Source: Candidatus Gastranaerophilales bacterium (GTDB lineage Bacteria; Cyanobacteriota; Vampirovibrionia; Gastranaerophilales; Gastranaerophilaceae). From it: DNA of 33,676 bases. Below the pieces are notes generated by a model, which did no database searches, was not told where the DNA came from, and worked only from the letters and a program-made list of their open reading frames with translations. Location of the stretch: assembly GCA_944324215.1 (NCBI GenBank), contig CALUVP010000087.1:1-33676 (forward strand), written 5' to 3'. Positions 1-33,676 of this stretch are shown piece after piece (the first letter of the stretch is position 1; every line of letters begins with the position of its first letter). Both the position numbers and the translations under genes were made by a program.

Positions 1-1798
1 GAGAAAGTGTTAATGCATATAAAACGTGATCCCTATCGACGTTATTTAAGCATATTTGACGTCCTAATGCAGCACGTAATCTTTCTGAAAGGATATCAGG
101 TTCTTTTGAAAATCTTGCATAGTCGCATAATCTTTCAAATACAAAAATAATATCCTTTATAGAAACTTTTTCTCTAATCAAGTTTACAAATATTTTTCTC
201 AAATCAGATGTTGAAATTATTGCAGGAACCAAGTCATTTACAAGAGTTGGGTCTTGAGATCTGACAAGTTCCATAAGTTTAAGAACATCAGTTTTTGTCA
301 TAACTTCATCAACGTGTTTTCTAACGCATTCTTGAAGGTGAGTAACAAGAACATCTGTAGCATCAACCGCTGTAACATTTTTAGTTGCTTTTGCATCTTC
401 AGCTGAAATCCAATAAGCTTGAGTTTGGTAAGTAGGATCTACACCGACTATAGCATCTTCAGGTATCGTTTTCTTAACTGAATCCCATTGATCTGCTATT
501 ACCATGTATTTTCCCGGATAAACAAAACCTGAGGCAACAACGTTATTACGTATAGAAATTACATATTCATTTGCCTCAAGTGCAGAAGAATCCATAATAC
601 GTATGTTTGGAAGAATATAACCCAATTCATCAGTAACTCTTTGACGAAGAGCGGCTATTTTAGCAAGTAACTGACCTTCCTGATCAGGATCGGCAATTAC
701 AAGCAACCCTGCGCCTACCTGTAAGCTTAGTACATCAACACCAAGTCTTTCATACATCTTATTAGGGTTAACCAAATCTTGCATATTTTGACGTACACTT
801 TCTAATTGTCCCAATTGAGATTGTACATCTGCATTTACTAATACTGAGAAACCTGCAATAGCAAGAATTATTGTAAACATCAAAAATGGTAAGAAAGGTA
901 AACCTGTAATAGGACAGGTTACAGTAATAAGTCCCAAAAATAATGCTGCAAAAAATAATGAATACGGTTTTGATAGTATTTGTGATGTTAAATCTCCACC
1001 TAATGAATTATTTCCGGCAGAAGCTCGTGTCATTATAATACCAGCAGCTATTGACATTAATAATGAAGGTAATTGGGAAGCCAGACCATCGCCTATTGTA
1101 AGAACTGTATATTTTGTTATTGCATCAGCTATTGGCATTTGGTTAACTAAACAACCTATAATTAAACCACCTACAATGTTAATTATTACAATGATGATAC
1201 CTGCCATAGTATCACCTTTTACAAACTTCATAGAACCATCCATAGAACCAAACAAGCTGGATTCTCTCTGTAAATCTTCACGACGTTTTACAGCTTCTTC
1301 CGGAGAAATCAAACCTGCATTGAAGTCCGCGTCAATAGTCATTTGTTTACCTGGCATCGCGTCCAATGCAAAACGCGCAGCTACTTCTGCAATACGTTCG
1401 GCACCTTTTGTAATTACCATGAACTGAACAACTGTAATAATTAGGAAAATTACACCACCAACAACCATATTACCACCGGTTACGAATGTACCAAATGCGT
1501 GAATAACTTCTCCTGCATCACCTTTTGCAAGAATTAAACGTGTTGAGGCGATTGATAATACCAAACGAAACATTGTTCCCAATAGGATAATAGAAGGGAA
1601 TGCCGCAAGTTCAAGTGGTTTTTGAACGTACAAGGATATCATCAAAAGGACAATGCCAAGCGTAATATTCAAGCTTATGGAAAAATTGATAACCCAATTT
1701 GGCATTTCAATAATGAGGATTAAAATCAATGTCATTACAAATAATGCCAGAAAAATTTCACTTATAGGTTTATTGTTTCCACCGCCTTCGGCTGCCAT
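1..1798 (-). CDS. flhA: Flagellar export gate protein FlhA (C-terminus cut by window edge)
   Basis: FlhA is the large inner-membrane component of the flagellar type III export gate; its cytoplasmic domain docks export substrates and chaperones. About 599 codons are open from the ATG at 1798 to the left edge with no stop. FlhA proteins are usually near 690 residues, so roughly the last 90-100 are outside. Visible in order: N-terminal hydrophobic segments (about residues 15-58 and 65-90), then the FHIPEP family signature region (about 103-162), where VITKGAERIAEV and DAMPGKQMTIDADFNAG match FlhA closely. A second set of membrane helices (about 198-320) follows, then the soluble C-terminal domain. 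A ribosome binding site (GAAAGG) lies just upstream of the ATG. It is the third gene of a leftward operon, 16 nt after fliH. The InvA/LcrD paralogues of injectisomes are the alternative, but the FliH neighbour favours the flagellar role. Confidence 0.96.
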   Translation of the reverse strand, partial: MAAEGGGNNKPISEIFLALFVMTLILILIIEMPNWVINFSISLNITLGIVLLMISLYVQKPLELAAFPSIILLGTMFRLVLSIASTRLILAKGDAGEVIHAFGTFVTGGNMVVGGVIFLIITVVQFMVITKGAERIAEVAARFALDAMPGKQMTIDADFNAGLISPEEAVKRREDLQRESSLFGSMDGSMKFVKGDTMAGIIIVIINIVGGLIIGCLVNQMPIADAITKYTVLTIGDGLASQLPSLLMSIAAGIIMTRASAGNNSLGGDLTSQILSKPYSLFFAALFLGLITVTCPITGLPFLPFLMFTIILAIAGFSVLVNADVQSQLGQLESVRQNMQDLVNPNKMYERLGVDVLSLQVGAGLLVIADPDQEGQLLAKIAALRQRVTDELGYILPNIRIMDSSALEANEYVISIRNNVVASGFVYPGKYMVIADQWDSVKKTIPEDAIVGVDPTYQTQAYWISAEDAKATKNVTAVDATDVLVTHLQECVRKHVDEVMTKTDVLKLMELVRSQDPTLVNDLVPAIISTSDLRKIFVNLIREKVSIKDIIFVFERLCDYARFSKEPDILSERLRAALGRQICLNNVDRDHVLYALTLS

Positions 1799-1814
1799 TT
1801 AATACCTTTCTTTT

Positions 1815-2603
1815 TTATCCGCCATCTAAAGCTTTTTTAATGATTTCTAATTGAGTGTCAATTGAGGCATCAACTATACCATTGTTTGTTTGTAAAATAC
1901 ACCCACCTTCCTCTATTGATGGATCTGCAACTATATTTATTTTAGCATCGATTCCATATTGATATGTCACATTAGGTAGTGTATCTTTGATAAATTGTAC
2001 TGCTTGTGGTTTTACTCTTATATTTATTTTAGGTTCATTCTTTGCTAATGTTTTTAAAACTTCAACGATCGTGTTTATCAAAACTTGAGGATCAGTTTCC
2101 ACTTCTTTTTTTATAACTTTCTTAGCTATATCAACACTTATCTCAAGTATATCTGGAGCTATATATTCAAATACATTTCTTGTGGCATTCATAAAATTTG
2201 TTAGGTCTTTTCTAAAAGCTGCCAAGTCTGACTCTGCTTGTTCTAGTCCTTTTCTGTAGCCCTCCTCAAATGCGGATTTTTTAATTGTTTCTGCCTCATC
2301 TTGCGCCCTTGAAACAAGATTTCTATCATCGATTCTTCTGTAACCTCTGCGTCTTGAGCCACGTCTTCTTTCTTGACGTTGGTTAAAATCTATGTTTTCA
2401 ATATCGAATAAATCAATTTCAGGTTCTTTTGGTTCATTGTTAACTATAACAGGCGTATCTTCTTCTTGTTCTTGTATATTTTCTTCCTGAATTTTTTCTG
2501 TTGTCTTTTCATCAAAATAGACCGGATTGTCATTTTTTAACACCGGTTCAACTGATTTTTTCTTTACCTCCCTGTATTTCTGACTATTCTTTTTTATTAT
2601 CAT
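1815..2603 (-). CDS. fliH: Flagellar assembly protein FliH
   Basis: FliH is the stator-like regulator of the flagellar export ATPase FliI. The 262-residue product has the family's C-terminal half: a helical segment with a GxxxG-type motif (GYRKG, residues 115-119), then the conserved domain with EISVDIAKKVIKKE, a run on NIRVKPQAV, and the ending in which a Gly-Gly-Cys precedes a short strand (EEGGCIL). The first 75 residues are low-complexity and acidic. Between about 75 and 92 lies an arginine-rich patch (RRRGSRRRG), which is unusual for FliH and could bind acidic partners; that is speculation. The ATG at 2603 follows the upstream stop by 9 nt, and GGAG lies about 16 nt before it, so the ribosome binding site is distant and translation may be coupled. 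No fliI gene is seen in the window. Confidence 0.88.
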   Translation of the reverse strand: MIIKKNSQKYREVKKKSVEPVLKNDNPVYFDEKTTEKIQEENIQEQEEDTPVIVNNEPKEPEIDLFDIENIDFNQRQERRRGSRRRGYRRIDDRNLVSRAQDEAETIKKSAFEEGYRKGLEQAESDLAAFRKDLTNFMNATRNVFEYIAPDILEISVDIAKKVIKKEVETDPQVLINTIVEVLKTLAKNEPKINIRVKPQAVQFIKDTLPNVTYQYGIDAKINIVADPSIEEGGCILQTNNGIVDASIDTQLEIIKKALDGG

Positions 2604-2612
2604 TTGATTTTA

Positions 2613-3653
2613 TTATACACTCTCCTCTATGTATTGTGCAACAATGTCCGCTACACGCAATGGTAAGTCTGAATATTCACCGTCATATGATTGTAAGATA
2701 AATCTTTTTACTAAAGGACGTTCATTTTTTATCACGCGTTCAATTTTTTCTCTTGAGGTTGTTTTATATATTCTTAATAAATCTCCTAATATATTCTCCT
2801 TAGTTAGTTTTTTCTTTATAGGAAGATACTCTTTCATCTCTTTCAAACAACTTGATATTAAATCTCCATCTAAATGAGATTCCAGATCTGCCATATTCAT
2901 ATACTGTGAAATTGCAAGAGAATCATTTGAATCAAACTTATTTAGTATTGTTGTGACCTTATCTTGAGAAAGTATTTTTAAAACTAAAGCTAAAGTCATT
3001 AGCTTCATTTGCTTATTACTTATGCCTTGAGGCATTGAAGCTAGTGCTTTTTCTTGTTTTCTTTTATTGCGTTTTTCTTCTCTTCTCTTCTCCGCTTCTT
3101 TTAAATTCTTTTCTGATTCTTCAGCCGCCGCCATTTTTTGACGCATTTGTTCTTCTTGTGCTTGTTTAGCCATAGCATCAATGTTAGACTGACTTTCTGC
3201 ACGATTTTTAATAGTTTCGTCAATGATACCTTTTTTCTGCAGCTCTTCTATACTTGAATTATAGACTTTAATTACATGGTGTTCAACAGCTTGTAAAAGT
3301 TGGTCTTGCGGTATTTTTCTTATTTCAGCTTGTTTTGCTACTTCAAATATTGTAAATGCAATTTTTTGCATTATACTATCCCAATATTGAGGCAGGATAC
3401 CTGAATGAATTAAGTCTATTGACTTATGAAAAGACCACTCTGCTATTACTTGAGTTATAAATACCGCCTGGTCTGCTGTTAGATTTAGCTGAGTATCATT
3501 ATATAAAGCTTCTCCTGCTAGTAATGTAAAATTACCCAGTGTTTTTACTATATATTCTTTTTCTTGGTCTTTAAGCTCTTTGGGAACAAGTTCTTTCGCT
3601 TGCTCTGTCATTGACGATGCAAATGCTTTATAATCAAATCCTTCTATTGGCAT
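2613..3653 (-). CDS. FliG-like flagellar protein, non-canonical architecture
   Basis: This is the first gene of the leftward fliH-flhA operon, in the place where fliG often stands. The 346 residues match FliG in length but not in layout. Residues 1-150 are a helical domain that I do not recognise. Residues about 150-205 are a highly charged Glu/Lys/Arg coiled coil. Residues about 206-346 resemble the N-terminal domain of FliG: a short helix ending in LALVLKILSQDKVTTILNKF, then helices around residues 245-320 and a terminal helix (ADIVAQYIEESV). The typical FliG C-terminal torque helix with its charged residues is not evident. Start ATG at 3653 has AAAGGA about 8 nt upstream. It may be a lineage-specific switch or export protein rather than the rotor FliG. 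The flagellar role rests on operon position plus weak similarity read by eye. Confidence 0.55.
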   Translation of the reverse strand: MPIEGFDYKAFASSMTEQAKELVPKELKDQEKEYIVKTLGNFTLLAGEALYNDTQLNLTADQAVFITQVIAEWSFHKSIDLIHSGILPQYWDSIMQKIAFTIFEVAKQAEIRKIPQDQLLQAVEHHVIKVYNSSIEELQKKGIIDETIKNRAESQSNIDAMAKQAQEEQMRQKMAAAEESEKNLKEAEKRREEKRNKRKQEKALASMPQGISNKQMKLMTLALVLKILSQDKVTTILNKFDSNDSLAISQYMNMADLESHLDGDLISSCLKEMKEYLPIKKKLTKENILGDLLRIYKTTSREKIERVIKNERPLVKRFILQSYDGEYSDLPLRVADIVAQYIEESV

Positions 3654-3692
3654 TTAATGTGTCCTTTTTTAATACAGTTCATCCCAATTTGT

Positions 3693-3698
3693 ATTATA
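3693..3698 (-). promoter_or_regulatory. Candidate -10 box of the fliG-like/fliH/flhA operon
   Basis: On the minus strand a perfect TATAAT lies about 40 nt upstream of the ATG at 3653. No good -35 box is seen 16-18 nt further upstream. The spacing leaves a leader of about 30 nt that includes the AAAGGA ribosome binding site. The box is a perfect match, but AT-rich DNA gives chance matches easily. Confidence 0.4.
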
Positions 3699-3766
3699 TA
3701 CTTCATTTTTTTGGAGAGCATCATTTAATTTAATGATTTTATCTTATCTTTCCACTCATTCTATGC

Positions 3767-3772
3767 TAAAAT
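3767..3772 (+). promoter_or_regulatory. Candidate -10 box for leaderless bioG
   Basis: TAAAAT ends 7 nt before the A of the bioG ATG at 3779, so transcription would begin at or within a few bases of the start codon. No purine-rich ribosome binding site lies in front of that ATG. An overlapping TATGCT at 3762-3767 would place the start about 5 nt earlier. Inference from spacing only. Confidence 0.35.
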
Positions 3773-3778
3773 ACCTTT

Positions 3779-4393
3779 ATGGAATATAAGTGGCTTAATA
3801 AAAAACAAGAAAATAATAAAATTATTGTTTTTTTTAACGGATGGGGAATGGATGAGAGCATTGTTAGACATCTTAATCCTTTAGATTTTGACGTCTTAAT
3901 GTTCTTTGACTATAACACACTTAAAGCTGATTTTGATTTTGATGAACTGAACACGTATAAAGAACGCCATATTATTGCTTGGTCTATGGGAGTTATGGTT
4001 GCGACTCTTTTTGATATAGCTCATAATTCCGCAACAGCAGTTAATGGAACATTGAAACCTGTTGACAATAATTATGGAATTCCTGAAAGAATTTATGATC
4101 TTACTTTAAGAGGTTTTTCTGAAAAAGGAGCTGAAAAGTTTATTAAAAATATGTTTGATACAGATTATGATTATCCTAAAATTAATAGAGAATTTATTAA
4201 TCAAAAATCAGAACTAGCTGCACTTAAAGGATATAAAGCCAACCTTGATTTCAAATATTCTAAAGTTTTTATTAGTAATAATGATAAAATTATTCCGACT
4301 AAAAACCAAGTAGCTTTTTGGGAAGTAGAACCTGATTTAAAAAGTGGTCACTGTCCTTTCTTTTTATTTAAAAACTGGGAAGAACTTTTATGA
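3779..4393 (+). CDS. bioG: Pimeloyl-ACP methyl ester esterase BioG (DUF452 family)
   Basis: BioG is an alpha/beta hydrolase that cleaves the methyl ester of pimeloyl-ACP, ending the disguised fatty-acid route that makes the pimeloyl chain of biotin. The 204-residue product has the family hallmarks: FFNGWGMD near residues 18-25 (oxyanion region), the nucleophile motif WSMG with Ser69, the IPE sequence at 101-103, a likely acid at Asp169 (NNDKIIP), and a catalytic His191 in SGHCPFF near the C-terminus. Length is as expected. Its stop overlaps the bioC start in an ATGA, so the two are translationally coupled, which fits consecutive roles. The ATG has no ribosome binding site and may head a leaderless mRNA. 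Other alpha/beta hydrolases (BioH, BioV) serve the same step elsewhere, but the sequence pattern is BioG-like. Confidence 0.9.
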   Translation: MEYKWLNKKQENNKIIVFFNGWGMDESIVRHLNPLDFDVLMFFDYNTLKADFDFDELNTYKERHIIAWSMGVMVATLFDIAHNSATAVNGTLKPVDNNYGIPERIYDLTLRGFSEKGAEKFIKNMFDTDYDYPKINREFINQKSELAALKGYKANLDFKYSKVFISNNDKIIPTKNQVAFWEVEPDLKSGHCPFFLFKNWEELL

Positions 4394-5118
4394 ATAAAGA
4401 CTTGATAAAAAAAAGATTTGCTAAAAATTTAAAAACGTATAATGCAAATGCAAAAATCCAAAAGATTATGGCAGAGAATCTTATTAAATACTTGGATAAT
4501 AAAGATTTCTCAAATATTCTTGAAATCGGGTGCGGAACTGGGTTATTAACTGAACTTGCTATTAACAATTTGCATTTTAAAAATTATTTTGCAAATGATA
4601 TTGTAAATGATTGTGAAAAATATATAAAAGAAATTTCTCCAAAAATCAACTTTATACCTTCTGACATTGAACTTTTTTTTAAAAATGACAATAAAAAGTA
4701 TGATTTAATTATTTCTAATGCAGTTTTTCAATGGATTGATGATTACAAGAACTTTATCACTCTGCTTTATTCAAAATTAAACCCAAATGGGATTATTTTA
4801 TTTTCAACATTTGGCACCAGAAACTTTTCCGAAATAAAAGATGTTTTAAATAAAACTCTTAGTTACCACTCTGCAAATGAGTATGAAACATTATTAAAAA
4901 ATATTCCGCACAATATCAAAGAAGAGGTTCACGTATTATATTTTAAAACTCCTAAAGATGTTATAAAACACATAAAGCTTACCGGAGCAAACGCCATTTC
5001 TGAAAATAAATGGACAAAATCCGACATGCAAGATTTTGAACAAAAATACAACAAATTGTGTTCAAATAAGCCAAAGCTTACTTATAACCCTATTTATATA
5101 AAAATTTATAAAAAATAA
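4390..5118 (+). CDS. bioC: Malonyl-ACP O-methyltransferase BioC
   Basis: BioC methylates the free carboxyl of malonyl-ACP with S-adenosylmethionine, so that fatty-acid synthase can extend it to pimeloyl-ACP methyl ester. The 242 residues show the BioC N-terminus (KKRFAKNLKTYNANAKIQ), the SAM-binding motif I LEIGCGTGLLTE at about residues 44-55, the acidic motif II region (FANDIV) and the strand ISNAVFQWIDD typical of BioC. The start overlaps the bioG stop by 4 nt. Together bioG and bioC supply the first stage of biotin synthesis; the ring-assembly genes (bioF, bioA, bioD, bioB) are not in this window. A generic class I methyltransferase is the alternative, but the pairing with BioG makes BioC very likely. 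Confidence 0.9.
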   Translation: MNKDLIKKRFAKNLKTYNANAKIQKIMAENLIKYLDNKDFSNILEIGCGTGLLTELAINNLHFKNYFANDIVNDCEKYIKEISPKINFIPSDIELFFKNDNKKYDLIISNAVFQWIDDYKNFITLLYSKLNPNGIILFSTFGTRNFSEIKDVLNKTLSYHSANEYETLLKNIPHNIKEEVHVLYFKTPKDVIKHIKLTGANAISENKWTKSDMQDFEQKYNKLCSNKPKLTYNPIYIKIYKK

Positions 5119-5195
5119 AACTAGACACACGGTTAATATGCCCTAAAAAAATTGTATTATAAAATAAGTGTATAAAATACGTTTTTTGAGGTTTT

Positions 5196-6629
5196 ATGGA
5201 GAAAGTTGATAATTTGCTCAAAAGCAATAGGGATTTTTCTTGTTTTTTAAGTAACTATTTTAAAAATTGTCCTGAAGCTTTTTGGGTTAAGGACAAAAAT
5301 TTAAGGATTGTAAAAGCTAATAACTTATATTTTGAATATTTCAGTAAAAATAATGAGATTTCAGGTAAAGAAACTATTGATACAGATAGGCAAATATTAC
5401 AATATAAAATTTGCAAGACATTCAATTTAAGAACTCATAACAAAAACAAAATACTAAGTGTAACAGCTACACCAATAATTATAAAAAATCAGATTGAATA
5501 CATTGTCTATACATCCTCCGATGTAACTTCTCAAGAAGAACTCAAGGAAAGGTTTTTTGTTAACAAATACCAACTAAATGCCCTTTTGGAAAATGTCCCT
5601 AAACTCATTTATATGAAAGATACTGAAGGAAAATACATTACGGGAACAAAATATTCAAAAGAATTTTTCGAAACAGGTTTTGATTTCTTTCACAACACCA
5701 AACTGGATTTCCCAAGTATTAAAGCCACAAATATTAACGAAGACAATTTTGTAATAGAAAATAATAAGCAAATTGCTTACACTAAAGAAATCAATGATAC
5801 AAAGGGTTTCCCACACTGGTATAAAATTTATAAAGCACCTATTAACACCTATAACAACGTCGTTATAGGTATACTTGTAATGATAGACAATGTAGATGAT
5901 GAAAAAATTTTGCAAGCTCAAAGAGAAACATTTGTAGCTTCCCTGGGACATGACCTTAAGAACCCGACACTGGCTCAAATTCAGGCTATTGAACTTCTTT
6001 TAAAAGGTAACTTTGGGAGTATACCTGAAGCTCAAAAAGAAATATTAGAAATGGTTCTGGATTCTTGTAAATACATGAAAGCTCTGTTAAGTTCACTTTT
6101 AGCCACATATCGAAATGAAAGAGGAGTTGTTAAACTTAATTATGAAGAAGTTTTACTTCCAGAACTAACAGAAGAATGCGTTAGCGAAATGATTTATCTT
6201 GCAAAAGATAAAGGAGTAAATATTAATATTGAAGAAAATGCTACAAATCCTATAATTTATGGTGATAAAGTTCAAATAAAACGTGTTATTATGAACTTAA
6301 TTTCAAACGGTATAAAATATGCATTCAAGGACTCTTCTATCAGAATTAAAATTTATAATGAATCAAACTATACCTGCTTCCAGTTTGAAAACAACAGTCC
6401 TTACATTCCCCCGGATAAAAGAGATGCAATTTTTGCACAATACGTTTCCTTCGCAGATGCTCACAAAGAGTTAGGCATAGGCTTAGGTTTGTATGCTTCT
6501 AAGAAAATCGTAGACGCTCACGGCGGAAATATATTTGTTAAAAGTTTCTACGACAACAGAAACATATTCGGATTTAAAATTCCAAATACAAAAGATAACA
6601 TTTGCGCTGCTAAAACGGTTTCTTTTTAG
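5196..6629 (+). CDS. PAS-domain sensor histidine kinase, cytoplasmic, orphan
   Basis: Soluble sensor kinase of 477 residues with no membrane segment. Two PAS-like domains come first: about residues 22-115 (PEAFWVKDKNLRIVKAN) and about 128-240 (PKLIYMKDTEGKYITGT). The dimerization/phosphoacceptor helix follows, with His252 in the H-box GHDLKNP. The ATPase domain has an N-box (NLISNGIKYA, about 367-376) and a G2 box (GIGLGLYASKKIVDAHGG, from about 427). The G1 box, normally DxGxG, reads ENNSPYIP, so the adenine-contacting Asp is replaced. Some active kinases have Asn-type G1 boxes, so this does not prove inactivity. No response regulator gene is adjacent. The start ATG follows a GAGG site by 4 nt. 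It ends 7 nt from the convergent phosphohexomutase gene. The signal sensed is unknown; a cofactor in the PAS domains is possible. Confidence 0.9.
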   Translation: MEKVDNLLKSNRDFSCFLSNYFKNCPEAFWVKDKNLRIVKANNLYFEYFSKNNEISGKETIDTDRQILQYKICKTFNLRTHNKNKILSVTATPIIIKNQIEYIVYTSSDVTSQEELKERFFVNKYQLNALLENVPKLIYMKDTEGKYITGTKYSKEFFETGFDFFHNTKLDFPSIKATNINEDNFVIENNKQIAYTKEINDTKGFPHWYKIYKAPINTYNNVVIGILVMIDNVDDEKILQAQRETFVASLGHDLKNPTLAQIQAIELLLKGNFGSIPEAQKEILEMVLDSCKYMKALLSSLLATYRNERGVVKLNYEEVLLPELTEECVSEMIYLAKDKGVNINIEENATNPIIYGDKVQIKRVIMNLISNGIKYAFKDSSIRIKIYNESNYTCFQFENNSPYIPPDKRDAIFAQYVSFADAHKELGIGLGLYASKKIVDAHGGNIFVKSFYDNRNIFGFKIPNTKDNICAAKTVSF

Positions 6630-6636
6630 AGAAAAG

Positions 6637-8118
6637 TTATGCTGTAATTTTCGCAGAAAGCTCTTTTATTATTTCCAAAAGCTTATTAACCATCAGATCT
6701 TCGTACTTTTGGGCGTTTTCTTTGCTATCAGCCTCAAACCTCAATGTAAAGACTGGTTCTGTATTGCTTTGTCTTATAAGTGCAAAACCCTTCTCAAAAA
6801 CTATTCGCATTCCATCAATAGTTATTATATCCTTTATTGTTGTTCCAAAAAAATTAGGGTTTTCAGCTATAATTTTTTGAAATTCTTCCAATACAGGCGC
6901 CTTAAAAGAATTTGGACAAGCTAACCTAACTTCACTTGATGAATACATTGACTTAAACGGCTCCAACATATCTGTTATTTTGAAATTCGGATTTTGTTTT
7001 TTCTTATTTGCAACGATTTCTATAATTCTGCATCCCGCATAAATTGCATCATCAAATCCGTAATATCTGTCCTTAAAGAAAGTATGACCGCTCATTTCTC
7101 CCGCTAAAACAGCACCCGTTTCTTTCATTTTTGACTTGATATATCCGTGACCTGTTTTGCACATTACAGCAACTCCACCGATTGAATTTATAGTATCATA
7201 TAATACCTGCGAACACTTAACCTCTGATACAATAACCGGCTTTATATCTTTTTCGTTATATTCTTTTATAACATCCTCTGCATAAATCAAAAGTAGTTTA
7301 TCGCCTGTCATAGAATTACCATCAGAATCTATAACACCAATTCTGTCACTATCTCCGTCAAAAGCTATACCCAAATCAGCTTTATTAGCGACTACTGCCT
7401 TTTTAATATCATTCAAAGTTTTTTCATCACTTGGATTTGGATGGTGGTGCGGAAATCTTCCGTCTGGCATTGAATACAATTCAACAACTTCACAACCTAA
7501 AGATCTGTATAGCCTTGGAGCTACAACCCCGCCGGTTGCATTTGCACTATCTACTACGACCTTAATTCCTTCTCCAATTCGTCCAAAGCGTTTTTGCATA
7601 TCTTTAATATAATCAGGAATTAAATCATACTCTGTTAAAATTCCAAACGGTACAGGTGGAATACTCAGTCTGTATTCTTCAAACGTAAGCTCTTTTACAA
7701 TCTTAATCTGCTCTTCATTCAAAGATTGTTTTGCATAAGTCATTTTCATACCGTTGTACTGGCTTGGATTGTGGCTTGCAGTTATTATCATTGCACCTGT
7801 TACAGGCTTATATTTAGTTATAAATGGAGGAAGTCCTACAACCTCAGAGTAATATCCTAAAGGAGTCGGAGCTAAGCCCATATCCACAACATTTGCACCG
7901 CAAGAGCGAACACCTTCTATTAATGACTTAGAAAGGGATGGGGAATGAAGCCTTGCATCTCTGCAAACACTTATCCAAATGTCAGACGGAAGTAATTTTG
8001 TTTCTTTTACCAAAAACTGTACAAATCCGCGACCTGTATAATAGAATAACTCTTCTGTTATATCGTCCCCGTAAATTCCTCTTATATCATTTTTTCCAAA
8101 AGCTGACTCTTTTAGCAT
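6637..8118 (-). CDS. Phosphomannomutase/phosphoglucomutase
   Basis: Alpha-D-phosphohexomutase that interconverts the 6- and 1-phosphates of mannose or glucose, supplying precursors for nucleotide sugars used in lipopolysaccharide, glycans or glycosylation. The 493-residue product shows all four family sites: the substrate entry region FGKNDIRGIYGDD at 7-19; the phosphoserine loop TASHNP with Ser115; the metal-binding loop DGDSDRIG with Asp254, Asp256 and Asp258; the sugar-binding loop GEMSGH; and the phosphate-binding loop RQSNTEP near the C-terminus. The ATG at 8118 has GGGA about 9 nt upstream. Sequence alone does not settle whether mannose or glucose is preferred; bifunctional enzymes of the AlgC/ManB group look like this. 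It stands alone, divergent from the permease gene and convergent with the histidine kinase. Confidence 0.95.
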   Translation of the reverse strand: MLKESAFGKNDIRGIYGDDITEELFYYTGRGFVQFLVKETKLLPSDIWISVCRDARLHSPSLSKSLIEGVRSCGANVVDMGLAPTPLGYYSEVVGLPPFITKYKPVTGAMIITASHNPSQYNGMKMTYAKQSLNEEQIKIVKELTFEEYRLSIPPVPFGILTEYDLIPDYIKDMQKRFGRIGEGIKVVVDSANATGGVVAPRLYRSLGCEVVELYSMPDGRFPHHHPNPSDEKTLNDIKKAVVANKADLGIAFDGDSDRIGVIDSDGNSMTGDKLLLIYAEDVIKEYNEKDIKPVIVSEVKCSQVLYDTINSIGGVAVMCKTGHGYIKSKMKETGAVLAGEMSGHTFFKDRYYGFDDAIYAGCRIIEIVANKKKQNPNFKITDMLEPFKSMYSSSEVRLACPNSFKAPVLEEFQKIIAENPNFFGTTIKDIITIDGMRIVFEKGFALIRQSNTEPVFTLRFEADSKENAQKYEDLMVNKLLEIIKELSAKITA

Positions 8119-8160
8119 AAATCAATCCCTTTCCGAATTTAACTTGAAGGTAAAATAATT

Positions 8161-8198
8161 TTGAAATTCTTTACCCACCCTTATAGTATAATGATAGC
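8161..8198 (+). promoter_or_regulatory. Candidate promoter giving a leaderless permease transcript
   Basis: A perfect TATAAT at 8187-8192 ends exactly 7 nt before the A of the ATG at 8199. An overlapping TATAGT at 8183-8188 lies 16 nt after TTGAAA (8161-8166). Either choice puts the transcription start 0-4 nt from the start codon. There is no ribosome binding site. Inference from spacing. Confidence 0.45.
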
Positions 8199-9038
8199 AT
8201 GGATAAATCTAAAAGAGGATTATTTTTTATTCTGCCTGCCATAATCGGAACTTTTATTTTTATAATAATTCCGATATTTTGTTCGTTTTTACTTAGTTTT
8301 ACCAATTGGGATTTATTGAATGACATAACTTTTGTCGGGCTTGATAACTATAAAAGCGTACTTACTGAGCCTGAGTTTTTGCAAATTCTTATAAACACTT
8401 TTGTATACGCTATTTCTACAACAATATTTGCAGTTATCATACCGTTACTAATAGCTTCTATTCTCAACACTAAAATTAGAGGGAGTGAATTGTATAAAAC
8501 CATTTACTTTTTACCTTTTATTACTCCCGCTGTAGTAATTGCTATTGTTTGGTCTTGGATTTTTGATCCTAATATCGGTGCTGTAAATGTCTTATTCAAA
8601 ACTCACCTAAATTGGCTTTTTGACACACGACTTGCTATGCCGGTTATGATTTTTGTATCAGTATGGAAACTTATAGGATATAACGTTGTTTTATTTTTAA
8701 CAGGGTTTTCTACAATTAACCAAAATGTTTATGAAGCTGCAAAAATTGATGGTGCCGGAAGTAGTGAAATTTTTTGGAATATTACAGTTCCGCTATTAAA
8801 ACCGACAACTTATTTTGTAACCCTAGTTACTGCAATATCATCTTTTCAGGTTTTTGATTTAATCTATGTTATGACCTCCGGCGGCCCTTCAAATTCCACT
8901 AATGTAATAGTTTATTCAATATACAAATACGCATTTGAATACTTCGATATAGGCAAATCCTGCGCTCTTGCTTACATTCTTTTTGTCATAATCTTTGTTC
9001 TTACATCTATGCAAAAATTTAAATTGTTGAAAAGATAA
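8199..9038 (+). CDS. Carbohydrate-type ABC transporter permease (MalF/UgpA-like)
   Basis: Inner-membrane permease subunit of a binding-protein-dependent sugar importer. The 279 residues contain about six hydrophobic helices, beginning at about residues 8-32, and the cytoplasmic EAA loop EAAKIDGAGSSEIFWNITVPLLKP (in two adjoining parts) that contacts the ATPase. Family partners would be a second permease (MalG/UgpE type), a binding protein and an MsmX/UgpC-type ATPase. None of them is adjacent: downstream lies a 50-residue AbrB-like gene and then a convergent gene. The subunit may work with components encoded elsewhere, or the operon has been broken up. The start has no ribosome binding site but a -10 box ending 7 nt upstream. 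Confidence 0.9.
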   Translation: MDKSKRGLFFILPAIIGTFIFIIIPIFCSFLLSFTNWDLLNDITFVGLDNYKSVLTEPEFLQILINTFVYAISTTIFAVIIPLLIASILNTKIRGSELYKTIYFLPFITPAVVIAIVWSWIFDPNIGAVNVLFKTHLNWLFDTRLAMPVMIFVSVWKLIGYNVVLFLTGFSTINQNVYEAAKIDGAGSSEIFWNITVPLLKPTTYFVTLVTAISSFQVFDLIYVMTSGGPSNSTNVIVYSIYKYAFEYFDIGKSCALAYILFVIIFVLTSMQKFKLLKR

Positions 9039-9070
9039 CTCATTTAGTGTAAATATATTTTGGAGATTTT

Positions 9071-9223
9071 ATGAAAAAGAAGTTATATAAAAGTGGAAAT
9101 GCTTGGGCATTATTAATACAAAAAGCAATACTTCAACTTCTTGATGTTAATCCTGAAGAAGATGAGGTTGAACTTGAAGTTGAAAATAAAGTTTTGAAAG
9201 TTAAAAAAGCAACTAGAGAATAA
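9071..9223 (+). CDS. Small AbrB/MazE-like DNA-binding protein
   Basis: A 50-residue reading frame with a good GGAG ribosome binding site 6 nt before its ATG. The product begins MKKKLYKSGNAWALLIQKAI and continues with LQLLDVNPEEDEVELEVENKVLKVKK. This matches the swapped-hairpin AbrB/MazE fold: a Gly-Asn turn, a hydrophobic strand, a Leu-rich helix, an acidic turn and a last strand rich in Val and Lys. Members are antitoxin/operator-binding proteins or transition-state regulators. No toxin frame follows: its stop is 19 nt from the end of the convergent HNH-like gene. It could be an orphan antitoxin or a local regulator. It lies 32 nt after the permease gene and may be cotranscribed. Confidence 0.65.
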   Translation: MKKKLYKSGNAWALLIQKAILQLLDVNPEEDEVELEVENKVLKVKKATRE

Positions 9224-9242
9224 CTATTTAACCTTAGTAATT

Positions 9243-10277
9243 TTAATGCTTTTCATACTTGTGTTCGTAAGCTTCAACAGCCTTTGCAGCTTCCTCCTCC
9301 GTGTATTTATACTTGGAAAGGCTTATCATTATGCGACCGCAAGATTCTTCATATAATTTCTTTTTTATCTTATACGGATAAGTCTCATTTCCTTGCAAAT
9401 TTCCTTTATGAATTTCTCTTATAATGTCATCAATATACATTTGCATGTATTGAGGAATTTTGGGATGACGTTTTATGTATTCACACATCGGCATATTTTC
9501 ACGATACCTGTTTCCGCTTGCTGTCGTTAAAAGGAAATTCCCTATTGTATTCAACCCCCCGTTTGATGCGGGAGTTACATGTTCTATTGAACCTGTTGAC
9601 GCTATAAAAATACGTCTTATTATTTCCGTTTGGCTTCGCTTGGAATACTTTACAACAAAGGCATTTCTGCTGCTTTCAGAAGTCGGCAGAAAAAGAGCTT
9701 TGTTTTTTATATTACTCAAAATTTCTCGCTCATTTTCATGTGGAATAATCTCCTCCAACGAACTTAAAAAAGTCTTACGCTTAAAAGTATCTTTAGAAGA
9801 GCTGCTAATAATTATTTGCCTACATTTTGTAGTTTTAGCCCTTATTTTCAATGCTGTTTGAGGAGAAAGCCTTCTTGTTAAACTATCAACATCGTCTAAG
9901 ACTTCCATTTCTTCCAATTTTAAACGCGTCAGACAATTCGTTTTTATCATCTGAAGGCAATTTTGTAAATCATCGTCAGGGTTAATTTTCACAAAATCTT
10001 TAAATATCGCAAAAATGGACTTTTCCACCGGAAGCATATACGTTTGATAATTACTAAGTAATTCTACTCCGTCCTTTGCAGTTACACATCTGGATAAATT
10101 CTTTTCAAAACCTTTTATCGTATCAGTAGGAATTATTTTTATTCCGCGATAAGGACAAGTAATATCTTTGAGCCTTCTAAGAGGCTTACCCGCAGAAGTT
10201 TTTCCCTCGTGAGGGACATCGTAATAATACTTTAGGTAATTTTCGGGAGTAATGTGTTTTAATTTCTTTTTAGGCAT
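9243..10277 (-). CDS. HNH endonuclease-like protein with degenerate Cys motif
   Basis: A 344-residue protein whose C-terminal half holds an HNH-like core: IEHVTPASNGGLN at residues 231-243 (Glu232, His233), then Asn247 and the NRYRENMP segment at 256-263, resembling the beta-hairpin, helix and Asn/Arg pattern of HNH nucleases. Near the N-terminus, CPYRG at 41-45 looks like the first half of a zinc knuckle (CPYCG) whose second Cys is Arg, and no later Cys pair is placed to bind zinc. The middle (about 55-225) is basic and helical and I do not recognise it. ATG at 10277 has AAGGG about 7 nt upstream and a good promoter of its own. No methyltransferase or other restriction partner is nearby. Nuclease function is inferred from the motif only. 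Confidence 0.55.
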   Translation of the reverse strand: MPKKKLKHITPENYLKYYYDVPHEGKTSAGKPLRRLKDITCPYRGIKIIPTDTIKGFEKNLSRCVTAKDGVELLSNYQTYMLPVEKSIFAIFKDFVKINPDDDLQNCLQMIKTNCLTRLKLEEMEVLDDVDSLTRRLSPQTALKIRAKTTKCRQIIISSSSKDTFKRKTFLSSLEEIIPHENEREILSNIKNKALFLPTSESSRNAFVVKYSKRSQTEIIRRIFIASTGSIEHVTPASNGGLNTIGNFLLTTASGNRYRENMPMCEYIKRHPKIPQYMQMYIDDIIREIHKGNLQGNETYPYKIKKKLYEESCGRIMISLSKYKYTEEEAAKAVEAYEHKYEKH

Positions 10278-10307
10278 AATAAGCCCTTCTGTTCCAACTA
10301 TACCCTT

Positions 10308-10336
10308 ATAATAACAGATATTTCACCCTATCGCAA
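10308..10336 (-). promoter_or_regulatory. Candidate sigma70-type promoter of the HNH-like gene
   Basis: Minus strand: -35 TTGCGA (10336-10331), 17-nt spacer, -10 TATTAT (10313-10308). The predicted start near 10301 leaves a leader of about 24 nt with the AAGGG site. The -35 box abuts the trpS stop codon, so the HNH-like gene can be expressed separately from trpS. Confidence 0.5.
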
Positions 10337-11416
10337 CTATTTAGGCAATCTTTCCGTTATGAGTTCTTTATTATCAAAGTAATTTAGCTTCATTGCATTT
10401 TTTACTTCCATAAGGGTTTTAGATGCTACTTCTTTAGCTCTTTGAGTTCCTTCTTTTAAGATTTCGTAGACTCCTTCAATATCTTTTTCGTATTCTTTTC
10501 TTCTGGCTCTTATCGGTTCGAGTTCTTCATTTACAATACTGTTTAAGAATCTTTTTACCTTAACATCTCCAAGACCGCCTCTTTGATAATGTTCTTTCAC
10601 TTCGTCAAGAGAAGAATATTCATTCCAATATTTTTCAAAATGTTCAGGCCTGCAAAAAGCATCAAGATACGTAAACACTGTATTACCTTCTATATGACCT
10701 GGATCAGAGACCTTTAAATGCGTAGGGTCTGTGTACATACTCATTATTTTCTTCTGAACTTCTTCTTGTGTATCAGACAAATATATACAATTACCAAGAG
10801 ATTTGCTCATCTTAGCTTTTCCATCAGTCCCCGGAAGGCGCATACAAACTTGATTATCAGGAAGAAGCGCTTTTGGTTCAATTAGAACCTCTTCACCGTA
10901 AATATGATTAAATTTTCTCACAATTTCTCTAGTCTGCTCTATCATCGGTAACTGATCTTCTCCAACAGGAACCGTATCTGCCTTAAAAGCTGTTATATCA
11001 GCGGCTTGGCTTATCGGATAACACAAAAATCCTACAGGAATACTTGTTTTAAAATTCCTCAATTGAATTTCTGATTTTACAGTAGGATTTAATTGTAACC
11101 TTGCAAGAGTTACCAAATTCATATAATAAAAAGTTAATTCAGTAAGTTCTGTTATTTGAGATTGGATAAATAAAGTAGAAATTTTAGGATCCAAGCCGAC
11201 AGAAAGATAGTCTAAGGCAACTTCTAAAATATTTTGTCTGACTTTTTCAGGGTTATCAAAATTGTCAGTAAGAGCCTGAGCATCAGCTATCATTATAAAG
11301 ATATTTTTGTATTCACCTGAATTTTGAAGTTCTACTCGTCTTTTTAGAGAACCTACATAATGCCCTAAATGTAATCTTCCGGTAGGTCTGTCACCTGTTA
11401 AAATAGTTTTTTCCAT
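10337..11416 (-). CDS. trpS: Tryptophanyl-tRNA synthetase
   Basis: Class I aminoacyl-tRNA synthetase that charges tRNA-Trp. The 359-residue product has the HIGH motif as HLGH at residues 16-19, after the family opening [14 protein letters not shown], and the KMSKS motif at 202-206 in [11 protein letters not shown]. The [13 protein letters not shown] and [14 protein letters not shown] segments are typical TrpS core. An upstream in-frame ATG at 11455 would add 13 residues. I chose the ATG at 11416 because a GGAGAG site lies 9 nt upstream and the family opening starts there. It lies between a kinase-like gene 42 nt upstream and the HNH-like gene downstream, all leftward. No tRNA or T-box-like leader is evident. 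Confidence 0.97.
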
Positions 11417-11458
11417 TATATTATCTCTCCAACATCTATCAATATAATAATACAAAAA

Positions 11459-12043
11459 CTATTTACTTTTACAAAATCTTTTCATCTTATCCCAAATCGC
11501 ATGAAAAATGGTTTTATATTTTGCACATTCAGGATCCAACAGGTACAATCGACCTTCTTTAGACAGACCTATTTGAAAGATATCTCCGTTATACATATCT
11601 TGAGGTTTAAAACCGGAATTCTTTATCATATCGTGCATTATCTGAACAAATCCTTCACCTAACCCTCTTTGATTCAATTTTTCTTCCAAATAAAAATATA
11701 TTTTTCCTATTTTTCCTTTCGCATATATCGGAACATCGAAACTTTGCTGAGGTCTGTTCATTGGAAAATGATTTCCTCGTGTAAGTTTTAAGACTTTCCC
11801 TTCCGGCGTTTCAAAAACTATTGCAGAAGTACCCTTTCCTATATATCCAGATACTTCCGTATTAGCTAATTCTTTACTTTTAGAAACAGCCTTTACAAAC
11901 TCATCTATATTTAACTCAAAATCATAATTAGCTCTTTTTTGCTCTATACGGTTTTGATTTTTCAACGCACTAATTAGAGTTATTGGCTTTTTATACCTTA
12001 ACTCACTAGACGTATATTCCATATCAGATATTTGATTTATCAT
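11459..12043 (-). CDS. Minimal protein-kinase-like protein
   Basis: A 194-residue protein with the outline of a kinase fold. A glycine-rich loop GKGTSAIVF lies at residues 69-77, followed by a strand with a candidate ATP-binding Lys86 (KVLKLT). A catalytic-loop-like NGDIFQ has Asp154, and a short strand RLYLLDPE has Asp170 in the DFG position. The Asn five residues after the catalytic Asp is missing (Gly159), and there is almost no room for a C-lobe after the DPE motif. The N-terminal 65 residues are separate, hydrophilic and unrecognised. The start has no strong ribosome binding site. A second kinase-like gene lies at 16531-17547. The target is unknown; it could be a small-molecule kinase relative or a pseudokinase. 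The call rests on motif order read by eye. Confidence 0.5.
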   Translation of the reverse strand: MINQISDMEYTSSELRYKKPITLISALKNQNRIEQKRANYDFELNIDEFVKAVSKSKELANTEVSGYIGKGTSAIVFETPEGKVLKLTRGNHFPMNRPQQSFDVPIYAKGKIGKIYFYLEEKLNQRGLGEGFVQIMHDMIKNSGFKPQDMYNGDIFQIGLSKEGRLYLLDPECAKYKTIFHAIWDKMKRFCKSK

Positions 12044-12080
12044 ACATACTGATAAAACATCAGAAAAAACTATTTTGCTA

Positions 12081-12791
12081 TTATTTAATCTGATTTAGAG
12101 CTTTTCTATAAATTTGGTAGTTCTGCAAATCTCTAAAATTCCAATTTATATCTCTTTTAACTATTTTTGCCGGATTTCCTGCTATTACAACATTTGTCTC
12201 ATTAAATTTCTTGGTTACAATACTTCCCCATCCGATAATTGAATCGTCTGAAATTTTTGTATTTTTGCCGATTTTAACATCTTTTCCTACCCATACGTGC
12301 TTTCCTATTTCAATACTTTCACCAAAATTTAAAGGATTACCCTCTAAATCAGTTACCGTATGGACATCAGTACACCAAACATCAATCCCCCAAGAGAACA
12401 TACAATCATCTCCTATTGAAATAGAAGTGTTATCATCTTGCAAAAATAATCTTGCGCCGCAGAAAATTATATTGTCGCCAATTTTTATGGAGCAATTACT
12501 TGCGTACCTGGTAACACCTGGATCTATTGTATCTTCAGGCGGATTTCCTATATTTATAGTTAGACCTGTTAAGCCAATCGTTGCATTATATGGATAAAAA
12601 ACTTTGCCGATTTCTATTTTATTATTATTTCCAAAAACAGCTATCAACAAGCCTTTTTGTTCTTCAAAATTTTCTTCTTTATCAACTTTTAATCTAACAG
12701 TATTATTTTCTCCTGTTATTTGTATAAAACTTACATTATCTTTAACAACTTCTCTTTTATCAGGTAACTCTAATATAATTCTATTTGTCAT
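12081..12791 (-). CDS. Hexapeptide-repeat acyltransferase (left-handed beta-helix)
   Basis: Acetyl/acyl-CoA-dependent O-acyltransferase of the maltose/galactoside acetyltransferase type, likely acting on sugars or surface glycans. The 236 residues contain imperfect hexapeptide turns, roughly residues 100-212: SIKIGDNIIFCG, SISIGDDC, SIEIGKHVWVG, DVKIGKNTKI and DSIIGWGSIV. A loop with candidate catalytic His144 (TDVHTV) interrupts the helix, and the family end motif GNPAK stands at 205-209. The first 90 residues are a beta-rich extension that also has helix-like turns. An in-frame TTG at 12803 gives a longer reading frame, but the ATG at 12791 follows GGAGG by 5 nt and is preferred. It has its own promoter with a palindrome in the spacer. 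Confidence 0.85.
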   Translation of the reverse strand: MTNRIILELPDKREVVKDNVSFIQITGENNTVRLKVDKEENFEEQKGLLIAVFGNNNKIEIGKVFYPYNATIGLTGLTINIGNPPEDTIDPGVTRYASNCSIKIGDNIIFCGARLFLQDDNTSISIGDDCMFSWGIDVWCTDVHTVTDLEGNPLNFGESIEIGKHVWVGKDVKIGKNTKISDDSIIGWGSIVTKKFNETNVVIAGNPAKIVKRDINWNFRDLQNYQIYRKALNQIK

Positions 12792-12808
12792 AAACACCTC
12801 CAAATAGA

Positions 12809-12839
12809 ATTATATTATCTGAGAGTTACTCTCAGTCAA
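12809..12839 (-). promoter_or_regulatory. Promoter with palindromic operator in a 19-nt spacer
   Basis: Minus strand: -35 TTGACT (12839-12834), 19-nt spacer, perfect -10 TATAAT (12814-12809). The palindrome CTGAGAG-TAA-CTCTCAG (12835-12819) begins on the last two bases of the -35 box and fills most of the spacer. Start would be near 12802, just before the GGAGG site. A 19-nt spacer with a dyad inside is the classic layout of MerR-family promoters, which stay weak until the activator twists the DNA. An overlapping TAATAT 16 nt from the -35 would instead make it an ordinary promoter blocked by a repressor. A hairpin in RNA read through from the upstream gene is the third option, but no U-tract follows. 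Confidence 0.6.
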
Positions 12840-12842
12840 GAG

Positions 12843-13358
12843 TTAAAAATTATAACTTACAATAGCATTCAAACTCCAATTTTCACCGGAATTATCCTTT
12901 ATATTTTGTAAATTGTATCTTTGCGCCTCGATTGAAAGAGAAGTCTTTCCAAATTTTTGGGTAACACCCGCAAATACACCTGCACTGTGAGTCCATTCCT
13001 TGTTTTTATAATTGTATTTCCCAGAATAATGAGGATTTGCATAAAAACTTGTATTCTCCCCTATCGGAACATTCACGCTTAATGGAGAATACCTTATTTG
13101 CGTTGTTGTATTATCACCGTTAATGTTATTTCTGATTCTTAAATTTTGATTTAAAGTTTTGTTATAATTCATACTACCTTTAAGATCAAAAACCAAGTTA
13201 GTATTCTCGTTGAAATCAGTACCAACCCCTAAAAAAGTCGATACAGTCCCCTTTTTAACAGCAAATTTCTGTTCTACGCCCCCAATAGTCAAATTACTTC
13301 CGTCCAAACTCTGAAAAGAGTTTAAAGAGGCATTATACTTAATAACAGGTTCTGTCAT
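12843..13358 (-). CDS. Beta-barrel-like protein without a signal peptide
   Basis: An unrecognised 171-residue protein dominated by alternating polar/hydrophobic strands, such as SVNVPIGENTSFYANPHYSG and KTSLSIEAQRYN, with Gly/Asn turns and a final aromatic residue (AIVSYNF). This is the look of the end of an outer-membrane barrel. About 7-8 strands can be drawn. There is no signal peptide: it starts MTEPVIKYNASLNSF. A GGAG site precedes the ATG at 13358, so it appears to be a genuine start rather than a fragment tail. It is divergent from the autotransporter gene at 13504. It may be exported another way, be a cytoplasmic beta protein, or be a relic barrel that lost its export signal. Confidence 0.5.
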   Translation of the reverse strand: MTEPVIKYNASLNSFQSLDGSNLTIGGVEQKFAVKKGTVSTFLGVGTDFNENTNLVFDLKGSMNYNKTLNQNLRIRNNINGDNTTTQIRYSPLSVNVPIGENTSFYANPHYSGKYNYKNKEWTHSAGVFAGVTQKFGKTSLSIEAQRYNLQNIKDNSGENWSLNAIVSYNF

Positions 13359-13489
13359 AAATTACTCCTAAATCCTTATTTATATAAAGTATTTATAAAC
13401 TCAAAAATTGCCACTGATTAGTATATTTAACTAACCCAATTTACTTATATCTATAGCTTATATGACTAATAGCAGACTTTTTATAAATT

Positions 13490-13500
13490 TATAATATAAT
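13490..13500 (+). promoter_or_regulatory. Tandem -10 boxes before the autotransporter
   Basis: Two overlapping TATAAT boxes, at 13490-13495 and 13495-13500, lie immediately before the ATG at 13504. The first puts the start of transcription at about 13502, giving a nearly leaderless mRNA. There is no ribosome binding site. The region is very AT-rich, so chance matches are possible. Confidence 0.4.
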
Positions 13501-13503
13501 CTT

Positions 13504-16479
13504 ATGCAAAAGTATAAAGTAATAACATTTATATTAATTTTACTAACTATAACATCACCTAAAGTTAAAGCTAATGATATTCAAGTAAGTACTTTTAACG
13601 AACTTATAAATTCCCATCCAATAAGCGGAGATACAATAGAATTTCTTGATAATTTAACATCCGATTCAACTATCGGATATAATTTTTATGGTTTAAACAT
13701 AAGTTTTGAAGGTCAAAATTACTCTGTAAACGGAAATAACACTTTTGGCGGTTTCGTATTAAATCAGGACAGCTTGTTCAATCAAATAAAAATGATTAAT
13801 TGTAAAGGGCAAGTATATAATAATTCAAATTTCGCAGGTGCTGTATATAATAGCGGCGGAGAGATGAATGTTAACAACTCAACTTTTAGCGGTAATTTTG
13901 CAGATTCAGGCGGAATTAACTATGGAGTTGGAGGAGCTTTATACAATTTGAATGGCGGATATATAAACATAAATAATACTTTATTTGAAAATAATTACAC
14001 AAATGGAGCATCTTCTTATGGTGGAGCCATTGCTAATGGATATCAGGCAGGAACTGCTGCTGATATGAGTATTAGTAATTCCATATTTAAAAACAATCAT
14101 GCAGAAGGTTCAGTAATTCCTTATGGTGGAGCTTTATATAACAATGGTGAATTATCAATTACCAAAACTTTATTCGATGGTAATTTTGCACAAGGAGAAA
14201 GAGGTTCCTACGTTTCAGGAGGAGCTTTATATAACGAAGGCTCTACAACTATTTCACAAAGTAAATTCTTCGACAACAAATCTATTGGTTTAGATTATTC
14301 TTCAGTAACCGGAGGCGGTATTTATAACACCAAAGATTTAACTATTATTGATACAACGTTTACGAACAATAGCGGTAGTGCAACTGATAATTCAATTGTA
14401 GTCGGGGGAGGAGTTTATAACACAGGAAATGTAAATTTACAAAACGCCGATTTTTCATTCAATATAGCAGAAGGTGGTAATAATACAAATGTTTTAGGAG
14501 GAGCTCTTTATAATAATAATTCTTTTCAAATTTCAAATTCTCAAATAAATTCAAATTCAATAATTGCAGGAAATAGTTCTGATGCCGCTGGCGGCGCTAT
14601 TTACAATATTGGAACCGGAGTTATAGAAAATTGTATCTTATCAAATAATCTTGCAAAAGGAGGAACTACTGATATTAAAGGCGGAGCTATTTATAACAAT
14701 TCCTCTCTACAAATAATTTCAAGTACAATCTCAGAAAATACAGCAGAATCTTCTTCTACTGCTGAAGGCGGGGCTATTTATAATAATACAAATGGTATTA
14801 TCACAGTCAAAAACTCAACACTTTCTGAAAACAAGGTTTCCATAACTGCTCAATCCGGAGAAGGTGGAGCTATATATAATGCAGGAATAATTAACCTTGA
14901 AAATACCACTCTTACTGAGAATTATGACAGGAATGGAGAACTCAACGATATCTATAATGCAGATGGAACAATTAATTTTACCGGAAGTGAAACGAATAAT
15001 ATTTTAAGTGGAATTTCAGGAACGGGTATCATTAATAAAACTAATGACGGAATTTTAAATTTAGGCGGAATAAACAATAACTATAAAGGAAATTTCAATT
15101 TTGAAAGTGGAACGTTAAATCTTCTAAAGAATTCCAGCTACTTCTCCGCTCAAAATTCAGTCTTTGGAAATGACGTAAATTTTAACATGCAAAACGGAAA
15201 TATAAACAATATAAATTATGGTAATCTAACGCTAAACGGACAGACCAACCTATTTGTTGATGCAAATTTATCAACACAAATAATGGATACTATAAATGCC
15301 AATAGTTTTAATGGCAATGGCATTTTTTATGTCAAAAATATTGCAACAGAAGGGATTCCTGAACAACAAAAAATTATAATTCCATTTGCAGATTCTACAT
15401 TAAAAGACCACGTTAGTTATACTCCAACTACACTTGAGACACCAATTTATGATTATAACGTAAGTTACAACAGTTCAAACGGAGATTTTGAATTTATAAG
15501 AGGAGGCTTTAGCTCTGCTATACTGACTTCAGAAGTAGCAACACAACTTGGCGGGTATCTTGTACAGTTGGAAACATACAAAAATATTTTCGCAAATCTT
15601 GATATGGTAATGATAACACCTCCAAATAAATTAAAAAGTTTTGCATTTCAAAATAAAATGGCTGCTTCTACAGGACAAGTTGCCTTCTCTCCTCTATTAA
15701 TACCTGAAGAAAACAAAGGTATTTGGATAAAACCATATACTACTTTTGAAAAAGTTCAGCTAAAAAATGGTCCAAATGTTTCTAACGTTATATATGGAAC
15801 TCTACTTGGCGGAGAAAGCGATTTAAAAAAACTTAAAAGAAATTGGTATGGTTTATATGGAGCATATGTCTCTTATAATGGTTCTCATCAAGCATATCAA
15901 GGGAATAGTATTTACAGTAACGGCGGAATTTTAGGTTTGGATGCTGCCTTATATAAAGGAAATTTTTTCTCTGCTTGGACTATTAATGTTGGAGCAAATG
16001 CTGCAGAAGCTAGTACTATCTTTGGACAGGATAATTTTTCTATGCTTAACGCAGGTGTCGCGCAAAAATCGGGATACAATTGGGAACTCGCAAACAATAA
16101 AATCATTATTCAACCTAATATTATGACATCGTACACCTTCATAAATACTTTTTCATACACCACCTCCTCAAATGTAGATATTAATACACAGCCATTACAC
16201 GCTTTACACATAGAGCCCGGCATAAAAATTATAGGAAATTTTAAAAACTATTTTCAGCCATATTTATCTGTTTCTGTCGCTTGGAATTTGATAGACCATG
16301 CAAAATTTAAAGCAAACGATATTTATCTTAGTGATTTATCAATAAAACCATATATACAGTATGGTGTTGGTATTCAAAAACGCTGGGGTGAAAGATTTAC
16401 TGGCTTTATAGAAAGTATGATAAGAAATGGTGGTCGAAATGGTATCGCTCTTATGTTTGGGATTAGAATTAGTATCTAA
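13504..16479 (+). CDS. Autotransporter adhesin with GGAIYN-type beta-helix repeats
   Basis: Type V secreted surface protein of 991 residues. A Sec signal peptide is clear (residues 1-23, MQKYKVITFILILLTITSP then VKA before ND). The passenger, about 100-500, contains about 12 turns of a repeat with consensus GGA(I/L)YN every 30-36 residues, each followed by a strand like IxxSxFxxN. This resembles polymorphic outer-membrane-protein/right-handed beta-helix repeats. A linker with FNFESGTLNL-type strands follows, and the C-terminal translocator barrel spans about 735-991 (GIWIKPYTTFEKVQLKNG, WYGLYGAYVSYNG). The barrel ends MFGIRISI, so the usual terminal aromatic residue for BAM recognition is replaced by Ile. 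No catalytic motif is seen in the passenger; adhesion is likely. The start lacks a ribosome binding site. Confidence 0.88.
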   Translation: MQKYKVITFILILLTITSPKVKANDIQVSTFNELINSHPISGDTIEFLDNLTSDSTIGYNFYGLNISFEGQNYSVNGNNTFGGFVLNQDSLFNQIKMINCKGQVYNNSNFAGAVYNSGGEMNVNNSTFSGNFADSGGINYGVGGALYNLNGGYININNTLFENNYTNGASSYGGAIANGYQAGTAADMSISNSIFKNNHAEGSVIPYGGALYNNGELSITKTLFDGNFAQGERGSYVSGGALYNEGSTTISQSKFFDNKSIGLDYSSVTGGGIYNTKDLTIIDTTFTNNSGSATDNSIVVGGGVYNTGNVNLQNADFSFNIAEGGNNTNVLGGALYNNNSFQISNSQINSNSIIAGNSSDAAGGAIYNIGTGVIENCILSNNLAKGGTTDIKGGAIYNNSSLQIISSTISENTAESSSTAEGGAIYNNTNGIITVKNSTLSENKVSITAQSGEGGAIYNAGIINLENTTLTENYDRNGELNDIYNADGTINFTGSETNNILSGISGTGIINKTNDGILNLGGINNNYKGNFNFESGTLNLLKNSSYFSAQNSVFGNDVNFNMQNGNINNINYGNLTLNGQTNLFVDANLSTQIMDTINANSFNGNGIFYVKNIATEGIPEQQKIIIPFADSTLKDHVSYTPTTLETPIYDYNVSYNSSNGDFEFIRGGFSSAILTSEVATQLGGYLVQLETYKNIFANLDMVMITPPNKLKSFAFQNKMAASTGQVAFSPLLIPEENKGIWIKPYTTFEKVQLKNGPNVSNVIYGTLLGGESDLKKLKRNWYGLYGAYVSYNGSHQAYQGNSIYSNGGILGLDAALYKGNFFSAWTINVGANAAEASTIFGQDNFSMLNAGVAQKSGYNWELANNKIIIQPNIMTSYTFINTFSYTTSSNVDINTQPLHALHIEPGIKIIGNFKNYFQPYLSVSVAWNLIDHAKFKANDIYLSDLSIKPYIQYGVGIQKRWGERFTGFIESMIRNGGRNGIALMFGIRISI
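13837..14930 (+). repeat. About 12 beta-helix repeats in the autotransporter passenger
   Basis: Repeats are marked by AGAVYN, GGALYN, GGAIAN, GGGIYN, GGGVYN and GGAIYN cores spaced about 30-36 residues apart. The last four cores are identical at protein level (GGAIYN). At DNA level the units are diverged outside the core, so this is an old array, but the core codons could still support recombination between units. Confidence 0.8.
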
Positions 16480-16515
16480 AATTTAAAGCATTATATTTGC
16501 GCCACAGAATTTATG

Positions 16516-16524
16516 TGATTAAAT
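16516..16524 (+). promoter_or_regulatory. Candidate extended -10 for leaderless kinase-like gene
   Basis: TG-a-TTAAAT forms an extended -10 element whose last base is 7 nt before the A of the ATG at 16531. No ribosome binding site precedes that ATG. This is the same geometry seen at 3779 and 8199. Confidence 0.35.
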
Positions 16525-16530
16525 TATTTT

Positions 16531-17547
16531 ATGCACATACAAAAGCTAACATCTGTTAGTCCAAAGCCAAATATAAATACTAAAAAATTTCAACAACACA
16601 CTAACGATACATTTCCAAATAGTAGTTTGTCAGTGTGCTGTGGTGTTTTGTCGTCTAAATATTACAATGTTAATTTTAAACAAAAACTAAATTATAATGA
16701 CTTTCTATGTAGTGTACATAGGTTTCATAAAAACAAATCAATAAAAAACATCATTCTATCAACTATAAGTGATAAAAATAATTATATAGGAAGTGGCTTC
16801 ACTGCAGATGTATATTCTATACCTAATGTTGAAAATTATTTAATAAGAATAGAACGTAAATATTTTTCAGCCCAAAGTCTGCATGAAAGTCCCATAATAT
16901 CAGAGACGCAAAATGAATTTGCTCCAAATTTCGGACAATACATAGCTACAAATAATCAAGGACTATTTATAACAAAAAAAGTTTCCGGAGAAAGCCATTC
17001 ACTCCCAAATTGGTCAGAAGTTATTAGAAATATTGAAAATGGTACTTCTGAACTTACTAAAGATCAAGTAAAGCTTATTTTTGATAAAATAATTAATCTT
17101 TCTCAATTCCCTCAAAAAAGCTTTGATGAATTAGCTAAAAATATTCAAAAACTCAACAAGTATACTGATTGCGAAATTGATATCTTGAATCCAAATAATT
17201 TAATTGTTGATCACAAAACAAAAAGCATTAGCATAATTGATTTATGGTACCGTCACAGTGATAACGGCTCCGTTGAACCATTTAATGGAATTGACAGTAT
17301 GATTAACTTAATCTTGGACCCTTTTACGTATGTTGAAGTTTTTGAAAATCTTGATAAAGAGAACAAAAATCAATTTTTGAACTCCTCGGAAGTAATTATT
17401 AAGAAAATTTTCTCAGCATCACAAAAAGCCGGCTTGGAGAGAACTAAAGATAATGCAAAAATAATTTATAAAGATTTTGACAAACGTTCAAAAATTGATT
17501 TTGCTTTGCCTGCTTATGAAGAATTTTTAAGTCTTTTAAATTTGTGA
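16531..17547 (+). CDS. Protein-kinase-like protein with N-terminal extension
   Basis: A 338-residue protein with kinase-type motifs in order. A Gly-rich loop GSGFTADVY lies near residues 87-95, followed by strand YLIRI with Arg106 where the ATP-binding Lys usually is. There is a hinge-like stretch (GLFITKKVSG), a catalytic loop DILNPNNLIVD with Asp217 and Asn222 in the canonical D-x4-N spacing, and IIDLW with Asp237 at the DFG position. A helical C-lobe follows to the end. This resembles aminoglycoside-phosphotransferase/choline-kinase-type folds more than Ser/Thr kinases. The first 55 residues are low-complexity, rich in Asn/Ser/Lys, and end in NVNFKQK. The Lys-to-Arg change may weaken catalysis. 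It has no obvious operon partner; the aminotransferase gene follows 115 nt later with its own ribosome binding site. The substrate is unknown. Confidence 0.55.
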   Translation: MHIQKLTSVSPKPNINTKKFQQHTNDTFPNSSLSVCCGVLSSKYYNVNFKQKLNYNDFLCSVHRFHKNKSIKNIILSTISDKNNYIGSGFTADVYSIPNVENYLIRIERKYFSAQSLHESPIISETQNEFAPNFGQYIATNNQGLFITKKVSGESHSLPNWSEVIRNIENGTSELTKDQVKLIFDKIINLSQFPQKSFDELAKNIQKLNKYTDCEIDILNPNNLIVDHKTKSISIIDLWYRHSDNGSVEPFNGIDSMINLILDPFTYVEVFENLDKENKNQFLNSSEVIIKKIFSASQKAGLERTKDNAKIIYKDFDKRSKIDFALPAYEEFLSLLNL

Positions 17548-17662
17548 AGTGAAAATTGCAGCTATGAATTTATTTAATATCCATTTTATTAATTTTTATT
17601 AAAATAATATTCAATATTTTCAATATATGAGATAATAAAAATGATAAAAGGAGGAGAATATT

Positions 17663-18814
17663 ATGAAAGACAAAACTTTTTTGATGATTCCGGGTCCAAC
17701 GCCTGTTCCGGAATCTGTAATGGTTGAAATTGCAAAACACCCTATTGGACACAGAAGTTCCGAATTTTCCTCCATATTAGAAGAAGTTTACACAAACTTA
17801 AAGTACGTTTTTCAGACTCAAAATGACGTTTTTATATATACTTCGAGCGGTACAGGAGCAATGTGCGCAGCATTAGAAAACCTTATCAACCCAGGTGATA
17901 AAGTTTTATCCTTGGTGCTTGGAAATTTTGGAAACCGTTGGGCAAAAATTGCAGAATCTAGGGGAGCTGTCGTTGAAAAAATTGAAGTTAACGCAGGAGA
18001 AGTAATCAATCCGGAAGTTCTCAAAAAGCGTTTAGACGAAGATATCGACAAAGAAATAAAAATTGTAACTCTTACCCATAGTGAAACCTCCACAGGTGCA
18101 GCAAATGACATCCAAACATTATGTTCACTAATAAGAGCTCATGGAGCATTGTCAGTAGTTGATGGAGTAACAAGCGTTTGCGCAATGCCTTGTAAACCCG
18201 ATGAATGGGGAATAGACGTTTTAGTTTCAGGTTCTCAAAAAGGTTTTATGATCCCTCCGGGACTCGCCTTTCTTACCGCAAATGAAAGAGCTTGGAAAGT
18301 TTATGAGCAATGCAAAAATCCTAGTTTTTATTTTGACTGGGCAGCTTATAGAAAATCTACGAGAGCAAACTCTACTCCGTTCACACCTGCTGTAAACTTA
18401 ATTGTGGGATTAAATACAGCTCTTAAAATGATTAAATCAGAGGGTATAGAAAACGTAAATATGAGGCACAAAAAACATTGTTTAGCTCTAAGAGCTGCCT
18501 TGAGGGCATTAAATTTAGAGCTTCTTGTTCCAGACGATAAAAATGCAAGTTATGCGATAACTTCAATACTTCCTCCTGAAGGAATATCTGTTCCGGATAT
18601 TAGAAAAACTTTAAAAGAAGAGTATGACATAGTTGTAGCAAACGGACAAAACCAGCTTAAAGACAAGATTTTTCGTATTGGGACTTTAGGTTTTGTATGT
18701 GACAGGGATTTGATTTCTTGTATAGGGGCGTTAGAGTCTACTTTATATAAACTCGGACACAAATTCATATTAGGAAATGGGATAAAGACACTTATAGAAG
18801 AATTGAATAAATAG
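17663..18814 (+). CDS. Class V aminotransferase, probable phosphoserine aminotransferase role
   Basis: PLP enzyme of the alanine/serine-glyoxylate aminotransferase family, 383 residues. It opens with the family signature IPGPTPVP at 9-16, followed by GHRSSEF at 29-35, SSGTGAMCAALEN at 61-73 for phosphate binding, HSETSTGA at 139-146, the Asp that contacts the pyridine (VVDGVTS, Asp167), and the PLP lysine Lys193 in SGSQKGFMIPPG. A very strong site (AAGGAGGAG) precedes the ATG. It is followed by serA and serB, so it most likely does the middle step (3-phosphohydroxypyruvate to phosphoserine), as relatives of this family are reported to do in Cyanobacteria. A serC-type enzyme is not in the window. 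Serine-glyoxylate or alanine-glyoxylate transamination is the alternative. Confidence 0.9.
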   Translation: MKDKTFLMIPGPTPVPESVMVEIAKHPIGHRSSEFSSILEEVYTNLKYVFQTQNDVFIYTSSGTGAMCAALENLINPGDKVLSLVLGNFGNRWAKIAESRGAVVEKIEVNAGEVINPEVLKKRLDEDIDKEIKIVTLTHSETSTGAANDIQTLCSLIRAHGALSVVDGVTSVCAMPCKPDEWGIDVLVSGSQKGFMIPPGLAFLTANERAWKVYEQCKNPSFYFDWAAYRKSTRANSTPFTPAVNLIVGLNTALKMIKSEGIENVNMRHKKHCLALRAALRALNLELLVPDDKNASYAITSILPPEGISVPDIRKTLKEEYDIVVANGQNQLKDKIFRIGTLGFVCDRDLISCIGALESTLYKLGHKFILGNGIKTLIEELNK

Positions 18815-18824
18815 AGGATTGAGA

Positions 18825-20420
18825 ATGAAAGTTTTAATAACAGACAAAATTAATGAGCTTGCGTCAAAAATAGTTGAAAAAGTATCTCAAGTAGACATTT
18901 TGCCAACGATGGAGGAAGAGGAATTAATAAAGGTAATTCCTCAATATGACGCCTTGATGGTAAGAAGCCAAACAAAAGTAACATCAAAAGTAATAGAAGC
19001 TGCAAATAATTTAAAAATAATAGGCAGAGCAGGAGTCGGTGTTGATAATATTGATGTAGAAGCAGCTACACAAAAGGGAATAATAGTAGTAAATTCTCCT
19101 GATGGTAACACTGTCGCGGCATCTGAACATACAGTTGCTTTGATGCTCGCAATGTCGAGAAATATCGCTCAAGCAGCCGCTTCAACAAAAGAAGGTAAGT
19201 GGGAGCGTTCTAAATTTACCGGTTGTGAATTGTACAAAAAAACTCTTGGTATAATAGGATTTGGAAAAATCGGAACCCACGTTGCGGAAGTAGCATTGGC
19301 TTTGGGTATGCGACTTGCTATCTATGACCCTTTTGCATCTAAAGATGTTGTGGAAAAATTAGGTGCAGAATATGTAAAATCTTTGGAAGAATTTTGGCCA
19401 AAGTGTGATTTTATAACAGTTCATGTTCCTAAAACAAAGGATACTGTAAATTTAATTAATAAAGATAGTATTTCAAAAATGAAAAAAGGCGTTAGACTTA
19501 TCAACTGCGCAAGAGGTGGTATTATAAATGAGAATGATTTAAAAGATGCAATAGAAAGCGGTCAAGTTGCTGCAGCTGCTATTGATGTTTTTGAGAGTGA
19601 GCCAAATATTAAAGATTCTCCTTTAATCAATTGTGGTGGAAACGTAGTTTTAACTCCTCATTTAGGAGCAAGTACAACGGAAGCTCAATTAAACGTTGCA
19701 ATTGATGTAGCTGAACAAATAAAAGAAGTTTTATCCGGAGGTTCCGCGTCAGCTGCAGTAAATATACCATCACTTAGACCTGATAAACTGGAACCGGTTA
19801 AGGATTACATGCAAATTGCAGAAAATACCGGAGAATTGTGTATGCAAATTTCTGAAGGTGTAATTAAATCAATAGAAATAACTGCACAAGGGTACCTTTC
19901 TGGACTTGATATACAACCTTTGGAGGTCGCAGTTTTAAAAGGGGCATTATCGTCAATTTTGGAAGGGGTAAATTATGTTAACGCACCTGTTATTGCTAAA
20001 AAACGAGGGATAGAAATTATTTCTACAAAATCTAATGCAAAATGTAATTTTTCAGGGCTTCTCACTGTAAAACTAACAACAGACAAATGCTCGAATGTTG
20101 TTGCTTGTGCGCTTGTTGCGAAAGATTTTCCTAGAATTGTTAAAATAAATGATTATGAAACAAGCATAAGACCTCAAAAACATATGTTAATTATTCCTCA
20201 CGTTAATAAACCTTCAATGATTGCAAAAGTTGCACAAGTAATAGGTGAAAATAACATTAATATTGGCTCTATGAACGTTGTTCAAAAAAATGATAAACAT
20301 GAAACAGAGTCTATAATGGTTATTAATATAGATTCAGAAGTACAAAAAGATGTTTTATCCGAGATAGAAAAAATTGATGGAGTTCATAATCCGCACTATA
20401 TAAATTTGAATGCAGAATAA
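18825..20420 (+). CDS. serA: D-3-phosphoglycerate dehydrogenase
   Basis: First enzyme of phosphorylated serine synthesis: oxidises 3-phosphoglycerate to 3-phosphohydroxypyruvate with NAD. The 531-residue product is the long form. Its substrate/nucleotide domains contain [11 protein letters not shown] (68-78), the NAD fold GFGKIG at 145-150, Asp168 after the next strand for ribose, catalytic Arg230 (NCARGG), a Glu in DVFESEP (257-259) and His279 (LTPHLGAS). The allosteric substrate-binding insert follows, then a C-terminal ACT domain (about 458-531, [21 protein letters not shown]) that commonly binds serine for feedback inhibition. An in-frame TTG at 18819 gives two more residues; the ATG at 18825 with GAGG upstream is better. 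It starts 10 nt after the aminotransferase stop. Confidence 0.96.
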
Positions 20421-20430
20421 AGGTACACAA

Positions 20431-21057
20431 ATGAAGTTAGCAGTTTTTGATTTCGATTCTACATTAATGGATGGAGAAACAATAGAGTTTCTTGCTGAAA
20501 AAATTGGCATAAAGAAACAGATTAAAGAAATTACCGAAAAAGCAATGAAAGGTGAGATAGATTTTTTTGAAAGCCTCCAATACAGAGTTTCTTTGCTTAA
20601 AGGATTAGAAGTCCAAACTGTTAATGAAATTTGTGAAAATTTACCCGAAATGAATGGTGCAAAAGAAACAATAGCGGAACTAAAAAAAATGGGATATAAA
20701 GTCATATGTTTTTCCGGAGGTTTTAGAAATGCGACAGAGCCTTTTGCAAGAAGAATTGGATTAGATGCTGATTTTGCCAATATTTTACACACAAAAAATA
20801 ATATTCTTACAGGACTTGTTGGAGGCGAGATGATGTTCAATTGTAGTAAGGGGGATATGTTAAAACGTCTTCAGAATATTTTAGGAGTAAAAGCTCAAGA
20901 CACCTTAGTAGTAGGAGATGGAGCAAATGATTTGAGTATGTTTAGATATGCTTCGAAAAAAGTAGCTTTTTGTGCTAAGTCTATACTTAAAGCCAAGGCA
21001 AATATTGTAATAGATAATAAGGATTTGTCATTGATATTGGAAAAAATTGGAGTTTAA
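20431..21057 (+). CDS. serB: Phosphoserine phosphatase
   Basis: HAD-superfamily phosphatase for the last step of serine synthesis. The 208 residues show motif I DFDSTL with nucleophile Asp7 and acid Asp9, the SerB substrate cap helix with ETIEFLAEKIG, motif II SGG at 95-97, motif III Lys140, and motif IV GDGANDLSM with Asp163 and Asp167. An upstream in-frame ATG at 20410 lies inside serA. The ATG at 20431, after AAAGG and 10 nt past the serA stop, fits the family start. It completes the aminotransferase-serA-serB operon. Its stop is only 3 nt from the stop of the convergent fliD. No ACT domain is present. Confidence 0.94.
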   Translation: MKLAVFDFDSTLMDGETIEFLAEKIGIKKQIKEITEKAMKGEIDFFESLQYRVSLLKGLEVQTVNEICENLPEMNGAKETIAELKKMGYKVICFSGGFRNATEPFARRIGLDADFANILHTKNNILTGLVGGEMMFNCSKGDMLKRLQNILGVKAQDTLVVGDGANDLSMFRYASKKVAFCAKSILKAKANIVIDNKDLSLILEKIGV

Positions 21058-21060
21058 TGG

Positions 21061-24000
21061 TTAAGAGCCTAGAAATGAGCTATATTGTTGCTGCATATTT
21101 CCAATAAGCATATCCATAGAAGCGAATTTGTTTTCTAAAGAAATTTTGTATCTTTCAATAGCTCTATTGGCTTTTTCAATATTAGAGTCAATTTTTTTGA
21201 TTTCATTTTGATAAGAATTATTTGCAATATCGAAATATCCGGAAACAGATTTTAGAGATTCTTCCAGTAAGTTTTCAACTTGAACTAAAATTCCATTATA
21301 ATCATCTATATTAGTAGCATTCCCAACTAATAGTTTTTTGATTTCATTACTATCTGAAGAGTATGCTTCTAAGAATTTTTCTTTATCAAAGTGTAAGTTA
21401 ATGATACTTTCATTAGAAGTAGAAATATTATTAGCACTAGCAGAAGATACGGAAATTCCTATTGCGTCAAGGTTTCTAAATACGGCAGAATCACTTACAG
21501 TGCTTGTCATCAATGAACGTAATCTGTTTCTAATCATTTTCAAGGCAGATTGATCGTGTAAAGTTCCACTGGTAGAAATAGCTTCATCGACATTTTCCAT
21601 CAGTTCATTGTAAGCATCAACGATGTCAGAGATTGCATCTGCAACTTTTTCTTTATCTTTTTCTATAGTAACAGTTACAGCAGAGCCATCTGTAAGTCCT
21701 TTTAGATCAAGAGTAACGCCTTCTATCCTCGAAATATCGCTGGTAATCATATTAGACGTAGAAGTATAAGAAACGCCGTTAATTTTAAACTTAGCATTAT
21801 CTCCAAGAATTTGGTTATCTATTTGCATACGAGTTACTTTAAGAGAACCGTCAGCATTCCATTCGGAAGAAGTGTATCCCATAATATCCGTAAAATTACT
21901 AGTTCCGGCTTCAATATTTATTAAGGCTGCTCCAGTTGTTCTGGATGTAATTACAAGTTTACCATCAATGTTATCCCAGTAGGCTGTAGCATTAGCTTCT
22001 TCTGAAGAATTAATTTGCGAAATTATATCAGAAATTTTAGTTTTATCATCAATAATAATTTCTTGATTGCCGACATAGAAATTACCTTCAGTAATGTTGC
22101 CTTTTCTGAATAAATCTGAATCAGTAACAAGTGAATTTGCGTTAACTTTATAAAGTGCTCTTGAACTTTCAGTATTTCCTGTTTCAAGATTTTTTGAAAG
22201 CCCTGTGATTGCAAGGATATTAGACGTATCAGTAGTTGTTCCTACTTCTACATTAACACCATCTGCTTTTGAGTATATTATTAATTTTCCATTCTCAAAT
22301 TTCAGGTCTACATCAGAGAATTTAGAAGAAATTTGAGATCGTAGGTCTGCAAAAGTTTTATCTGACTCTATGTTAACTATTGCCTTTTCTCCGTTTCTGA
22401 AAATAGAAAGCGTTCCATCAGAAATATTTAAGGTAGACAATTTAGTATTCATATCAGCGTAATTAGCAGCAGAAAGTGTATATTCTTCAAGAGTTGTTGT
22501 AGTTTGCGTAACATCTGTAGAGCTTTCCATAAAACCATCAATTTTATCTTTGTCAGTAAGGAATATATTAGCATTAGGATTTATGATAGAAGAAGTTGTT
22601 TTTGCTGTATCGATAGAGAAATTATGCATATCACTGATGTATAATTTACCACCACTAAAACTAGCTTCAACTCCGGCTTGCTGTAATTTTTCTACTAGAG
22701 AGCCAAAAGTCTCATCTGCGGAGATATTTATAACTTTATTTTCGCCGTTTACGCTAAATACTAAATCTCCTGCCGATGTTAATGTAGAGCCTCCCCACGG
22801 AGTGTCAAAAACGCTAATTAAAGTATCCTCTGTAGCTGTAGATGTAGTTGTAACTGTTGTTATAATTTGTTCTATACCGCTATAATTGAACATTTCATCA
22901 GGAGAATCTGTTCCAAATAATTTTTCTACTATATTAGATGAATTTGCAACACTGTTTGATTTAGCTATATAAGAATTTCCAGACCCTTTTATTACAAGTT
23001 TTGTGTTGCCGTCTTTGTTAATCAAGCCAGTCTGTATGCCAAAAGAGTTAAGAGTATCCAAAAATGACCCTAAAGTTTCATCTGAAGATATAATAGCAGT
23101 ATGTTTAACTCCGTTGTTATAAATGTAATATTCACCGGTAGTTACGCCTAAAGCTGAAAGCAAAGTATCTCTGGTTGCATTAACAACAGTAGTATTTATT
23201 TCCGTAGTAGCCAAATTACTTGAAATCTCATAAGATTTGTTATAAGCACCCATCAAGTATGAACCGAGTGTGCCTGAGATGTCAAAATCAACAAGAGAAT
23301 TGGAGCTTACAGAAAACTTCCCTTCACTATTTATGAATGCTGAAATACCTTGTGAAGAAAGGTAGGAAAGTACATTTCCAAGAGTTTGAGTCTTAGAGAA
23401 GTTGACGGTCAGGTTTTTAACAGTTCCGTCTTCATCTTTAGTTTGAACTACTAATGCTGCATTACCAGAAGCATCAAAGTTGATTTTTGTTCCATCAGAA
23501 TACTCAAGGTTTTCCAATTTTGTATCAGATGTTGCAAAAACCAGATTAGTAGCAGAAAGACTTGCTGTTGTAGTATTTGAATATATAGTTTTAGTGGTAT
23601 TAGAAACAGCACCAAGGTTTAAGATATCAAGAATATTAGATCCTCCGGAAACTGATTGTAAATAGACATTACCATTACCAGTTATGCTTACACGACCCTG
23701 AGTATCGACATTTCCGGTAAGTCCATAGCCGGAAATTTGATCAAAGAAATCTTGCAAAGTACCAGTAGCATTTATACTTATAGTAACAAACGAACCGTCA
23801 TCTTTGTGTATAGCAATTTTTCCATCGCCGTTTGAATATCCGTTCAATTTATTCAGCACTGTTGTTTGGGTGAGTAAATTTGTAGTAATTTCATTTAAAC
23901 TTGAGGAGCTTGTGTTTTCGTAATGAGTATTACCTGTAGTATTATATGTATAACCATTTCCGACGCCTGCAAGCTTAAAGATATTTTTCAAATTATCGCT

Positions 24001-27000
24001 CATCGATTCAACCCAGCCGGTGCTATTCCCTGATATATTAATTTTCCCATCAGAAGTTACAGAAATTGATGCTCCAATAGGTAAAGCGCTGTTTATAGAA
24101 GATAATGTATTAGAGGATGTTACAGTAATAGTCTGAGAAGAACCGTCTTTATTTTTAACAGTTATTGTGGCATTAGAGCCAAGTCCTAAATCCCCTAATG
24201 TTGTATTGGAGTTTGCAGTAGTTGTTCCAATGTTTTGCTGCTTGTTAGAGTTGGTATTTCCAATGACAAGCCCTTCTGTCACATTATAATTCTTATCAGG
24301 ATCATCAGATAGGTGGAAGATGTCTTTAAAAGTAGAGCCCATAGCTGTAATATAATTGCCGTTGCTTCCGCTAATGGTAAGCTTTCCATCGCTTACAGAA
24401 GCCGTAAACCCTTCCACGTTATTATTCACCCAATTAACAAAATCATTAACCGTACTTTCTGATGTTGCTGTGAAGTAATGCATTTTTTCACCCAAATCGA
24501 TATTAGTATTAAATACATTTGTACTGCCAGTGCTGAACCCTAAATCAGTCCATTTTGTATCACCGCTAAGGGTTTTTACCTCACTTGAGCCCAACATATC
24601 TGAGGTGGTATTAGTTTTTGTGGTATCTGTTATTACGGTATAAGTAGTACCGTTGCCAGTGTAGATTCCAAAAGTTTGTGCTAGTACTCTTTCCATATCA
24701 TAGATATAATAACCTGATGCTGCGCTTACATAAAGCTTACCATCAGTCCAGTAGGCTGTTATTCCTCCTTTATCTCCTAGCCAACTTGCAAAATCACCAA
24801 TTGTGGTACTTGAATTGACTGTAAAGTTATATGAGGTATTTGTACCGTTACTGCCTATTGTTACATAATAATAGCTGTTTGTTAGTCCAAGGTCATAAAA
24901 AGTTGTATCGGAAGTAACAGTACCGGAACTTACGGTAGAGAAATCGCCAGAAAGTTTCAATTTGTCTTTTAATGTTGTATCAAAATATGATATGTATACA
25001 GATTCAGGATTTTGACTGGTAAACGTTAGTTTTGTTGACGGATAACCATTAAAATATCCGTTTGTATATGAAACAGTAATACTATTATTATTCATAAAAT
25101 CAGCGAAGTCATCAAAGTCAGTTGTGCTGCTAACTGTAAACTGTTTTAGGCTGGATGTCCCATTTTGAACAAAAGTGAAATTATAAGTACCGTTTGTAAT
25201 ACCTGTACTATTAAGTTTTATTGTCCCATTGATTGGATGATAATCCATAGTACCTCTGGTAACAGCATAAGTAGTAGTTCCATTTTTATAATAAGTCTGG
25301 TTAGAGATTGTGTAGGAAGAGCCATTCCCTGTATATAGTCCTAAATCATACAATAGTCCCGTTGTTGCGCCGGTTATGTAGGTATCTCCTCCTTCTATTG
25401 TAATTCTACCATCACTTACGGTCGCGGTTATTCCAATTGATGATAACTTAGTAAAAAACGTTGCTAATGTGTCAGTAGAAACAACAGATATTGTAGCAGT
25501 TTGACCATTATAATTTATATTAACGCTTCCATTGGATGGAAATCTTGAACTAATATCAGTAAGTTTTGTACTTTCATTGATTTTGGTTTTTATCGTCTCT
25601 GTTGAGGATACAATAGTTTGTTTTGCTATTAGAGTTGTTGTTTCCCAATTGCTATAGTAAGAATCGCCAAATTTACCAAAACCCAAGTAGTCGTGACCAT
25701 AATCTTTATCATTTCCTCCGGAAGATTCGACACTAGACATAAAGTGTAGGTAATGGTTTTTGTCACCGCTAAAAGTTATTTTCCCACCGGAAATAGAAGC
25801 TGATACTCCATAGTTTGATTGTATGAAGCTCAAAAGATCTCCTATAGTAGATGAAGAAGTCACAGTGTAAGTTTTGTGAGTAGAAATTTCATTTACATAT
25901 CCCCAAACACCTATTTTATCACCTACTTCAAGAGTACCCTTCGATTCATCAGCTTTGCCTAAAAATCCTACAAGTTTAGTAGAAGATGTAGCAGTAGCTC
26001 CGCTGGTTGTTGTGAGCAACTCTCCGGTACATGTTGCTCCGATTGTCATTGTGGCATGCCCTGTCGCTGTTTTTGTTATACCTAATGCATCAATCACATC
26101 ACCTTCAAGATAGACATTTCCAGTGCTTTGATTAGTCTGTGTAGAATTAGGAGTATTCGTCAAAGTCAAGACCCCCTGATTCATCGAGGCTGATATTACA
26201 CGGTTAAATGATAGGTCTGTAAATTCAAGGCCATTAAATACGTTTAAGCTAGCATTACTGGATAGGGTTACTGTTTTTAATATATTTCCGGCAGAAGATT
26301 TTATGTAAATATTTTTATCGATAGTATCCCAATCCTCTATTATGTCGGCAAATTTTGTATTAAGGGTTGCATTAGAATTTGAGGCAAAAACAACATCTCC
26401 GGTTTGGGTAATCCCTGTAGTTACTATAGTATTATATGACGTTGTTGTGATACTCAAGTCTTTTGCAGCACCTGTTGTTGTATCAATATAAAATTCAGGA
26501 TTATAATTTGAGAAAGTAAATTTGCCACTGCTTGAATCATACGACATAGCTATACCAAACCTATCGTACAAATTTGCTCCCAATGTACTAAAAGTATCAG
26601 AAGTTGATATTGTTAGAGTTTCAGAATAACTAGGATCTCTGTTACTTTTTATAACCATATAGCGAGAAGTGGAATATATATAATCAGCTACTGTGCTATC
26701 CAATGTTGCCGTTTCTGTACCGTATTCTGTCCATTGAATTCCAGCAGTAGAAGTGTTTGACTTTGCAACTGTAACAGTTCTGTATAAAGTAGAGCCTGTG
26801 CTATAAAGCCCTTCTGTGTTAGTTGTTATATTGTTTTGAACATCCCAACCTATAGCTTCTGCAAATCCGCCAATGACATATCTTTCATTACCTGACGATA
26901 AAGATAATGTATCGTTAGAGTTTATGGTCATATTAATACCCCAACTTTGTAAGCTATCTTTTAAGTCTCCAAATGTCATTGTATCTGTAATCGTTATTGT

Positions 27001-29463
27001 ACCAAGACCCCAACCACCTTGGTGTTGTATAATCAATTCGTTATTGGAACTTGTTAATGTAACGGCAGATGTGATATAAGTATCTTCTGTAATATCAGCA
27101 CCTACTGTATAATATACTGTGCTGGAGGATGTTTGAGAAATTCCGGTTGTAGTTCTCGTATCTGATATTGTTTGGGTTGTTATTCCAAGTTTTGATAGAA
27201 TTCCTCCTGACGTGTAATCTTCAATATAAGCACCATTTGTGGAATTAAAGACTAATCTTCCATCAGACATTGTTACAGATACTCCATAGTGCCGGATTTC
27301 AGAAAGTAAATTATAAAAAGTCGTAGATTCTGTAACAGTATAATCATAAGATGAACCGGGTGAAGTATGTATGGTAATTTTATTTTTATTGATATTAGAA
27401 TCAAGTTCTACAAAATCACTTATTAAAGAGCTTCCCTCCGCAACTGCTGTAGATGTGTAAGTAAGTGACGCTGTAGAAGTTATTGTAGCTCCAACTGTGC
27501 TGCCGCTGGAAGAACTGTTGATTCCAAAACCAAGCAGATCTGCTAATTCTCCAGAAACATAATAGTCTGAAGATGTTAGTGAAATAACACCGTTTGATAT
27601 TGAGGCTGTTATACCGTAGTCATCAAGCATTCCGAATAAATCATCAAAAGTTTGTGAATTGCTTGTTATTGTTACTGTTCCAACATAATTTCCATTTTCT
27701 TTGGTTTTAATAACCATCGTCTTTCCGCTGGCATCAATTCCTGCTTGTTCAAAAGTTGATGTACCTTCTATAGCCTTAGTTTCTGTATAACTGATAGGTG
27801 AGGAGGATGATTGGTTAGTGGTACCTGTTACAACAGACGATGTTCTAGAGATTCCCAACTGTTCTACAATGCCACCGCGTACCCAGTTACCATTAGATGA
27901 GTTGAGGGTTATTCGGCCTTCATTTATACTGCCTGTAATTCCATAATTTTCCAGTTGTAAAAATATATCATTGATACTTGTTGCCAAATTGACTGATATA
28001 AGCCCTTCACATTGATTATCAGAATTAAAGACTGCAAATTGATAACCATCATCTGCCATTTGGAAAATATCAATACCTAACTCTCGCATTGTATTATCGC
28101 CTGTTGCGTAAGTAACTTCTTTGGAATATAATACATTCCCTTCTGCTGTTATATTACCTGTATTATTAGAGCCGCTTTGTATTCCAAGAGCCTCTGCTAC
28201 ATTACCACTCACAGAGCCGCCGCTAATAGATAAAATCCCGCTAGAACTTAAAGAAGCTGAAAGACCTGCTGAATTAAGCTCGTCTACAATGTCTCCTATT
28301 GTCATTGTGCCGTTTACATTTATAGTAGTTTCATTTCCATCAGAATCTTTTGCAATAATTACAGGATTTGAGCCTACACTGTCCCAAGCAGTCAGGTCTT
28401 CTAATTTTGTATCAGAAGTTGCTTCTGTAGTTGTTGTAACAATTGTTTGGAAATTCAAATCCCCTGACGTTTGAGTTTTTGAATAAATATCTGTTTCTAG
28501 CCCTAAAGCCTCCATTATTCCTGTGTTTGAGCTATCTATTATTTCAGCATCAGTAATAGTAAGCACACCATCACTGGATAGGTTCGCATCTATGCCGTTT
28601 GCATGAAGCTCGTCCAGTAAGTCTTTTATCGTAGTATTTTCGTCTATGTGTATCGTATATTGTGTGTCATTAGCATTAACCGTAATATCACCCGCATTAA
28701 TTTCTCCTAAATCAGAAATTTTTGTATCTTCAGTTGCTGTGCTTACGATTGTTTCTGTAGTTGAATATTCAAGAGATTTACTTTCATATCCGCCAATCTC
28801 CCCTAAATGCAAAGCATCAATTATTCCGGTTCCAATAGATCCATCATCTTGTACGGCTAATGTATCATCAATCGCTCCATTATCTAAATTAATTCCAAAT
28901 ACACCCGTCTTTTCGTTGAAACTTGCGTCAACTCCTATTCCGTTAAGTTTTTCTATAAAACTACCTATTGTGTCATTTTCTTCTATCGATATGATATGTT
29001 GTGTCCCTGATACTGTAATCCCAATATCTCCAGTTTTTACTCCAATATCTACTAATTTTGAGTCTATAGTAGCGGTAGTTGTCTGAACAATAGTGTTAAT
29101 AGCTTGAAAACCACTCATCGCTTGTGTGCTGGTGGCTAAATTATCAATTAAAACTTCATAACTGGCTTCTTCAGCTTCACTTGTTGCGGTAGCTGTTAAT
29201 AAATTTGTGTTGGAAGAGCTTGCAAGTTTTTGAGCAAACAAATCCATCGAAACTACCCCAAATTTTGCATCAGTAACTTTTTCTATTACTGATCGAAATG
29301 AATTGAAGAAAGATTTTATACTATTTAGAGTCTCTTGCGATAGCAAAACATTCTCTTTCTCTTCTTCAAGCTGGTCAACTTTGGCTTGCTTTACTGAGAC
29401 AAGAGAATCAATCCATGATGATGTATCTATTCCTGATGCTAATCCGCTAAATGATATGCTCAA
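21061..29463 (-). CDS. fliD: Giant flagellar cap protein FliD with about 21 tandem repeats
   Basis: FliD (HAP2) forms the pentameric cap that folds flagellin at the filament tip and often acts as an adhesin. Known FliD proteins are mostly about 450-700 residues; this one has 2800. The N-terminal domain is standard: SISFSGLASGIDTSSWIDSL, then helices to about residue 90. The C-terminal domain (about 2545-2800) is also standard: RMQIDNQILGDN, SRIEGVTLDLKG, DAYNELMENVDEA, then the final coiled helix ending QQYSSFLGS. Between them, residues about 131-2544 hold about 21 diverged repeats of about 115 residues. Each runs TKLxDL, a beta-strand pair, a TIGDFLDxLxxYGI segment, SxSDGKITI, and a GxxxxLGL-type end, resembling the Flagellin_IN (hook-IN) motif. 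The repeats are rich in Ser, Thr, Asn and Gly. The start is TTG at 29463 with AGGA upstream; no ATG fits. It ends 3 nt from convergent serB. Confidence 0.93.
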   Translation of the reverse strand: MSISFSGLASGIDTSSWIDSLVSVKQAKVDQLEEEKENVLLSQETLNSIKSFFNSFRSVIEKVTDAKFGVVSMDLFAQKLASSSNTNLLTATATSEAEEASYEVLIDNLATSTQAMSGFQAINTIVQTTTATIDSKLVDIGVKTGDIGITVSGTQHIISIEENDTIGSFIEKLNGIGVDASFNEKTGVFGINLDNGAIDDTLAVQDDGSIGTGIIDALHLGEIGGYESKSLEYSTTETIVSTATEDTKISDLGEINAGDITVNANDTQYTIHIDENTTIKDLLDELHANGIDANLSSDGVLTITDAEIIDSSNTGIMEALGLETDIYSKTQTSGDLNFQTIVTTTTEATSDTKLEDLTAWDSVGSNPVIIAKDSDGNETTINVNGTMTIGDIVDELNSAGLSASLSSSGILSISGGSVSGNVAEALGIQSGSNNTGNITAEGNVLYSKEVTYATGDNTMRELGIDIFQMADDGYQFAVFNSDNQCEGLISVNLATSINDIFLQLENYGITGSINEGRITLNSSNGNWVRGGIVEQLGISRTSSVVTGTTNQSSSSPISYTETKAIEGTSTFEQAGIDASGKTMVIKTKENGNYVGTVTITSNSQTFDDLFGMLDDYGITASISNGVISLTSSDYYVSGELADLLGFGINSSSSGSTVGATITSTASLTYTSTAVAEGSSLISDFVELDSNINKNKITIHTSPGSSYDYTVTESTTFYNLLSEIRHYGVSVTMSDGRLVFNSTNGAYIEDYTSGGILSKLGITTQTISDTRTTTGISQTSSSTVYYTVGADITEDTYITSAVTLTSSNNELIIQHQGGWGLGTITITDTMTFGDLKDSLQSWGINMTINSNDTLSLSSGNERYVIGGFAEAIGWDVQNNITTNTEGLYSTGSTLYRTVTVAKSNTSTAGIQWTEYGTETATLDSTVADYIYSTSRYMVIKSNRDPSYSETLTISTSDTFSTLGANLYDRFGIAMSYDSSSGKFTFSNYNPEFYIDTTTGAAKDLSITTTSYNTIVTTGITQTGDVVFASNSNATLNTKFADIIEDWDTIDKNIYIKSSAGNILKTVTLSSNASLNVFNGLEFTDLSFNRVISASMNQGVLTLTNTPNSTQTNQSTGNVYLEGDVIDALGITKTATGHATMTIGATCTGELLTTTSGATATSSTKLVGFLGKADESKGTLEVGDKIGVWGYVNEISTHKTYTVTSSSTIGDLLSFIQSNYGVSASISGGKITFSGDKNHYLHFMSSVESSGGNDKDYGHDYLGFGKFGDSYYSNWETTTLIAKQTIVSSTETIKTKINESTKLTDISSRFPSNGSVNINYNGQTATISVVSTDTLATFFTKLSSIGITATVSDGRITIEGGDTYITGATTGLLYDLGLYTGNGSSYTISNQTYYKNGTTTYAVTRGTMDYHPINGTIKLNSTGITNGTYNFTFVQNGTSSLKQFTVSSTTDFDDFADFMNNNSITVSYTNGYFNGYPSTKLTFTSQNPESVYISYFDTTLKDKLKLSGDFSTVSSGTVTSDTTFYDLGLTNSYYYVTIGSNGTNTSYNFTVNSSTTIGDFASWLGDKGGITAYWTDGKLYVSAASGYYIYDMERVLAQTFGIYTGNGTTYTVITDTTKTNTTSDMLGSSEVKTLSGDTKWTDLGFSTGSTNVFNTNIDLGEKMHYFTATSESTVNDFVNWVNNNVEGFTASVSDGKLTISGSNGNYITAMGSTFKDIFHLSDDPDKNYNVTEGLVIGNTNSNKQQNIGTTTANSNTTLGDLGLGSNATITVKNKDGSSQTITVTSSNTLSSINSALPIGASISVTSDGKINISGNSTGWVESMSDNLKNIFKLAGVGNGYTYNTTGNTHYENTSSSSLNEITTNLLTQTTVLNKLNGYSNGDGKIAIHKDDGSFVTISINATGTLQDFFDQISGYGLTGNVDTQGRVSITGNGNVYLQSVSGGSNILDILNLGAVSNTTKTIYSNTTTASLSATNLVFATSDTKLENLEYSDGTKINFDASGNAALVVQTKDEDGTVKNLTVNFSKTQTLGNVLSYLSSQGISAFINSEGKFSVSSNSLVDFDISGTLGSYLMGAYNKSYEISSNLATTEINTTVVNATRDTLLSALGVTTGEYYIYNNGVKHTAIISSDETLGSFLDTLNSFGIQTGLINKDGNTKLVIKGSGNSYIAKSNSVANSSNIVEKLFGTDSPDEMFNYSGIEQIITTVTTTSTATEDTLISVFDTPWGGSTLTSAGDLVFSVNGENKVINISADETFGSLVEKLQQAGVEASFSGGKLYISDMHNFSIDTAKTTSSIINPNANIFLTDKDKIDGFMESSTDVTQTTTTLEEYTLSAANYADMNTKLSTLNISDGTLSIFRNGEKAIVNIESDKTFADLRSQISSKFSDVDLKFENGKLIIYSKADGVNVEVGTTTDTSNILAITGLSKNLETGNTESSRALYKVNANSLVTDSDLFRKGNITEGNFYVGNQEIIIDDKTKISDIISQINSSEEANATAYWDNIDGKLVITSRTTGAALINIEAGTSNFTDIMGYTSSEWNADGSLKVTRMQIDNQILGDNAKFKINGVSYTSTSNMITSDISRIEGVTLDLKGLTDGSAVTVTIEKDKEKVADAISDIVDAYNELMENVDEAISTSGTLHDQSALKMIRNRLRSLMTSTVSDSAVFRNLDAIGISVSSASANNISTSNESIINLHFDKEKFLEAYSSDSNEIKKLLVGNATNIDDYNGILVQVENLLEESLKSVSGYFDIANNSYQNEIKKIDSNIEKANRAIERYKISLENKFASMDMLIGNMQQQYSSFLGS
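21832..29073 (-). repeat. About 21 hook-IN-like repeats in FliD (residues 131-2544)
   Basis: Repeat boundaries were taken at recurring TKL/TLxxL starts, e.g. TKISDLGEI, TKLEDLTAW, TFEQAGID, TKFADIIED, TKLTDISSR, TFYDLGLTN, TLGDLGLGS, TKLENLEYS and TLLSALGVT. Each is followed about 30 residues later by a helix such as TIGDLLSFIQSN and about 45 residues later by SDGKLTIS-like strands. Lengths range from about 100 to 135 residues. I see no near-identical neighbours at DNA level, so the array looks old rather than a recent expansion. The last unit (about 2436-2544) corresponds to the one ordinary FliD proteins carry before their C-terminal domain. Confidence 0.8.
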
Positions 29464-29685
29464 AACTACATCCTGTTCTGTTTTACTACATTACATTTGA
29501 CTATACAAAATTCTATTATTTTCCTTGGAGTAAATTCTTCTAAGGTAGAACCTTATATGTATATACTAAACCATAACATCTTCCTTGAGGAAGTTATAAT
29601 ATTACTATATTATATATACATTATAACATGAGTTTATATTATTTCAAGTACTATCCGGTATGCAAATCTGTGTAATTTGTTATTA

Positions 29686-29702
29686 GGTAACAAAATGTTA
29701 CC
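29686..29702. promoter_or_regulatory. Palindrome GGTAAC-N5-GTTACC, possible operator
   Basis: Perfect 6-bp arms around a 5-nt AT centre (aaaat), about 220 nt upstream of the fliD start codon. The size fits a dimeric helix-turn-helix repressor site. It is GC-containing within an otherwise AT-rich stretch, which makes chance less likely but not excluded. No regulator gene is adjacent. Confidence 0.35.
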
Positions 29703-29737
29703 ATGTAATATAGTATTTTTAAAGAAACTTATTACAA

Positions 29738-29796
29738 TTGCTTTCCAATGATTAGAAAATATTGAACTTGTACAAATGCTCTTGGAAGGAAAGCAA
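29738..29796. other. Long inverted repeat, possible structured RNA
   Basis: TTGCTTTCC (29738-29746) pairs perfectly with GGAAAGCAA (29788-29796) around a 41-nt loop. The stretch lies beyond the min terminator, so it is outside the min transcript if termination is efficient. It could be part of a small RNA or a regulatory site. Strand unknown. Confidence 0.3.
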
Positions 29797-29836
29797 CAAA
29801 TTTAATTAAACCTATTGTTTTAATTGATTAATTCCT

Positions 29837-29873
29837 AAAAAAGAGCCGGTTGACAATATTTCGGCTCCTTTTT
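29837..29873 (-). terminator. Rho-independent terminator of the min operon
   Basis: Read on the minus strand, the 6-bp stem GAGCCG/CGGCTC (29867-29862 with 29848-29843) encloses a 13-nt loop and is followed at once by six Ts (29842-29837). It starts about 12 nt after the minE stop. The plus strand also ends in a T run (CTTTTT), so it could act in both directions. Confidence 0.8.
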
Positions 29874-29884
29874 GAAAATTTAAT

Positions 29885-30400
29885 CTATCCTTGGCATTCC
29901 TCTTTAACTTCTTCTTGCTCTTCCTGAGTTTTGTTTGTATTCATATCTTCAGGAGTTGACATGCCAGAATTTTCAGTTCCCTCATCTGCTCGATTTGAAG
30001 AATTTTCATCTTCCACTCCTTCAGAAGCCTCTTCCTCAACTTTAGCATCCTTATTTTCAAGTTCTGCCTCTATTTTTTCGGCCTCTGCTCTCAAGGCAGC
30101 TTCAATTTCTTCTTCGTCTTTTGCTCTGATTACAGGAATTGAAAGCATTAACGCAACTTGATCACCTTCATGCTCAAAATTAAGTTCCAAAAGCTCTTTA
30201 TCTAGCTCTACATATCTCGACAAAAGATCAATCAATTCACCCCGCATTTGCTCTAAAATTTTTGGTGTTAAATTTGTTCTATCTTGCATAAGCACAAGTT
30301 TTAATCTGTTTGTTGCTACAGATTTGGAAGCATCACCCTGTTCTTCTTGAGGGCGGAAGAACTTAGCCACTGTATTATAAATATCAGAGAAAAGTCCCAT
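29885..30400 (-). CDS. minE: Cell division topological factor MinE with long acidic tail
   Basis: MinE stimulates the MinD ATPase and drives pole-to-pole oscillation, keeping MinC away from midcell. The 171-residue product has the standard MinE core in residues 1 to about 93: an amphipathic start (GLFSDIYNTVAKFF), the anti-MinCD helix/strand region (ATNRLKLVLMQDRTNLTPKILEQMRGELIDLLSRYVEL) and the topological-specificity domain ending VALMLSIPVIRAK. Residues about 94-171 are an extra Glu/Asp-rich, low-complexity, probably disordered tail. MinE proteins are commonly near 90 residues, so the tail nearly doubles it. The start is 1 nt after the minD stop and a terminator follows. The tail could be a spacer, a charge brush near the membrane or a degradation handle; unproven. 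Confidence 0.92.
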   Translation of the reverse strand: MGLFSDIYNTVAKFFRPQEEQGDASKSVATNRLKLVLMQDRTNLTPKILEQMRGELIDLLSRYVELDKELLELNFEHEGDQVALMLSIPVIRAKDEEEIEAALRAEAEKIEAELENKDAKVEEEASEGVEDENSSNRADEGTENSGMSTPEDMNTNKTQEEQEEVKEECQG

Positions 30401-30401
30401 C

Positions 30402-31214
30402 CTACACCTTCGCTTTCAATTTTGCAAACGCATTTTTTATTTTTGCCATAAAGCCTTTTGGCTCATCTAAATCCAAGAAAGGAACTTCTTCTCCCAGAAT
30501 CCTTTGAGCGACATTTCTATAAGCCTTTCCTGCTAAAGCATTTTCATCATTTACAATTGGTTCTCCTTTATTTGTTGATGTTATAATTCCCGTATCTTCT
30601 GGAATTATTCCTATTAGAGGACAAGAAAGGATTTCTACTACGTCATCCACACTCATCATATCATTTGATTTTATAAGATTTGGACGAACTCTGTTCAATA
30701 AAAGTTTATAACTTTTTATCTCTTCTTTAGCCTCCAGAAGACCTATAATTCTATCAGCATCTCTTATTGCTGACATTTCCGGAGTTGTAACAACAATGGC
30801 TTCGTTTGCCCCAGCTACAGCGTTTTGGAAACCTTGTTCTATACCTGCCGGACAATCTACCAATACGAAATCATTTTCTTCTTTTAAAGTATCGCAAATT
30901 TCTTTCAATTGTTCAGCACTTACTGCGCTTTTATCACGAGTCTGAGCAGCTGCTAAAAGAGATAAATTAGGATTCTTTTTATCCTTTACAAGAGCCTGCT
31001 TTAATTTACAACGTTCTTCTATAACATCAACTATTGTATACACGATTCTATTTTCAAGTCCTAATAGCAAATCAAGGTTTCTTAAGCCTAAATCAGTATC
31101 TATAAGGACAACTTTATATCCGGCTTTAGCTAGAGCTGTACCGATATTCGCACTTGTCGTGGTTTTTCCTACTCCGCCTTTTCCGGATGTAATTACTATT
31201 ACTCGACCTGCCAT
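30402..31214 (-). CDS. minD: Septum site-determining ATPase MinD
   Basis: MinD is the membrane-binding ParA/Mrp-type ATPase that recruits MinC and is displaced by MinE. The 270 residues have the deviant Walker A box SGKGGVGKTT with Lys12 and Lys17, DTDLGLRNLD at about residues 40-49 (switch I), LVDCPAGIEQG (switch II), LLLNRVRPN, and a C-terminal amphipathic membrane-targeting helix (GFMAKIKNAFAKLKAKV). The A of its ATG is also the last base of the minC stop (TAATG), so the genes are coupled. Confidence 0.97.
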   Translation of the reverse strand: MAGRVIVITSGKGGVGKTTTSANIGTALAKAGYKVVLIDTDLGLRNLDLLLGLENRIVYTIVDVIEERCKLKQALVKDKKNPNLSLLAAAQTRDKSAVSAEQLKEICDTLKEENDFVLVDCPAGIEQGFQNAVAGANEAIVVTTPEMSAIRDADRIIGLLEAKEEIKSYKLLLNRVRPNLIKSNDMMSVDDVVEILSCPLIGIIPEDTGIITSTNKGEPIVNDENALAGKAYRNVAQRILGEEVPFLDLDEPKGFMAKIKNAFAKLKAKV

Positions 31215-32200
31215 TAATCTCTCCTTAACTTTTTATAAATTACTATCTTTCCATCTTCTATTTGAGCATCCTCTGGGGTAAACTCATTGGTTTTCTGAAC
31301 ATAAGGTACATTTAATGTATCATTACGTCGTGCGTATAAACCAGCTATTCTTAATTGTATTGCATTTAACTTCAATGCTCTTACCTTTGCTCTAATATTT
31401 CCTTGTGAACCGGCATGAGCTATGCCGCCGAGAATTCCCCATACCGTAATATCGCCACTTGCTACAATTTCACTTCCTGGGTGAGCATCCCCAATAATCA
31501 AAATGTTGCCTTCGTAACTTACGGTCTGACCTGAACGCAATGTTTGATTGATATATAACGTTGGAAGAGTTTCTGTATTGATATTATTTTCCCCAGAATT
31601 TTCCGGCAGAACATCCCCAGTATCCAACAAAATATACTTGCTTGTTTCCTCAGGTTTTAAAAGTCCTTCATCTTTTGCTAATGATTCAAAATCCGAATCA
31701 AAATGTTCTGATGGGATTATCTCTGACAACTCTTCTGTTGTTTCTTCATCATAAACATCTTCTACACCAGAAGCCGTTTCTATAGGACTCATCGGTTCTC
31801 CTGCGTGTACTTCTATTGTCTTACCTTCAGAAATTTTTTCATCTTCTGTCCTTACTAAAACAGGCTCTTCTTTTATTTCCTCCTTTGGAGTACAAACAAT
31901 TGACGGTTCTATTGTATCTGAAACTTTTGAGATAACTATTCCCAAACTTACTGCAGAAGCTTCTGTTTGCTCTGATAATGTATCTATAAATGCTAAAGTT
32001 GCATCCATTGATTCTATCAATGCTTTTATACTCAAAAGTTGTGATTGTTTTAAATCTAAACTCCCTAATTTCAATCGAACATCTTTACCTTTTACTTCAG
32101 GATGTTCCATTATTGAGCTCAACTCAAAAACCAGTTGTGTTGTATTTTTAGCATCGCTCAAATCTATTATAAATCCATTCTCTGCCAAAACTTTTTCCAT
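31214..32200 (-). CDS. minC: Septum site-determining protein MinC with long acidic linker
   Basis: MinC is the MinD-activated inhibitor of FtsZ assembly. The 328-residue product has an N-terminal domain (about 1-100), which normally contacts FtsZ, and a C-terminal beta-helix domain (about 217-300) with TLRSGQTVSYEGNILIIGDAHPGSEIVASGDITVWG and IAHAGSQGN, the MinD-binding region (both given in part). Between them lies a linker of about 115 residues rich in Glu, Asp, Ser and Pro. E. coli MinC has 231 residues with a short linker, so this one is stretched. A short C-terminal tail (FTPEDAQIEDGKIVIYKKLRRD, in part) follows. The ATG at 32200 has AGGA 8 nt upstream. First gene of minC-minD-minE. Confidence 0.93.
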   Translation of the reverse strand: MEKVLAENGFIIDLSDAKNTTQLVFELSSIMEHPEVKGKDVRLKLGSLDLKQSQLLSIKALIESMDATLAFIDTLSEQTEASAVSLGIVISKVSDTIEPSIVCTPKEEIKEEPVLVRTEDEKISEGKTIEVHAGEPMSPIETASGVEDVYDEETTEELSEIIPSEHFDSDFESLAKDEGLLKPEETSKYILLDTGDVLPENSGENNINTETLPTLYINQTLRSGQTVSYEGNILIIGDAHPGSEIVASGDITVWGILGGIAHAGSQGNIRAKVRALKLNAIQLRIAGLYARRNDTLNVPYVQKTNEFTPEDAQIEDGKIVIYKKLRRD

Positions 32201-32231
32201 CTGTAATTCCTAAATAACCTACAACATCTAA

Positions 32232-32260
32232 AGGATATCGTAAATATTTTTTCAATTCAA
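32232..32260 (-). promoter_or_regulatory. Candidate promoter of the minCDE operon
   Basis: Minus strand: TTGAAT (32260-32255), 17-nt spacer, TATCCT (32237-32232). The predicted start near 32225 leaves a 24-nt leader that contains the AGGA site. Both boxes are imperfect matches. Confidence 0.4.
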
Positions 32261-32308
32261 GAAAGTGTGAAACATTGTAAAGCAGAGTTTATTCAATAGT
32301 TTCATTAT

Positions 32309-33163
32309 TTAGCTGATTGGTTTGCCAAACATTACCTTCATCCCGCCAAAACGAGTAGAGAGTGTATTTTTAAAGCCAACAACTATATCATTTATATTTT
32401 TTATTAAACAATTTATCAAGCGCATCGTATTTTTATTCGCATTATTGGTTATATCATTAATATCAATAGATGAATTTTCAAGATTTTTGGTCATTCTTTC
32501 TATATTTACGGTTGTTTGCTCTATATTTTCAAAAGTATTACTTATCATATTCGTATTTGCTGATTTACTTAAATCTCCTGTTACATCTGCTAAATTTTTA
32601 CTTGCAATTGCCAAATTATTTCCACTTTCTATAAGCGAAGGTTTCAAATCCTTTACAACGCCATTCGTTGTATCCAAGAGTTCTGTTAAAGAGTTAAGAG
32701 TCACTCCTGCAGCTTGTATTGTTATATTCAAATTATCTCTAAGCTCATCTAAACTTCCGTTTTCCGCCTGTGCATCAATATAACTTGAGATATTCTGGCA
32801 AGTTTCCCCCTTTATAACAGAGTGATTTTTTAACAAACTTACAGAAGGCTCGTCAGGATATTCTATTTCTACATAATCTCTTTTGTTTTTAACCCTTACT
32901 TTAGCAGAAATATTTTCAGGCAAATCTATTCCCTTTACATTAAGTATCATATCCACGCTTGTCGTTTTAAAATCTTTTGAAGGATATACTTTAACAGTGC
33001 GCCCTAATTTAAAACCTTTATAGTACACATCAATATTTTTTGGAAAAGGTTCTAATTTTTCAAATACCGCTGTTACACGCATATTCCTTGTTGTGTACAT
33101 TTTATATCCCACAAAAAAAATTACTAATATAAGACTTATAACTAAAACTAAAACTCTTTTCAT
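32309..33163 (-). CDS. MCE-domain (MlaD-type) lipid transport protein
   Basis: Substrate-binding/periplasmic component of Mla-type lipid traffic between inner and outer membranes (MCE family). The 284-residue protein has one N-terminal membrane anchor (about residues 4-21), then an MCE domain (about 28-105) with FEKLEPFPKNIDVYYKGFKLGRTVKVYP and IDLPENISAKVRVKN (first given in part). A long helical C-terminal part (about 130-260) follows, with Asn/Thr-rich heptad-like repeats (NLAIASKNLADVTGDLSKSA). The partner ATPase (MlaF) and permease (MlaE) are not in the window on either side. The gene runs leftward, ending about 108 nt before minC. Confidence 0.85.
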   Translation of the reverse strand: MKRVLVLVISLILVIFFVGYKMYTTRNMRVTAVFEKLEPFPKNIDVYYKGFKLGRTVKVYPSKDFKTTSVDMILNVKGIDLPENISAKVRVKNKRDYVEIEYPDEPSVSLLKNHSVIKGETCQNISSYIDAQAENGSLDELRDNLNITIQAAGVTLNSLTELLDTTNGVVKDLKPSLIESGNNLAIASKNLADVTGDLSKSANTNMISNTFENIEQTTVNIERMTKNLENSSIDINDITNNANKNTMRLINCLIKNINDIVVGFKNTLSTRFGGMKVMFGKPIS

Positions 33164-33228
33164 ACCTTGTATTATGATAAAGAGTTTTACTTTTAAAAAT
33201 TAGACAACATGATAAATTTAAAGACTAA

Positions 33229-33676
33229 TTAAAAATCTCTTGGATTAACCCCTTTCCTCCAGTTCGATTCTATCTGTTCAAGAGAAATTCCCTTTGTTTC
33301 AGGAACAAAGAAATAAACAAAGATTATACAAATAATTGAAACAACTCCAAACATCCAAAAAGTCCAAGCTCCTCCTATTCTGTGTAAAAGAACTGGAAAA
33401 CTTGCAACAACAAAAAAGTTAAACGCAAAGTTAGAAACTGTGCATACACTCATCGCAACTCCTCTTATCTTAAGAGGAAATACCTCTGAAACCAAAATCC
33501 AACCAATAGGTCCCAAACTCATCGCAAAACAAACAATATAAGTTACAAGACTTCCAACAGCTACCCATTTTAAGCTTTCACCTAAAATATCAGCAAATGC
33601 AAATGAAGTTCCAAGTGCAAATAAACTAATCATAACACCTGTTAATCCGAAATATAAAAGAGGTTTTCTTCCAAGC
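33229..33676 (-). CDS. Sugar-porter MFS transporter (N-terminal part outside window)
   Basis: C-terminal part of a major facilitator superfamily sugar porter (GalP/XylE/GLUT type). The frame is open to the right edge, with about 148 residues visible. Signatures seen: GRKPLLYFGLTGVM at the edge (the conserved GR(R/K) loop), IGWILVSEVFPLKIRG (the E-x6-R motif), and PETKGISLEQIE near the C-terminus (the PETKG motif). Three to four hydrophobic helices lie between. The substrate is probably a monosaccharide by proton symport; the exact sugar cannot be told from this part. An internal ATG at 33633 is not the start, since the conserved loop lies upstream of it. Confidence 0.92.
   Translation of the reverse strand, partial: LGRKPLLYFGLTGVMISLFALGTSFAFADILGESLKWVAVGSLVTYIVCFAMSLGPIGWILVSEVFPLKIRGVAMSVCTVSNFAFNFFVVASFPVLLHRIGGAWTFWMFGVVSIICIIFVYFFVPETKGISLEQIESNWRKGVNPRDF

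What the first reader, a model, noticed from the sequence alone, without database searches (positions are those of the whole stretch)
21061..29463. Giant FliD: a flagellar cap protein expanded to 2800 residues
The window encodes one unbroken FliD with standard cap termini and about 2400 residues inserted between them, some four to five times the usual length. If it still caps the filament, five copies would put about 12,000 residues of extra Ser/Thr/Asn-rich beta domains at the tip. Inference: a tip-mounted adhesin or glycan-binding array, possibly glycosylated, rather than a mere folding cap.
Basis: partly seen in the sequence, partly recalled or inferred. Interest (0 to 1): 0.92.

Follow-up and report, generated by a model that had tools for sequence, protein, structure and literature searches.

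The report
Giant flagellar cap paralog with repeats
A group of gut bacteria related to cyanobacteria carries, besides its normal flagellar tip-cap protein, a second cap-like protein whose outer domain has been copied from 2 to as many as 45 times (2,800 residues here, up to 11,051 in relatives), apparently to hang long, fast-changing protein arms from the flagellar tip.

Summary
Window 21061-29463, minus strand, encodes one unbroken 2,800-residue protein with FliD_N and FliD_C ends. It is not an assembly error: 45 of 65 genomes of the same genus (Candidatus Gastranaerophilales, Melainabacteria; gut and rumen MAGs) carry such frames, up to 6,133 aa, and other genera of the family reach 11,051 aa. 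(1) The same genome has an ordinary 578-aa FliD, so this is an accessory paralog; all 33 complete giants with both ends form one clade (99% support). (2) The insert is no foreign domain but 19 extra copies of FliD's own ~105-aa D2/D3 beta-grasp head domain (21 here, 2 in ordinary FliDs). (3) The ends are under strong purifying selection while the middle diverges and seems to be exchanged; in one genome two giants share near-identical ends around unrelated cores, and many longer relatives add GLUG beta-solenoids. Best reading: a flagellum-exported cap paralog that displays long, variable arms at the filament tip for adhesion. Tip location, ligand and expression are untested; glycosylation has no specific support. 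A new variant of a known kind.

The parts
21061..29463 (-). giant fliD paralog CDS, 2,800 aa, TTG start, stop at 21061-21063
   Evidence: start position matches ATG/GTG starts of orthologs
29128..29436 (-). FliD_N (PF02465), residues 10-112: N-terminal part of the cap D0/D1
   Evidence: E 1.9e-15; dN/dS 0.04-0.14 between relatives where it could be computed
21826..29076 (-). array of 21 beta-grasp repeats (~105 aa each), residues 130-2546
   Evidence: repeat HMM; fold match to FliD D2
22474..29106 (-). stretch absent from the ordinary FliD, residues ~120-2330 (19 extra repeats)
   Evidence: ordinary FliD residues 119-577 align to 2331-2798 of this protein
24214..26913 (-). variable core, residues ~851-1750: few or only distant (about 30-39%) matches in other giants, although the flanks match 30-40 of them
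21826..22458 (-). the two repeats that correspond to D2 and D3 of the ordinary FliD, residues 2336-2546
21088..21804 (-). FliD_C (PF07195), residues 2554-2792: D1/D0 with long C-terminal helix
   Evidence: E 8.3e-37; AF2 helix at model residues 537-595
29620..29647 (-). promoter-like sequence TTGAAA-16-TATAAT, conserved upstream of 12 giant fliD genes
   Evidence: DNA alignment
29471..29474 (-). AGGA, likely ribosome-binding site 7 bases before the TTG start
   Evidence: read from sequence, conserved as GCAGGA

Best explanation
The gene encodes an accessory flagellar cap protein ('FliD2'). After one duplication of fliD in an ancestor of this genus and a sister genus, one copy stayed ordinary (two head domains) and does the filament-capping work; the other kept the D0/D1 ends that let FliD be exported by the flagellar secretion system and sit on the filament tip, while its D2/D3 beta-grasp head domain was multiplied in tandem. 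Exported through the flagellar channel, it caps some filaments, or joins mixed caps, and projects arms of about 21 beta-grasp beads each (roughly 80 nm if extended, assuming 3.5-4 nm per bead). The arms bind surfaces, mucus or other cells. The ends are held constant while the arm sequences drift, change number, gain GLUG solenoid modules and are exchanged between loci, as expected of a variable surface display. Shown: architecture, homology of the repeats, co-existence with an ordinary FliD, single origin, end-versus-middle difference in constraint. Inferred: export route, tip location, arm length, adhesion.
For: FliD_N/FliD_C ends. Repeat HMM: 21 copies here, 7-35 in related giants, exactly 2 in each of 9 ordinary FliDs of the genus and about two in ordinary FliDs from across the class. 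AF2 models show beta-hairpin/helix/beta-hairpin units; the best structural matches for single repeats are flagellar outer domains (FlgK, Vibrio flagellin, FliD D2, Z 6-7.6). The C-terminal model's first 20 PDB matches are FliD or cap complexes. Genus survey: 57 ordinary, 45 giant, 40 both, of 65; all 65 have flagellins. Tree: 33 giants monophyletic, 99%, sister to ordinary FliDs. dN/dS 0.02-0.14 at the ends, 0.09-0.48 in the middle. L044 and L080 of one genome: N-terminal 115 aa identical and matching C-terminal block, middle 30-50%. GLUG-like arrays in 18 of 44 giants. Published: FliD D2/D3 are interchangeable and dispensable for filament formation, so D1 can carry added domains (PMC8533109); FliD of P. 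aeruginosa is implicated in mucin binding, though direct binding is unproven (PMC4009794).
Against: No expression, location or binding data. This protein has no recognised ligand-binding domain, only beta-grasp units. The ends are only ~40-52% identical to the ordinary FliD, so they may no longer assemble on the same filament. Secreting 2,800-11,000 residues through the flagellar channel has no tested precedent known to me. No flagellar or adhesin operon surrounds the gene. 20 of 65 genomes of the genus show no giant, some of them 99% complete, so it is dispensable.
Confidence: 0.6

Rival explanations
1. Secreted or surface matrix protein: the FliD ends serve only as a flagellar export signal and assembly into caps is lost; the protein is released and forms a sticky extracellular matrix.
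For: The ordinary FliD is present in most of these genomes and can do the capping. The most extended relatives in sister genera (3,000-11,051 aa) keep FliD_C but lack a clear FliD_N.
Against: In this genus both ends are kept at dN/dS 0.02-0.14, the C-terminal half of the cap core included; an export signal alone would not need 245 conserved C-terminal residues.
Confidence: 0.2
2. Specialised cap for one of the several flagellins (5-19 Flagellin_N hits per genome): its large head chaperones flagellins with unusual outer domains rather than binding anything outside.
For: Own genome has 8 Flagellin_N hits, and a few long flagellin frames exist (1,380 and 1,113 aa).
Against: Flagellin multiplicity is similar in genomes without a giant (G010 9, G019 8, G042 9 hits). 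Variability of the array core and exchange of cores do not fit a chaperone role; D2/D3 are dispensable for assembly in known FliDs (PMC8533109).
Confidence: 0.12
3. Mis-assembly or chance ORF joining separate genes.
For: Genomes are MAGs; one relative (L072) has a run of N inside its giant locus.
Against: Dozens of independent assemblies hold giant frames; an ortholog aligns over the whole length; synonymous change far exceeds non-synonymous change.
Confidence: 0.02

Closest known systems
FliD (HAP2) flagellar filament cap, e.g. Salmonella 5H5T, Campylobacter 6SIH
   Same: FliD_N and FliD_C ends, D2/D3 beta-grasp head domains, long C-terminal helix
   Different: 21 head domains instead of 2; 2,800 aa against roughly 450-800; second copy beside an ordinary FliD; variable core
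Giant flagellins (>1,000 aa) of marine gammaproteobacteria (PMC6248924)
   Same: enlargement of the surface-exposed outer domains of a flagellar axial protein between conserved ends
   Different: those are filament subunits present in thousands; the paper's text has no mention of FliD
Giant RTX adhesins (e.g. AhLap, 5,047 aa, PMC12077191)
   Same: tandem extender domains with ligand-binding domains budding from split domains; GLUG inserts of larger giants often follow the first strand motif of a beta-grasp unit in a comparable way
   Different: type I secretion and outer-membrane retention there; flagellar cap ends and beta-grasp extenders here; no RTX match in Pfam
Flagellin_IN / FliD-FlgK-FlgL beta-grasp domain (Burroughs et al. 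2007, PMC1949818)
   Same: the fold and family of the repeat unit
   Different: known as one or two copies, not long arrays, to my knowledge

Membership tests
FliD (HAP2) flagellar cap | FliD_N domain at the N-terminus | tested here: met
   PF02465, residues 10-112, 57.7 bits against cut-off 24.8
FliD (HAP2) flagellar cap | FliD_C domain at the C-terminus | tested here: met
   PF07195, residues 2554-2792, 127.3 bits against 25.4
FliD (HAP2) flagellar cap | D2/D3 beta-grasp head domains between the ends | tested here: met
   repeat HMM and structural match to FliD D2
FliD (HAP2) flagellar cap | usual size (about 450-800 aa) with two head domains (usual, not strictly defining) | tested here: not met
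   2,800 aa, 21 head domains
FliD (HAP2) flagellar cap | the one cap gene of a flagellated genome (usual, not strictly defining) | tested here: not met
   ordinary 578-aa FliD at G000:C94 as well
FliD (HAP2) flagellar cap | oligomer at the filament tip, needed for filament growth | not testable with these tools
   needs microscopy, proteomics and mutants
RTX / type I-secreted giant adhesin | RTX nonapeptide repeats and C-terminal T1SS signal | tested here: not met
   no RTX or T1SS family among Pfam matches to E 1; the C-terminus is FliD_C
Autotransporter adhesin | C-terminal autotransporter barrel | tested here: not met
   no barrel family in Pfam; the C-terminus is FliD_C

The most novel reading that the evidence does not exclude
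A polymorphic display system on the flagellar tip: conserved FliD ends act as fixed anchors and recombination sites, while exchangeable arrays of beta-grasp beads, GLUG solenoids and in one case an acyl-carrier domain are swapped between loci to vary what the flagellum touches or shows to the host, with related proteins of more than 11,000 residues per subunit.
Probability: 0.3. Interest if true: 0.92.

Novelty: new variant of a known kind. Interest (0 to 1): 0.8.

Why it matters
FliD was known as a compact cap of about 450-800 residues. Here one bacterial family has turned a FliD paralog into a very long tandem-domain protein, among the longest flagellar axial proteins I know of. If it sits on the filament tip, the flagellum doubles as a pole for large adhesive arms in animal guts, and it raises testable questions: can the flagellar export channel pass chains of 3,000-11,000 residues, can mixed caps form, and is the tip a variable surface antigen? 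I found no paper describing it in the held library.

Tried and rejected
Mis-assembly or chance ORF: rejected by dozens of relatives. Foreign adhesin domains in this protein: none found; Pfam hits to ubiquitin-like families are beta-grasp look-alikes. Recent tandem duplication at DNA level: none, repeats are 22% identical on average. Conserved operon around giant fliD: none; the minCDE/serA surroundings in the window are not shared. Known RNA element in the window: none. Flagellar sigma-28-type promoter: a loose pattern matched only two ordinary genes, no giant. Glycosylation by composition: not distinctive. The first alignment of four middle repeats (A2) was too gappy and was replaced by aligned triplets (A4). 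A FliD length survey in other phyla was not possible. Literature: no paper on giant, large or long FliD found.

Full report
Observation. The reported coordinates hold one open frame on the minus strand, 21061-29463, TTG start, 2,800 aa. Pfam gives FliD_N at residues 10-112 (1.9e-15) and FliD_C at 2554-2792 (8.3e-37). The start is supported by GTG or ATG at the same place in relatives, and by a promoter-like TTGAAA-16-TATAAT and an AGGA box conserved among 12 giant genes.

Where it comes from. A genome-collection scan with the C-terminal region returns Candidatus Gastranaerophilales (Melainabacteria) MAGs, several named for rumen, horse faeces or yak colon. Some Gastranaerophilales are known from gene content to be flagellated (PMC4040986). 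The window's own genome (2.07 Mb, 176 contigs, 94.8% complete) has FlhA and FliH in the window, eight Flagellin_N hits and rod/hook/junction-type proteins.

Not the only FliD. The same genome carries an ordinary FliD of 578 aa at contig C94. Across 65 genomes of the genus, 62 have FliD_C; 57 have an ordinary frame (567-639 aa), 45 a giant frame (800 aa or more, some cut by contig ends), 40 both, 17 only the ordinary; 14 carry two or three giants; 35 frames exceed 2,000 aa and 15 exceed 4,000. Five genomes show only a giant, but four of these are 81-90% complete, so this is inconclusive. All 65 have flagellins. In 289 genomes of the class most FliD frames are about 475-800 aa, and frames above 1,000 aa occur only in this family.

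How big it gets. Complete frames with both FliD ends reach 6,131 and 6,133 aa. In sister genera, FliD_C-bearing frames reach 7,267 and 11,051 aa; these have FliD-like C-termini (hhalign probability 99.6%, 5e-25) but only a doubtful FliD_N (48%), so I count them as divergent relatives, not as proven FliD.

What the insert is. A profile built from the repeats finds 21 units of ~105 aa at residues 130-2546, and exactly two in each of nine ordinary FliDs of the genus, near 124-228 and 229-334; ordinary FliDs from across the class also hold about two. The ordinary residues 119-577 align collinearly with residues 2331-2798 of the giant. So the giant is an ordinary FliD with 19 further copies of its head domain set after the N-terminal leg. 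AF2 models (mean pLDDT 77 and 74; some linkers under 50) show beta-hairpin, helix, beta-hairpin units joined by uncertain linkers. In a structural second look nearly all best matches for single repeats are outer domains of flagellar proteins: FlgK Z 7.6, Vibrio flagellins 6.4-7.0, FliD D2 6.3 over 94 residues at 2.9 A; these Z values are moderate, and the sequence profile is the stronger evidence. Pfam's Flagellin_IN is hit in 5 of 63 repeat triplets (best 2.5e-8). A beta-grasp domain in FliD, FlgL and FlgK was described in 2007 (PMC1949818).

History and constraint. A tree of joined N- and C-terminal regions places all 33 complete giants, from two genera, in one clade (99%), sister to the ordinary FliDs of the same lineage: one duplication, kept since. 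Between relatives dN/dS is 0.02-0.14 at the ends and 0.09-0.48 in the repeats; synonymous sites are near saturation in several pairs, so values are rough. Along this protein, similarity to other giants is about 50-70% at the ends and falls to few or distant hits in residues ~850-1750. In genome G018 two giants share an identical N-terminal 115 aa and a matching C-terminal block, while the middle is 30-50% identical; a third, in G035, matches one of them in large blocks. This points to exchange of cores between loci with shared ends, though shared ends can also mislead MAG assembly. Other genomes with two giants do not show such identical ends, so this is one clear case, not yet a rule.

Added modules in relatives. 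18 of 44 giants have five or more GLUG-like motifs, and Pfam's GLUG family (PF07581) is hit in tested inserts with E-values down to 1.9e-35. 42 inserts were mapped; 11 begin with a strict first-strand motif of a beta-grasp unit (background 0.000), 27 with a loose one (background 38%), suggesting that many are set inside a unit. In RTX adhesins, domains budding from such split domains are the ligand-binding ones (PMC12077191). The window's protein has no GLUG.

Mechanism. Published work shows FliD D2/D3 can be swapped or removed without loss of filament formation (PMC8533109), which makes head expansion permissible, and FliD has been implicated in mucin adhesion in P. aeruginosa, though direct binding was not shown (PMC4009794). 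I therefore favour an accessory cap that displays long arms at the tip (0.6), over a released matrix protein (0.2) or a flagellin-specific cap (0.12).

Verdict. The finding stands and is larger than described: a lineage-wide giant FliD paralog family made by amplification of FliD's own head domain. The tip-adhesin reading is plausible but unproven; glycosylation is unsupported.

Noticed in passing
G316:C5:16001-49156 (loci L154 and L155): Intact 11,051-aa open frame with FliD-like C-terminus, 45 detected repeats and many GLUG-like motifs; a 7,267-aa one in G321:C6 (L158, L159).
   Followed up: partly
L052:12090-13472 (-), giant FliD of G014: Acyl-carrier-protein domain (PP-binding, 2.6e-12) embedded in frame in a GLUG insert of a giant FliD; odd for an exported protein.
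   Followed up: partly
window 13504-16479 (+): 991-aa protein with a Chlamydia PMP-type repeat match (1.1e-6); a similar protein lies in L090 of the same genome.
   Followed up: no
window 29464-29600 (-) and leaders of giant fliD genes in alignment A5: Leader of ~130 nt shared by many giants with conserved GTAGCGATG, TTACCCC and AGCAGGA blocks; possible post-transcriptional control.
   Followed up: partly
G025:C1:20021 and G028:C6:87: Flagellin_N matches in frames of 1,380 and 1,113 aa: long flagellins in the same genus.
   Followed up: no
L153: Contig of a MAG labelled Ruminococcus encodes part of a giant FliD C-terminal region (53%); probably mis-binned.
   Followed up: no
L072:5291-12733 and L074:7784-16444: Long frames (2,480 and 2,886 aa) beside partial giant fliD frames; in L072 a run of N lies nearby, so these may be parts of one interrupted giant gene.
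   Followed up: partly
window 2613-3653 (-): 346-aa gene beside fliH and flhA without any Pfam match.
   Followed up: no
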